Shown: positions 1 through 64,000 of the stretch, in pieces | How positions within the stretch are numbered: the first letter of the stretch is position 1 | Layout of the letters: each line of letters starts with the position of its first letter | Source: Prosopocoilus inquinatus | Taxonomy: Eukaryota; Arthropoda; Insecta; Coleoptera; Lucanidae | Reading direction: 5' to 3' | DNA length: 64,000 bases | NCBI GenBank assembly: GCA_036172665.1 | Contig: CM069873.1 | Location: 30,868,001 to 30,932,000 of the forward strand | Notes under the pieces: model-generated | Seen by the model: only the letters and a program-made list of their open reading frames with translations | What the model was told of the DNA's origin: nothing | The model's database searches: none | Position numbers and translations under genes: made by a program

Positions 1-3000
1 TAAACGAAAAATTTAGTCGCCTATGTCACATTTGAAACTTTCATTTCTTTCAGTTAGTGGAAAATAATTTACACGTCATGCGTCAGTCAAAAAGTATTAT
101 GAACTATTGTACAAATAATAGGTAGGTACTCTTGTCGTTTAAGTTATAACAATTCTTTCTTTCTTTATTAGAATGAGAATTGAATTCTACGTCATTGCAT
201 ACAAAAATACAGTTGTTTCTGATACTATCAATAAACTTAATGGGATGCCATGGGCAATCGATATCGACACAACATGTCGACACTAAATCAATTTCAAATT
301 CAATTGTACTAAGAATTAAATAAGTTTCACACTGTTCAAGAATAAGTAACACACAACTCTAAAGAATATTAAAAAAAAAAACAATTTCACAAATCCAGTT
401 GCCATCAACATTGTATTGAAATTAACAAGAAGAGTAGGAAAGTATTTTGTGAAGGAATGCTGGAGCAAAGAAATAAATTCTAACAGTTTCTCGTCGTCAG
501 TATAATACATAGATGAATGGAATTTTATTTTGAATAAGAAGCATATTGTACAAAATTCTGATTACTGAATTGCAAACTTCAAATCTGACATACTAAGGCG
601 ACTATATTTTATCTTTCATTTACAGAAACGTAGTTCTCAATGGAACTTTGTTCGGATTTGAAACTTTCCACCCGGTATACTATAAGTAAATTCAAAAATA
701 TAAAACCAAATACAGGCAAATTTTTGGAATTAGGAGAAAAATATCTTTCGTAATTCGAGAAAATATACTTAGTGTTCCATTTAAAATAACAAAGTGGGTT
801 CTCATTTGTTATATTTCCGTTAGCCTGTTTTGGCTAGTAAACTAAACTAAGGAAAAATTTATTCTATTTTATACCAATTAGGTGAGAGTGGCAAGACGGC
901 TGTGTGCTAATTACAACCTTTAAATCTTGCCAATCGGCTTTCACGCCTAATTATTTATCTGCTTGCCGTACATTTTATTCTTAATCATACTATTCAAAAT
1001 ATTTTCCAATGGGCTCCAACAATATTTTTTTATAATAATGACAATAGTTGTCTGAACTTTGTTGAAAATCAATTTGTTTACCTCTAGATGCTCTGTTAAA
1101 ACTAATGGCACTCAGATAAAGCTCAGCAAACTAAGAAAAAGCTAGAGAATTATAAAGACAACACAAGGCAAGAAATACATTTTTTGATAAACAAAAGTCA
1201 AAGGGTGAGCGTAATAATGAAGAAGCCGACTCTCTCATTACCATGTGATACATGTACATGGTCCATAGAAATAACACGTGGCCAGGAGCTTGGTCACGTA
1301 ATGAAGTCGAGGAAACGAGAAAAAATGAAAGAGGGTAACACGAAAGGAAAAACATGCAAAGCCATAGAGATAGGAGAAGGAAATAAAATGTCACTCTCGT
1401 TTCCATCTAAGTCAGAAAATCAGAAAATAAAAGGACAAATGAATTCTGTGAAAGACTGAGTGGAAAAAATTAAATTAGTGATGAAGCATTTGGCTCGGAT
1501 GTACGAAGAAAATTACCAACCGTTAAAAACATTTCGAAGAAGAAAATGAAAAAGGCAAGGAAAATTTGGAAAATCAAGATACTGCGGATGGCACCAAAAG
1601 AGGGAATAGGAGGAGAGGAAATGCCAAGATTGGAAAAACACAAACGTAGATGGAGAAAACAGCCTGAATTCCTTTAATTACATCGGCGATAGATGTTTCA
1701 AATATGAGTTTAGATTCGATTTTATCCCCAAATGTTATGAAATGTTTTCTTGAGGGAACGGGATTATCTTCAAATGCTATTATCACAAAATTACAGTTTC
1801 GTCTACATATAGTACACCTACGGCCTTTAAAAACTAGTACACTTTGACAAACACTATGTTTAGGCGCTGTAAGCTAAACCTAAATGTGAAATTTCTAAAT
1901 ACTCAAATTACACTGAATCTCACTATTGATTTGTCAAATTCGACAGTGGCATCAAAATGATTGATGAAGGTTTGATTTACATATTACAAATTTCAAATTT
2001 TTGACATTTATATCAACGCTCAGTTTATTAGTTTTCAAAGGCCGCAAATATACCATTCTGTACATTTTGAAATAAAATAATTTGCAATTATTTTTGTATA
2101 CTTGTTAATTAATCATGACAATCGAGCCAACTTATGTTAAAGTTAATTAATGTTAAAATGGGAGATAAGTGGAAGATTAAAATGGACACGGTCTTTATTG
2201 TCTGCAAATAATTTTCAAAAGAAGTTTATGATGTGTTACATTTTTTACTTTTATAGAGATCAGGTGAGAATTTATTCAATTCCAGTAGTAGTGAATCGAA
2301 CTGTAACGATTGGATTGATCCCTTCAGCGTTATCAGGGCGGTATCTATTTGTCTAAAGTACAAAAGGTCCATTGAAGGGCATCGAATTGTTACAAGTGAA
2401 TTATGCTGAACCAATGGCTGGTATGATTTGGTGCCTTGTATGTTGTGATTTACGGCATTAGGCATAATTAGTTAACGCATGTTCGTGACTACATCAATTG
2501 ATCTCTCTACATAACTTTATCACGTCGTTAAATTACAACTCACAAGGGCTGTATTATCGGACAGCGTACGGTGAATACACGGCAATGTGCATACATATTA
2601 CTATATAATCAGTCACTACCTACTTGTTTTACATAGAGATAGAAAACATGCAAACTGCTTATCAGAAAGACCATAAAAATTAGCTACAAATTTCTCTAAA
2701 TATTTCTCTACATACAGGGATCGTCAAAATGAGTGAATTATTGTAGTTATACAGGGTGCTGCATTGATGAATGCAACATTGGAAATCCAATGTCAATTTA
2801 AAGATGCTCGAATGCTTCCCTAATTATTTTACAGCAAAATTCCATTTAGGTTTCTTAAAGCACCCTTGAAGATGAATCTGTCTATGCAGTTTGAGAATTT
2901 TTCATCCGCTCAGTTTTTAAAGCAATCAGTAACTAAATTCAATTTATACCTGACTATTAGCACGGTCTTGAGCAATGATTGTGAAAAATCGACAGATGAA

Positions 3001-4740
3001 TCCAGTCGTTTTTGAATAAGATTAATAAAAATAGGTTTTCCAGGAATTTATTTTAACATTCATTAAATCATTGGCTTCCAAATCAGCGAATTTATTATCA
3101 TTATTACCTAAGTGCAACCGTTCACTGGATTTTAATCTTACAGACTTCATCCGCTTTCCATTGTTGGTAATCATTAAACAGTTTCGTTTTATATTAAAAG
3201 TTCTATCAATAAAACATAACTACAGTTGGAAAATGTTCCATTTCATTTTGTCGACGCCTGTATAACATAACAAAATTATTATTATATTATTTAAAGTAAA
3301 TAAAATTGAGAATTTGATATTTGCATACAAAACGTTAAAAAATATGTATTTAAGATAATATGAAAATATTATTTTTTACGTAGTATAAGTTTGTTAATAA
3401 CGATTGCTTGCGTGCCCTAAATATACGAAGAATAATCTTCGCGTTTAATTCCAACACGCGTGTTGATCCTTAATCAACTCTTGCCTTAAATACAGTATTT
3501 ACGACACGCTCGTTCAATCTGATGGTCAAACACATACTTATGTATTCAGACCAGAAAGTAAACAAATATAGTCCCTCTTATAGTAGGCATTATTATACTT
3601 AGAGAGAAGTTTCTTTTTCCTCTACGAAGATTTGTCAGGTTCAACGAGAGAAGAATGATATCAAAGTACATTTTACTTGAATTTCTTTGTATAATTCTAT
3701 ACAATTCAATTAATAAATTTTCAGAAAATTGCAATTTGCATAATTAAAAGGTCATTTATAATATTGCCATATCCTGTTTGTCAGTTACATCTGATTAATA
3801 AAATACAGAAGCGTTCTTTACTAAACTTTAAGAGTTTAAAACAGCTGGCAATCAAATCAGACAAAAAGGCGGTGTATACTAAAATGCATTGAAGATTCAC
3901 ATATAAATTGGTTAACAGGCACTAGTACCGCTGTATTTCGTCACACGAGCAATGAACTCGGGTGGAATAGAACGAAACACTTGTGTTTATGCTGAAATGA
4001 AACTGTAAAACGTTTTTATTTATGGCTTTCTGCAGAAGAAAATATATAATAAACAATTCATTCTTTCGAATTTCGGACTTATGTATATAGAGGTAAGAAA
4101 AGAATCATGATTTCCATTTTCGGTTCAAAGGAGGTTGATTTTTGAATTGAAATATTTATTTCTTGCAATTTCGCACTTGCATGACCTTAGTGAATACGCT
4201 TCTAACGGGTCGGACACTTGTTCTGAATCACCCCGTATACCACAGGTTTGAAGTCATTGTCAATCACAATTAATTCGTCTGTCAAAATTGGTAAACATCA
4301 TTATTAACAAATAACTAACAAATTTAAAGCGTCCGCAGTTTAATTAATATTCTTTTTGTTCACTTACATAGTGTGTCATTAATATCAAATTATTTTCAGA
4401 TTCCTGACTAGTTTGAAATTGTCAAATGCATGGGTTCATCAAAGTTACGCAATTGATGGAACTCTTAAAATTGGTTATTACCTTATTAAGGAACTTTTGC
4501 TAAAACAAACCTTATATAAGCTGCCAATATACTCATGAAAACAAGTAACATTTATAACGAAAGTCAATCATAATTTCAGATACTCTTCTTTTCATGATAA
4601 ATCAAGTTTGATCATTTCCGATTTTTTGTATAATATATAGAATTCCAGATACGTTAATCCTCTCAAAATGTATTAATTATTAGAAATCGTTTTCGGTTTG
4701 TAATCCACAAATTCTACGAAATTACTGTTATTCCATATTT
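1..4740. other. No gene recognised, A+T-rich DNA
   Basis: I see no convincing coding region. Open frames are short, lack recognisable motifs and are equally frequent on both strands. An imperfect hairpin lies at about 878-954. A TATACAGG motif at about 2750 and its inverted partner near 3260 hint at an old TA-flanked element, but the arms are too diverged to call. Confidence 0.5.
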
Positions 4741-4768
4741 TTTCTATTAAGCGAGTTGGCACTTAGAG

Positions 4769-4948
4769 TTAACCATTGCATTGGTTTCAGTGCGAACATG
4801 GTTGACAAAGTTATAAATAAAACAACCAAGAGTGCATTAGCTTTGAAGAACTACTTCTTTAACCATTGCATTGGTTCCAGTCGAATAAGGTTGGCAAAAA
4901 ATATAAATAAAACAACCAAGAATGTATTGGTTTTGAAGAAATACATAT
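4769..4948 (+). repeat. Tandem duplication, two 90-bp units
   Basis: Two direct units start at 4769 and 4859, each opening with TTAACCATTGCATTGGTT and sharing an internal stretch AAATAAAACAACCAAGA. They are diverged by scattered substitutions. The period is a multiple of three, so both units stay open in one frame, but no protein motif is seen. Element A inserted about 210 bp downstream. Confidence 0.75.
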
Positions 4949-5157
4949 TCACCAGAATGCTGAATTTCTGCAGCACCTTTTCTTTATAATTACGTAGTAC
5001 AAATATAACAGAGAGGAAGCAGAATGCTTGCAGCGTGTAGGATCCCCTTAATAGTTGCACGGAAGGAAATAGACGATATCTCTTTCTTGGTTAGTTTTTA
5101 TAACTGAGAAAGACTTTGGGATTTGGAGATTTATTTTTTTTTGTGTGATATAATAGC

Positions 5158-5161
5158 ATAT
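5158..5161. other. Target-site duplication of element A (left), ATAT
   Basis: ATAT immediately precedes the 5' LTR and recurs immediately after the 3' LTR at 11696-11699. Four base pairs is usual for Ty3/gypsy integrases. The intact copy argues that this is an original insertion, not a recombinant. Confidence 0.9.
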
Positions 5162-5488
5162 TGTGGCGAGCCAACCTGACTTAGCGCAAGGCGTCAGGAA
5201 GTCGGTCCGCTTCGGTGTGTCATCGGCCGTCACGCGGTCGGGCCCACATCGAACGGACTGGAATCTTCCCGAATAGAGACTTCCAGACGCCAGCAAATGA
5301 TATAAAATGGCCCGGAGTTGACTCACCAGGCAGTCGAATTCGAGCAGCGATAGTCGAAGTTAGATTTTTAGTGTGAAAATAAATTGTTAGAAATAAATTA
5401 GTTTTTAAGCTTCATTAAATTACGGTTAAGTTTTTATCGAGTGTTTTATTCGTTTAAATAAATAAACTCAAACCCTAGAAACGTAACA
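5162..5488 (+). repeat. 5' LTR of element A
   Basis: This 327-bp LTR has TG...CA ends. It contains a TATA-like box at 5301-5307 and several AATAAA motifs in its last 120 bp that could serve polyadenylation. It matches the 3' LTR base for base as far as I can compare. Its G+C-rich first half contrasts with an A+T-rich second half. Confidence 0.97.
5301..5307 (+). promoter_or_regulatory. TATA box in 5' LTR
   Basis: TATAAAA sits 140 bp into the LTR, with an ACTCACCAGGCAGTC stretch about 20 bp downstream where transcription could start. The same motif recurs in the 3' LTR at 11508-11514. The start site itself is inferred. Confidence 0.55.
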
Positions 5489-5489
5489 G

Positions 5490-5507
5490 TGGTGTCGGTG
5501 TGCGGGT
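5490..5507 (+). other. Primer binding site of element A
   Basis: TGGTGTCGGTGTGCGGGT begins one base after the 5' LTR. The leading TGG is expected for pairing with a tRNA CCA end. I cannot name the primer tRNA with confidence from the sequence alone. Confidence 0.6.
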
Positions 5508-5585
5508 TTGTGCAAATAAATAAACAATTTAAAGTAAATTAAATTTAATCAGATTATTAAATAAGTACAGTATCGGAAAAAAACA

Positions 5586-7127
5586 ATGGCTACGAGAAAA
5601 GTGTTGTTGAAAGACTTAAAAGTGGCCGAATTAAAAACCGAATTGGAAGAACGAGAGTTAGAAACCTGTGGTTTGAAAGGCGCACTTCAACAGCGTCTCC
5701 GATCCGATTTGTTGACAGCTGGTGAAGATCCAGAGACGTTCCTTTTCGAAATTTCGTGTGGTCCCGTCGATTTTAATAAAATCTTGAAGGATGAATTTCG
5801 AGAACAATCCAGAAATTTGGACGAGAAGTTTCTAGAACACTCTGGAAATTTCAAGGACGAACTTCGAGAACAATCCAGAAATTTGGACGAGAAGTTTCAA
5901 GAACAGTCTGGAAATTTAGAGAAGAAACTTCTAGAACAATCTGGAAATTTCAAGGACGAACTTCGAGAACAATCTGTAAACTTCAAAGACGAGTTGCGAA
6001 CTAAATTAATGGAACAATCCAGAAATTTAGAGGAGAAGCTTCTAGAACAAGCTGGAAATTTCGACAAATTACAGAATAAATTGTTGGAACAATCTAGAGA
6101 CTTAGACGAGAAATTTCGAGAGCAATCCAGAAATTTCGACGAGAAATTTCTAGAACAAACAAAAGGACTTGAAGATCAACTAGTGGTAAAAATATCGGAA
6201 GAAACAAGGAACTTGCAAGAAAATGTGGAAGAAATAATATTCCAGCAGGATAATAAAATCAAAAATCTGGAACGAATCATGGCGGGGTTGCGAGTGTTCG
6301 GGGATCAGCCACCAGTAGAAACACTAGAAAATAATGAAACCCGAATTGTGGAAGGACCAGCAGAAAATTCTAAACTGAAGATAAAACCACCAACGTTCGA
6401 TGGAAAGTCTTCTTGGCCCAACTACTTCAAACAGTTCGAAGCAGCAGCAAAGGCGAACAGATGGACGGCCAGCGAAAAAGCCACTTCGTTAATTGTGGCC
6501 TTGAGAGGGGACGCTATCGATGTGCTACAGACGATGCCGCCAGAGGAACAAGAAGACTTCGACAAGCTGGTGAATAGGATGGAAATGCGTTACGGACAGG
6601 CCCATCTGACCGAGGTATACCATGCGCAGTTGAGGAATCGCTGTCAGAAATCCGGAGAAACTCTTCAGGAATTCGAAGCAGACGTTGCGCGTCTGGCCCA
6701 GTTGGCATATCCCACAGCTCCTGTTGAATTCCTCAAATGTTTGACGGTGCAGACCTTCATAGATGGAATCCGTGACCCAGACAACCAGCAGGCATTGAGA
6801 ATGACCCATCCGAAGACGTCCAAGAACGCATTGGCTTATGCCTTGGAATTTGAAGCGGCGAGACGAGTCTCAAGAGGGCATGTCAAGGTGCGAGCGGCTA
6901 TGGACTTCCAAGAGGAAGAAGAGGAAGAATCCGCTAACGCCAAGGTGGGATCTGCTATAAAGGAGCGACCCAGGGAGTATACCACCGCCGAGGATGTTCG
7001 CCGCATTGTGGAACAGGTCTTCAAGCAGAAGAAGCCGCTGGTGTGTTGGAATTGCCAGGAGGAAGGACATGTTCGCAGGCGATGTCCAAAGCCCAGACAG
7101 GATCCAAGGAAGCCACAGTTAAACTAA
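5586..7127 (+). CDS. gag: Gag of element A with SAP-like domain, hendecad repeats and CCHC knuckle
   Basis: This 513-residue structural protein should form the virus-like particle and package the RNA. The ATG at 5586 sits in a good AACAATGG context and is the first start after the LTR. Residues about 8-42 fit a SAP motif (a helix-turn-helix usually binding A+T-rich chromatin DNA), with pattern LKVAELKTELEER and ALQQRL. Residues about 70-200 are roughly eleven near-repeats of 11 residues of the type LREQSRNLDEK, predicting a long coiled coil. A capsid-like domain follows at about 260-425 (PPTFDGKSSWPNYFKQFE; RMEMRYGQ). Residues 487-500 form a zinc knuckle C-x2-C-x4-H-x4-C. The stop at 7125 lies directly after a slippery heptamer, so a fraction of ribosomes should continue into pol. 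SAP assignment is by motif only. Confidence 0.93.
   Translation: MATRKVLLKDLKVAELKTELEERELETCGLKGALQQRLRSDLLTAGEDPETFLFEISCGPVDFNKILKDEFREQSRNLDEKFLEHSGNFKDELREQSRNLDEKFQEQSGNLEKKLLEQSGNFKDELREQSVNFKDELRTKLMEQSRNLEEKLLEQAGNFDKLQNKLLEQSRDLDEKFREQSRNFDEKFLEQTKGLEDQLVVKISEETRNLQENVEEIIFQQDNKIKNLERIMAGLRVFGDQPPVETLENNETRIVEGPAENSKLKIKPPTFDGKSSWPNYFKQFEAAAKANRWTASEKATSLIVALRGDAIDVLQTMPPEEQEDFDKLVNRMEMRYGQAHLTEVYHAQLRNRCQKSGETLQEFEADVARLAQLAYPTAPVEFLKCLTVQTFIDGIRDPDNQQALRMTHPKTSKNALAYALEFEAARRVSRGHVKVRAAMDFQEEEEEESANAKVGSAIKERPREYTTAEDVRRIVEQVFKQKKPLVCWNCQEEGHVRRRCPKPRQDPRKPQLN
5790..6180 (+). repeat. 33-nt tandem repeats encoding hendecad coiled coil in gag
   Basis: About eleven imperfect 33-nt units encode variants of EQSRNLDEKF or EQSGNFKDEL. 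Two spacers of 3-4 extra residues interrupt the phase (around the residues RTKLM and DKLQNK). The similarity at DNA level suggests growth by slippage or unequal exchange. Confidence 0.85.
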
Positions 7128-7175
7128 GCCGGGTCGGTGCAGAGGGGCAAACGTCGACCCGTATTCAAAGGCCCC
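7118..7175 (+). promoter_or_regulatory. -1 ribosomal frameshift signal: GTTAAAC, stop, pseudoknot
   Basis: The gag-frame codons TTA AAC, preceded by G, make the heptamer GTTAAAC at 7118-7124, followed at once by the gag stop TAA. After a 5-nt spacer, 7130-7139 pairs with 7152-7161 (ten pairs, two of them G-U). Loop bases GGGGC at 7144-7148 pair with GCCCC at 7171-7175, giving an H-type pseudoknot with loops of 4, 3 and 9 nt. Pol lies in the -1 frame relative to gag and is open through this site, so slippage yields Gag-Pol. GTTAAAC before a stop is, to my knowledge, also used in arteriviruses. Confidence 0.88.
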
Positions 7176-10100
7176 CAAAGACGAAAGCCAACCAAGTAAT
7201 ATCCCTACGGCAGTTAACCAGCAGTATCTTCGTGGATGTTACCATTGATGACATTCCTCACACCATGTTGTTGGATACGGGTGCGACGAAGACCATCCTA
7301 AGACCCGACGTCATTAAGTCATCTGGACGCACCGAGCCGACCAAGTGGAAACTGAAAACTGCAACTGGAACATCAGCGACTGTCCACGGTGAAGTAGAGG
7401 TTATCATCACCATTGGTTCAACTCCAATAAAACACCGTGCACTGGTGGCAGATATAGAGGACGAGGCAATTTTGGGCATGGACGTCATGTGTGCCCACGG
7501 GTTCCAATTGGACTTAAAGCGTGGCGTGATGGCGGTCAATAATGAGGAGTTGGTTCTACATCAACGAGGGGACGTGGCCGCTCGAGTAGTCCTCGCTGAA
7601 GACGTTGTATTACCCAGCAGGACTGAGGTTATCGTCGACGCAAAACTGGACGGTGTTTTTCAAGATGGGCAAGTCATTATGGTTGAACCTAATACTGATG
7701 ATCAAAGGATTGGAAGAGGAGTCCTCGTTGGGAAAATGTTGTTGACGGCGAAGAAGGAAGTACCTGTCCGCCTGATGAACGTCAATTGTTTCTCTGTCAA
7801 TATCAAGAAAGGAACAATCTTGGGAAGCTGCACCATGGTGTCCTCCATCTCCCGGCAACTTGAAACAAACGTGCCAGAAGCGAAAGTCCCAAAGAAATTA
7901 TGGGAAATGGTTATGTCAACAGCCCAGGAATTGACTCCAGACCAGAAGACAAAAGCAAAGAATCTGATCGGCCGCTATCAAGATGTATTTGAAGTAGAAA
8001 ATGGATCCAAGGGAAGAACTGATGTCGTGAAACACAAAATAGAGACTGGAGAAGAAAGACCTATCCGTCAAGCTCCAAGGCGATTACCGTTGGTGAAGCG
8101 TGAGGAAGCGGAACGCATTATTCGCGAGATGGAAAAGGATAATGTAATAGAACCATCAAGCAGCCCGTGGGCGTCACCAGTAGTGCTTGTGAAGAAGAAG
8201 GATGGGTCCACCAGGTTCTGTGTAGACTACCGGTTACTCAATAATGTCACCAAGAAGGACAGCTATCCCTTGCCCCGGATTGATGATACCCTGGACACCC
8301 TGGCCGGCTCAAAGATCTTCTCAACTTTGGACTTAAAGAGTGGATATTGGCAAGTGGAGCTGGCGCCCGAAGATCGAGAAAAGACGGCGTTTTCCATTGG
8401 TATGGGTCTGTGGCAGTTCACAGTGATGCCATTCGGGTTATGTAATGCCCCAGCGACATTCGAGAGGTTAATAGAGACGGTTCTGAAAGGTCTGTCCTGG
8501 ACAACGTGCATGGTGTACCTTGACGACATAATTGTCGTGGGAAAGACGTTCGACGACCACCTAAGGAACCTGGAAGGAGTGTTCCAGCGGCTTCGCGGAG
8601 CTGGACTAAAGCTTAGCCTCAAGAAGTGTCACCTGTTCCAGAAGGAAGTGAATTACCTGGGGCACATTGTTAATGGAAACGGAATCGCCGTGGACCCTGT
8701 GAAGATTCAGGTGGTGAAAGACTGGCCAACTCCCACAAATAAACACCAAATAAGGAGTTTCCTTGGCCTGTGCACTTACTATCGGCGCTACGTTCCTGGA
8801 TTTGCAGACATTGCTAAGCCGTTAACAAAACTCACTGAAGAAGGTCGTCCATTTGAATGGGACCAACAATGTCAAATTGGCTTTGAACAACTAAAGCAGT
8901 ACTTGGTCAGTGCTCCTATTCTGAGTTATCCTCTCCCGGAAGGCAAGTTCGTCGTGGACACAGATGCTAGCAACGTTGGGATTGGTGGCGTACTCTCCCA
9001 GATACAAGAGGGGCAAGAGAAGGTGATCGGCTACTTCAGTAAAGTCCTATCAAAGCCGGAACGAAACTATTGCGTCACAAGAAGGGAATTGCTAGCCGTC
9101 GTAAAAACGATAGAACACTTCTACAAGTACTTGTATGGTAGACGCTTCCTGCTGAGGACCGACCACGCCGCTCTAAAATGGCTTCTCCGTTTCAAGAACC
9201 CAGAAGGGCAAGTTGCACGATGGATCGAACGACTTCAGGAGTACGATTTTGAAATTCAGCATCGGGCAGGAACTAGCCATCGAAATGCCGATGCTCTGTC
9301 GAGAAGACCCTGTGCCGAAGACTGTAAGCACTGTAGTCGTTTGGACGAGAAAATAGCCACGACTGCGAGGACAGCCATTGTTGATGACAAATGGCAAGGC
9401 GAAGAACTGCGAAGAGACCAGGAGAACGACCCGGATTTGAAATTAGTGCTAGAATGGAAAAGCAGGGACGCGAGGCCTACCTGGGAAGAGGTAGCACCAT
9501 GTGCACCGTCCGTAAAATCATACTGGGCGCAGTGGGACTCCATAGTGTTGGATCGTGGTCTTCTGAGACGAAGCATAGAGAATCAGGAAGGCATGGAACA
9601 GAAGACACAGTTACTGATCCCCAAGAATAGGGTGCCAGAAGTTCTGAGGGAACTTCACGATGGAATTTCCGGAGGGCATCTGGGAGTTAAGAAGACTATG
9701 GAGAAGGTGCGCGAAAGATTTTACTGGGTGAACTGCAAGGAAGACGTGAAGGATTGGTGCAGAAAGTGTACAGTTTGCGCAGCCAGTAACGGTCCCCACA
9801 GGCGGGGTAAGGCTCCCATGAGACAGTACAACGTTGGAAGTCCTTTTGAGAGAGTTGCCATCGATGTAGCCGGCCCGTTTAAAGAAACGAATGGTGGAAA
9901 CAAGTACATCGTCGTGGTAATGGACTACTTTAGCAAGTGGGTTGAAGCTTACGCCCTACCTAACCAAGAGGCAGTCACTATTGCGGAAGTCCTTGTCAGG
10001 GAATGGATCAGTCGGTATGGTGCACCTATGGAACTGCATTCAGACCAAGGAAGGAACTTTGAATCGGCCTTGTTCAAGAACGTGTGTACTCTGCTCGGCG

Positions 10101-11386
10101 TACGAAAAACTAGAACAACTGCACTCCACCCACAGTCGGACGGAATGGTGGAAAGGTTCAATAGAACCATCAACCGACATTTGTCCAAGGTCGTTTCCAA
10201 TCATCAGAGGGACTGGGACACGTACATCTCCCTGTTTCTAATGGCATACCGCTCATCTGTTCATGAGACAACAGGGGAGACTCCCGCGAAAGTGGTATTC
10301 GGGCGAGAGCCGAGACTGCCCTGCGACCTGAAGTTTGGTGTGAAGCCTGGCGAAGTCTCTGCCGACGAAGATTACGTGAGCAAATTACGCAGGAAAATGG
10401 ATGATATCCACAACCAAGTGCGTCACAATATACAGACGGCCAGCGATCGGATGAAGGAGCACTATGACATCAACGCTCAACACGGGGGATACCAACCTGG
10501 AGCACTGGTCTGGCTTTATAACCCCCAAAGACGTCGAGGCCTTTCCCCAAAATTACAGACCTCTTGGGAAGGTCCTTACAAAGTGATGAAACGGATCAAC
10601 GACGTCGTTTACCGCATCAGGAAGGTCCCCCGTGGCAAACCCAAAGTAATCCACTTCAACCGGATAGCCCCTTACCATGGAGAAGCAGATGAAGGGACAG
10701 TACAAAGGGCGCAAGTTTCCGAAGTGAACTTCGAAACCTTCATGTCTCATCACGCCGAAGGAAGCAAGGCACGGTTTGGAGTGACCACGGAGAAGCAACA
10801 AGATCTCTTTAAAGTGCCACTGGAGTACAGTCTGGCCCACTGCGTAGCAGAAGACCTGAAAATGTCCAAAGGAATCGCTCAGGTGTTTAGGAAGAAATTT
10901 GGCCAAATCGAGGAGCTACGAAGACAGCATCCCGTGGTAGGCAAGAGCTTGCAGATCATTGATTCGACGGCAGATCGGAGGCGCCACGTGCATTATTTAG
11001 TCACTAAGAAGACATCAAGCGGTAAACCTGACTATGTGACTATGTGGAGAGCCCTATATAGCCTGAGGAGACAGCTAATAGAGAACCATCAGATGAAGTT
11101 AGCCATCCCCAAATTGGGCTGCGGATTGGACGGACTAGACTGGAGAGTAATCCGAAGCATGCTGGAAGTCATCTTCCACAGAACGGGAATTGAAGTCCTA
11201 GTCTGCAGCCACCACCCACAGGCAACAGTCAGCAACAGCAAAACCGTAGACTGTTACTTCTTCCAGACGGGAAGTTGCAAGAATGGGCCAGCATGTAGAT
11301 TCCGACACCCTCCTTCAAGACTATCACCAGGAACATTTCGAGACGAAACGTTTCTAAGAGGGGGGCAGTGTGGCGAGCCAACCTGA
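7124..11386 (+). CDS. pol: Pol of element A: PR-RT-RNaseH-IN-macro-CCCH
   Basis: About 1420 residues are read after -1 frameshifting; no ATG near the beginning is needed. Numbering from the codon at 7124: protease DTG at 51-53; reverse transcriptase with YLDD at 465-468; RNase H with an active-site Asp at 614; integrase zinc finger H845, H852, C882, C885; catalytic triad D914, D974, E1010 with 35 residues between the last two (DD35E); a GPY/F-type module at 1150-1152. Instead of ending there, Pol continues with a TARG1/OARD1-like macro domain at about 1219-1364 and a CCCH finger at 1377-1395. The frame runs through the polypurine tract and stops 18 bp inside the 3' LTR. All catalytic residues I can check are present. 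It is not known whether the protease releases the extra module as a separate protein. Confidence 0.95.
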   Translation, partial: LSRVGAEGQTSTRIQRPPKTKANQVISLRQLTSSIFVDVTIDDIPHTMLLDTGATKTILRPDVIKSSGRTEPTKWKLKTATGTSATVHGEVEVIITIGSTPIKHRALVADIEDEAILGMDVMCAHGFQLDLKRGVMAVNNEELVLHQRGDVAARVVLAEDVVLPSRTEVIVDAKLDGVFQDGQVIMVEPNTDDQRIGRGVLVGKMLLTAKKEVPVRLMNVNCFSVNIKKGTILGSCTMVSSISRQLETNVPEAKVPKKLWEMVMSTAQELTPDQKTKAKNLIGRYQDVFEVENGSKGRTDVVKHKIETGEERPIRQAPRRLPLVKREEAERIIREMEKDNVIEPSSSPWASPVVLVKKKDGSTRFCVDYRLLNNVTKKDSYPLPRIDDTLDTLAGSKIFSTLDLKSGYWQVELAPEDREKTAFSIGMGLWQFTVMPFGLCNAPATFERLIETVLKGLSWTTCMVYLDDIIVVGKTFDDHLRNLEGVFQRLRGAGLKLSLKKCHLFQKEVNYLGHIVNGNGIAVDPVKIQVVKDWPTPTNKHQIRSFLGLCTYYRRYVPGFADIAKPLTKLTEEGRPFEWDQQCQIGFEQLKQYLVSAPILSYPLPEGKFVVDTDASNVGIGGVLSQIQEGQEKVIGYFSKVLSKPERNYCVTRRELLAVVKTIEHFYKYLYGRRFLLRTDHAALKWLLRFKNPEGQVARWIERLQEYDFEIQHRAGTSHRNADALSRRPCAEDCKHCSRLDEKIATTARTAIVDDKWQGEELRRDQENDPDLKLVLEWKSRDARPTWEEVAPCAPSVKSYWAQWDSIVLDRGLLRRSIENQEGMEQKTQLLIPKNRVPEVLRELHDGISGGHLGVKKTMEKVRERFYWVNCKEDVKDWCRKCTVCAASNGPHRRGKAPMRQYNVGSPFERVAIDVAGPFKETNGGNKYIVVVMDYFSKWVEAYALPNQEAVTIAEVLVREWISRYGAPMELHSDQGRNFESALFKNVCTLLGVRKTRTTALHPQSDGMVERFNRTINRHLSKVVSNHQRDWDTYISLFLMAYRSSVHETTGETPAKVVFGREPRLPCDLKFGVKPGEVSADEDYVSKLRRKMDDIHNQVRHNIQTASDRMKEHYDINAQHGGYQPGALVWLYNPQRRRGLSPKLQTSWEGPYKVMKRINDVVYRIRKVPRGKPKVIHFNRIAPYHGEADEGTVQRAQVSEVNFETFMSHHAEGSKARFGVTTEKQQDLFKVPLEYSLAHCVAEDLKMSKGIAQVFRKKFGQIEELRRQHPVVGKSLQIIDSTADRRRHVHYLVTKKTSSGKPDYVTMWRALYSLRRQLIENHQMKLAIPKLGCGLDGLDWRVIRSMLEVIFHRTGIEVLVCSHHPQATVSNSKTVDCYFFQTGSCKNGPACRFRHPPSRLSPGTFRDETFLRGGQCGEPT
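10778..11215 (+). other. TARG1/OARD1-type macro domain within Pol of element A
   Basis: This region encodes about 146 residues with the hallmark order of the TARG1 family (terminal ADP-ribose protein glycohydrolase; it removes ADP-ribose from acidic residues). Seen are DLFKVP, SLAHCVAEDLKMSKGIA, FRKKFG, HYLVTKK and IPKLGCGLDGLDW. The catalytic pair of human TARG1 is Lys84 and Asp125, 41 positions apart. Here the first Lys of TKK (codon at 11006) and the Asp of GCGLD (codon at 11129) are also exactly 41 apart. Both residues are therefore retained, and hydrolase activity is plausible. It sits after the integrase GPY/F module in the same frame. Capture from a host gene is inferred. Confidence 0.9.
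11252..11308 (+). other. CCCH zinc finger at Pol C-terminus
   Basis: The encoded segment fits C-x7-C-x5-C-x3-H: CYFFQTGSC, then KNGPAC, then RFRH. The aromatic residues and the GSC-K-G pattern match the CCCH family, which usually binds RNA. It follows the macro domain by about a dozen residues. CCCH fingers also accompany ADP-ribosylation proteins in animals (for example PARP12), but a shared role here is only a guess. Confidence 0.82.
11356..11368 (+). other. Polypurine tract of element A
   Basis: AAGAGGGGGGCAG directly precedes the 3' LTR and would prime plus-strand DNA synthesis. It is simultaneously coding, as pol reads through it. Confidence 0.85.
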
Positions 11387-11695
11387 CTTAGCGCAAGGCG
11401 TCAGGAAGTCGGTCCGCTTCGGTGTGTCATCGGCCGTCACGCGGTCGGGCCCACATCGAACGGACTGGAATCTTCCCGAATAGAGACTTCCAGACGCCAG
11501 CAAATGATATAAAATGGCCCGGAGTTGACTCACCAGGCAGTCGAATTCGAGCAGCGATAGTCGAAGTTAGATTTTTAGTGTGAAAATAAATTGTTAGAAA
11601 TAAATTAGTTTTTAAGCTTCATTAAATTACGGTTAAGTTTTTATCGAGTGTTTTATTCGTTTAAATAAATAAACTCAAACCCTAGAAACGTAACA
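11369..11695 (+). repeat. 3' LTR of element A
   Basis: This 327-bp LTR appears identical to 5162-5488. Its first 18 bp contain the last codons and stop (TGA, 11384-11386) of pol. It is followed by the ATAT target duplication. Confidence 0.97.
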
Positions 11696-11768
11696 ATATC
11701 AATAATTATAAATATGAATAAGAAAAATTTAAGTTTGCTTTTGGCTAGCAACGTGAAATTTAACATTA

Positions 11769-11816
11769 CTTCGGTAAAAATATGAGGAAGCTTCGTAAAA
11801 ATATGAGGAAGTATAG
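11769..11816 (+). repeat. Short tandem duplication, about 24 bp x 2
   Basis: The phrase AAAAATATGAGGAAG occurs twice in direct orientation, separated by a few bases, just downstream of element A. No other feature was seen from 11700 to 12122. Confidence 0.6.
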
Positions 11817-12122
11817 CGAAAAATATTGGAAATATTTTATTGCAGGCATAAAGCTTTTTTATAAGACGTGCCTGTGCCTGTAAGCGAATTTTGTCGTAAA
11901 AATAACGACGCGCGACAACAGATTTCGGGGACGCATATTCACGATTATTTTCACTTATGTTCAGCGCTATTTCTCTTTAAACTGTACTTACATAGAATTC
12001 GTTCATAAAGTTTGGAATAAATTCGATAAAACTGTGTATGTTAATTTCCGCGAAAAAATCTTGAAGACGTCAATTTTCTTTAAAAAATTAATTTAATTTG
12101 TTTCCTATAGTACTTAGTTTTT

Positions 12123-12692
12123 ACAACTACTCATTATTACAACATGAGCAGAAAAGGTTGCCATTATTACTAGAAAACTAGCTGATGCCCTTGTAGATTT
12201 TTCCAATATGTCACTTTAGGCTATGTTGGTCAAAAACAACATTAAAATTGTTTGATAGCTGTCAACATCGTCTATCAAACATGGATAGAAAACTATACTA
12301 TTCAATTCAGGAAAGAATACATGCCCGTCATATATGGAATTCGTCTATTTCAAATAATTGCAAGGCGTTAATCAACACTATATGAACTTTTATGTACCGA
12401 AAATACAGCATTAAATCAAGTTCACATACGAAATTAATAGTGTTGATTAAAGTAGTGCAATTATTTGAAACAGACGAGTTCCGTATATGACGAGCATGTA
12501 TTCTTTCCTGAATTGAATAGTATAGTTTTCTGTCCATGTTTGATAGACGATGTTGACAGCTATCAAACAATTTTAATGTTGTTTTTAACCAACACAGCCT
12601 AAAGTGACATATTGGAAAAATCTACAAGGGCAACAGCTAGTTTTCTAGTAATAATGGCAACCTTTTCTGCTCATGTTGTAATAATGAGTTGT
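12123..12692. repeat. Fold-back element with about 265-bp arms
   Basis: The left arm 12123-12388 is the near-exact reverse complement of the right arm 12418-12692, with about 30 bp between them. The arms differ by a few substitutions. No target duplication is clear. A third, diverged partial copy of one arm lies at about 12740-12850, so the repeat may be a composite or part of a larger family. A short open frame on the minus strand is a by-product of the repeat. Confidence 0.88.
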
Positions 12693-12910
12693 CTGTAATT
12701 TTTGACGATAGAAGATTTGTGAAAAGGGCATGAAATTCTTAAACGACAAGATTGACGTTTGATAGTTGACAGCTGTCACACAATTTTAATGTTTTGTTTT
12801 TGATCAACATAACCTAAAGTAACCTACTGGAATAATCTACAAGGGCAGTTCAAATTTGACATGCATTTTATTTTATTCAAACTAAAAAGACCTATGAAAC
12901 AATATTATAC

Positions 12911-13816
12911 ACTGTGTCCACGGATTGGGTTCACAAGAGGAAAAACTTCTTTATTTTTGAGTTTTCGAAAAAAGTCATTCTTTGTAAACGTTTTTGCTTA
13001 TGCTAAAACCCTCATAAATGTTATCGGAAACGATGATTTTTTTTATAAGTGAGAAAAATTTAAAATTCTGTCTCGATTTTCATAAAATATGGCAAAGTCT
13101 AAATATTTCGAGTTAAATCTTCTTAGGGGTCTATTCCGTATCAAAACCGTTAAATCTAAAGGAGTGTTAAATTTTGTTGCTACGGTAACAACCAATCATG
13201 GATTTTTTTAATTTTAAAGGACCTCTAAATTTTAATATCCCGTTAAAAAGTTACAGAATACGCCCCTTAGCCGGTCGTCAGTTAAAATTACTAATTTGTG
13301 TGAAATAACTATTCAGACAAGAATATCAATTCTAGAGCGTATTTATTTCATTGAATGTTAAGAAATTTCGAACTGTTTATTATAAAATACAAATTGAGAC
13401 AATTTTAAAAAATTTCCGGTGAGAGGGTAATTAAAAAAATTGATTCAAAAAATTTTATTCTAAGGCTGCTGTTACAAGAAAATGATAGAAGTTTACGTTG
13501 AGGATAACGCTACCATTTTGCAAATGGCTTACTTAACATCTCGCTTGTCTTTGCAATGAAGAAGCGACAATATAAAAATTTACTCCAAGCTCTTAAGGAC
13601 TGAAGAATTTCAATAGCTGAAATTTCTGCATGTTTGATATTGTAAAAAGATATATTTTAAAATACATGACATAAGCAATAACAACTGACGTAATTGTACT
13701 AAGAAAAACCGCATGTATTGCGGCAAAGCAAAAACTTTTATAAAGTATGGCTATTTTGAAAAACTCAAAAATAAAAAAAACTTTTTCCTATTGTGAATCC
13801 AATCCGTGGACACAGT
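12911..13816. mobile_element. Inverted-repeat DNA element (non-autonomous)
   Basis: The ends read ACTGTGTCCACGGATTGG on both strands and the inverted repeats extend inward about 75-100 bp, diverged. No coding region survives. The flanks do not show a clean target duplication. A smaller inverted repeat is nested within at 13124-13268. Confidence 0.75.
13124..13268. mobile_element. Small nested inverted-repeat element (MITE-like)
   Basis: AGGGGTCTATTCCGTA on the left and its imperfect inverse on the right (ending CAGAATACGCCCCT) flank about 110 bp without coding potential. The size fits a MITE. Class not determined. Confidence 0.5.
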
Positions 13817-16800
13817 CATCATTTTTTTAAATAAAACAACCCCCGCTTTTTTCAATATGCACTCGTCCCATCTCTCTTGTAGCCTTCGTATTTCCGCTTA
13901 AAAAATATTTTTATTAACAACGTAATCAATTTAAACTTCTTCGTTAGAGTAAATTTCGTTTTGCATTTCAAGAGCTTCTTCAATGACTTGTCAATGCCAC
14001 TTGGGGCCAAATTTTTACAGTATACAGGGTAAGACGGTACTTAAAGATTTACACCAATCAAAAATTTATCTGAGAGATAAACACTCTTTTTCAAACTGCC
14101 TCTGAGATTCTTGATAAATTCCTGCTACTTTAGCACCATAATTAAAAACAAATATAAAAATCACACGTTGTTCAACCCAATTGGAAACATTGTTGTACGC
14201 CATGGCTAATAATAATAACTGGAAATATTGATACCAATGAATTGCAATTGTTTATGACGTCAGCTATCTATTTGATAAACATAAAACCATTTTGCAGTAG
14301 CTCCTTAATTGTGCCTAAATAAATAAAATAAAATGTAGGTCAAATTTGAACCACCCTCGTAATTCAGGGATGTTCACAGACCGTTGCAGTTTGAAAAAAC
14401 ACATAACAAATAAAATATGAAACTGGCTGTACTATAAAATAAAGATATAAAAAAAAAAACAAAAAGCCATGTTTACTGTATGTTCTAGATACAAGGTTCG
14501 TATAAAAAATCAAAGGGTTACGACAAAAGCGCGCGAAGTATCCACGCATGTTTACAAGTTGAAATGAAATATACAGTATAAGCGTAAACGTTGTAAAAGT
14601 ATTGTTTATTTCAGAGCGGAGAGAATAAATTAATGATGAAAGCGTATGAGGAAAAATCGTATCGTTTTTAGGGGACAGACGTGTTTATTTGTTATTTATT
14701 TTAGTGACAGAAAATAGGAACATTTTTCTAAATTCATAAATTTATATGTAAAAGTTCCTGCACATTTCAAACAATTGTAGTTAGCTTCGGAATATTTATA
14801 AATACAGAATTTTAAAATAATAATTAAAGAAAAAGAGAGGCAATTATGAATGAATCAATAAATCGAGATATTCTAAGGGTCTGATGTTCTGAAAACTTGT
14901 TTAATATTCTGAAGAGTTGTTTATAAGGTTCAGTTTATATACAGTACGATAAATAATAACGATAAACTGAATATTACCTACTAACATACTCAACATTGGT
15001 CTAGTTTAAGTTTATTCATTTGATCTGGCATCATTACTTTACCTATCTGAATGTAATTTATACAGAATCACGTTCCTGTTTCGTATTAGTGTTACATAGA
15101 TTTTTAATGTTTTTTTTTTAATAATTGAAAGACTTTCAATTGAATACCTTTTATCCAACAGTGCTTTTAAATTAATTATTTTTATTATTATACTGCATTT
15201 TTGTAAATATTTAACAAAAGAAATTGAAAGGTTTGCCGTTCAATATCTTCTTTCAAATTATTGTTAACAATGATGTGACATGTATTTGTTATTAATTACG
15301 CGGTTATTATTACGTTTTCTTTAGGAATTGATGATGAGAATCTGCTTCTGGTTTTACTGGAACTTTCTATTAACTGATGGCACGGATGTGCCCGTAATTT
15401 TACTGGAACTGACAAGTCCTTACTTCTACCTATACCCTTGGTCCTTTATAAAAAAAATAGTAAGTTTAATGCCAACAATTTATTTAAGCAATATACCACG
15501 CTGCATGGTGAACTATACAAATAAATAACTTTTCAGACAAAAGAGAGCTATGAGCATGTTTTTAACAGAAATTAAGCTTATTTTTACCTTTCATTTCAAA
15601 TAAAATCTATTTTGTAGTTATTATCAACATTTAAGTGCGTCCTGCAATGTACACGAAAAGGAATAATATTTATCTGTATAAACTTCAATTCGGGTACCAT
15701 TTGTACCATTTATTTCGGTCGCGTTTACCCGTAACTTTACACTAACTGCAGCAACTACACAGGGTTCGAAGATATAAGTTCAGTTATACAGTTATGGCGT
15801 AGTTTGCGGAAACTCGGAGTAACGTAGTCCGCTGGAGGTATATGAAAGCGGTCAGCATCCCGCTCACGTTTCGTTATTTGTCAATGTTGTACAAGGAGGA
15901 AGATTGGACTCATTATTTCTGCTATGCTATTTGTTTTTGTTGTATCGCGTTCTTGATTGCGAATAACTCAACGCGAAATAAGGGGTAAATATAAAGAATT
16001 ACAAGTGCTGCGGTGCTATAAAAGGAAATTGCACGAATGCTGCGCGAAGTTTATTTTCTTAGTTTGTACGTCCTTACATGGGGAGCAATCACATAAAGCG
16101 ACGTTTTAAATTTCTTTCTTGTCTTCATTTATTAAGGCGGACTTTCTGAAATTTAAAGGAGGAAAAACGAAATATATTTAATTTGTATATCATCAAATAC
16201 ATGAGATAGATACACGTAACATAGAAACCAGGAGCATATAGATACTATTGTAAACAGTTGTTGCAGGTACGAACCCAATTTAACAGTACACTCATCTTAC
16301 TGGCCACAATCTAGTTTATTGATTTTTTTCTTAAAAATTTTTAATGCAAACTATAAACTGATAAATGCGTTTCTATAGAAAATTTGCAGAGTGCTATTAA
16401 ACGTATAAGCAATTATTTGACACAGTTTGGTACAGTAAGTGTGTTCTGAGACTTGAGGTTGTATTACTGGCAAAGCCTAAAAGATATCAAAATGTCAAAT
16501 TTCATAAACATCAGATACTTAACAAAATAACAAACTTATTAATTGAAAAGTGACATTCTTGGATTTTATTATCCGCTGCTGTTATATTCCTTTTAATAAT
16601 CAGTTAAGTAGTATAGTTTGCCGATTTGGGTTGCGCGTCTACTACTTAGAGTGACGCACCCGGTATATAATACTTACGAAAAGAAGACGTTTCAAACAGA
16701 TTCCACAGATATCGATTTCTGTCAGAATATTTCAAAGTGAAATTAAATCCCTGTTCAGAACACAAACTCCTCACAATCCCTGAAAAATTGACGATATCTC

Positions 16801-19800
16801 GACTGCTACATGAGATAACCTATTGATTAAGGCCAATGTCTTCAGAACGGAGACAATTGAAACTTTCTTTTAATTCTTTTTTTCTACTTGTGAAATGATC
16901 CGAAAAAGCTGCGCATTGAATAAAGGGGAACAGTGTATATGAAAAATTCGTCCAGATATCGCGGACGGCCGCAGCAGACGCTTGTGCGCGAGAGAGATGG
17001 AGACAAAAGATGTGTAGCGAGATGTAAGACAAGCGCCGGACAATAGGCCTCCTTTCAAAGGACACGGCAGCCGCAATTACGTCTAGAATAATCAAAGTCT
17101 ACATCCCGTAATAGGACCAGGACTGGATTTGTTCCCTCCATAATAACATTCCAAGGTTAAAACTGGCAGATTTCGGAGATGAAAGGATTCCCTATTAATG
17201 TTTTATCGGGGAAAGATGAAAACGCTAAAAGAAGGAAGGAATCTCGTCGGGTAATAAGTTTGAGAGCAACGAACTTATTGTTTTATTGAATTGAGCTTTT
17301 GAGAGCATTGTTCTATTACAAATTGCAACACTTAAATATAATGAAACCCAAAATTAAGAAAACCAAGATTTTAAATCAAATAAATATGCGGCTTGCTGTA
17401 TTGTAAAACTACATTCGCATTCATCTAACTCGACGCGCATATACTGAAACTTGTTTCTAAACTTGAATGAGTAAGTAACAGTGGTCGGCCTTTTATAGGC
17501 AGATTGAGACAGACACGTAAATTCACACGATATCACGAACTTAACTTAACATAATAAATTTAATCAATCTTGTCAGTGAAACGTAAACTTTCGTTACATG
17601 TTTCATACATTAAATGTTCATGTTCGTTTCATTTTATAATAGCCGAGTGCCTACATGTAGTAGAGTAAATTTAAACTCCACACTCCAGCACAATCAATGT
17701 TTATAAAATTTTAGTGCAGAAAGCACTCATGCACGCCCTTACTGACATCCACGTAAATTAAGAATGAAAGAAATTGGACAAAATCCGTTTTAAAAAGTTA
17801 ATATGCTTTATTTAATTTTGTCACCAAACGTGTTCTTCAATGGTAAAGGCCAAAGTAAAACTAAATTCTAAATACTTGATTGCAAACACATTTTCTGAGT
17901 GTATTTGAGACTACAATCAACATTATGTTTATTTGTATTTTTGAATTGAAAATATTTGGTAGATGTAGATGGATTGTTTTTGGAGCTAACCTTTAAAAAT
18001 AAGGGAAGTATTCTATACAAATAGCCTGCATATTCGCAGACTTTTAATGTCAGCGAAAAAAAAAGCAAATACAAAATGCATAACAGGAACTCTGCATCTA
18101 CAGTAAAGCCCAGCTCGTTATGAGTTTCAGAATCGTGTCACATTGAAAACGTGACATGATTAACCCAATTAAAATTGCGGTCGATAATTTTGAACGGTAT
18201 TTCATTCGAAATCGACAATCTCATTAAGTTGCGCCGTCCGGACTTAATTAAAAACTTAACAATGCCCCCCTGAAATGCAGCACTATTTTCAGCAATCTCG
18301 ATGGCCGAGATATTTCATATTTGAGGTTTGCAGAGGCGAGCTTGAAACTATTTTTAATTCATTCGTTCCAGCATTTCCCATTTCATGCATTGTCATCCGG
18401 AGTAATATAGAAAATTCTTCTAAAAATTGTTAATAAATTTCGGTGAATCTAAATAGGTGCAAATAACAAAAGAGCACTTTTGCATATACACGTTCTTACA
18501 AAAAAAATCCTTTAATGCAGTGTTAAGTTTTATGAGCAGCGAAAGTACGAACGTTTAAAATTTTCTTGTTGAAATGTAATTTCCTCGGATTGCACGCTGT
18601 TTGCGAAATGTCTTGCTTGTTTATTATAATGTGTACCTTTGTGCGTCGCTAATTAACTAATAAATTGAAACAACGCGCAATTACAAAAGTACAAAACAAA
18701 CTCCGGAAACACCTGTCCGTTACATCTGGAACGCGTGTTTCCATAATTGGTTGTATTCTAGGGAATTCTAAAAATATTTTGTTTATTCATATAATATAAT
18801 AATTGTAATTATTTGATGTATTGTTTGACGTTATTAATATTTTATTAAATTAGTTAATACATCATTTTGGTGAAAAAATATTTTTTTCTAGTTACATACA
18901 TCTTCATTATTACCACAGAATCATCGATTTGGTATTTTCCTTCATACACCTCGCATAAAAAGTAAAACTCATAATGTCGTTTATTGAATCCTGAAGGAGT
19001 GAAGAAGTGAAGACAGTGGCCTAGTAGTAGGGGTTGCAGAAGTTTCAAAGCAACCCAACGCTGAGTTCTAAGAAATATTCTCGCATAACTGATCTTTTTA
19101 CTAATCTTATGTTTAATTTGCATAATTGTGGCCTGTTAAATGAATTATGATTTCTACCCGGCCTGGGCAAATAAACAGTTGAAGCGTATTCCACCTAAGT
19201 TTGTTATCGAGCACTTTCTTCACCTAAAATTTTGACAGCTCTTTAATTTTTTAAGTAACAGGTTGTGCCAAGGTCAAGATTAAGAAGTCTTGTCTTAGTT
19301 GGTAGAGACAATTCAGTAAAAATATTTGTTGTCTTAGTTGGTACAGAAAATAAAGAAACTCAGTAAAAATATTTTTATGAATCGATGACGACGTGAAAAA
19401 AATCGAAGAAAAATGGAGTACCCGACACGAATGAAATTTTTTAAAGTATATGAAAACATAACCCAACTTTTTTTTCTCTACAATTATTAATACAGTTACA
19501 GAAAATCTGGCTGCGATATTATTCATTTGTTTTGTTATATATTATTAAGACATTGCTGTGATATTTAGTTCATAAGAAGAAACTTGGAATAAATTATAGT
19601 TTAGTTGAAGAAAAGAACAATATTATGTTTAATTTGTTTAATAAACATTTGACTCAAAATACCTGTGACTGTCGGATAAAGTGACAGTGAACTGTATGCT
19701 GAATTGCAGTTCAATATGAAGATCGGTCATCAAAACTCCCTAAAGAACTTAGAGACTCAACTTTGGTTCCGGATGTGAAAAACAGTAGTTTCCTAAAAAG

Positions 19801-22800
19801 ACAGACAATTAGGCTACGTATTGAATAAAAAAGTGTAGCAAAAGTGACTCAAATATTACTTGACAAGTTTGGGTGCAGGTAGTAATTTGACTTGTATATA
19901 TGTATGTGAAAGGGAGGACAAGATTCAAGTATGTACCTAAGGACGAGTTGCCCAGGCACCCCTTGATGGACCGATTTGGGTAATAACAAAAACACCTATG
20001 ACAGAGAGAAACAATTCGGGATGAAACATTTACACTTTTGTTTAGATTTGGAAATAACATAGAACACGTCACAAAAAAAATATATGGGACAACGTATATC
20101 AAAGAATGTGCGCACAAATATAATGCGTCACGTATAAATTCTTTTTTCCGAGTTCTTAATTAACTATTTATGAAATTACAGGTTCTTCAAAAAATTAATT
20201 TAACCAGCATCGTAATTTTATTTTGAAATGTTTTTGAGATAATTTTTTTTTAGTTCAGTAAGTGGTTGTAAACCTTGATGCACTGATGATTTTTAACAGA
20301 AAGAGTGTAACGGTTAGTTTCGAAATTATTGTTAAAATAGTTAAGTTTGAAACAAAATTGAGTTAGATGTGAAGTTCTTTGAACAATGTCGGTTGAATGA
20401 ATTTATTTTAATATTAGGAAAATTTTACGGCAAACAATTCTAAACTAATCAAAAATTGTACTTAGGTGTTCATTTATTGAGAATTTTCCAAATTTCTGTA
20501 ACAACAAAATGACAATAAAAAATGTGACATACTAGTACCAACGAAATTTATGTTTGTTTATACAGTTTAGGCACTCTAATTTGCTGTCCAAAAATGTCCC
20601 TAGCAGTGACCGGCGAGCGGCGCCCGACTAAGCCGGAGCGGCAAGAGTAGGGAAAAACTGGTGGTTGAAACGGCGTTTTAAAAAACCAGGATGCAGTAAA
20701 ATTGGATAGATTTTAATTAGATCCAAAAGGGGAAAAATTTATTCAAAGTGTATAATATTGTCAAATATTAAAATTGAGAATTATTGTGATAAATGTATGA
20801 AGATGAAAATGAATTTTATTATGAGAAAAACAACAACCTGATTTGGATCATCATAAATACTGGATAAAACAAAATTAAATCAAAAAAATGAAATATCCTG
20901 TATCATTATTTTTTTTAATACACATATCATAAGGCATTAAAAAAAAATTTGCAGTCCGGCGACAGTTATAGTTATGCCAAAAAAATAGCATAGAGTAAAT
21001 AAATAGAATAAGAACAAGAAGTTGCAGCGTGTGTGTGACAACTGTAAGAAACATTACTTTTTCAAATAACTGCAACAATATGTATTTTATGTTTTAGAAT
21101 GTAAATGTTTCATTCGTTTTATGATAACATAAACTCGAAACAACCGTGATATTCGTAATCCAGGTTTTGAATAATTTCATACTGTAACAAAACAGCCATA
21201 TAGTCAAGATCATCCTCTACACGTGTGCGCAAAAATAAAAACGAAAAAAAAAAAGAATTAAAAGCAGTGGCGGGAAATGGAGGAGGGGGGTATGACGAAT
21301 AAAAATTCTGATATATTCCTACCGCGGCACACATAAATTAGAGATCACACACGCGATATTTCCTTTGGAGTCCGGAAACAAATCATTAAATCCAGCAATT
21401 ATTCACGGTATCTCCAGGCTCTCGCAAAACCAGTCAGAGAACGCGAAACACTTCGGTATTTTGCATGTAAAAAGTGAAGTACACCGCATTGATATGTGTG
21501 TGGTTCGGGGTTTAACAAGCAGGTTCCTCCCCGAATGTTGTTTCGTTTGAAATTTATCGCTGCGTCACATTTTAGAAGTGGACGTGGAAGTTTTCAGATA
21601 AAAGTGTTTCGTTGGGGACGTATGCTCGTATGATAAGCAATTACGAGTTATGTAGAAGCCGTGTAGTTAAAATGAAAACAATATACAGCAGTTTAGAGAA
21701 AACTAAAAAAGATAAATAGAAGAAAAAATACAATTTGAAAAGAGATTTTTTAATAAATAAAATATTTTGAAGATATTTAACCTGACTGACTATAATACTT
21801 CTTTGGTTTACAATGTATAGCAAATTCTTCCAGTTGCAAACATATTCAAAATACCAGCACAGTTGCTGTGGGAAAATAAAATTATACAGGTTTCAAATCG
21901 AATTGTGTTAGCATAGCAGTTGACAAAATGGTGAAATGTATTTCGTTATTCTCACAATGTTTAACTTGAGGGCTTTCGCGGCCGTGGTCCATGATTGAAT
22001 TCTTGGCTTCCGGTTGGAACCGCTTACCTGGAATTTCTTCTACTGTCGAAAACGACTTCATGCTTTAGTATTTAATTTAATTATCAGGTCTAGGCGCATT
22101 TTAGGCGGAAAGTTTCGTTAAATATACGAGGAACTACTAATATGCTGAAGCGATCGTAGTCGGAAAAAGTTCTAATCTTTAACGCGTGTGCCCTGTAAAA
22201 ACAAAACAATAAACCAGCCGAAGTCTGAAAAGTCTATGCGGCATGCAGTAACCACTACAGTTCTGGTCGACTTGATACAAAAACTTGTTTACATACCCGA
22301 TTCATCACGAAATAAACTCGCATTCTTTTTGTAGTGATGGCGCTATAATTGATATGAATTAAATGTATTATGCCACTCTTTTTAAAAGTTACGTTAAAGA
22401 ATTATAATGTTTTCATAATTATTAATTTGAAAGATACTATAAAGGCAATTATGTTACATACATAATTTACATGAAATGGTTGCTTTTGATGCAAAGCGCG
22501 CGAAGATGAGAGTGCCTCGGACATAGAAGCCGTTCAGCGGCGACGTTGAAATCTATGCCGGTGCTTTGTTTATCTTTATACTGGTTTTTACTAGATATCC
22601 TAGAAATGTCCGACCTTTATTAATTATTCACAGTTTCCAATCAATATATTAACTTTCCAACTTGTCATTTTAAGCGATGGGCTATGTTTGATAAAATTAT
22701 TGCGTTTTTATCAAAAATTGTGAAAAGTGTTTATATCTGAGCTCGTATTTTCTGAAATCTAAATTTAAAGGTAAATATCTCTGAAAATTCGAAATTCATT

Positions 22801-23593
22801 TAATTAGTTAGGAGTAACCGTACCACAGTTACGAAACGTGATCAAATTACATCAGATTTAATATTAGATAATACGAGGAACAGCAACATCTGAAGAGATA
22901 ACAATGAATTAGGAGGCGAAATGAATTGTGAAATTGTAGAACGACGTGCCTTGTTTACACCGTCGCTAAGTGCGATTCGGAACGTGATTATGGCAACATT
23001 TATAAAGCAAATATCGCACTCCAATCGAAAGGCAAATATCTGGCAACCTCAATTTAACCCCGCTAAGTCAATTAGGGTTGTTTAATCAGAGTCTACTTGC
23101 TCGTTTGTACTGCACGTTTATAATGACCGTTAACTGCATAATAAATATTCAGGAATTACCAACTTTACAGTGCACTTGGTTAGGGCAAGGGCATAATTGT
23201 GTGAACACATTCGGCTTATTAGGAGTAAATACACTAGCTTCCAGGACAATTAATTTTCTGTAATTACAGAACTAGATTTACATACCTACGTACATAATAC
23301 AATATCGTAACCAACTATTATTCAATATTAAAAGCCAACGGCGGTTATTTCTAAGATATACAACTAGCATGAATTGCACGTGGTACAAGAACGTATAAAC
23401 ATGCAAACTGTTGAAATCTGCATCTTTTCGCATTCAGATATGCAGTTCCATATTATTTCTTATAAACCAGGAAACGTCTTTCTATCACGTAAATAAATCC
23501 CAAGCAAGAATTCTGTTTAGTTTGCGGTTGCATGGTGTCGACTGCTTTTCGTATAATAAATCATAAAAATGAAATATTTGACAGTCAATTACA
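13817..23593. other. No gene recognised, long A+T-rich stretch
   Basis: Nearly 10 kb without a supported gene. Open frames are short and motif-free. Noted inside: a degenerate tandem duplication of about 45 bp at 19289-19376 (GTCTTAGTTGGTA and CTCAGTAAAAATATTT shared), a short G+C-rich patch at about 20595-20645, and a TATA-like motif at about 16017. None of these is enough to propose a promoter or gene. Confidence 0.5.
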
Positions 23594-24690
23594 CAGTCTT
23601 TTTATTTTGGTTTTCTCCTTTTGTCAATTATGTTTCCTAATTTGTCAAATAAGTTTATTATTTTACATACGACTTGGCTTTGAGTTTCTGAAACTGGAAA
23701 ATTATTTAACAAATTGGGAAACATTATTGACAGAAGGAAAAAAACTAAAAAAGAAACAGACTGTATTTTCATTTTCCTCAGGTCCTTTTCATATCATCTT
23801 TTTGTGCCTAAGGAAATCCTTCATCTCTTACGTCTTTCGTAGTCTGTAATTTTTTTCGAATATTTAGCTGTCTTATTTGGTGCACGATTTTGCAATTTGC
23901 GATTCTCCATTTAAACTGATTCTTGGCTAATCTCTCGCACCATACTTTTTTCTCGTTTCCTTTCCCCTTAATTTTTTTCTTTTGTTTATACCAAATATTC
24001 CTCCATTCCTCCACTTTCTTTTCTTTATCAGTCTTTATGAGTTACAAAGTCTCGTTCCTCTTTATTGGTAGTATTTTAGTTTTAGATAAATGCAGTTGTA
24101 TTGATACATTCTCTGACCTCAATATGTCGTTTAATGTACTTATGCCCATCTTCTTGTGAATTCTAATAATTATGACTCCTCCTCTCCTTGCCTTGATTTT
24201 GATTTTCTTTTAAGACTCTCATTTCCAAAAATTTTCATTTCGGTTTATTTACCACCAGACTAGGTTGCGGCTGTTATGAACGCCTTATTTAGGTTGTACT
24301 TCATTCTTTCTCGCTCTATTTCTTTCTGAAAATGCTTTCCTCCTTTCTTTCGCTGTTCTAACTGTCCCGTTCTTGATGTGCCCATTCGTTGTGTCTTTGT
24401 TGTTGTGGTTTTACCTTCGCACCATTAATTTCTATCTTAATTTCTTATTTGTTCTATGTAAGCCACATTAAATAACCCCCACTTACGATACCTCTATTTT
24501 GAAACTTATTACCTTTTTGAATCCTAGCTTTAGGTGCAACTAGTAGAAGAGAATCCAGACCAGCTCTCTGTCTTGCCTTTACCCTCTTCTTTTAAAAATC
24601 TTTTTTGTACATGTTTTTAACCATGTTGAATCATTTAGGAGATTGTCTCCTATCAGTTTGGTTTTTACAGGAAATGAAAATAAATCACGG
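23594..24690. repeat. Dispersed repeat, copy 1 (unbroken)
   Basis: This stretch aligns along its length with 32803-33441 plus 35249-35666. It begins with a 170-bp inverted-repeat segment (CAGTCT...AGACTG, 23594-23763) that also occurs alone at 31249-31403. The minus strand contains coding-looking fragments in which LHLSKTKIL resembles the end of a LINE reverse transcriptase palm region, but this is weak. Class unknown. Confidence 0.7.
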
Positions 24691-27600
24691 TAATTAGGGC
24701 TTATCAATTTTCTGAAGCTTTCTCATGACAAAAGATATCAAACTTTAAATAATAAAAAAATCTCATTTGTGTCCAACCATCTGACGGTCACTGTAGAAAT
24801 ATATTAAAAGATATTTTTGTCACAAATGAAAATTATTAAGTCACTATTAAACTTAAATTAAAGTTTTAAAATGATGTGCATGGTCCCTTCGATGACATCG
24901 ATGTAAGTTCATAACCATTGTCTTTAAGTATTAATTAAACTACACGTTTAAACTTGATTCAGGTTCAGTCACTACACAGTGCATTACCTCTTGGGAACTG
25001 CAGTTTGATTATTTTCGATAGGCAATGATGAATAGTTGATGAACTCTGAGGTAAATCTCATACATGTTTGAGATTAAGAAAAAATGTAGGAGTAGAAAAC
25101 ACAAAGGTAAGGTTCCCTTTTCATTAAAAAAAAAATAGTTTGCAATTTGAAAGCATATACTCTTCTTCAATTTAGTAAGTTGTATAGTTACAGAATTTCA
25201 GAAAACACTCGTCGTTGTCGATTTCGCAGAAACCAAGGTGATAAAATAATTTCTGAAATAATTACAGTTCTAACCCAATAATTAAAATACCAATTAAATT
25301 TCCTAAAATTTCGTTAAACCGAATAGAATACAAGCTCTGTCCCCTAGTGAATCAAATGATTGGTAGCTCCTTTATATTAATAAACGAGTTGGAGTACTGA
25401 AAAATATTCAAATTTCACCAGTCAAATATTAAATTTCATCGACGTCGATAAATAAACACCCCTCTGTGAAACGTACGTGTGGGGCTTAGCGCCGCAAAAA
25501 TAATAACCTCGTTCGTGAACTTGCGAAATAAATATCATTATACCTATATTAAACATGCTCCTGTTTATCGGTCAAATTTATAGTATGGGACTGAATGGAA
25601 TGAAGCTGTTATTTATTGCCGGCTAACACGACACTTAAGTCACGTCAGCAATTTTTGCAAGGCCTTCTCCTAGGTAGCTACTTTTTCAAAATTACCCCCT
25701 ACGTAATACGTACGTACGTATTTCGTCTGGTTCTGGTCTGGTTGGTTTATCTTGGGCATATTTCACATACGTTCGCTAAATTAACAGTGGAATTGCACGA
25801 TAGCGAGGTATTATTCTGTGCTTGCTTGTTCATTCTTAGCTATAAATATCCTACTGGATTTGATTGCACTGGATTCTTTAGCTTCTATTAATTGCACCTG
25901 TTTTAGATTAAATTCTGAGATAGTTTTTAACAATAGTTTTAAAGTACATAGTCTAGAAAGTACATGCGATTATTTACAGTGAGTAAGCTATGTACGTTAC
26001 GTACTAGCAATTTTTAATCTTTTATGCATACATATTTCTACCTTATTTATTCATTTAATTTATATATATATATCTTTTTACAGCGTGATCTTTCCCTGAA
26101 AATATCTAATTCAATAGGATCGTTGTTTATACATTTTGTTACTTAATGTTATGTACATGTACTGGCATGTTATTTTAGTTAAGAGTTTGTATAAATGGTT
26201 TTTAGTTACGATTTTGAATGTATTGTAAAATAATTCATTTTAAGATTTTGTTCACCGTCAGATAATTTCCGTGTACAAGGCTGCAGATGTAATTCCAAAG
26301 TATTTCGACTCAATACTATCAAATATTAATATCTGTATTCACTTATCCTTTACGTAACTCGTATGAATACCGAAAGACCCTTATGAAATTAGTTGAGGGT
26401 TAAGGTCAATACCATCACATTGTTTCCTGAAAGCATTTACGTAAATGTATCGAAATGTATATTTTTCCATCGAACGAAACACGAGCGAAATGAAAACACA
26501 GACGTATGGAAAATACATAAACATAAATTTTTCCGATCGTAAAACATCGAAGCATTAGAATAAAATTGTATATTACGGCGGGTGATAAAAAACCATGCCC
26601 GAATGGATTTGGTGAATATTTTCCTGCACGTCTCGTGGGAGGTTTCCCTATAATTAGGCCAATCGGTTAGAAGAGCGTTCCCGGCGATCATTATTTGGGA
26701 GCACGACTTCCTCTCAGCTCGCCTTGTTTTATAAGAAAGCTCTTAACGTCCGCTCTTGAATCTATTTATACAACTGCAGTTTCAATCGCAAGCGGGGCAA
26801 ATGGAAATGATTTATCGCATACATACATATTTTTAAATATTGGAAAACGTTTACGACTTACACTGAACTCTTCTTTTATACCTACAAGTATTTCCATTTC
26901 ATATAGACACCGTCGTAATAACACTTTGAAAGATCAATCACCAGAAAGAGGATACGTATATACATCAGTGACATATACGTATACTCTTGTCAAAGTTTTT
27001 ATTACTTTTTTTTACTTACCAGGTTCTTAACAGACAAATGCTGACAAATACGTTTACTTTGGACATTTCCAGCTTTAATACAATTCAGTATAACTTTATC
27101 TATTTAATGCAATGATATGGACTGACATAAAATTTGAAAGATATTTTCAGTACAATTCACGTCATCTGATATAACGAATTTTATTGCGCATAAAAATACA
27201 AATTTAATTATCCTACTAATTTATTGATAGTATTACAAAATGTTCACGATCGACCACACGAAATTTTAATATTTCTGCGCGAGTGTATTTGCCAACCTCT
27301 TTCACCAACAGTATCTCGCAGAGGCAATGTACAAATAGTTTTGGTACCCATAGTAGTTTACGTAATAGTCAGGACAAATGACGAATTGTATGAAATTAAT
27401 TAAAAACAAATATTGCATTAGAACCGTGCTATGCATATCTCTTATCACCGTTACTCCAATGTATTTCTTCCTTTATCTTGTGATACGATACACATACTTT
27501 TGAATTACACATTGTATACAAAAATTGCGTTATATGTATAAATGCGATTACGCGAATCGAGATCGATTGACAGTTCTGTAACCCTTACCAGCAGCCTCAA

Positions 27601-28711
27601 CAAGGGTGTGGTTAGCTGGCAACGGTCTCGATTAGGTTGATCGCGACTGTACCGGGTCTTTAAGTAATCCTGTATCCCACGTGGTCTATGACGTATAAAA
27701 CTGCTAACTTAAAGGTTGAAAGCTTTAATCGATGCTACTGTGAAAAATAGCATATAAGACACAATCAATTTAAAAATCCTGTAAATAATAGGCATTATTT
27801 TATACTAACTTGATGATATCTTTACTAGCTAAGACGATAACATAATGTAAACATTTTAATTTGTTTGAAATGCACCTCTCTTCATAAGTATTAACTTCTT
27901 TCTTTTAATTTTTGTCGTTGCAGTATCTAATACCACAAAAAAAGTAAATGAAAATTTCAATGCATTATAGTAAAAAGATGTTAAACAAATCTTTCCCATT
28001 TATATTGTGTTTGGACCCATCGCAATTTTTTAAATTTACGCGAAATAAATCCACACGGATATCTCAGTCTATTTATACAAACTTTCTCTTTCATAAAACT
28101 CCGCAAGCGAAAGTTTAATGGAATTTGATTGATCGAACAGCGGAAGTCCATTCGATAGAGGAACTATCAGATTTATTTAAAACTTTGTCTCAACCGATGT
28201 TTAAACGTGGTTCTTATTCTTCTTCTTCTTCTTCTTCAATAACAGGGCTAAACAATTTCGTCTCGACTAAACTAAATAAACAAAAAAAATGTTTAACTTA
28301 TAACAACAATTACCTCAAACATAATTCGACATACTACAGAGTCTTAACTAGGTGCTTGGAAATTCTGAAATAAGAGTTTTCTATGAAATATTAAATACTG
28401 GCATCAAATAATCCAATTAATTATTGAGTTCAGTAAAGAGGCCTCGTGTTTTCCAAAGTTTTCATATTCTCAGTTGTTTAAACTAAAATCTGGTATCTTA
28501 GAAAATTACTGAAATAATTCTCTCGTGGTGAATTGCTATTTGGGAATTCAATTCAAAAAAATTTATTTCTAATTACAATTATTATTTCAATTATCTGGAA
28601 TGAGTTGTTTGAAAACAAGTTTATTTACTTTATTTTTTTGTACAGACTTTGATTTCTTGGCAATATTTTCATTTTTTCTTGCTTACATACTTATGCACAA
28701 ATATATTGCTT
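24691..28711. other. No gene recognised
   Basis: A+T-rich DNA with only short simple repeats: TA runs near 26063 and a TTC run at about 28219-28240 that gives a spurious serine stretch. Nothing else is supported. Confidence 0.5.
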
Positions 28712-28821
28712 ATTAAATAAATTAATATAAAGAAGGAAATACTAACAGGAAGACAGAAAAAAGTGACAGGATTTTTCTGTCTTTCTGTTAGTGTTTCCTC
28801 CTTTATATTAATTTATTTAAT
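28712..28821. repeat. Near-perfect hairpin, about 50-bp arms
   Basis: ATTAAATAAATTAATATAAAG at 28712 and its inverse ending at 28821 form a 110-bp hairpin. The inner part pairs ACTAACAGGAAGACAGAAAAA with its near-inverse around an 8-base loop. It could be a small MITE or a snap-back insertion. Similarity between arms suggests it is young. Confidence 0.8.
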
Positions 28822-30685
28822 TCAGCTCTAACATATCCTTCCCTTTATATTTGTATTGTTTATTGTATTGTTTTTAAGTCCTAAACCAAGGTAAAAATTT
28901 TGATAAAATAGAATATGATCCTTACAGAATTACATTAAAGAAGCAAAAATGAAACAAAAAATGCTATTTTTTGTCTACAGGGTGTAACTTAAGGACTGCA
29001 AGAAAATGAAGGAAGTGATTCCTTAGCTAACTATAAGTAAAAAAGTTCTTAAATATGCGGTTAAAATTCTTCGTTTTATATAAATAAATTTATTCAGAGG
29101 AACGAAATGTTTCCGTTACATTACTCTTGTAAAGCAGCAGAGAAATATTCACACATGAATTACACACCGATCACAAACAATATGTAAAGTAAAATCACTG
29201 ACATTCACCACCTATCAAAAACAATATGAACTGCGTTCGAACGATTTATTGCAGATAAAGTTCAGCGTATGCGACATACAAAATGACAAAGCGGGTTCGG
29301 GTTATGTGCGACATTTATTGTCGAGGCGAGGCTGCAGGTCTGCAACTACTTTTTACGCGAATGGGCAACTAGGTAATGAAGTTTAATAAGTTCTGCTGCA
29401 ACGGTTTTTGTACTGTTAAGCGTCGAGTTTGGAAAAACTTGCAGCGAACGACGCGCTAAACGCTCTCCGGAACTTTTAAGATGTGTTGAACCTAATTTCC
29501 CGCCGTAGCAATTAAAACTATAGTCGGAAAGTGGAAATTTGCGTAAGGACGTTGACTAATCGATTCGGTTTGTTCACGTTGGAGTGGGTATATTACGATC
29601 AATAGGCTGCTAATACAGCTTTTGTACAAAAACCTTTCTGAAACCATGAGATAACAACTTATTTAGGATAGTTCAAATTTACAGTATCACCTAAAAATTC
29701 TTCTTTATAAATAAATAGAATAAGTACATGTAAAAAGGAGATCAAATATAAATAAATATTTCTTAAAAGTCTTTAACCGATCAACATTTTAAACTACAAT
29801 CACAAACATATACTGAATGAGTACATTTTCCCAAATGATGAGAAGGCACTGAGTGGAGGATTCAATTGAAATTCTATGTAGACCATTTGACCGTTTAATG
29901 TAGCTGGGCCAAATGACCATCTCTCACTAGTATTGGTTGTTAAAGAATTTGGTTACTCTAAGGTATTTAAGGTACTTAATACTTCTGCTGCAGAAATTAT
30001 TGTATTTTACAATAAATCGAAAATCTATTATAACAGAACTGTAGGTAATGTCGCTTACTTATCCCAGTTATGGAATTTCTAACGATCTTCATGAAACAAA
30101 TAAAAAGTCATATACGTAACCACAATGTTGACGGAATCTCCCTCTTTAGGTTATCGCCGTTTCAGGCATTATTTTGAGATTGTGTCCTTCACATTTCGAT
30201 CGAGTTACCTTAGCTTATGTATTTCTGTTCATACAATGAGGACTTACTGAAGTTTGAAGTGGTTCTTGTAGGGTCCACTAAATCACGAAAGCTACGCTTA
30301 TTTAGATAGGCACGGCAATGTGATAAACAGGGTACCCCAACAATGTGTTCTCCGGAAATATCTCGAGTACTACTGAAGATACAAAAAGAGTTTCAAGACA
30401 CTTTTGTTTTCAATTTTACGGGACTATAATACAAAATTATTTTCATTTCAATAGGATGTGAATCGGAACAATGATACTAGACCCAACTTTTTTATTTCAA
30501 ATGGCAGACCGTATGTATGATGTTAAAATTAGATTGCCCATAAAATTCTACACATTTCTTTTATACCTAAATCTAGAGATTTAGAGACATTTCGTTTAAA
30601 AATGTCGTTTGCAGCTTTTACTTTATTTATTTTTAACTTTAAGAAAAATATATTTGGGATAGAGGTAGTTAATACTCAAGCATAT
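28822..30685. other. No gene recognised
   Basis: No coding region or repeat structure that I can support. Confidence 0.5.
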
Positions 30686-30693
30686 CATAAGCC

Positions 30694-31615
30694 CAGTGTT
30701 GTTAAAGATACATTTCTAATAGTATCCAGATACAGATGCAGATACTTTCACAAATATGTATCTAGATGCAGATACAGATACTTTTCCGAAAAATATCTAG
30801 TTACACATACAGATACAAAAAAAAGTATCTGCAGTTTATTAAGATACTTGCAAGTGTAAAATTCAATAACCTATGCAGTAGTGGAGGTACGGTAATATTT
30901 GCGATCTAAATCGACTTTTTTGTGAAAATTGACGAAGTTTTCGTATGAATATGTGAATAATGTACACACTAAAATCTGTAATAATTTTCACAATTTTTTT
31001 CAGCAGTATGTCTTTTTAAATAGAAAATTTATCTTTGTAATTAAGTTGATCAATAAGCTGATAGTAATTAACTGGTTTTGTATGAAACCAAGTCAAGTCA
31101 ACGTAAAATATAAAGTTATCAACAGGAATGACTCTACTTCCGTATCAGACAAGTTAAATGTCAAATGAATCTAGGATCCTTAGTTGCAACCTTGTTGTAG
31201 CTAAGAGAGCGTTCCCATATTCAAGAAAAGTTGATAAAATCAACAGTACAGTCTTTTCCTTTTGATTTTCTCCTTTTGTCAATTATCTTTCCCAATTTTT
31301 AAAATAATTTTCTGAACTATCAAATCGCATTTTAAATAGAACAGTCATTTAACAAACTGGAAAACATAATTAACAAGAGAGGAAAATCAAAAGAAATAGA
31401 CTGTAAATTCGGAGGTTGCATTTCCGCCAAGGTCTGCTGTTTTTATGGAAATTCAAAATGTATCTAAAATGTATCTTAGTATCTCAAGTGAATAGATACT
31501 CTGTAATTGTATATAGATACAGATACAGTTACATTTTTTTAGTAATATCTGAGATGCTCAAAAAGTATTTACATACTGTACCTACATACTTGCATCTAGA
31601 TACTTAACAACACTG
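30694..31615. mobile_element. Non-autonomous hAT element with 8-bp target duplication
   Basis: The 922-bp element starts CAGTGTTGTTAA and ends in its inverse. It is flanked by CATAAGCC on both sides (30686-30693 and 31616-31623). Eight bases and CAGTG ends are typical of hAT. The subterminal regions carry many copies of GATACAGATAC and its inverse GTATC, which resemble transposase-binding repeats. There is no transposase. A 155-bp TA-flanked element is nested within. Confidence 0.93.
31249..31403. mobile_element. Small TA-flanked inverted-repeat element
   Basis: CAGTCTTTTC and its inverse bound 155 bp, with TA on each side (31247-31248 and 31404-31405), as for Tc1/mariner-type insertion. Related sequence opens the dispersed repeat at 23594 and 32803. 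Confidence 0.75.
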
Positions 31616-31752
31616 CATAAGCCATTATTAAATGTATTTTTAACGTTACAGGGTCATCATTGTAATAAGTAAAATATCCGAAATTTCAAAATGAGACTTA
31701 CCAAATAGAATTTTGATAATCTTGAAACACGTGTTGATTAAACGCAGTTACA

Positions 31753-31986
31753 TTACCAAGTGCTACATGTGCTTGAGGTTTGGGGATTTAAACGATTAAG
31801 ATTATTTTCGCACGTTATAACGCAAGACAAACTCAACCGTTTGTAGGGCAATATGTTGTGTGTAGTGCAACGCCATGTATGCAAGCCACACGTATGCAGT
31901 GAGCGTTTGATTAATTGCACAGATCCATCAACGTCTGCAACAGTTGAACCTGTATTCCTTAAAACGCCCTGAATTTCTAAAACCAA
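31753..31986 (-). pseudogene. Possible Tc1-like transposase fragment
   Basis: A 77-codon open frame includes KRSLHTCGLHTWRCTTHNIL, whose spacing resembles the segment of Tc1-like transposases with a conserved RRRL-x3-GL-x2-RRP pattern before a Leu-Thr-x2-H motif. The match is loose and no DDE residues are present. It may be an old fragment or chance. Confidence 0.3.
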
Positions 31987-32802
31987 GACAACTTAATAAT
32001 GACTTCTCTTGTGTTACCCTTTCATTAGATATGTAATCGTTGTATATAATTCCCATGCAATTCCACTGGAAATGGGTGATCCAATTTAGTAGTTCCTATT
32101 TTGTTACATGCATATAAATTAATAATATTTTATAAACGTAGATCCTGCAGATAGGTATGAATAATTTTTCCACGTTAAAATTTATAAAAAAATGAGCTGA
32201 CCTACATACATTGTAAGAGCAAAAAATGCACCAGATCCCTTGACGTGTACAGCTCAGGTTGGTGGGATATAAAAACTGTGGCTAATCACTGTATGATTTA
32301 GTCCGACCTTTTGGTTTAAAACGTCGGTAATGAATTTCGTTTATTTTTAGCGCACGGAAGCTGCGTATCTCAATAATAAATCAAGCGGGGGTATTTACCC
32401 ATTACGCAAATTAGGTGGCCGCCCACGGGAGCGATAAACTTCGGGGACGAGAAGCCAAATGTAAACATAAAAACGAAATATAAAATCAATTTTTCTCTAA
32501 TGATCTCGCCCTATTATTTACAGCAACCGAGAAGAATGACTTAATAAATTAAACAACAAACGCTTCCCCCTTCTCGTTTTACACAATTAATTTAGTTTTT
32601 TCACGTTATTCTTTTCATATTATTTTCTCAGCACAAGTGTTCGCACTACGTTAAATACTGATTCCAAGCTTTTCAGTCCATTACTGACTTCTTCATCTCT
32701 TCAACAGGTTTGAATAATTTCTTCGCCTCAGACTCAGATTACTTAAGATTATAGCTAACTAGTGAATTTCCGCATTAGCTTTACGTCTTTGGAGACGTAA
32801 AG
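31987..32802. other. No gene recognised; perfect 13-bp palindrome at its end
   Basis: Nothing coding is seen. At 32776-32805 TAGCTTTACGTCT and its perfect inverse surround TTGG, immediately before copy 2 of the dispersed repeat. Confidence 0.5.
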
Positions 32803-33441
32803 CTAAGCTCTTTTTCTTTTTACCAATTATGTTAATTTGCATCCGATTTGGCATTTCTGAAATTGGAAAATGACTTAACAAATATTTAACAAAATCGATA
32901 AACCTAGTTGACAGAAGAGGAAAACCAAAAAAAGAAAAAGACTACATTCATTTTCCTGAGGTCTTGAAGCTTCATCTCATACCATCGCTTTTGACCTAAG
33001 GAAATCCTTCGTCTATTATGTTGTTCTTTGTATGTCGTCCTTTCTGGCTATATTGCCTATTTAGCCGCCTTAACTGGCGCACGATTTTGTAACCTGTGAT
33101 TCTCCATTCAAAGTGATTCTTTGTTATCCCTCGTACCATACTATTCTTCTCGTTTCCTTTCGCCTTAATTTTTTCTTTAATTTATAATATATTCTCTTCC
33201 ACATCTCCACTTTCTTTTCTTTAGCAGTCTATATGAGTTACAAAGTCTCGTTCCTGTTTATTTGTAGTATTTTCGTCTCAGATAAATACAGTTGCCTTGA
33301 TACCTTCTCTGACTTCAGTATGTCGTTTAATGTACTTGCACCCATTTGCTTTTGAATTCGAATAATTATGACCTCCCTTTGCCTTGATTTTGATTTTCTT
33401 TCTATCACTATCATTTCATAAAATTTCGATTCATTTACCAT
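32803..33441. repeat. Dispersed repeat, copy 2, left part
   Basis: It aligns to 23594-24240. It is cut at TTTACCAT by the hAT element that follows and resumes at 35241. The minus strand again contains a fragment resembling the LINE palm-region end (LYLSETKIL). Confidence 0.75.
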
Positions 33442-33674
33442 TAGGGCATACAATCCCAAACTATATTTTCGATCCCGGGATTTCGGGATTTTCTGTAAGT
33501 CATCCCGAGATCCCGGGATTGAATATAATTAATAATATTAATAAAATTAAATTTATTATTCAAATTACAAACAATTTATTCGAAATGTTTCTTAAAAATC
33601 CAAATTATACAATATTTTTTTCTCTAAATATAATAATTAAATAACTAATACTTCTTAAACCAAATTAAAATATA

Positions 33675-34263
33675 CTGGGTGTCTCACAACCTACGGAGGA
33701 GATTGAAAGGGCAGCTCTGGGACATCAAAATAAAGCTTTTTTCTTAATTCGCTTTTGACCAACACCCAACAGCAGCTTAACTTTCTTAATTTCTTCTTTA
33801 ATTTACACCTGTAGCTTCTTAATTAATAAAAATTATTTCACAAAATGCAACTTTATTATTAAATAAACTCTAAATTTATCAAAACCACCATTCATAAAAT
33901 GTCCATATTAATCTGTTTCCTTGTTTTGTTTTTAATTAGTAGCCGGTGGACAACGAAAGGAAACCCCGTTTTTGGGCATTAGAAGAAAAAATGAAATAGC
34001 TATAACATTAACGTGAATACGTTTTTTAAAATAGTTGTTTATTATAAAGCAGTGTTCAATTAACTCATAAATGCCTCAAATTTGAATTTAAAACCTAAAA
34101 TATTACTACAGGGAGTAACTTTTGCTTGTTAATTAATTTCGCTTTAAACTCTTTTAACTTTTTATTTATTGCGTTTTTACCAAAAATTTATTAAGAAAAA
34201 ATCTTTAATTTGATCTCCCCTAGCTACCTTTTTAATCTCCTCCGTAGGTTATGAGACACCCAG
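33675..34263. mobile_element. Non-autonomous TA-flanked element inside hAT
   Basis: CTGGGTGTCTCACAACCTAC at the left and its near-perfect inverse at the right flank about 590 bp, with TATA on each side. Tc1/mariner-type target preference. No transposase remains. Confidence 0.85.
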
Positions 34264-34458
34264 TATATATCCATACCTACACAAAATAAATATGATCAAG
34301 TCCCGATATTTCCAACCTCCTAATAAATTTATTTGACGAATATTCTACGAATCATCATGACAACAATTCATAAATTTCAAATTATTTGCCAAAAAACGTT
34401 AATGGGAATTTTATTAGTAAATGGAAATATCGGAAGAATTTTAACTTTGTTTTTGAAA

Positions 34459-34668
34459 TTATAATCTCAAAAATATCAGTGCGTCAAAAGTATCCTCCCC
34501 TAGGCGACTTCTTATTTTTTGGTCGATATAATTGGCCGCCGAAAAAGCTTGTTCAGCTTCAACGCTTCTTGGAGAAATTGTCAACAAATATTTATATACT
34601 AAACACAGATGATGCCCATGAATCCCCCGATTTTGAAATAGTTTCATTTCTTTTTTTTTTTGTTGCAC
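34459..34668 (-). pseudogene. hAT transposase C-terminal fragment
   Basis: The frame encodes KYLLTISPRSVEAEQAFSAA followed by RSRLGEDTFDALIFLRL. This is the conserved hAT C-terminal dimerisation region (pattern S-x-EAE-x-FS, then K-x-R-S-R-L and a Leu-rich helix). The catalytic part upstream is missing or destroyed. Position and strand agree with the surrounding hAT ends. Confidence 0.85.
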
Positions 34669-34828
34669 TTTCTAAATCATTTTCTTTTTGTATTTCAGAT
34701 TGTATTCCTTTCATGCACAAAAAAAGCTTAGCCTTAGGGTTATAAGTTACAGACAATTATAATATTTATTTATTAATGATATTAATGAATAGAATATTAT
34801 TTTTCATTAATTTAATAATGAAGCATAT

Positions 34829-35126
34829 TGTTACATCCGTGACGCGCAAACAGATCTACTTTTAGTATCAGTCACGCCACCTTGCATCACAGAACGTTAC
34901 CGAAGCTTCGCGTTCATTCTAGTAAGTTCAAGCAAAAGAAGGGTTTAGTCAGTAGTTGGCAAGCGAAGGGTTCATAGCTCGAATAAATAGAAAGGAAAAG
35001 TGTTAATTGATAGACAAGCTCCGCAGCTAATTGATATTGTGTTTTTAATTCTGTAAAGCTACAGATTGTAATTAAAGTGTTCTGAAAATTAACGACTGAA
35101 ATTTGTGAACCCCCAAATTCCTAACA
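34829..35126 (+). repeat. Solo LTR, 298 bp
   Basis: The sequence starts TGTTACATCC and ends TTCCTAACA, with TG...CA ends, and is flanked by ATAT on both sides (34825-34828 and 35127-35130). No internal region is present, so it is probably the product of LTR-LTR recombination. It is unrelated in sequence to the LTR of element A but uses the same 4-bp target. Orientation follows the TG start. Confidence 0.82.
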
Positions 35127-35248
35127 ATATTACAGTTTTAAATAGTGCTGGGCAATCCCGAAAATCCCGGGATTGGTAAATTCTTCTCCCGGGATTTTCG
35201 GAACCAAAAATTGGTCGGAACCCCGGGATTGTATTTCCTATTTACCAT

Positions 35249-35666
35249 CAAACTGGGTTGCTGCTGTTATAAACGCCTCATTTAGTTTGTGCTTCATTCT
35301 TTCTCGCTCTATTTCCTTCTGAAATCCTTCCTTTCTTCCACTCTTCTACCTCTCTCATTCTTGATGTACCCTGTTCTTTCATTGTGCCCTTGTTGTCTGG
35401 TTTTATTCTTGCCAATATTAATTTCTATCTTGATTTCTTATGTTTTATGTAAGGTACATTAAATAAACCCCATTTATGACACGTCTATTTTGAAACTTAT
35501 TACATTTTTGGAATCTTATCCGTCGGTGCAACTAGTAGAAGTGAATCCAGATCCTCTCTCTGTCTTGCTTTTCCCCTATTTTTTTTTAAAGATATTCTGT
35601 ACGTGTTTTTAAACATGTTGAATCATTAGGAGGTTGTTTCCGATCAATTTGGTTCTTACAGAAAAT
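35249..35666. repeat. Dispersed repeat, copy 2, right part
   Basis: It continues the alignment to copy 1 (about 24256-24672) after the hAT insertion. It ends shortly before the left end of the 3.4-kb inverted-repeat element. Confidence 0.75.
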
Positions 35667-36986
35667 GTACAAAATGATTCAATTTGTATAGGGTGGATTA
35701 ATTTCGATGGCTCTTATGGGCATCTCCGTAACTATAAGAGATAGAAAAAAACTAGTGGCCAAGTCTCGATCTCTCTTTTGGAGATTAAGTCAACAGCGTA
35801 AATAAAAATTGGCTGTAAGGTGCTCCCGAGAAGTTAGCACCCAGAAAATTAATTAATGAAAATAGCGTAAAAGGATCACTTACAAATTACGCTTTCGGGA
35901 TTACAAAAACTTACATTTAACTTACTAATTATTGGTAACGAAAAAATATAATAATTAAAATAGTTGGGGGCTCCCGAGAAGTTAGCACCAAAATAGTCAA
36001 CTGTGTTTTTCTCCCGAACAATGATCTTACAAATTATTACCTATCGGTCATAAGTAATTACTAATTGATTACTAATTGCTTAGAAATTGTAAGTTAATAA
36101 ACTAATATTGTGGGGGCCAAATTCACGGAGCCAAAATGGTTTCGTAATCGATATTAAACAAGTAAGAAATAAAATGTATTAGGTATTACTTTTAATAATA
36201 AACAAGATAACGAAACAACAAATTCGTTTGAGAAATACTGAGTGTTTAATTTCTTATATTTTTAATTTTAAAGTTCACCTAATCATTTTTCCGTTCACCT
36301 AATAATCAATTCAAATAAAAAAATTAAACTCGGGCGACGCTCAGATATTTTTAGTTCCATCTAAAGCAAAGAAATATTGTAATGGAAGTTCGCTTAGTCC
36401 GTGTTATTAAAAGTAATTTAAAGTGAGATAAAATTGTCGCTCTTCCGGCGCGGTGTGCGAGTGCATCTATGACAAAAAATCGCAAAAAAACCGATTGTGT
36501 GTTCCACGGCTATCTACTCTTTTCTTAATTGGCCCTTGTCCTTCAGTAAGTTATCGGATATCGCTAGAGAATTTGCCAGCTTTTCTTATTAACGGATTTG
36601 CAATATTATTGCGATAGTTTGTTTATTATAATATACGCGATCGCATGAAGTGCCTTCTAGTGTGTGTGTGTGTGTTTTGTGGTTGTTGGTTGGGGGTTTT
36701 TGGCAATAGAAATGCACGCTTCGTAAAACGGTATGGTGAGTGAAATCATAGGTTTTCTCGATTTAATTTAATAAATATGCATATTGTTACAGTTCTACGT
36801 CGGTATGCAGTTAAGATGGTAGAGGGGTGAGTAACTTATTTCCTTTTTCAGTAGGCCATATCTTGTACTCCTAATAAAATATTAAATAAATTACAAACAA
36901 GCAAAGCCGTAATAACATATTTTGATAGCACTATTGCTTAATATACAGGCTGTTCACCGAGTGCCGCGGTTTTCTCTACCGTCTAA

Positions 36987-37330
36987 AGTAGGGGTGTCCA
37001 AACTTTTTACCGCAAGGGCCAGATTGGAATTTAAATGCATTTGCAGCGGGCTACGTGAATATGTGAATTAAAAAAATCTCATTGAATTTTATTTTTCACA
37101 GTCACCAATACTAAACAAACAGGGCTATTACATAATTAGAAAATAATTTCATGCAACTTTTAATGGGAATGATGTAACTGTATTTCTCGCTGTGGAATTT
37201 CTTTAAAGCTGGGATTAAGATCAATCATAAGTAATGATTGCAAATGATCATCCGATAAATTTGCCCTCCACTTTGAGTTTGTTCGCACATATTGATAGTT
37301 CCAAACATACAAATAAATTTACAAGCAAAT
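36987..37330 (-). pseudogene. Dead hAT transposase (Charlie/SCAND3-like) 3' end with terminus
   Basis: The plus strand at 36987 reads AGGGGTGTCCAAACTTTTTA followed by a GGGCC stretch, a classic hAT terminus. Facing it on the minus strand is a decayed C-terminal transposase: MFGTINMCEQT (pattern FGSTYLCEQTFS), a frameshift, then NSKWRANLSDDHLQSLL (pattern R-x2-L-x-DEHL). Several frame breaks follow. The other hAT end was not found. Confidence 0.75.
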
Positions 37331-38711
37331 TGCTTTACATTTGGAACCTCTTTTTATCCAAAAAGTTGTAAAAAAATCAACCAAGCTCCCTTCTTTGTAT
37401 TTATCATCGATTTGATCGTTAGCTTGAAGATCAATAATTTCCATTTGAAACTAATTTGAAACGTCGGCAACGTTGCAATTAAATGGATTTTGAAACAGCC
37501 GAATTTCTTCTTTTGTTTTCAAGTTATGGTCAAAAATTGACATTTTCGCCTTTTCGTTTTTCGGTCATATCTCGTTTATTTATAGAGACATTAAAAAATT
37601 GTTTGATCATTATGCCATTTTTGTTATTAGCCTTGCGTATCCTAGTCTCAGTAGGCTGGCTTCAGTGCAGTGCCAACATTTTTTTTAATTTTTATTAAAT
37701 ATTAACGAACTTTCAAATCTTTAGGCAGTTTTGGCCGCGTAAAGCATTTCATATTCACTATATTTTACAAAATTCCGTTTGAGAAATGTAGCACCCATCG
37801 CGACCGATCTGGCAAAAGCTTTTTTGTTTTTATTAAATATGAATGAATGCACGCAAATTTAATTTGATACATGTCCGATTTTATTATATTTTACTATTTG
37901 TGTGTTTGTTTTTGTTTTTCGTGTTTTTAATAAAATATAACTCAAGAGAAACAAAAAAAAGAAAGCTTAAATTAGTTCTAATTTAGTTATTATTACTTTT
38001 ATGTTTATTTAAACAACTTGTATTTTAGTGTAAAAGCATGTTATCTTTTCGCTTCTCTTGTCAACTTGTTTATTTACATTTTTTCACTCCTGACGAAACT
38101 ATAAAGCGATAGAGTGTTCTTGCGATTTCACAGTGTCCGTTTTAAAATTTAAAAACTATTTTCTCTCACATATTTCCTCGAACAAGAGTCGACTTCAATT
38201 ATATTTTTTATAGAAGTCGTTTCTTGTCCGATGGAAATTGTATAAATTTTTTTTTCAATTTTAAAAAGATATTGTGAAAATTACAGGAACGTTCAACGTT
38301 TCTTTCTAACGAAGCTATAAACCGATAGTGAAACGTTGAGTATTCGTGCAATTTTGACTGTTTAAAGATTGAAAACAATTTTTGTATAAATTGAATGATA
38401 AACTCATTTTCAACAGAAAGTCAGATAGGAACTCAGAACTTAGATAGGAACAGTCGCTCAAAACGATAAAACGGAAATTTGTAAATTCACCCGAACACGA
38501 ATTTATTTACGCAGCTAAAACTTTGAAAATATTTGAAAACTCCTTAATATTTTTTGCAAAACAAAAAATCGGCACCGTATTGAGCCCAGCTTATTGAGAC
38601 TAGGAAATAAAATAATAATAAAATTATAAAAATAATATAATAAAAATGGATAACAATAAAAATGACTTTAGAAAAATTTTGTGCAAATCGTTTTTAATTG
38701 CAGTGAAAACA

Positions 38712-38776
38712 TCGAGCAGCCTCTGTACAGCTCTTTCAACCCTGCTTGGGGCTTCTTCAGCAGAGACGTAGCTCAA
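38712..38776 (-). ncRNA. Hammerhead ribozyme motif, retrozyme family, degenerate
   Basis: The minus strand has the core CTGAAGA, stem II AGCCC/GGGTT, GAAA, then GAGCTGTA. The stem III base change (C to G) weakens pairing and the cleavage triplet is GTA. Stem I pairs TTGAGC and GTCTCTG with CAGAGGC and GCTCGA. It is inverted relative to the copy at 38935-38999. Confidence 0.75.
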
Positions 38777-38934
38777 CATTCCCACTGCAAACAAAAACGA
38801 CTTGTCCAATTTATTCGCAATTGCGATGTAAGAGTGATGAACAGATAAAATAGCGACATCTTACGATCGCTTTTTCACCTGACATTGCAATTGCGAATAA
38901 ATTGGACAAGTCGTTTTTGTTTGCAGTGGGAATG

Positions 38935-38999
38935 TCGAGCTACGTCTCTGCTGAAGAAGCCCCAAGCAGGGCTGAAACAGTTGTCCAGAGGCTGCTCGA
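38935..38999 (+). ncRNA. Hammerhead ribozyme motif, type I, intact core
   Basis: All conserved parts are present: CTGAAGA at 38951-38957, stem II AGCCC/GGGCT with loop CAAGCA, GAAA at 38974-38977, a four-pair stem III ACAG/TTGT with no loop, and a GTC cleavage triplet ending at 38985. Stem I has two helices (TCGAGC/GCTCGA and GTCTCTG/CAGAGGC) around a TAC/T internal loop. Such a short stem III usually works as a dimer. Confidence 0.85.
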
Positions 39000-39121
39000 G
39001 GTTTTTGTTGACGTCATTGATTTAATCTACAAAAAAGAGATCAAGACTTGGCCACTAGTTCTTTTCTATCTCTTATGTTTACGGAGATGCCCATAAGAGA
39101 CATCGAAATTAATCCACCCTG

Positions 39122-41819
39122 TACATAAAACGGAAATTAGAATTTATAAATTTTCTGAAAATTTTCCCATTCATATTTTTATATTGAGATTTGATAAACT
39201 CACAGAGAAAATTTTGCACGCCGTTTCAAAGCTCTCTGGTCTCTGTTAATGTCATTGTTTCTTCCACTAACCCTTTCATCTTTTACTTACGTATATCTAT
39301 TTTCACGCCATCATTACTCTGTTGATCGATGTATAATTATGCTGTTGTTCAGGTACAATTCAAATTCGAGCGAATTAAATGATTCTTACCTCTCCTTATT
39401 CGAAAAAGTAAGATTTTGAGGTAAACAGTACGAAATATTGTTTCATATTAAGAAAGGAACATTTATGTAAAACTCCGCTTCGTAATTCTTGCTGTGCTCA
39501 ATTGAAAACCGCAATTCCGGTGATCACGGATTGCTCCAGCACACCAGAATTTACTAAATATCATTCGGCGTAATTCCTACTTCGATCGGGCAATCGCCGG
39601 ACTTCATTAGATTACAATGAAATTAGAAGCGTCAAGTTTAAAATGTCTGAATCCCCGTACAATAACAAGAATCGATTCAAATATTTAAAATGAAGCATAT
39701 GTAAGGATCGGAAAAACATATTTTTTTTGATGCAATGATACACCAAATTCTATAAGAACTCGTTAATGTAAATGTGGTCTCCATTTATATCTAAGTATAC
39801 TTTCTAAAAGTGAATGGTACCATGTAAACGGTGGTGTGTTCGAGTTCTTTCGAGCAATCAATCCACGGATGGATGCGTACATTCAATCAACAGAATTGCA
39901 ATTCTACAGAAACCAATACTTTAATTCAATAAAAATTTCAAGAGACTATTCTGCACGGCGGCGGTCATGTTTATGTGGTGTCATAAAACGGCGTAAGAGA
40001 AGTGCATGAGACATTTTTACATGACGTTATATAATTTTCATAACACCGAGTTTGTATTACTTAACAGTTCCATTTTGCAAAGCTTTTTCTTTTTGTGTTT
40101 GCAGCTGTTGCGGTAGAGTTTGAATGTACTTCATCAATCGGATGAGAATGATTTAGCATAACACACGAAAGTAAGTAATGTATATACATTCATGAATAAC
40201 TTAAAAAGAAAATTTTCTGTGAGATCGCTGTTTACACATAAGATATATTAGCAATTTGAAAAGAAAATGGAATGATTCGTTATATTTTTAGTCGCTATGA
40301 TTAGCTATGTTTGTGTGGCAACCAAGCGTAAGTTATTTATTAGCATATAATTTATCAAATCAGACACAAATTACATTAGTTTATTCGCACAGGGAATGTA
40401 ACTTTATATTAGGCAGCAAACTAGTAGGTAGCTCTGGTTTCCAACATCATAAATATGTAATAAATTATTGTCGGTCGACCCTCCACGTTCGAACTCTATA
40501 AAAGAACTCTATGTCAACAAATCAACCCCTGCGATTCACTAAGTACTAATTTAGCATACATGTCACAACAAATACATATGCGGCGGGCCATGATTATTAC
40601 CTGCCAATTCGGAACAATTGCATAAGTGGTGAGCATTGTGAGACATCTGTTGACAATGAGGCCCGGGATTAAATCGGACTGTGATTATTTTCACTGAATG
40701 CAATTGTCGTTCGTTTCTACATCTGTTGAAACGGTACACCCGAGGGACAATGCCGTGTAATTTGCGTCGGGAAGGGAAGTCTAAGGTTGCATGAGTTTTA
40801 TGGAATGAGAAAAAGGAGATGTACTACTTCTGATAAGAATCCGTTGTAGATGCTATTGAGTTTCACTATTTACGCGGCTGTTTAACACAAGAAATAGATG
40901 ATGTATAAACCAATGAAATCGTCTTCTCGATACTCGAAACGATGTCCAAATTGATCAGATAGAAGCTGCACAGTTTTAAAAACCAATGAATGAGTTTTGT
41001 TCCATGGACGGTCCGAAATCAAAAAGAAATGAAGCCAAAACTGAATCAATAAGAGTCCAGGTTTTGTAACTAATCGTTACCTTAGCTAAAACTTCAAAGC
41101 AAAATTAATGTCAAAATGAAATTAATGACTCTAGACTTATTTGTTCAAGATACAGTGTGTCCCGGCATTGTTACAAAAGGTGTGATGGATTAAAAATTCT
41201 AAATCATCAACACACTGTAGATTAGTAAAATACTTACAGGATTAATTAGGCTGATCTAATAATAAGCAATTAGGACTCTAGGGTGATATAATAATGCCAT
41301 ACTAGTTACTTGTAGTTAAGAAGTTAAACGACATTATTTATTTAGTAGTAATATTTTCTCTGAGGTTTTCGACTTCGTATTCAGTAATATGGTATTTATA
41401 TTTGTCAAGAAAGAAGGAGGGTTGTTCCTCGGAGCGCCCACACACATCTCGACGACTTTGCTGTGCACTGGATTGAATACCGTAAACAATCTCCTGGTGC
41501 TGCTTTAAAGGCGAGTGCCTCGTCGCTGAAATCACATTGATTCATAATTCAATAAAGGACGAGACGTTCGTCCATTAAATGATCCGCAGTAGCGAACTGA
41601 AGAGCAAGAAATGCAAATAAATATAACCCACTTATTTCGATTTATCATTATTTACATCTGAACGTTAATAGCGGGGAAAATAGAATGGCTTTGCTGCTTT
41701 GGTTCTGCCTAACATATTTTTTTATCATACGGGCAAACAGAAAATGTTGAATATTTCAGGTTTGCGATGGAAAATCTAAGTTTGTTCTACTTTTTATTAT
41801 AATTAAAGACCGGATTAGA
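39122..41819. other. No gene recognised
   Basis: No coding region, terminal repeat or tandem array is supported here. Open frames are short and lack motifs. Confidence 0.5.
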
Positions 41820-41821
41820 TA

Positions 41822-43082
41822 CAGCGATCACTTCTGCTTGTTTGAAAACCTATTCAGCCTCTATCAAATATACCGAGTGAATTTTACTTACACAGAAAAT
41901 GGAGTTTTTCGAAATGATCAAAACAGTAAAATTGTTATTATTCGGAAACTAATCAAGGTTTAATGAGATTTCTTTAACCTGGGTTAGCTTCAACTTATTG
42001 AATAATATCAAGGCCTGAAAATAGCTTAATTTTCTTTAATTTTTCAATTTTTCAAATATTTTCAAAATTTCACGTACTTAAACATAATTTCAGAATTCAA
42101 TTTTTTGGGGTGAAAACTTCAAATATTTACAATTGGAAAAAATAATAAAGAAGATTAATTACTGCTTGAGATATTGTATTATTTAGCGAAAAGTAATATA
42201 TGTAACTAATTTTTATGTTTTTGATGCAAGGTGCCTTTCAGGAGAAATATTTTTCAAAGATAATTAAAATGTATTTAAATAACTTCTGAAAACTCTAATC
42301 TATTCCTGTTAATGAATTATTTTCACAAAGAGCTTGGAAATACTCGTTTACACTGGCTTAAACGAGAGGATTTTAATTTATTTAGCGCATGTTCAAGTAA
42401 GTAGCAGAATATGAGATGGCCTTGGATTTTTTTATTGTCAAATCAAATTACTAAAGGGCTTTTCTTAATTTTAATAATAGGACTTGACTTTAAATTACTT
42501 AAAAATGTAAAACCACCTTTAATTTTGTATTGTAATGTGATCTGAAATCTTCTTTAGTCGTTTTATGAAAGAGGCCTTTAAGTAATTTCAATTAACAATT
42601 CATGGCCATCTCATATTCTGCCTACTTAATTTACTAAATATGTAAACTAAATAAGAAAAAATCTCCTCTTTTAGGTAACTGTAAAAAAATATTTATAGGG
42701 TTTTTGTGAAAGTAAGTCACTTCCAAGGATAGATTAGGGCTTTTGGAAGTCCTTTAAATGCATATTATTATTAAAAATTCAATTTTTCGGAAAATTAATG
42801 AAAATTAAGCTATTTTCTGGCCTTGATATTATGCAATGAGGTGAAACTAACCCACGTTAAAGAAATCTTATTGAAATCTTGATTAGTTTCCGAGTAATAA
42901 CAATTTTACGATGTTGACCATTTCTAAACACTCAATTTACTAACTAAGTAAAATGAAACTCTGTATATTTGAAAGGGACTAAAAGATTTTCAGAAAAGCA
43001 GAAGTGATTGCCGTAAAAAGTTTTTTCGAAAAATCAGAAATAAAGATTTTTCCATTTGATGCAGACTTTTTGGTGATCACTG
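41822..43082. mobile_element. TA-flanked inverted-repeat element, 1.26 kb
   Basis: CAGCGATCAC at the left and its inverse at the right are flanked by TA on both sides. Long, diverged inverted arms (for example AAACTAATCAAG against its inverse) run inward several hundred bases. No coding region remains. A smaller inverted repeat (about 24-bp arms, AGAATATGAGATGGCC) lies nested at 42397-42627. Confidence 0.78.
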
Positions 43083-43702
43083 TATATCAAAAAAGATGAA
43101 AATATGTATACAATAAACACAAAAGTTTTCTAAATGAAGGTGCAACAAGGAAGAATTGCGATGACTTGTACAAGATACATTGCAAGTAACCACAAATGCT
43201 TTATTAAATTCTTATAAATGTTTATAAAGCATTTTTAGTTACTTGGGACGTGTCTTGAAAGTTACATTAAATGGATTGTTACAATTGTTTGACCAAATGA
43301 TACTATATAAAGGCCCCAAGCAGTATCTCAATTATTTTTATTCGAATACATTCAAGTATATATTCGTAAATGAGAGGTTGCCCACTTATGCTGCAATTCT
43401 GAGCTCGATCGGAAGCCTGTAAGGTGTTACAGAGCCATTTAAATACATACATCGTAAATATGTTACGATGGTAACGATAGTGCTCAGAATTGCAGCATTA
43501 ATTAATTTTAATTCATTCAAAACTACATAACAATTATTATACTTTGCAACTTGTTTCATTTAAATAATCGGACAGTTGTCAGTGTTACAAACCTTGAGGA
43601 GAGAAAAAAATATTGAAATCATAGTCCCCCTCTTTAATTAGGAATTTAATTGAATGCACAATAGAACTAAACAATTGCACTGAAATTTGACACATTTTAT
43701 TT
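43083..43702. other. Two small hairpins, no gene
   Basis: One hairpin lies at about 43189-43249 (AAGTAACCACAAATGCTTTA and its near-inverse). Another pairs ATGCTGCAATTCTGAGC at 43389 with its perfect inverse ending at 43498. No gene is seen. Confidence 0.6.
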
Positions 43703-44108
43703 AATTGAAATTAACGCCCGCAATAAGTTTTATATCCGTAGATACGTATTTCGGCAGCTAAGCTGCCATCTTCAGTACGCTACCAACTTAAAAGCACTAA
43801 GAAAGATTTAAAACCACTTAATCACACTGATAAAATCATAAAAATGTTAAAGCTAACAACAACCTAATCATCCTAAAAGATATATATGTCTAAATGTAAG
43901 TAAATATAAATTAATATGCATAAAAATTTTAAGTAAACTATATATGTTTATGTTAATGTATAAATCGGGAAAAAAAAATTATGTGAACACCCAAAATTAA
44001 CTGTCAGAAAACCTTACAAACAAGAGCTAACCAAACAACACGGAAATGCGGAAATAAACAGTTCAAAGACCAGAAAAAACTTCTTATTCTAACGAATAAA
44101 TAAGTATA
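43703..44108. repeat. Outer inverted repeat, left arm
   Basis: It is the reverse complement of 48033-48411 with roughly 95% agreement by eye over most of its length. It carries a hammerhead motif at 43725-43789. The two arms meet at a TATA that has received later insertions. Confidence 0.88.
43725..43789 (-). ncRNA. Hammerhead ribozyme motif, second family, intact core
   Basis: On the minus strand: core CTGAAGA, stem II GGCAGC/GCTGCC with loop TTA, GAAA, self-complementary stem III ATAC/GTAT, and an ATC cleavage triplet. Stem I pairs CGTA with TACG and, beyond an internal loop, AAGTT with AACTT. The layout matches the short-stem-III type I hammerheads known from Penelope-like elements and retrozymes. 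Confidence 0.8.
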
Positions 44109-44110
44109 TA

Positions 44111-44168
44111 ATTCCCTGTTACTTGATACCTAAAAATAAACTATATATGTTATGTATAAATCGAAAAA

Positions 44169-44199
<31 letters not shown>

Positions 44200-44357
44200 A
44201 ATAAAATATATATATTATGTATAACTCGTCAAAAATCAACCTACAGATGAGAGCAAATCACACCCACACACCACAGGTTAAGAGCACTTTATGAATTTTT
44301 TTTCCGATTTATACATAACATATATAGTTTATTTTTAGGTATCAAGTAACAGGGAAT
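44111..44357. mobile_element. Hairpin element nested at the centre of the outer repeat
   Basis: ATTCCCTGTTACTTGATACC at 44111 and its perfect inverse ending at 44357 bound about 247 bp, with arms of about 55 bp and TA-rich flanks. The interior has TA and ATA runs (44168-44219). No coding capacity. Confidence 0.75.
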
Positions 44358-45168
44358 ATACAGGCTGTTTCAAATTCGACCCTCACCATGGGGATCTCGT
44401 TTATTTGAAGAGATAGAGGGTAGGTTTAAATTTGGCAAAGTTACGAAATTTGATGAGCATTAATAATCCGTAGAGAAAAAATTTCTATCTTAACTCATAT
44501 TCGAAATAATTGTAAAAAAAGAAAAATTGTGATTTTCTTATTTTGCCTCTATCTGTTTTATTTAAAATAAAGATACTTTCTTAAGGCACTTTTGAATTCT
44601 CTACACAACGGTAAACACTATTTCTCTATAGCATGTTTCGTCAAATTGGTACCATCATCAAGTTCATTTTTTCTTATAGTGGCCATATTGAAATTTAGTC
44701 AGAAAATATTCTACTCTTCATGCCGATTACGGCAATATAGCACATGTTATTAAAATTCTTTAAAATAAGATCAGAAACAATGTAATTTTTCGGAAGATAT
44801 TGAATTAAAATATTTATTACGATATAAAAAAGTTACAACTTACGAAAAATAGCTTTATATTAAACCAAAGGTGTCTTTGATAAATCCTAGATTACAAAAT
44901 TTTGCCGGTACAATGTTAACATAAGAAAAATAAAATATGTTACACACGTTTTATTTATACAACAGAAACACAAAAACATCATGTGAACTGTACTTCCAAA
45001 CCAACCCGGAGAACAAACAACAGCTTTGAACAATATTTTCACAATTAGAAGGAAATATCGAAGAGCAGGATGATGCACTGTAATACGTACCCTTTATAGT
45101 AACAATACAATTAAAGAAATAATAATAAATAAATAAACAAATAAATAAAGATATTAAAAATATGCTAT

Positions 45169-46280
45169 TTACGTTAAATGTTCAAACAAATTTCCATTTT
45201 GATTTATACATAACTGTGCTCGTTCGCTTAAACTTAATACAGCTCTTCTAATATTTCTTCTAGGAATAGTTTCGAAGGCATTAGAAATAAAATTTTTAAG
45301 TTCGTCCATATTTGCTGGAGTGTCTTTATAAACTTTATTCTTAATAGTTCCCCATAAATAATAATCTAGGGGATTCAGATCTGGTGACCTAGGGGGCCAT
45401 TCTACTGCACAACCTTTTCCTGTCCACTTTTGAGGAAATATTTCATTTAAGTAATTCTAACATTTAAAGATGTATGTGCAGGTGCCCCATCTTGCTGCCA
45501 CCATAAATTCCGTAAAATATTTAAAGGTATTTCATCTAAAGAATTAGACACATATTCACGAAGAATTTGGAGATACGCAGCCGAATTTAACGTTTCTTCA
45601 AACATAAATGGACCAATTAGTTGATCATTACAAATGCCCAAACATTGATTCCAAAGCGATTTTGGTACCTTATTCTTCGAACTGCTCTAGGATTTTCTGT
45701 GGCCCAAATGTGCTCAGTATTACGGTTAAAAATACCGCAGTTTGTAAATTTCGACTCATCGGTCCATATTATTTTTCCTAGAAATTGATCGTCCTCATTC
45801 GATCTCTGCACCAGCCAGTTACAAAAATCGCTTCTTCTAATGTTGTCTCCATCATGCAGAGCATGAGCAACATGAATTTTATATGGTTTGTATTTATTTT
45901 TTTTTAAACTTCGCGAAACTCCGACATGAGGAATATCTAATTGTACACCAACCTCACGCGTTGAAACAGACGGGTTCCCACGGACCTTAAAGAAATATTA
46001 TAAATTACACACATCTTATGGCTATATTGAAGCATAGAATTGTTACCATTTCCAAAATATCATTTCTAACTGGTTCTAAAACTCTGTTGCCATAAGGAGT
46101 ACGTTTTCTAATAAATGATCCATGCTCTCCAATGTTTCTGTCCAATTGTAAAAATATTGTTCTATGCGGTTGTTGTCTCTACGGGTAGGTTTGAAAATAC
46201 AATTCACTTGCTGTTTTCGTATTTCTGTTACACGAATAAAACATACGTAACATATAACGTTTTTCTTCATTGCTGAACAT
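45169..46280 (-). pseudogene. Broken Tc1/mariner transposase, DD41D-like, with probable intron
   Basis: Reading from an ATG at 46280 the product starts MFSNEEKRYMLRMFYSC. A stop codon interrupts it after about 30 codons. A 61-nt GT...AG segment at 45986-46046, with a pyrimidine-rich end, behaves as an intron in phase 0. Catalytic blocks follow: WTDESKF (first Asp), a frameshift near 45630, WWQQDGAPAH (second Asp), a frameshift near 45457, then SPDLNPLDYYLWG (third Asp). If the second frameshift is a one-base loss, 41 residues separate the second and third Asp, which fits DD41D elements. The frame ends at a TAA at 45169. At least three disabling lesions make it a pseudogene. Confidence 0.85.
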
Positions 46281-46702
46281 TATGCTTTGTTGCTATTAAT
46301 TAATAATAACAGTACACTTTTTAGTACTAAGAATCTTCACAATTTTAAAAAACAGTTTCTTCAAAAGTTGCAACAGGAGCAAGACCGTGTATTCTAGAAA
46401 GTTTCTTTTTTATTTATTGAATTATTTACCCTATATTTGTGTATGAGATCATTTCATTCTTTATTTACATCTACAAATTTGAAACAATTTTCCAAATATC
46501 GCCTAATAAATGTATTTATTTATTTACAAGTAGAGATTTGTAACAAGGTTAGTTGTAAGAGCAGCTTCTTCCCTTGGACTAAGCTGAAACTCGCCTTGTT
46601 CTAAATTTCATTTTTTTGTTTCTATTATATGTTACTTTTTTGGAAAAATTTTTTTTAGAAAATTTTTTTTTGTGCAAATCGTTTTTGATTGCAGTGAGAA
46701 CC

Positions 46703-46767
46703 TCGAGCAGCCTCTGGACAGCTGTTTCAGCCCTGCTTGGGGCTTCTTCAGCAGAAACGTAGCTCGA
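46703..46767 (-). ncRNA. Hammerhead ribozyme motif in inverted monomer
   Basis: It matches the 47059-47123 motif base for base on the opposite strand: CTGAAGA, stem II AGCCC/GGGCT, GAAA, stem III ACAG/CTGT and a GTC triplet. All core residues are intact. Confidence 0.88.
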
Positions 46768-47058
46768 CATTCCCACTGCAGACCAAAAACGACTTGCCCA
46801 ATTTATTCGCAAATGCGATGTAAGAATGATGAACATATAAAATAGCGACATCTTACTATCGCTTTTTGACCTAACATTGCAGTAGGATAGACAAATTGAA
46901 GCGGGATTTGCTCCTAATGAGCAATTTCAATTTGTCTATCCTACTGCAATGTTAGGTCAAAAAGCGATAGTAAGATGTCGCTATTTTATATGTTCATCAT
47001 TCTTACATCGCATTTGCGAATAAATTGGGCAAGTCGTTTTTGGTCTGCAGTGGGAATG

Positions 47059-47123
47059 TCGAGCTACGTTTCTGCTGAAGAAGCCCCAAGCAGGGCTGAA
47101 ACAGCTGTCCAGAGGCTGCTCGA
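47059..47123 (+). ncRNA. Hammerhead ribozyme motif, array monomer 1
   Basis: Core CTGAAGA, stem II AGCCC/GGGCT with loop CAAGCA, GAAA at 47098-47101, loopless stem III ACAG/CTGT, and cleavage expected after 47109 (GTC). Stem I: TCGAGC/GCTCGA and GTTTCTG/CAGAGGC (two G-U pairs) around a TAC/T internal loop. The internal loop and loop 2 could make the tertiary contact needed for fast cleavage. Confidence 0.9.
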
Positions 47124-47370
47124 GGTTCTCACTGCAATCAAAAACGATTTGCACAAAATTTTTCTAAAATCTTTCATTATGCTTTGACAGCAAGCATGGC
47201 CGCCTTGCATGGGGGACTCATTAGGAGCAAATCCCGCTTCAATTTGTCTATCCTACTGCAATGTTAGGTAAAAAAGCCATAGTAAGATGTCGCTATTTTA
47301 TATGTTCATCATTCTTACATCGCATTTGCGAATAAATTGGGCAAGTCGTTTTTGGTCTGCAGTGGGAATG

Positions 47371-47435
47371 TCGAGCTACGTTTCTGCAGAAGAAGCCCCA
47401 AGCAGGGCTGAAACAGCTGTCCAGAGGCTGCTCGA
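47371..47435 (+). ncRNA. Hammerhead ribozyme motif, array monomer 2, core mutation
   Basis: It is the same as monomer 1 except that the core reads CAGAAGA: position 47388 is A instead of the invariant U4. This should abolish or strongly reduce cleavage. Confidence 0.88.
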
Positions 47436-48032
47436 GGTTCTCACTGCAATCAAAAACGATTTGCACAAAATTTTTCTAAAATCTTTCATTATGCTTTGAC
47501 AGCAAGCATGGCCGCCTTGCATGGGGGACTCATTAGGAGCAAATCCCGCTTCAATTTGTCTATCCTACTGCAATGTTAGGTCAAAAAGCGATAGTAAGAT
47601 GTCGCTATTTTATATGTTCGTTATTTTTTTGGAGAATAAAGACATTATTATTATTATTATTATTGTTGCATGCTAATATTTAGCAACAAGCGTTTATTAA
47701 TTTGACAGCATTTGCAGTTTCTGATTCGAATCCAAAGCCATCTTCCGAATTTTTTTGTCTCGCAAAAATAAATTTTTATTTTGACCTTATTTTAAAGAAT
47801 TTTAATAACATGTGCTATATTGCCGTAATCGGCATGAAGAGTAGACTATTTTCCGACTAAATTTCAATTTTCTTTTTTTACAATTATTTCGAATATGAGT
47901 TAAGATAGAAATTTTTTCTCTCCGGATCATTAATGCTCATCAAATTTCGTAACTTTGCCAAATTTAAACCTACCCTCTATCTCTTCAAAGAAACGAGATC
48001 CCCATGGTGAGGGTCGAATTTGAAACAGCCTG

Positions 48033-48411
48033 TATACTTATTTATTCGTTAGAATAAGAAGTTTTCTCGCATCTTTGGACGGTTTATTTCCGCATTTTCG
48101 TGTTGTTTGATTAGCTCTTGTTTGTAAGGTTTTCTGACAGTTAATTTTGGGTGTTCACATAATTTTTTTTTCCCGATTTATACATTAATTAATTATTAAT
48201 TTATATTTACTTACATTTAGACGTATATATCTTTTAGGATGATTAGGTTGTTGTTAGCTTTAACATTTTTATGATTTTATCAGTGTGATGAGGTGGTTTT
48301 AAATCTTTCTTAGTGCTTTTAAGTTGGTAGCGTACTGAAGATGGCAGCTTAGCTGCCGAAATACGTATGTACGGATATAAAACTTATTGTGGGCGGAGGT
48401 TAATTTCAATT
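48033..48411. repeat. Outer inverted repeat, right arm
   Basis: Reverse complement of 43703-44108. It begins directly at the TATA flank of the mariner-like element and ends at TTAATTTCAATT. It carries the partner hammerhead motif. Confidence 0.88.
48321..48385 (+). ncRNA. Hammerhead ribozyme motif, second family, cleavage site mutated
   Basis: The core, stem II and stem III match the 43725-43789 copy. Position 17 (48369) is G where H (A, C or U) is required, so cleavage should fail. Confidence 0.78.
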
Positions 48412-50223
48412 ATTTCTTAAACCACAGTCTCCTTTACTATTTTAGTACATTTTGTTTAATTTGTAAATAATTATATCTGTAAATGATTTGAAACAGAATA
48501 AGTGCAACATCGTCAATTTTGGCGATTCTAGACGACAAAATGCGATTAGAAGTGTTATAAGAAGATGCGAATTATACAAAGATGGACAATAGTTTGAACA
48601 ACATGACATTTTTCTTTTAATAACTTACAAATTTCTGCAATTGTTTCATTAGTCTTTAGTATTTTTTTTTTGAATGTTACTTATTTTATTTAATTTTTCA
48701 ATATCTTGAAATTTTTCCCAAGTAAGGATACGAAGATTTTATGTAGTTGAAAAGAGAAAGGAATTTTCTATTATATTTTGTACGAATATTATCGTGCCAT
48801 TAAAAAAAAAAATTGGTCGACGTTGTCATCACTTCTGTATAAAGTAGACAGAAGAAAAAGTCCCTTTTAAGAATATACATATACACTTTATTGGGTGTTT
48901 GAGCAAAAATAAATGAGTTATAGCACGGAGCCTTTACAATCAAACAGACTGTACACCTAAGGAGAAAAATAATTATAGATACCAAATATCGAGACAGTTT
49001 CTATATACTATTATTATTATTAAAAACCTATTAAAATTATTACCTTTTCTGCGTGTTTGGATATTGTTTTATTAAAAAAGTCCCGTTATTATGTGAATTC
49101 CTATCAATTTTTAAAATTACCAAGACTGAACGTGAATCATTCTGTACAAAATATTTCTTTTATCTACCACGTTTACACGAAATATGCAAATATGTCAACA
49201 TTTTCAGAAAAGTTAAAAAATGAGTGAAATATGCAAATTTCAACAATCAAGAAAAAACAAAACACATTTTATTCACACGTTCAATATGTTTATAAATGTG
49301 TTTGGGTTAAGTTGGATATTAAGGCTAATTTTGTTACATCGTCTTGTATGTGTACATACAGAGTGTTACTTTTACTAATAAAAAAAAACTCCAATCATTA
49401 TTTTCATTATTAGTTGATATAAGAAATTTAAAGAAATGGGTTTTATATGTTCTTTTTCCTTTAGTAGAATCCAATACATAAACCTTCAAAACAAGGTGAT
49501 CATCGTTAACTTTAATGGAGGTAAAAGCAGCTTTGAATAAAGTTCCAATAATTAATTTTTAATTGCAAGTTTAGAAAATTTACCTTCAAATTTCATCGAT
49601 AAATAATAACACAAAAACTAGTAATCCAATTAGGTATACAATTTGTAATATTTATTACAAGTCACGGTAGTTTCACTGTTAGCATGAGTGGATCTTCGTT
49701 AAAAAATACCATTTGAGATTAACTTCTAATTTTTTTTTATAGGTTATGAATAAAATAACAAACGACGATTTACGTTAAGAAAAAACTAACCCAGAATTAT
49801 TGTTCAAATTACTATTTATTTTCCCTCATCTGTTAATTAGAAATATCAGTAACTTGTATGTACCAAATTCATCTTTCCTGAATCTTGTATTTTCCGCTCT
49901 GCATTATTTTTTCTGACTAAACTTGTTTTTCTTTTGTTTTGGGTGAGACTCTTAATACTACTTTTCCTGCTTGGAAGATTGGGTATTTGGAGATTGCCGC
50001 TGTTAGTTTTCATTGATCACGTGATGAACGATAACCAATAACTTTCGTCAAGTAACGACGACAGTCAATTACAGCAATCCCCGAATAGCCAATTCTCTAA
50101 ACCTCTAAAGCAGGAAATGCAGCTTTACAGTCTTTTTCAAATAAAGCGGAGCCCAGAAACATATACAGGTTGTGTCACTGCAAATAGGCATACAAGTTCG
50201 TTTATTAAGGCCCGGTCTTTTCC
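48412..50223. other. No gene recognised
   Basis: A+T-rich DNA without supported coding regions or repeats. Confidence 0.5.
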
Positions 50224-50326
50224 TCTCCTCATTAATTTATCTGCCAGGTAATACCCTTGGAAACTATTATCGATACAATGGTTTCCAAGGATAATACCTG
50301 GTAGATAAACTTATCAGGAGGTTAAT
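50224..50326. repeat. Hairpin, about 29-bp inner arms
   Basis: TTTATCTGCCAGGTAATACC at 50236 onward pairs with its inverse ending at 50309. Outer bases CCTC/GAGG extend the stem. Possibly a small MITE. Confidence 0.7.
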
Positions 50327-50837
50327 GGGCAGTGGAATTTCCGTGTAGATCGCCGATATTTATCACGACACCGACGTTCTGCTGATCAGATATGGTAATC
50401 TAATCATCACAAACCATTTTAATACCAAGATATACAATTGAGACTGCATCTAACGGGTCATTTTTAAAATTTTTAATTGAATTAAGCCATGACTTCTATA
50501 ACAACAGTTAAAATAAGCTTATAATGAATGAAGGAATGAAGCAGGCCTTAATTAATTCAATTTGAATTATCTGAAATGATTTGAGATGATTTAAATCAAA
50601 ATTTTTGTTGTCTTATCAGATTTGCCAACAATCTTTATCAAAATCATGGGTTACCCCAATTAAAAATTTAAAAAATGATCCGTTACTTTAAATGGCGAAC
50701 ACGGTATAATATATGTATAATAATATAAACGCCCTACACAAGTATAATAATAATAATTGTTCTGAACTATTATTAAGTTTGTTTAAAAATTTTAAAAATT
50801 AGTTGCAAATTCGGTTTTGATTGCAGTGGACCTCCTG

Positions 50838-50890
50838 AGCATCCCCTGTACATTTGTTTCGCTCCTATTGGAGACCTCTTCAGAAAGGAA
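50838..50890 (-). ncRNA. Hammerhead ribozyme relic
   Basis: The minus strand keeps CTGAAGA (50878-50884 on plus), stem II CTCC/GGAG, GAAA, stem III ACA/TGT with a two-base AA loop, and a GTA triplet. The inner part of stem I is lost, consistent with a 3-base deletion next to the core. The flanking GTCCACTGCAATCAAAA matches the retrozyme family. Confidence 0.6.
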
Positions 50891-51127
50891 GCAGTTCACA
50901 AACTCTACAACAAAACTGCGCTGACCGGGTTAACTCGAAATCGAGAGAAAATGTTGACAGCAATTTGGACATGTCATTAAATTTAATATTGTTATTGTAA
51001 ATAAGTGTTCCGTTGTAGGTACCTAATTAGGAAATTTATTTTAATTTGCATTTTATAACTTAATTCAATCCCATTTAAAACAGTTACTTGAAATTAAAAT
51101 GCTCAAGAAATGTTCAGTCCTAATTAA

Positions 51128-51311
51128 AAGTAATGTCTCCCCAATAAATTTTAAGTCACTATCTAACAAGTAAAGAAACACGTGTTGAATTTTATTTCAC
51201 GTGTTTCATTTGTACTTGTTTACCTACTCGTTCGTTTGCTGACGTGTCTACCTGTTATAACTGTCACAAGGGATCTGACGAAATTTATAATCTGTAGGGG
51301 AGACATTACTT
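51128..51311. mobile_element. Small inverted-repeat element, 184 bp
   Basis: AAGTAATGTCTCCCC and its perfect inverse bound 184 bp. A second perfect hairpin, GAAACACGTG and its inverse, lies inside at about 51175-51209. MITE-sized and without coding capacity. Confidence 0.65.
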
Positions 51312-52566
51312 AAAAATTTAACTGTACATTTAATTAAACAGAGGCGAACTGACTGGCCACACGGCCCTTCCGAATAATTTTTTCTTTCGTCTTGACTCAC
51401 AAGCAATTATTTTTAATTTTTTTAATATATTGTATTTATGTTCAATCCAATATTAATTAAAAAATTAAATAATTTTATCTAAACAGAAATTTCGTCACCT
51501 TTCAAAATAATTAATTGTTAATGACAAGAATGAATCGTTTAAAAAAAGTCAAGCTTTAAATTCGCTTAAATACGCTAATGCGTAAAAATGTATGTCCAGA
51601 CTACGTTTAAAAGTGTCAACGGTCACTTCTTTTGACATTTCACAGACTTAAATTGATATACTTTGGATTAGTTCACGTTATAAAAACACAAAGAAAACAA
51701 AAATTTTTTTTTGTAATCTTTCTGTTTGATTTACTCACTCTTTGTTTAATTAAATTGACTCTAAAGTAAGAAAAGCGCAATTTGAGCAGAAATAATTAAT
51801 TGTATTTTTAAAATACGTTTTTTTTTTGTTTTGCGTTGTAATATTTTCAAAATTTGTCATAAGTAAAAAAAACACATTAGAAAAGTTCATTTTGACTCTT
51901 GACAACAATCTATGATTTTAGATATTTAATAGATCGCTAAATCTGCAGTAAATAGATAATAACATAAAGAGCTAATAAAATAAATTTTTTATTCATTCAT
52001 TTTTAGTTAAAGTTTATAAAGAAACATCTTTCTACTTATAATAATTTTATATCTAGATCGCAGCGCATGAAGTGTGATATGGAATTTATTTTACGCATTT
52101 TTGCTGTAAGAAGGCTGTACACTTTTTGGTACGGAAATTTTATTACTGTGTTTGTTTTTTTTTAAACAATGAATGAGCAGTGTATATCACATGCCTAAAA
52201 CTTTTTTTACAGTTTTGCTTACACACTTTCATACATTTTCTGCAATCATAAATTAGTTTAACGCAAAACAACTTTAAAGATAAATTCTAAAATGTAGGAA
52301 CAATTTACTTTAATTAATAGAGCACTAGGATTCGCTATAAAAATCTCCTTAGTACATCTGCTCTAACTAAAAAAGTCTATTAAATCAATTTATGTAAGTT
52401 ATTTATGACGTCTGGTACATAATATAATATGAAAATAAATCGAGTTAGAGGGTTGTTTTCTATTAGTGTATGACAACAATGGGGCAGAAATTAAGAATGA
52501 GCAGCATAAAATTAAGGGCTAGTGGGCTCGGTCTTTAATATTGTGATGGGTCGTGAATAATGGCGA
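51312..52566. other. No gene recognised
   Basis: A+T-rich DNA directly upstream of element B. No supported feature. Confidence 0.5.
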
Positions 52567-52570
52567 TGCG

Positions 52571-52799
52571 AGTTATGTTAAACGCTCTATGACCCCTGAT
52601 TAGTAATATAAACAAGTGACGCATTGTTATTGTCCACTCATTTATCGTTATCTTTACTAAATATACAAACTATAGCATATATATTAGGGTCAGAACTTTA
52701 GTTTAGTCATATCTGCAGAACTTGTAACCGTTACTCTGCCCATCTGTAACTTTAATAAATGTTTTAAAAAACATTAACGTGTTTATAAAAAACATAATT
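52571..52799 (+). repeat. 5' LTR of element B
   Basis: 229 bp, AGTTA...AATT, with an AATAAA polyadenylation motif at 52754-52759. Identical by eye to the 3' LTR. Confidence 0.95.
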
Positions 52800-52816
52800 G
52801 GCGCAGTCAGTAGGAT
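52799..52816 (+). other. Primer binding site of element B (tRNA-Ser type)
   Basis: TGGCGCAGTCAGTAGGAT starts on the last base of the LTR. TGGCGCAGTC is the serine-tRNA type site of the gypsy/17.6/297 group. Confidence 0.85.
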
Positions 52817-53109
52817 AGTGCGGTCGCGAAAAAAGGTGCATCGTGCAAATTAAAATCGCGATTTGGGACTCCAGTTCCTTCAGTACTACCCAAAAGAACC
52901 CTGGACGAAGAAACTTCAAGAGAAATACATCGTGTAAGGCTCTGAAGATACCATTCGTCTTCCAATCCATAGAGGAGATCCACAGCTCTGGGCAACGCAG
53001 ATATCAACCTTTCACAAAATAGACGACTGGCAATTCCCGGATTTGGTGAGACCAAATTTTGAGTATCCCGTCTAATTTTTTCCATTATTTACCTGATTTC
53101 TTGTCTTAT

Positions 53110-56100
53110 ATGAACAGCAATTCAGTAAATAACTTAGATTTAGATTCTTTAATCGAAACATTTAATAATAGTATTAATCTATCTAAACCAACTGTAATCC
53201 AAGCAAAAATGCCAGAAGTAAATTATCAATTATTAAAATTATATGTAGACACAATTCCATCATACAATGGTGACCAAAATTCATTAGAAATTTTCATAGC
53301 GTCCTGCGACTATTTGTTCAATGAAATTAGTAACAACGACCCTCAAATAACTTCATATTTAATTAGAGTAGTAATTGGTAAATTAAAAGATCACGCACAA
53401 ATCTTAATTGGCACTAGGAACGAATTAAATACTTGGCCTTTAATAAAAAATGCTTTAAGAACTAGTTTCGGTGATCAGAGAAATTTAGATTGTCTCGAAC
53501 AAGACTTAATCACATTAACACCTTCAAAAAATGAACCACCATTAGAATTCGGCAAACGAATACAAATATTACGTAGTAGATTGTCTGCAAAATTAAACTC
53601 AATTAGTACAACGGAAATACCACAAGCCACAAAATTAGTATATTCTAAACAATATGACAATCTAGCATTAAAAACCTTCCTTCGTGGTTTATCGGGTAAC
53701 TTCCAAAGCATTGTAAGACTAAGAAACCCTATATCACTAGAAAATGCAATGGCCTATGTAATAGAAGAAGAGAACTTTATGTATACTCAAAATCTTCCTA
53801 ATATATTACATAATAATAAAAGCTCTTCTAACCAAATCAAAACGCAACCTCAAATGTTACCTAAGACGTTCAACTCATTTCCACAATATTCACACGTACC
53901 TACATCATTTAATCAATATCCTCAAAGATCTAACATGCAAATTCATCAAACACCTCTTACACAATGGCCACGAAATTTCTATAACCAAAATCCAAGACCC
54001 TGGACTTCTAACCAATTCCCTAGTCAACCTATTGACGTGAGACCAAGAGTAGTTCAACAAAAACAATTTACTAACTCTCAAGTTTTTGGTACTCCGAAAA
54101 ATGTCTTTAAACCAACAGGACAAATCCCAACAAACAAACCGGAACCAATGTCAACCACATCCAGAATCCCAACAATTAGACAACATAATAATTATAATAA
54201 TTATTTTAAAAACACTATACCAACATCAAGAAATTTTATTTCAGAGGAATTAAATCTCATGGAAAATAATTACTGTAATCACGAGCATACAGAAACGTAC
54301 CCTGATCCTTCTTTAAACATCCCTGATCATTACGATAACAATATTTGCAATGAGCAAAACTATGAACTTAACAATGTAAATAATGAGACTGACGAAGAGA
54401 TTAATGACGAATCCCAAATAAAACAACTTTCAAAATTTTCGGATGACTCACTCAACAGAAGACGCGACGTAATTTACGAAATCAACAACACGACTTGTGA
54501 TAATTCACTACCGTATATTAAAATTCAGAATCCACCTATTAAATTACTTATTGATACCGGATGTTATAAATCTATTATCAGACCTTCTATTGCAGAAAAA
54601 TACTTCCCAAATAAAATCTCTCAAGAAACATCAATAATTAAAACACCCATAGGAGAAAAGAAAATTAAATTTAAAGCTCACATTCCAGCATTTAAAGAAT
54701 TAGCAACTGACAAAGTAATTACTTTTATTCTTTTTGATTTTCATGATTTCTACGATGGCATATTAGGATTAGAAGACCTCAGAAACCTAGGAATATCAAT
54801 TAATCTTGCAGAGAAGAATTTAAGTAACAGTAATACAATCATTCCTTTCTACTACAGATTGCCTAAAGAAAACTCTTTTACAATTAGTGTTAACACCCAC
54901 GAAATTTTAAAAACTAAAGTTCCTGTAAACTATTATAATGGAGATGTGATAATTCCTGAACAAACTATAAATGACTTATACATCCCAGAAACTTTAACTA
55001 CTGTAAAAAACGGTTTTGCATTACTTGAAATCTCCAATAATACCGATTCCAGAATTACAGCAAACCTCATAAAGCCATTTGAAATTATACCTTTTCCAGA
55101 TAAAGAAAAAGAACAATATCAAATTTTTCATGCAGAACAATTTTTAACAGAAAATCACGCTGACAACGACACCGAGCATATTGATAAATTAATTAGAACT
55201 GATCATTTAAATCCAGAAGAAAAAAAAGCTACAATTTCCTTATGTCGTGAATTTTCAGATATTTTCCATAATAACAGTAAGAATTTGACTTTCACAAACG
55301 AAGTTAAGCATTCCATAAAAACTACCGACGCAATCCCAGTTCATACAAGATCATATAGATATCCTTTTATTCATAAGCCGGAAGTAGAAAGACAAATTAA
55401 CAAAATGCTCGATGATGGTATAATTAGACCATCACAAAGTCCCTGGAGTTCTCCTATTTGGATCGTTCCAAAAAAATTAGATAGTAGTGGTAAACAAAAA
55501 TGGAGAATTGTAGTAGACTACCGAAAAGTCAACGAAAAAACAATAGATGATCGTTACCCAATTCCGAACATTAATGACATACTAGATAAGTTAGGAAAAT
55601 GTCAGTACTTTAGTACTTTAGATTTGGCATCAGGATTCCATCAAATTGAAATGGAGCCGCAATCTGTTTCCAAGACCGCCTTTAATGTAGAGAACGGGCA
55701 CTACGAATTCGTCAGAATGCCATTTGGGCTTAAGAATGCACCTGCTACGTTCCAAAGGGTGATGGACAACATATTGAAAGACCTCCAAGGTAAAATTTGT
55801 TTTGTCTATATGGATGACATAATTATCTTTTCTACCTCTCTTCAAGAACATATTGCAAATTTAAAATTAATTTTTAAAAAATTACGTGAGTCAAAATTAA
55901 AAATCCAACTCGATAAATCAGAATTCTGTAGGAAAGAAGTAGAATTTCTCGGGCATGTTGTAACACCGGACGGCATTAAACCAAACCCGAAGAAAATCTC
56001 TGCAATTCAGAAATTTCCAATACCGAAAAATTCTAAAGAAATTAAAAGTTTCTTAGGACTTCTCGGGTACTATCGCAGATTTATCAAGAACTTCGCCAAA

Positions 56101-56667
56101 ATTACAAAACCATTCACAAAATGTTTAAAAAAAGGAGAGAAAATAGAACACACAGAAGAATTCTGCAAAACTTTCGAATTATGTAAGAATTTATTATGTA
56201 ATGACCCAATTCTACAATACCCTGATTTTGATAAACCTTTTAACTTAACCACAGATGCTTCTAATGTTGCTATAGGAGCAGTGCTCAGCCAAGGCCCCAT
56301 AGGCAAAGATTTACCTCTTGCATACGCTTCACGTACGTTGAATCCGGCTGAATGTAATTATAGTACAATAGAAAAAGAGTTACTAGCTATTGTCTGGGCC
56401 ACCAAATATTTTAGACCTTACCTTTTCGGGCGTAAGTTTGTTATCGTAACAGATCACAAACCTTTACAATGGTTATTTAGCCTAAAAGAACCTAACTCTA
56501 GACTTGTAAGATGGAGACTCAAACTCGAAGAGTATGATTATACAATCACATATAAAAAAGGAAACCAAAACACCAATGCAGATGCTTTGTCGCGTATTGA
56601 AATAAATACTATAGAAGGCACTGACGAAATTTCTAGACAATTTGGAAAACGCAGTGGTTTTTGCTAG
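53110..56667 (+). CDS. gag-pol: Gag-protease-RT-RNase H polyprotein of element B, lacks integrase
   Basis: From the first in-frame ATG at 53110 the product has 1185 residues. Residues about 1-250 are a gypsy-type Gag ([24 protein letters not shown]), followed by an Asn/Gln/Pro-rich stretch; no CCHC knuckle is seen. The protease motif DTG is at 482-484, reverse transcriptase YMDD at 900-903, RNase H starts near its active-site Asp at 1049, and the frame reaches the usual end motif NADALSR. About 20 residues later it stops, where integrase should begin. Gag and Pol share one frame without a frameshift, unusual for this group. The last few residues come from DNA beyond the deletion joint. Codon use is A+T-rich like the surroundings. 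Confidence 0.92.
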
Positions 56668-57646
56668 ATTAAATACCTTACATAACTCTGTCATATCATT
56701 TGAAGACATGAACAATATGATAGATACATTAGTTAAACTTTACGAAGAAAATAAAATTCTTAAATTCAAAAACATTCATTCTTATTACAATTTAGCTAAC
56801 TCAAAGGTGACTGTTCATAATGACAAAGTAATCTTCCTTATGCATATTCCTGTCTTCAGTCCTATACAATTTGAATATTACCATATATTTCCTGTTCCTC
56901 AAAATAATTTTACCCTTGTACCAAAAAGTCCTTACCTGATACTCAATAACCAAGGCCATCAATATGAAGATGAAGAATGTCCAACGATTGAAAATACCTA
57001 CATCTGTAATAAAAGACCCTTTATAAAAGAGGAAGACTGTGTGACATCCATCATTCAGAATATCAAGACTACTAAATGTCAATTGACTCCCATATCTACG
57101 AGTAATACCATTTATGAACAAATCAACAAGAACTACATAATAATTGTACCTGCCAAATTGCCAATAAAATTACAGAAAAAATGTAAAACTACTGGATACA
57201 ACATAATAGAAAAACCAAGCCTCGTCAAAATCCCTTTCCATTGTCAAGTAATGGACGGAAGCTTCAAAATCATCAATGAAGAAAAAATCATTCAAGGAGA
57301 ACCCTTCATTCTACCTAAAATGAAAACAGAGGAAATACAAGAACTCCCAAATCTAGAACACCTGCACTTAGAGGACTTGAACCTGGATGACATCTCGAAG
57401 TTACAACGACAATCCAGTATGCAGCCAACTTCTAGAACCAGAGAATGGCACCCCCTGAAGATTTCCTTCTTTTTGAGCAACCTAGTTTTAATAATAATAT
57501 GCTTTGTTTTCGTGTTCATCATACTCAAATATAGAAAGACCCAAAAACAATCAAAAGTAAGAAAAAGCGATAAATCAGAGGAAGCGAGGGATGAAAATAA
57601 TACTTCACTATTATTTTCCAATTTAAAAAGGGAGGAGTTATGTTAA
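56615..57646 (+). pseudogene. env: Env remnant of element B, C-terminal part only
   Basis: The frame is open from 56615 and overlaps the end of the polyprotein in another register. It lacks an ATG in a proper position and lacks the signal peptide, the first subunit and the fusion-peptide region. The surviving part starts with the [15 protein letters not shown] region typical of insect F-type envelope proteins. It continues through an ectodomain with several cysteines and ends in one hydrophobic membrane segment at about 57461-57525 (SNLVLIIICFVFVFIIL) and a basic tail. The stop lies inside the 3' LTR. It cannot direct entry as it stands. Confidence 0.85.
57625..57635 (+). other. Polypurine tract of element B
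   Basis: AAAAAGGGAGG directly precedes the 3' LTR start AGTTA and is also coding for the env remnant. Confidence 0.85.
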
Positions 57647-57864
57647 ACGCTCTATGACCCCTGATTAGTAATATAAACAAGTGACGCATTGTTATTGTCC
57701 ACTCATTTATCGTTATCTTTACTAAATATACAAACTATAGCATATATATTAGGGTCAGAACTTTAGTTTAGTCATATCTGCAGAACTTGTAACCGTTACT
57801 CTGCCCATCTGTAACTTTAATAAATGTTTTAAAAAACATTAACGTGTTTATAAAAAACATAATT
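57636..57864 (+). repeat. 3' LTR of element B
   Basis: 229 bp, apparently identical to 52571-52799. It contains the env stop codon (57644-57646) and is followed by the TGCG target duplication. Confidence 0.95.
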
Positions 57865-57868
57865 TGCG

Positions 57869-59116
57869 GGCCCAGCTTGAAACCAATGGTATTTAATGAT
57901 TCAAGATAGGACAACCTACCGAGAGACCCATCAGACACTCATCAATTTTTCGAAACATTTTACGTACACGTTAATTATCAGAATGAATCGAATATCCATT
58001 CGATATTGTACATCACGGTAATATTTCACATGCCACATTTTATTTCGTTTTTTTTTCTTGCTCGACTGCATAATAAAAGTAGGTTGATATATTCGTTGCG
58101 AACAAAAATCAATGTCAATTCTGTATTTTCCATTTGTTTCCTGCGATATTTTATTTTAGGAAAGATTTTATATGTCCAAGTGGTTCGTAAAAATACTAAA
58201 AAGAGCAAGACGAAATATGTGAAGTGCAAATTGGAAAAACCAATTATTTTCTGTTTGCAGTGCTCTAGCACAGGTAACAAGCAATTATGGTGGCGTTTTA
58301 AAAATTCGGTAGGTAATAGGTCTTCGTTACGTCAAGTGCATAAAGTTCATAGTCACTTGATGGTCGAGTATCCTCGCCGATTCAGGGCAGGACTGATGAC
58401 ATATCGGTTTTTCACGAGCTGGGCATGCTCGTAGACAGCTGTCGCGCCCTCAGCCCCTCTCGTAAGGGATACCGGCAAACAGCCGATAATTATACCGATT
58501 ACCGGTTGTGCTTGATATGCTCATGACAGATTCGATGCTCTCTATCTGCGTATAGATCCATCAAATCGCTGTTTGACGACCAACGTTCAATGTAAATCAT
58601 TTATTTAATTTCGCCCGCAATTTGGCCGTGTTTGTTAGCAACGTTTTTTTTTTTTTGGATATACTTCGATTTATTGTCGTTTAGACTTAATTAATACGAG
58701 GCGATGGATATAAATTTCTGTTTTATTATTCTACGCGTGACAGCTTAATGCCGAAGCTTTTGGATTTGTGGTGTCGAATTGCCTTCATTATTCGGTTTTG
58801 GCAATCCATAAATTGATGTTACAAATTAGGAATAATGTTTTTATTTATTTATTTTTACTGACAGGGCCTAATTGTACAATTCCAGTTGAACTTTAAGTCA
58901 AAGCTTAAAAATTGAACAACAATTATTGAAATAATTCGATTTAAGCTTCAGTAGCACTAGGGATTTAATGATAAAAGTCAAAACTAATTTTACTTTCAGA
59001 AAGTAGGTTATTACTGTGATTTGTAACTGTCATTGTTTTACGAAAGTCTCGCGAAAATTGTTAAACTCGTTTAAAAAATGGAATAAGTTAATTGACGAAT
59101 TTCTGTCCAACATATA
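57869..59116. other. No gene recognised
   Basis: The part at about 58290-58520 is less A+T-rich than its surroundings and contains several short inverted motifs (CATATCGG, ACCGATTACCGGT), but I cannot assign it. No supported gene. Confidence 0.5.
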
Positions 59117-60373
59117 CAGGTGTCCCAGAGTTCCGTAAATGTTCCATAACTTTCTTGTTATTCCAGGTATCGACTCGATTTTTTTTAATATAAGAGGACC
59201 GCTTCTATTGCACAATCTAACATTATTTTCGAATGTATACAGGGTGTCCAAGTATTATAAAAATATTAAAGTTACGTTCTCTTAAATTGAAATACACCAT
59301 TTTGACTTCATTTTTGGATTCTACACTAAATTCTGGGTTAAATTTATTTGAGTCATTTTTATGTGTCAATCATATTTTTTGATATGGGTCAAATTTTTCT
59401 TGAAAATTCTCGGATGCAAGGTTCCATTCAAAAATTCGTAACTTCTAAACCTCTAAAGATAAGGCAACCGATTTTTTTTCAGTCATTGCCAAGGCTGTGG
59501 CCAATCTTTCAAGATCAAGCCAAGTGGTAAAGGCTGTGAAGTGTTCCAAGGCTTACTACGATTTTTTGAATATAATTATAAATAACAAAAACTCCATTTT
59601 TTCAAATAGAACACCCTATATATTTTTACACCATTCCTTAGCCTTTTTGACAGGCTTTTCAATGATATGCAGTTTGTAGGGTCCAATTCTGATAAAATAG
59701 TATTTTTTAGATATAAATATTTAATAAACAACTGAAAGTTTTTATTTTATTCACTGTGCATGATTATCCGCGATCGATCAGTAGGATTGCGGCTTTAATT
59801 TCAAAATTATCCTCCCAGTTCGCGTGAATTATAAGTTCTCTTGATGATTTATGAAAATTTTATCTTAAGTACTCGGGAAATATTTGAAAAAATGTAGTTT
59901 TTGTTATTTATAATTATTTATATTCAAAAAATCGTAGCAAGTCTTGGAACATCCCTTTACGACTCGGCTTGATCTCGAAAGATTGGCCACCGCCTTGGCA
60001 TTGACTGAAAAACAAATCGGTTGCGTTATCTTTAATGGTTTAGAAGTTACGAATTTTTGAATGGAACCTTGCATCCGGGAATTTTCAAGAAAAAATTGAC
60101 CCACATCAAAAAATATGATTGATACATAAAAATGACTTAAATAAATTTAACACAGAATTTAGTATAGAATCCAAAAATGAAGTCAAAATGGGGTGTTTCA
60201 ATTTAAGAAAACGTAACTTTAATGTTTTTATAATACTTGGACACCCTGTATACAAACGAAAAAATAATTTTAGAATATACAATAGAAGCGCTCCTATTAT
60301 ACAAGAAAAATCGAGTCGATACCTGGAATAGCAAGAAAGTTATAGAATATTTACGGAGCTCTGGGACTGCCTG
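59117..60373. mobile_element. Long inverted-repeat element with nested ends
   Basis: Outer ends CAGGTGTCCCAGAG and its near-inverse are flanked by TATA. A second pair of ends, CAGGGTGTCCAAG and its inverse, lies within at 59240 and 60248, also flanked by TA. Arms are about 480 bp each, diverged by several per cent, around a roughly 300-bp centre. No transposase. Either one element sits inside a relative or the terminal module is duplicated. Confidence 0.82.
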
Positions 60374-60475
60374 TATATAAGGGTATGTCTTTTACTGATG
60401 AGTTTTTGGTCAATATTTTAAGTAATTTGAAGAATCAACTTCAGGTAATTAAAAAGATTTAAATTGTATTTAATT

Positions 60476-60522
60476 CTTCTCCTGAAGAGGCTGCAAACAG
60501 AGCCGAAATAGCTGTCCAGAAG
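60476..60522 (+). ncRNA. Hammerhead ribozyme relic, near-intact core
   Basis: CTGAAGA at 60482-60488, stem II GGCT/AGCC, GAAA at 60505-60508, stem III ATAG/CTGT (one U-G pair) and a GTC triplet ending at 60516. Stem I pairs CTTCT with AGAAG but has a C-C mismatch next to the core. Most catalytic residues are retained in a highly diverged context. Confidence 0.65.
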
Positions 60523-62640
60523 ATGCTTGAGAATTCCTTTGGAGTAAAGTAAACTTCTAAACAAATTTTTAAAGTTAGCTGTTACAGACCTGAGCAGAAT
60601 CAATAACTGTGCTGAAGAAACTAACATGCAGCACAGCCAGTAGCTTCAGTCGTTACGAATGTGGATGTTACTTAAATTCGACAAATAATAAGTGCCACCT
60701 AATCTTAACTCGAGACAAGGAGAGGGTCGAAAGAAAAGGACATGTGTCAATTTATGCAACAATATTTAATGTCCACAAGCAGGCAAATACATCGACATAG
60801 TATACGGCGCGGCGAGTTTAACGCTACCAAATGTGTATGCGCCTTATTGCATCTAATCAAACTATGAAATTTGCCGTGGAGCGCCCAAGGCAATGCGAAT
60901 ACAATATTTAACGTGAAGCGCCTAAATCAGGCCATAAGGCTGGAGCATACCCTTTGATGTGCCAATACCAACCATTCCGTCTCGAGGCTGCTACTCCGGT
61001 ACGAAGATTTCAGTGTGCTGACCCAACTGGATCGTCGCAGAATTACACGGTACGTCGAAAAAGCGTCATACAAAGTAGGCAGGCAGTCGCCAAAACATAT
61101 ACCAGGGAGCCTAAGCTCAATGCAAAACTTATACCCAAACCAAAATTAAAAACCCGTAAGGGAAGGAAAGTTTGACAATAATACTTTGCACGAATGAAAG
61201 AGCAACAGTCCCAAACATACCTATCCCGATTTTCAAGGACGGGGCTCGAGACAAACTCTTAACGAGCGCCAAGTCAGAAGCGACGAAGAAACCCTCAAAG
61301 GTCCTCAGCTTTAACTAAAATGTCAATCGATCTTCAGGGAGGCCACGACGCAAAAATGGAGTAAATGCCAAATGACTGACTGAGGAAACCCTTCCTCGAA
61401 GATCTCGAACATTAACCAAAATGTGAACCGATCTTCAGAGTGGCCAGGACGGGAAAATGGGGCAACGTTTCAGATGACATCAAGCAAACTTAATCGTGTT
61501 AAAGGTCAATAGTGAAAGCAAATTAATCTTTCAGTCCAAACATTAACTTGCAAAAAATGTAATTCCCCTAGACTGGTTCAATACAAGAAATAGACTAAGG
61601 TGAAATTTTATAAACTGCTTGACTATGTAGAATAATAATTGCTAACGGATTTTACGAAACATATAAACTGCGCTTGTAAACGTAATCCTATCTAAAAATA
61701 GAACATCCGAACGATATTATTTATTTAAAACCACAAGGAGTGAATTTTACATTATTTTATGGCCGGAGTATTTTAAAACGAATGCAATAAAAGTATGTGA
61801 ATTAAAACACAAAGCGTGAGATCATTTTTGATGTTTTACGAAATGAATTATTCCAGCAACGGAGACGATGGCAAAAAAAATTTCTATCGCTATAAAATCA
61901 GATGAAATAGGTGCTTCAAGAAGCGTTTTAAACGCACAAAGAATTTCTTGTAGTTAAGCAATCGGAAATAAGTTCGAGTCAAACTGAACATATAGGTTGT
62001 TTCTTGGCAAACGGTTTTTACAGCTTAACATAGCTTTAAAGTAAATTTTACTTTAAGAATTTATAACGAAATGCATATATTAGCGAAAGCTATTTGAATA
62101 AATCATTTATATAAAAACACAATATACGTAGTATACTTCTGAGAAGTAACTCGGTGAAAGAGGATTTGCATACACCAACAGCCTACGGAATGAAAGGCTA
62201 AAAGGTAGAAGCATTCAAATTTATTCTGTGGTTAAAAATTAATTCTTTTTGCTGGTTGGAAATTATTTCGTGTGTAAATGTATATTAATTTTTTATATTC
62301 TTAAACAAACTTCAGTTTTTTTTTCAATTCTTATTTACCCGAAATATTTTTTTATATGAAAAACTCCATTGCGTTAGTAAGGAAGCTTCGCTATGAAGAA
62401 AAGTATGTAAACAGTTACAACGTACCTTCGAGTCTGAATCTGTTTACAGGATTTCAAACAATGAGGTATTTTTTATTGCTTTAAACTTTGTATTGTTCTA
62501 AAAACATTTTCTATACAGAGGAATTTTTTTTTTCATAAAAAGTTATTTAAACCTTGGATATTAACAGATTTTGAGTATATCAATTTACATACATATTTCT
62601 TTGGAATTTAGAATTTATAAATCACTTGTATTTATAAATG
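60523..62640. other. No gene recognised; degenerate tandem pair
   Basis: About 61286-61475 contains two diverged direct units of about 95 bp (GAAACCCT, AAAATGT, CGATCTTCAG, GGCCA shared). The interval from about 60800 to 61480 is richer in G+C than its surroundings and could be an old repeat or a decayed gene. No product is recognised. Confidence 0.5.
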
Positions 62641-62695
62641 AAGTTGTTTCTTGTCCGATGAGAAATGTAAGTAAAAAGTTTTTTCAATCTTAAAC

Positions 62696-62730
62696 CTGAC
62701 GAAGCTATAAATCTATAGCGAAACGTTGAG
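62696..62730 (+). ncRNA. Hammerhead-like core, third family, uncertain
   Basis: CTGACGA at 62696, a six-pair stem II GCTATA/TATAGC with loop AATC, and GAAACGTT. A matching stem I is not evident. Related but more degenerate copies lie at about 38090 and 38305. It could be a decayed ribozyme or another structured repeat. Confidence 0.35.
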
Positions 62731-62963
62731 TGTAATTCAAATCATAATTCTGTCCGGTTTAAAATTAAAGAAAAAAAACTTTTTACTTTAACGTGTATTT
62801 ATTTTGAAAATTCTGTTTACTTTTTTTATGTGCTATTTTTTCCTGCAAAAGTTCTAAATTTGCTTGGAATATATTAAAAGGACTTTAAAGAGACTAATTT
62901 CATTTGACCTTTTTATGTAGTGTTATTTCATGCAAAAGTTCTAAATTTGATTGGAATATCAGA

Positions 62964-63099
62964 CTAAGGTCCAGTTTTACAAATGGGGCTCAACTTTGAG
63001 CTGAGGCTTAAACCCTTAGTAACAATTATTTCAACAATTGTTGTCAAGGATTTAAGCTTCGGCTCAAAGTTAAACCGTCATTGTAAAACTGGGGCTAAG
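62964..63099. repeat. Hairpin repeat, about 136 bp
   Basis: CTAAGGTCCAGTTTTACAA and its inverse frame a fold-back in which CAACTTTGAGCTGAGGCTTAA pairs imperfectly with the other side. MITE-sized, no coding capacity. Confidence 0.7.
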
Positions 63100-64000
63100 T
63101 GTGACCCTTTGTTTTTGAAATAACATATACTTGGCCTATTGCTTGAAAGAATTTATTTTTCAGCGCTGAAAGTTTACAACATTCCATTTCATGCACCTGC
63201 AATTTTCATTAAGGCAACTTTACATAATGCTATTTAACAGTGGTTGGCGTAAAATTTGAAGCGAAACGACTGCGAGTCAGCGGTTACGGTCTCTTAATAA
63301 ACTAACGCCGCCGACGGAATTCAGCGGCGTTAATAAATGAGAAGCACAAAAGAACTAGGAAATAATTAGCCGGAGGGGCCCGCGGCTTGTGCAAGGCATC
63401 CATTCGCCTAGACACGCCTTGACAACCCGAGCAGACTTGACGGAATCTGGTTTCCTTGTGACAGCTCGTTCTGGCTGTTTGTTAAACGATGCAATACGTG
63501 CATTCCGCTTTGTTTGACGGCATCCCCGTTTTAATGAACTCGAATTTTTCCCTTTGGCCAATTGTAGTTATTCATTATCTCCAATGTACATACAATCTGT
63601 TCGCATAAATACCTTTTGTCTTCATCATTCTTAAAGGAACATTTCTGTCACTGGATAAATATAAACACCAACAATAGGCGGAAGATACGCAAATGAGATA
63701 ACCAGACAGAAATATATTAATAGTTTATAGTAGGCCTGGGCACAATAGCACAAAATGGGCAAGCAATAGGCATCAGTGGAAAAATACAGTAATAATGAAT
63801 CAATTAAGAAACGAATTGAAATTGTTACTGTCATCATTGTTGGAATTAAACAGCAGCTAATACTGCGAAGGAATTCTATCGTGCCTAGCAAAAAAGTAGG
63901 TAGAATGGTTGAAGATAATTTCTTTGAAAAGAAGAGAATATGTTTAAAATATGGAATTAAAATAATTAATTCTTCTTCATAGTGCAAACGATGTCCTCGA
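63100..64000. other. No gene recognised; G+C-rich patch
   Basis: The part at about 63240-63530 is richer in G+C and includes a GCCGCCGACGGAATTCAGCGGC near-palindromic stretch. It may be conserved non-coding DNA, but nothing in the sequence proves it. Open frames on both strands lack motifs. Confidence 0.4.

What the first reader, a model, noticed from the sequence alone, without database searches (positions are those of the whole stretch)
10778..11308. Retrotransposon Pol fused to a TARG1-type ADP-ribose macro domain and a CCCH finger
Downstream of the integrase GPY/F module, in the same frame, lies a macro domain of the TARG1/OARD1 family with both catalytic residues retained at the exact family spacing of 41 (Lys codon 11006, Asp codon 11129), then a CCCH finger. 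Ty3/gypsy elements normally end at integrase or carry env. Viral macro domains are known to remove ADP-ribose placed by host PARPs. An element that carries its own glycohydrolase could be countering an ADP-ribosylation defence or repairing ADP-ribosylated nucleic acid at integration. The fold and residues are seen; the role is inferred.
Basis: partly seen in the sequence, partly recalled or inferred. Interest (0 to 1): 0.92.

Follow-up and report, generated by a model that had tools for sequence, protein, structure and literature searches.

The report
Beetle retrotransposon carrying an ADP-ribose eraser
A young, apparently intact mobile element, probably in an insect genome, carries, fused to its integrase, a well-preserved copy of an enzyme fold that removes ADP-ribose tags, and a group of related elements, known mainly from beetles, shares it, which suggests that removing or reading these tags helps the element to spread.

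The parts
5158..5161 (.). target-site duplication ATAT, left copy
   Evidence: same 4 bases directly outside both LTRs
5162..5488 (+). 5' LTR, 327 bp, TGTGG...TAACA
   Evidence: 327 of 327 bases identical to the 3' LTR
5490..5507 (+). primer-binding-site-like stretch starting TGG, one base after the LTR
   Evidence: read from sequence; not matched to a tRNA
5565..7127 (+). gag open frame: SAP domain, 33-nt internal repeats, CCHC knuckle
6938..11386 (+). pol open frame, 1482 codons plus stop, -1 frame relative to gag with a 190-nt overlap
7232..7489 (+). aspartic protease
   Evidence: PF13650 E=2.3e-10
8120..8737 (+). reverse transcriptase (approximate limits)
   Evidence: PF00078 (part of the domain in the piece scanned); 75-81% identical to four long relatives
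8936..9244 (+). RNase H
   Evidence: PF17917 E=5e-34
9617..9790 (+). integrase H2C2 zinc-binding domain
   Evidence: PF17921 E=6.1e-21
9842..10123 (+). integrase core
   Evidence: PF00665 E=5.7e-13
10571..10672 (+). integrase C-terminal module (GPY/F region)
   Evidence: PF22938 E=9.2e-13
10688..10777 (+). variable linker between integrase and macro domain
   Evidence: 31-55% identical where aligned, 7 of 8 relatives
10778..11212 (+). TARG1/OARD1-type macro domain
11006..11008 (+). catalytic Lys codon (TARG1 K84)
11129..11131 (+). catalytic Asp codon (TARG1 D125)
11252..11308 (+). CCCH zinc finger C-x7-C-x5-C-x3-H
   Evidence: PF00642 28.3 bits; resembles a CPSF4 finger, E=3.9e-8
11356..11368 (+). 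polypurine tract, inside the pol frame; with the LTR start it encodes the RGGQC end that recurs as RRGQC in relatives
   Evidence: sequence directly before the 3' LTR; residues in relatives
11369..11695 (+). 3' LTR; the pol stop codon is bases 16-18 of it
11696..11699 (.). target-site duplication ATAT, right copy

Best explanation
A lineage of Ty3/gypsy elements, found so far mainly in beetles, acquired a cellular TARG1-type macro domain with a CCCH finger at the C-terminus of integrase, most simply once, and has largely kept it. The domain is made as part of Gag-Pol, is packaged with integrase and enters the nucleus with the DNA copy. There it acts as a mono-ADP-ribosyl hydrolase through its Lys-Asp pair. 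It clears ADP-ribose that host PARPs place on DNA ends, gaps, integrase or nearby chromatin during integration, or that helps to repress the element; the CCCH finger holds the enzyme on nucleic acid. Shown here: the fusion, the TARG1 fold and residues, one clade of elements, retention across divergent elements. Inferred: catalytic activity, site of action, substrate, benefit.
For: Open in-frame fusion in a young element: LTRs identical over 327 bp, gag and pol frames open. TARG1 best by sequence and by fold. With a search that left the macro domain out, it is present in 23 of the 26 nearest of 120 listed relatives and in 0 of the other 94. In trees of RNase H-integrase the window, 21 of those carriers and the three non-carriers are one clade: 99 SH-aLRT, 100/99. 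Catalytic Lys in 152 and Asp in 153 of 155 aligned domains with a letter there (the window's own row is one, six are not shown to be fusions, and many are near-copies). In 27 chosen fusion rows, 18 pocket-motif columns (picked by recall) have mean entropy 0.61 against 1.58 bits elsewhere, reached by 0 of 10000 random draws. Macro identity to four long relatives is 59-62%, protease 46-62%, RT 75-81%. Published: TARG1 strips ADP-ribose from DNA ends and thymidine (PMC5725667, PMC8501950; passages); in Drosophila parp-1 mutants five of eight significantly changed mobile elements went up, and ten more rose without significance after correction, nine of these gypsy-type (PMC7712786; passages).
Against: No activity was measured. 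P0155 has lost both catalytic residues (R, N), P0152 the Asp (N) and P0150 the Lys (R) while keeping a macro domain. P0144, P0146 and P0157 sit inside the clade without it; P0144 keeps the C-terminal tail, so it looks like an internal deletion. The macro tree with all fusions given to it does not show them as one group: three unnamed free-standing domains fall inside. Lower conservation than RT could mean weak constraint. The authors of PMC7712786 say the derepression may be indirect, and three of the eight elements went down.
Confidence: 0.5

Rival explanations
1. One reading: the macro domain binds ADP-ribose without needing to cut it, and directs integrase to ADP-ribosylated chromatin or DNA breaks, much as chromodomains do at the same end of integrase in chromoviruses.
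For: Same position as chromodomains (recalled). Domain kept in P0150, P0152 and P0155 despite loss of one or both catalytic residues. CCCH finger beside it.
Against: Catalytic Lys and Asp kept in 152 and 153 of 155 domains, which pure binding would not require.
Confidence: 0.22
2. RNA-side function: macro plus CCCH act in the cytoplasm or particle, removing ADP-ribose from element RNA or Gag, as viral macro domains are thought to do against host PARPs.
For: CCCH fingers often bind RNA (recalled), and this one resembles a CPSF4 finger. TARG1 can reverse modification of RNA (PMC7237415, start of abstract in the listing).
Against: Fused to integrase rather than Gag; one subclade keeps the macro domain without the finger (P0143, P0147, P0149, P0153, P0154, P0156). 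Antiviral CCCH-type PARPs are not known to me from insects (recalled).
Confidence: 0.15
3. Passenger: a captured host exon that is tolerated, drifting and being lost.
For: Three near relatives lack it; some copies lack catalytic residues; it is less conserved than RT.
Against: Open frame, one clade of carriers whose RNase H-integrase differs from the window's by up to about a third, pocket motif more conserved than the rest, presence in five named beetle species of three families.
Confidence: 0.1

Closest known systems
Human TARG1/OARD1 (C6orf130), mono-ADP-ribosyl glycohydrolase
   Same: Fold, catalytic Lys-Asp pair at spacing 41, best sequence and structure match
   Different: TARG1 is a free-standing host enzyme; here the domain is the C-terminal part of a retrotransposon Pol and is followed by a CCCH finger
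Epsilon-like endogenous retroviruses of ray-finned fish with macro-domain open frames (Basta et al. 2009, as cited in PMC4977317; passage read, original not held)
   Same: A retroelement that took up a macro domain
   Different: Retroviruses of fish with additional open reading frames; the passage does not describe a fusion to integrase or a CCCH finger, and which macro family they carry was not compared here
Chromoviruses, Ty3/gypsy elements with a chromodomain at the integrase C-terminus (recalled)
   Same: Accessory domain fused at the same end of integrase
   Different: A different domain, with a chromatin-reading role rather than a hydrolase fold
Macro domains of alphaviruses and rubella virus
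   Same: Macro fold
Macro-less arthropod Ty3/gypsy elements, some named 412-like, K02A2.6-like or Ips erranti-like virus 3
   Same: 55-62% identical over RNase H-integrase
   Different: Pol ends 0-19 residues after the aligned integrase region; no macro domain in 94 of 94 listed

Membership tests
Ty3/gypsy LTR retrotransposon | LTRs with target-site duplication | tested here: met
   327-bp identical LTRs, ATAT on both sides
Ty3/gypsy LTR retrotransposon | Domain order protease, RT, RNase H, integrase | tested here: met
   Pfam matches in that order; several relatives are named Ty3- or 412-type Pol
Ty3/gypsy LTR retrotransposon | Mobility | not testable with these tools
   identical LTRs and open frames suggest recent insertion only
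TARG1/OARD1 macro domain | TARG1 is the best match by sequence among solved macro domains | tested here: met
   E=1e-28; next macro group, 5m3i (DarG), 1.6e-5
TARG1/OARD1 macro domain | TARG1 fold | tested here: met
TARG1/OARD1 macro domain | Catalytic K84 and D125 | tested here: met
   Lys 11006, Asp 11129, spacing 41; alignment
TARG1/OARD1 macro domain | ADP-ribosyl hydrolase activity | not testable with these tools
   needs an assay
Pfam PF01661 (general Macro model), by Pfam's own cut-off | Score above 22 bits | tested here: not met
   18.0 bits; so the domain is filed by its TARG1 match, not by this model
CCCH zinc finger | Pfam zf-CCCH above its cut-off | tested here: met
   28.3 bits against 20.5; fold not resolved in the model
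Chromovirus | Chromodomain after integrase | tested here: not met
   no chromodomain among matches up to E=0.1 in the pieces scanned

The most novel reading that the evidence does not exclude
A transposon clade carries its own integrase-linked, nucleic-acid-guided ADP-ribose eraser that it needs against an ADP-ribosylation-based restriction of integration or expression in beetles: a transposable-element counter-measure against ADP-ribosylation, and a pointer to a genome defence not described so far.
Probability: 0.3. Interest if true: 0.88.

Novelty: new variant of a known kind. Interest (0 to 1): 0.68.

Why it matters
Domains kept by selfish elements point to host processes that limit them. 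A TARG1-type domain kept on integrase in one clade, next to sister elements without it, offers a natural comparison: PARPs, DNA-end ADP-ribosylation or ADP-ribosylated chromatin may shape retrotransposon integration. Lineages that lost the catalytic residues or the finger separate cutting from binding. It also shows that TARG1 folds have been taken up by a retrotransposon lineage.

Tried and rejected
One-off fusion or assembly chimera: rejected. Relatives with the fusion include Pol frames of 1372-1447 residues on single contigs of 4.6-6.2 kb (P0010, P0049, P0112, P0113). The 120 listed hits (97 Aromia moschata, 16 Molorchus minor, 7 unnamed, counted by eye) all align over the domain, but that search used the domain itself, so this is so by construction; the 60 unlisted hits were not seen.

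Chance resemblance: rejected and the shuffle control.

Donor of the domain and number of captures: not resolved. One search gave 18 hits, few of them free-standing and none of those named. In one search (70 rows, 35 of 70 usable viral rows) the fusions and three unnamed free rows (P0135, P0138, P0139) formed one group (100/97) with those three inside it; starred branches force two changes and 0% of 200 bootstrap trees had the fusions as one side. In one search (40 rows), after I dropped the divergent fusions P0150, P0152 and P0155, and P0136 and P0137 (near P0134), and thinned the viral rows to ten, the fusions were one side of a branch at 82/75, not starred. One capture is the simpler reading from the integrase trees, but the macro tree does not show it.

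Viral donor: one search found 76 loci on viral contigs with relatives at 29-45% identity (best segment). In one search the 35 viral rows were one side of a branch (79/87) and the ten were too (91/76), apart from the fusions, so no support for such a donor; the viruses were not identified.

Bacterial genome contigs: 1 weak bacterial relative among 52 pattern matches, no retroelement. Second copy in the window for a codon test: none. dN/dS between copies: not possible, as only proteins of relatives were held. Host species: not established. Literature: searches showed no paper on a macro domain in a Ty3/gypsy element, judged from titles, starts of abstracts and the passages of PMC4977317; searches list only part of what they found (30 of 1221, 30 of 10526, 15 of 31, 10 of 14). 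Most subscription papers and repeat databases are not held, so a prior description is not excluded.

Full report
What is there. The window holds an apparently intact LTR retrotransposon at 5162-11695. Its two LTRs are identical over 327 bp and flanked by ATAT. A gag frame (5565-7127; SAP domain, 33-nt internal repeats, CCHC knuckle) overlaps a pol frame (6938-11386, 1482 codons) that lies in the -1 frame. Pol has protease, RT, RNase H and integrase in the Ty3/gypsy order. The two 4-kb blocks that hold the element are 41% and 48% G+C, the rest of the window 29-35%.

Not a one-off. Searching with the macro-finger region found 180 proteins, 120 listed. All 120 align over the domain, as that search requires; Lys, Asp and the His of the LAHC motif are in 120 of 120, and the finger's four residues in 119-120 of 120. 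Most are near-copies within Aromia moschata (97) and Molorchus minor (16), so these counts are not independent. One search added Gonioctena quinquepunctata (a gene model that begins in the linker) and Pyrocoelia pectoralis (begins in integrase's end; its model lacks the finger), Callosobruchus maculatus; all five are beetles of three families. One further carrier is filed under the fungus Erysiphe pulchra.

One clade. To avoid choosing by the macro domain, I searched with RNase H to integrase only (3779 proteins at E up to 1e-30, 120 listed and examined). Of the 26 listed with at least 65.9% identity, 23 carry the macro domain (P0140 only its first part; why it stops is not known); 0 of the 94 at 62% or less do, and their proteins end within 19 residues of the aligned integrase region. 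In trees of that region the carriers and three non-carriers form one clade: 99 SH-aLRT with 72 rows, every second outgroup row used, and 100/99 with 42 rows, 17 outgroup rows picked by hand. P0002 was not given to the trees and P0167 fell out by its short alignment. Carrying needs at least four changes on the tree: one gain and three losses would do. P0144 keeps the C-terminal tail and so looks deleted; P0146 and P0157 end after integrase, and whether by real stops cannot be told from proteins.

Variation inside the clade. Over 156 aligned macro domains (one is the window's own, six are not shown to be fusions) Lys is kept in 152 and Asp in 153 of the 155 with a letter there. P0150 has Arg for Lys, P0152 Asn for Asp, P0155 both; P0136, not a shown fusion, has Asn for Lys. 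Of the 23 carriers, 14 have a CCCH pattern; P0140 and P0167 are cut short; P0142 has none intact; six (P0143, P0147, P0149, P0153, P0154, P0156) have none and form one subclade, 98/90. The finger was thus probably lost there while the macro domain stayed. Pocket-motif columns are more conserved than the rest (0.61 against 1.58 bits, 0 of 10000 draws), with the caveat that I chose the columns by recall and the 27 rows by hand. The macro domain is less conserved than RT and about as much as protease.

Origin. The macro trees do not settle donor or number of captures. With the divergent fusions in, three unnamed free-standing domains fall inside the fusions, and no bootstrap tree has the fusions alone on one side; without three divergent fusions and some other rows they do stand alone, at 82/75. 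TARG1-like domains of viral contigs stand apart in both.

Mechanism. Fusion to integrase should put the domain into the particle and, with the DNA copy, into the nucleus (recalled for integrase, inferred for the fusion). TARG1 removes ADP-ribose from Asp/Glu, DNA ends and thymidine (PMC5725667, PMC8501950; passages), and integration leaves gaps and ends of the kind that PARPs sense (recalled). In Drosophila parp-1 mutants five of eight significantly changed mobile elements rose and three fell; ten more rose without significance after correction, nine of them gypsy-type; the authors allow an indirect effect (PMC7712786; passages). I therefore favour an active eraser at integration or against repression (0.5), over a reader or tether (0.22), an RNA-side role (0.15) and a passenger (0.1).

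Known or new. Fish retroviral elements with macro-domain frames are cited in a review (PMC4977317, passage; Basta et al. 2009 itself not held). The searches of the held library showed no paper on a Ty3/gypsy macro fusion; I judged by titles and starts of abstracts, and searches list only part of what they found. I class it as a new variant of a known kind.

Noticed in passing
window 52570-57868: A second LTR element (234-bp direct repeats at 52570-52803 and 57635-57868, 99.6% identical) with RT, RNase H and a Baculo_F-like envelope stretch whose frames overlap directly: no integrase matched in the two pieces scanned, so it seems to lack integrase and perhaps the start of env.
   Followed up: partly
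P0152, P0155, P0150: Relatives whose fused macro domain has lost one or both catalytic residues yet is retained; a natural test of reader against eraser.
   Followed up: partly
P0143, P0147, P0149, P0153, P0154, P0156: A subclade with the macro domain but no CCCH finger.
   Followed up: partly
P0156: A macro-bearing Pol filed under the powdery mildew Erysiphe pulchra: contamination or horizontal transfer.
   Followed up: no
L001-L076: 76 loci on viral contigs of 4 to 394 kb encode TARG1-like macro domains at 29-45% identity (best segment); their neighbours were not read.
   Followed up: no
window 5784-6200: Gag contains an array of 33-nt (11-residue) repeats after a SAP domain; what it does was not tested.
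   Followed up: no
window 4769-4948: Two tandem 90-bp copies (78% alike) upstream of the element.
   Followed up: no
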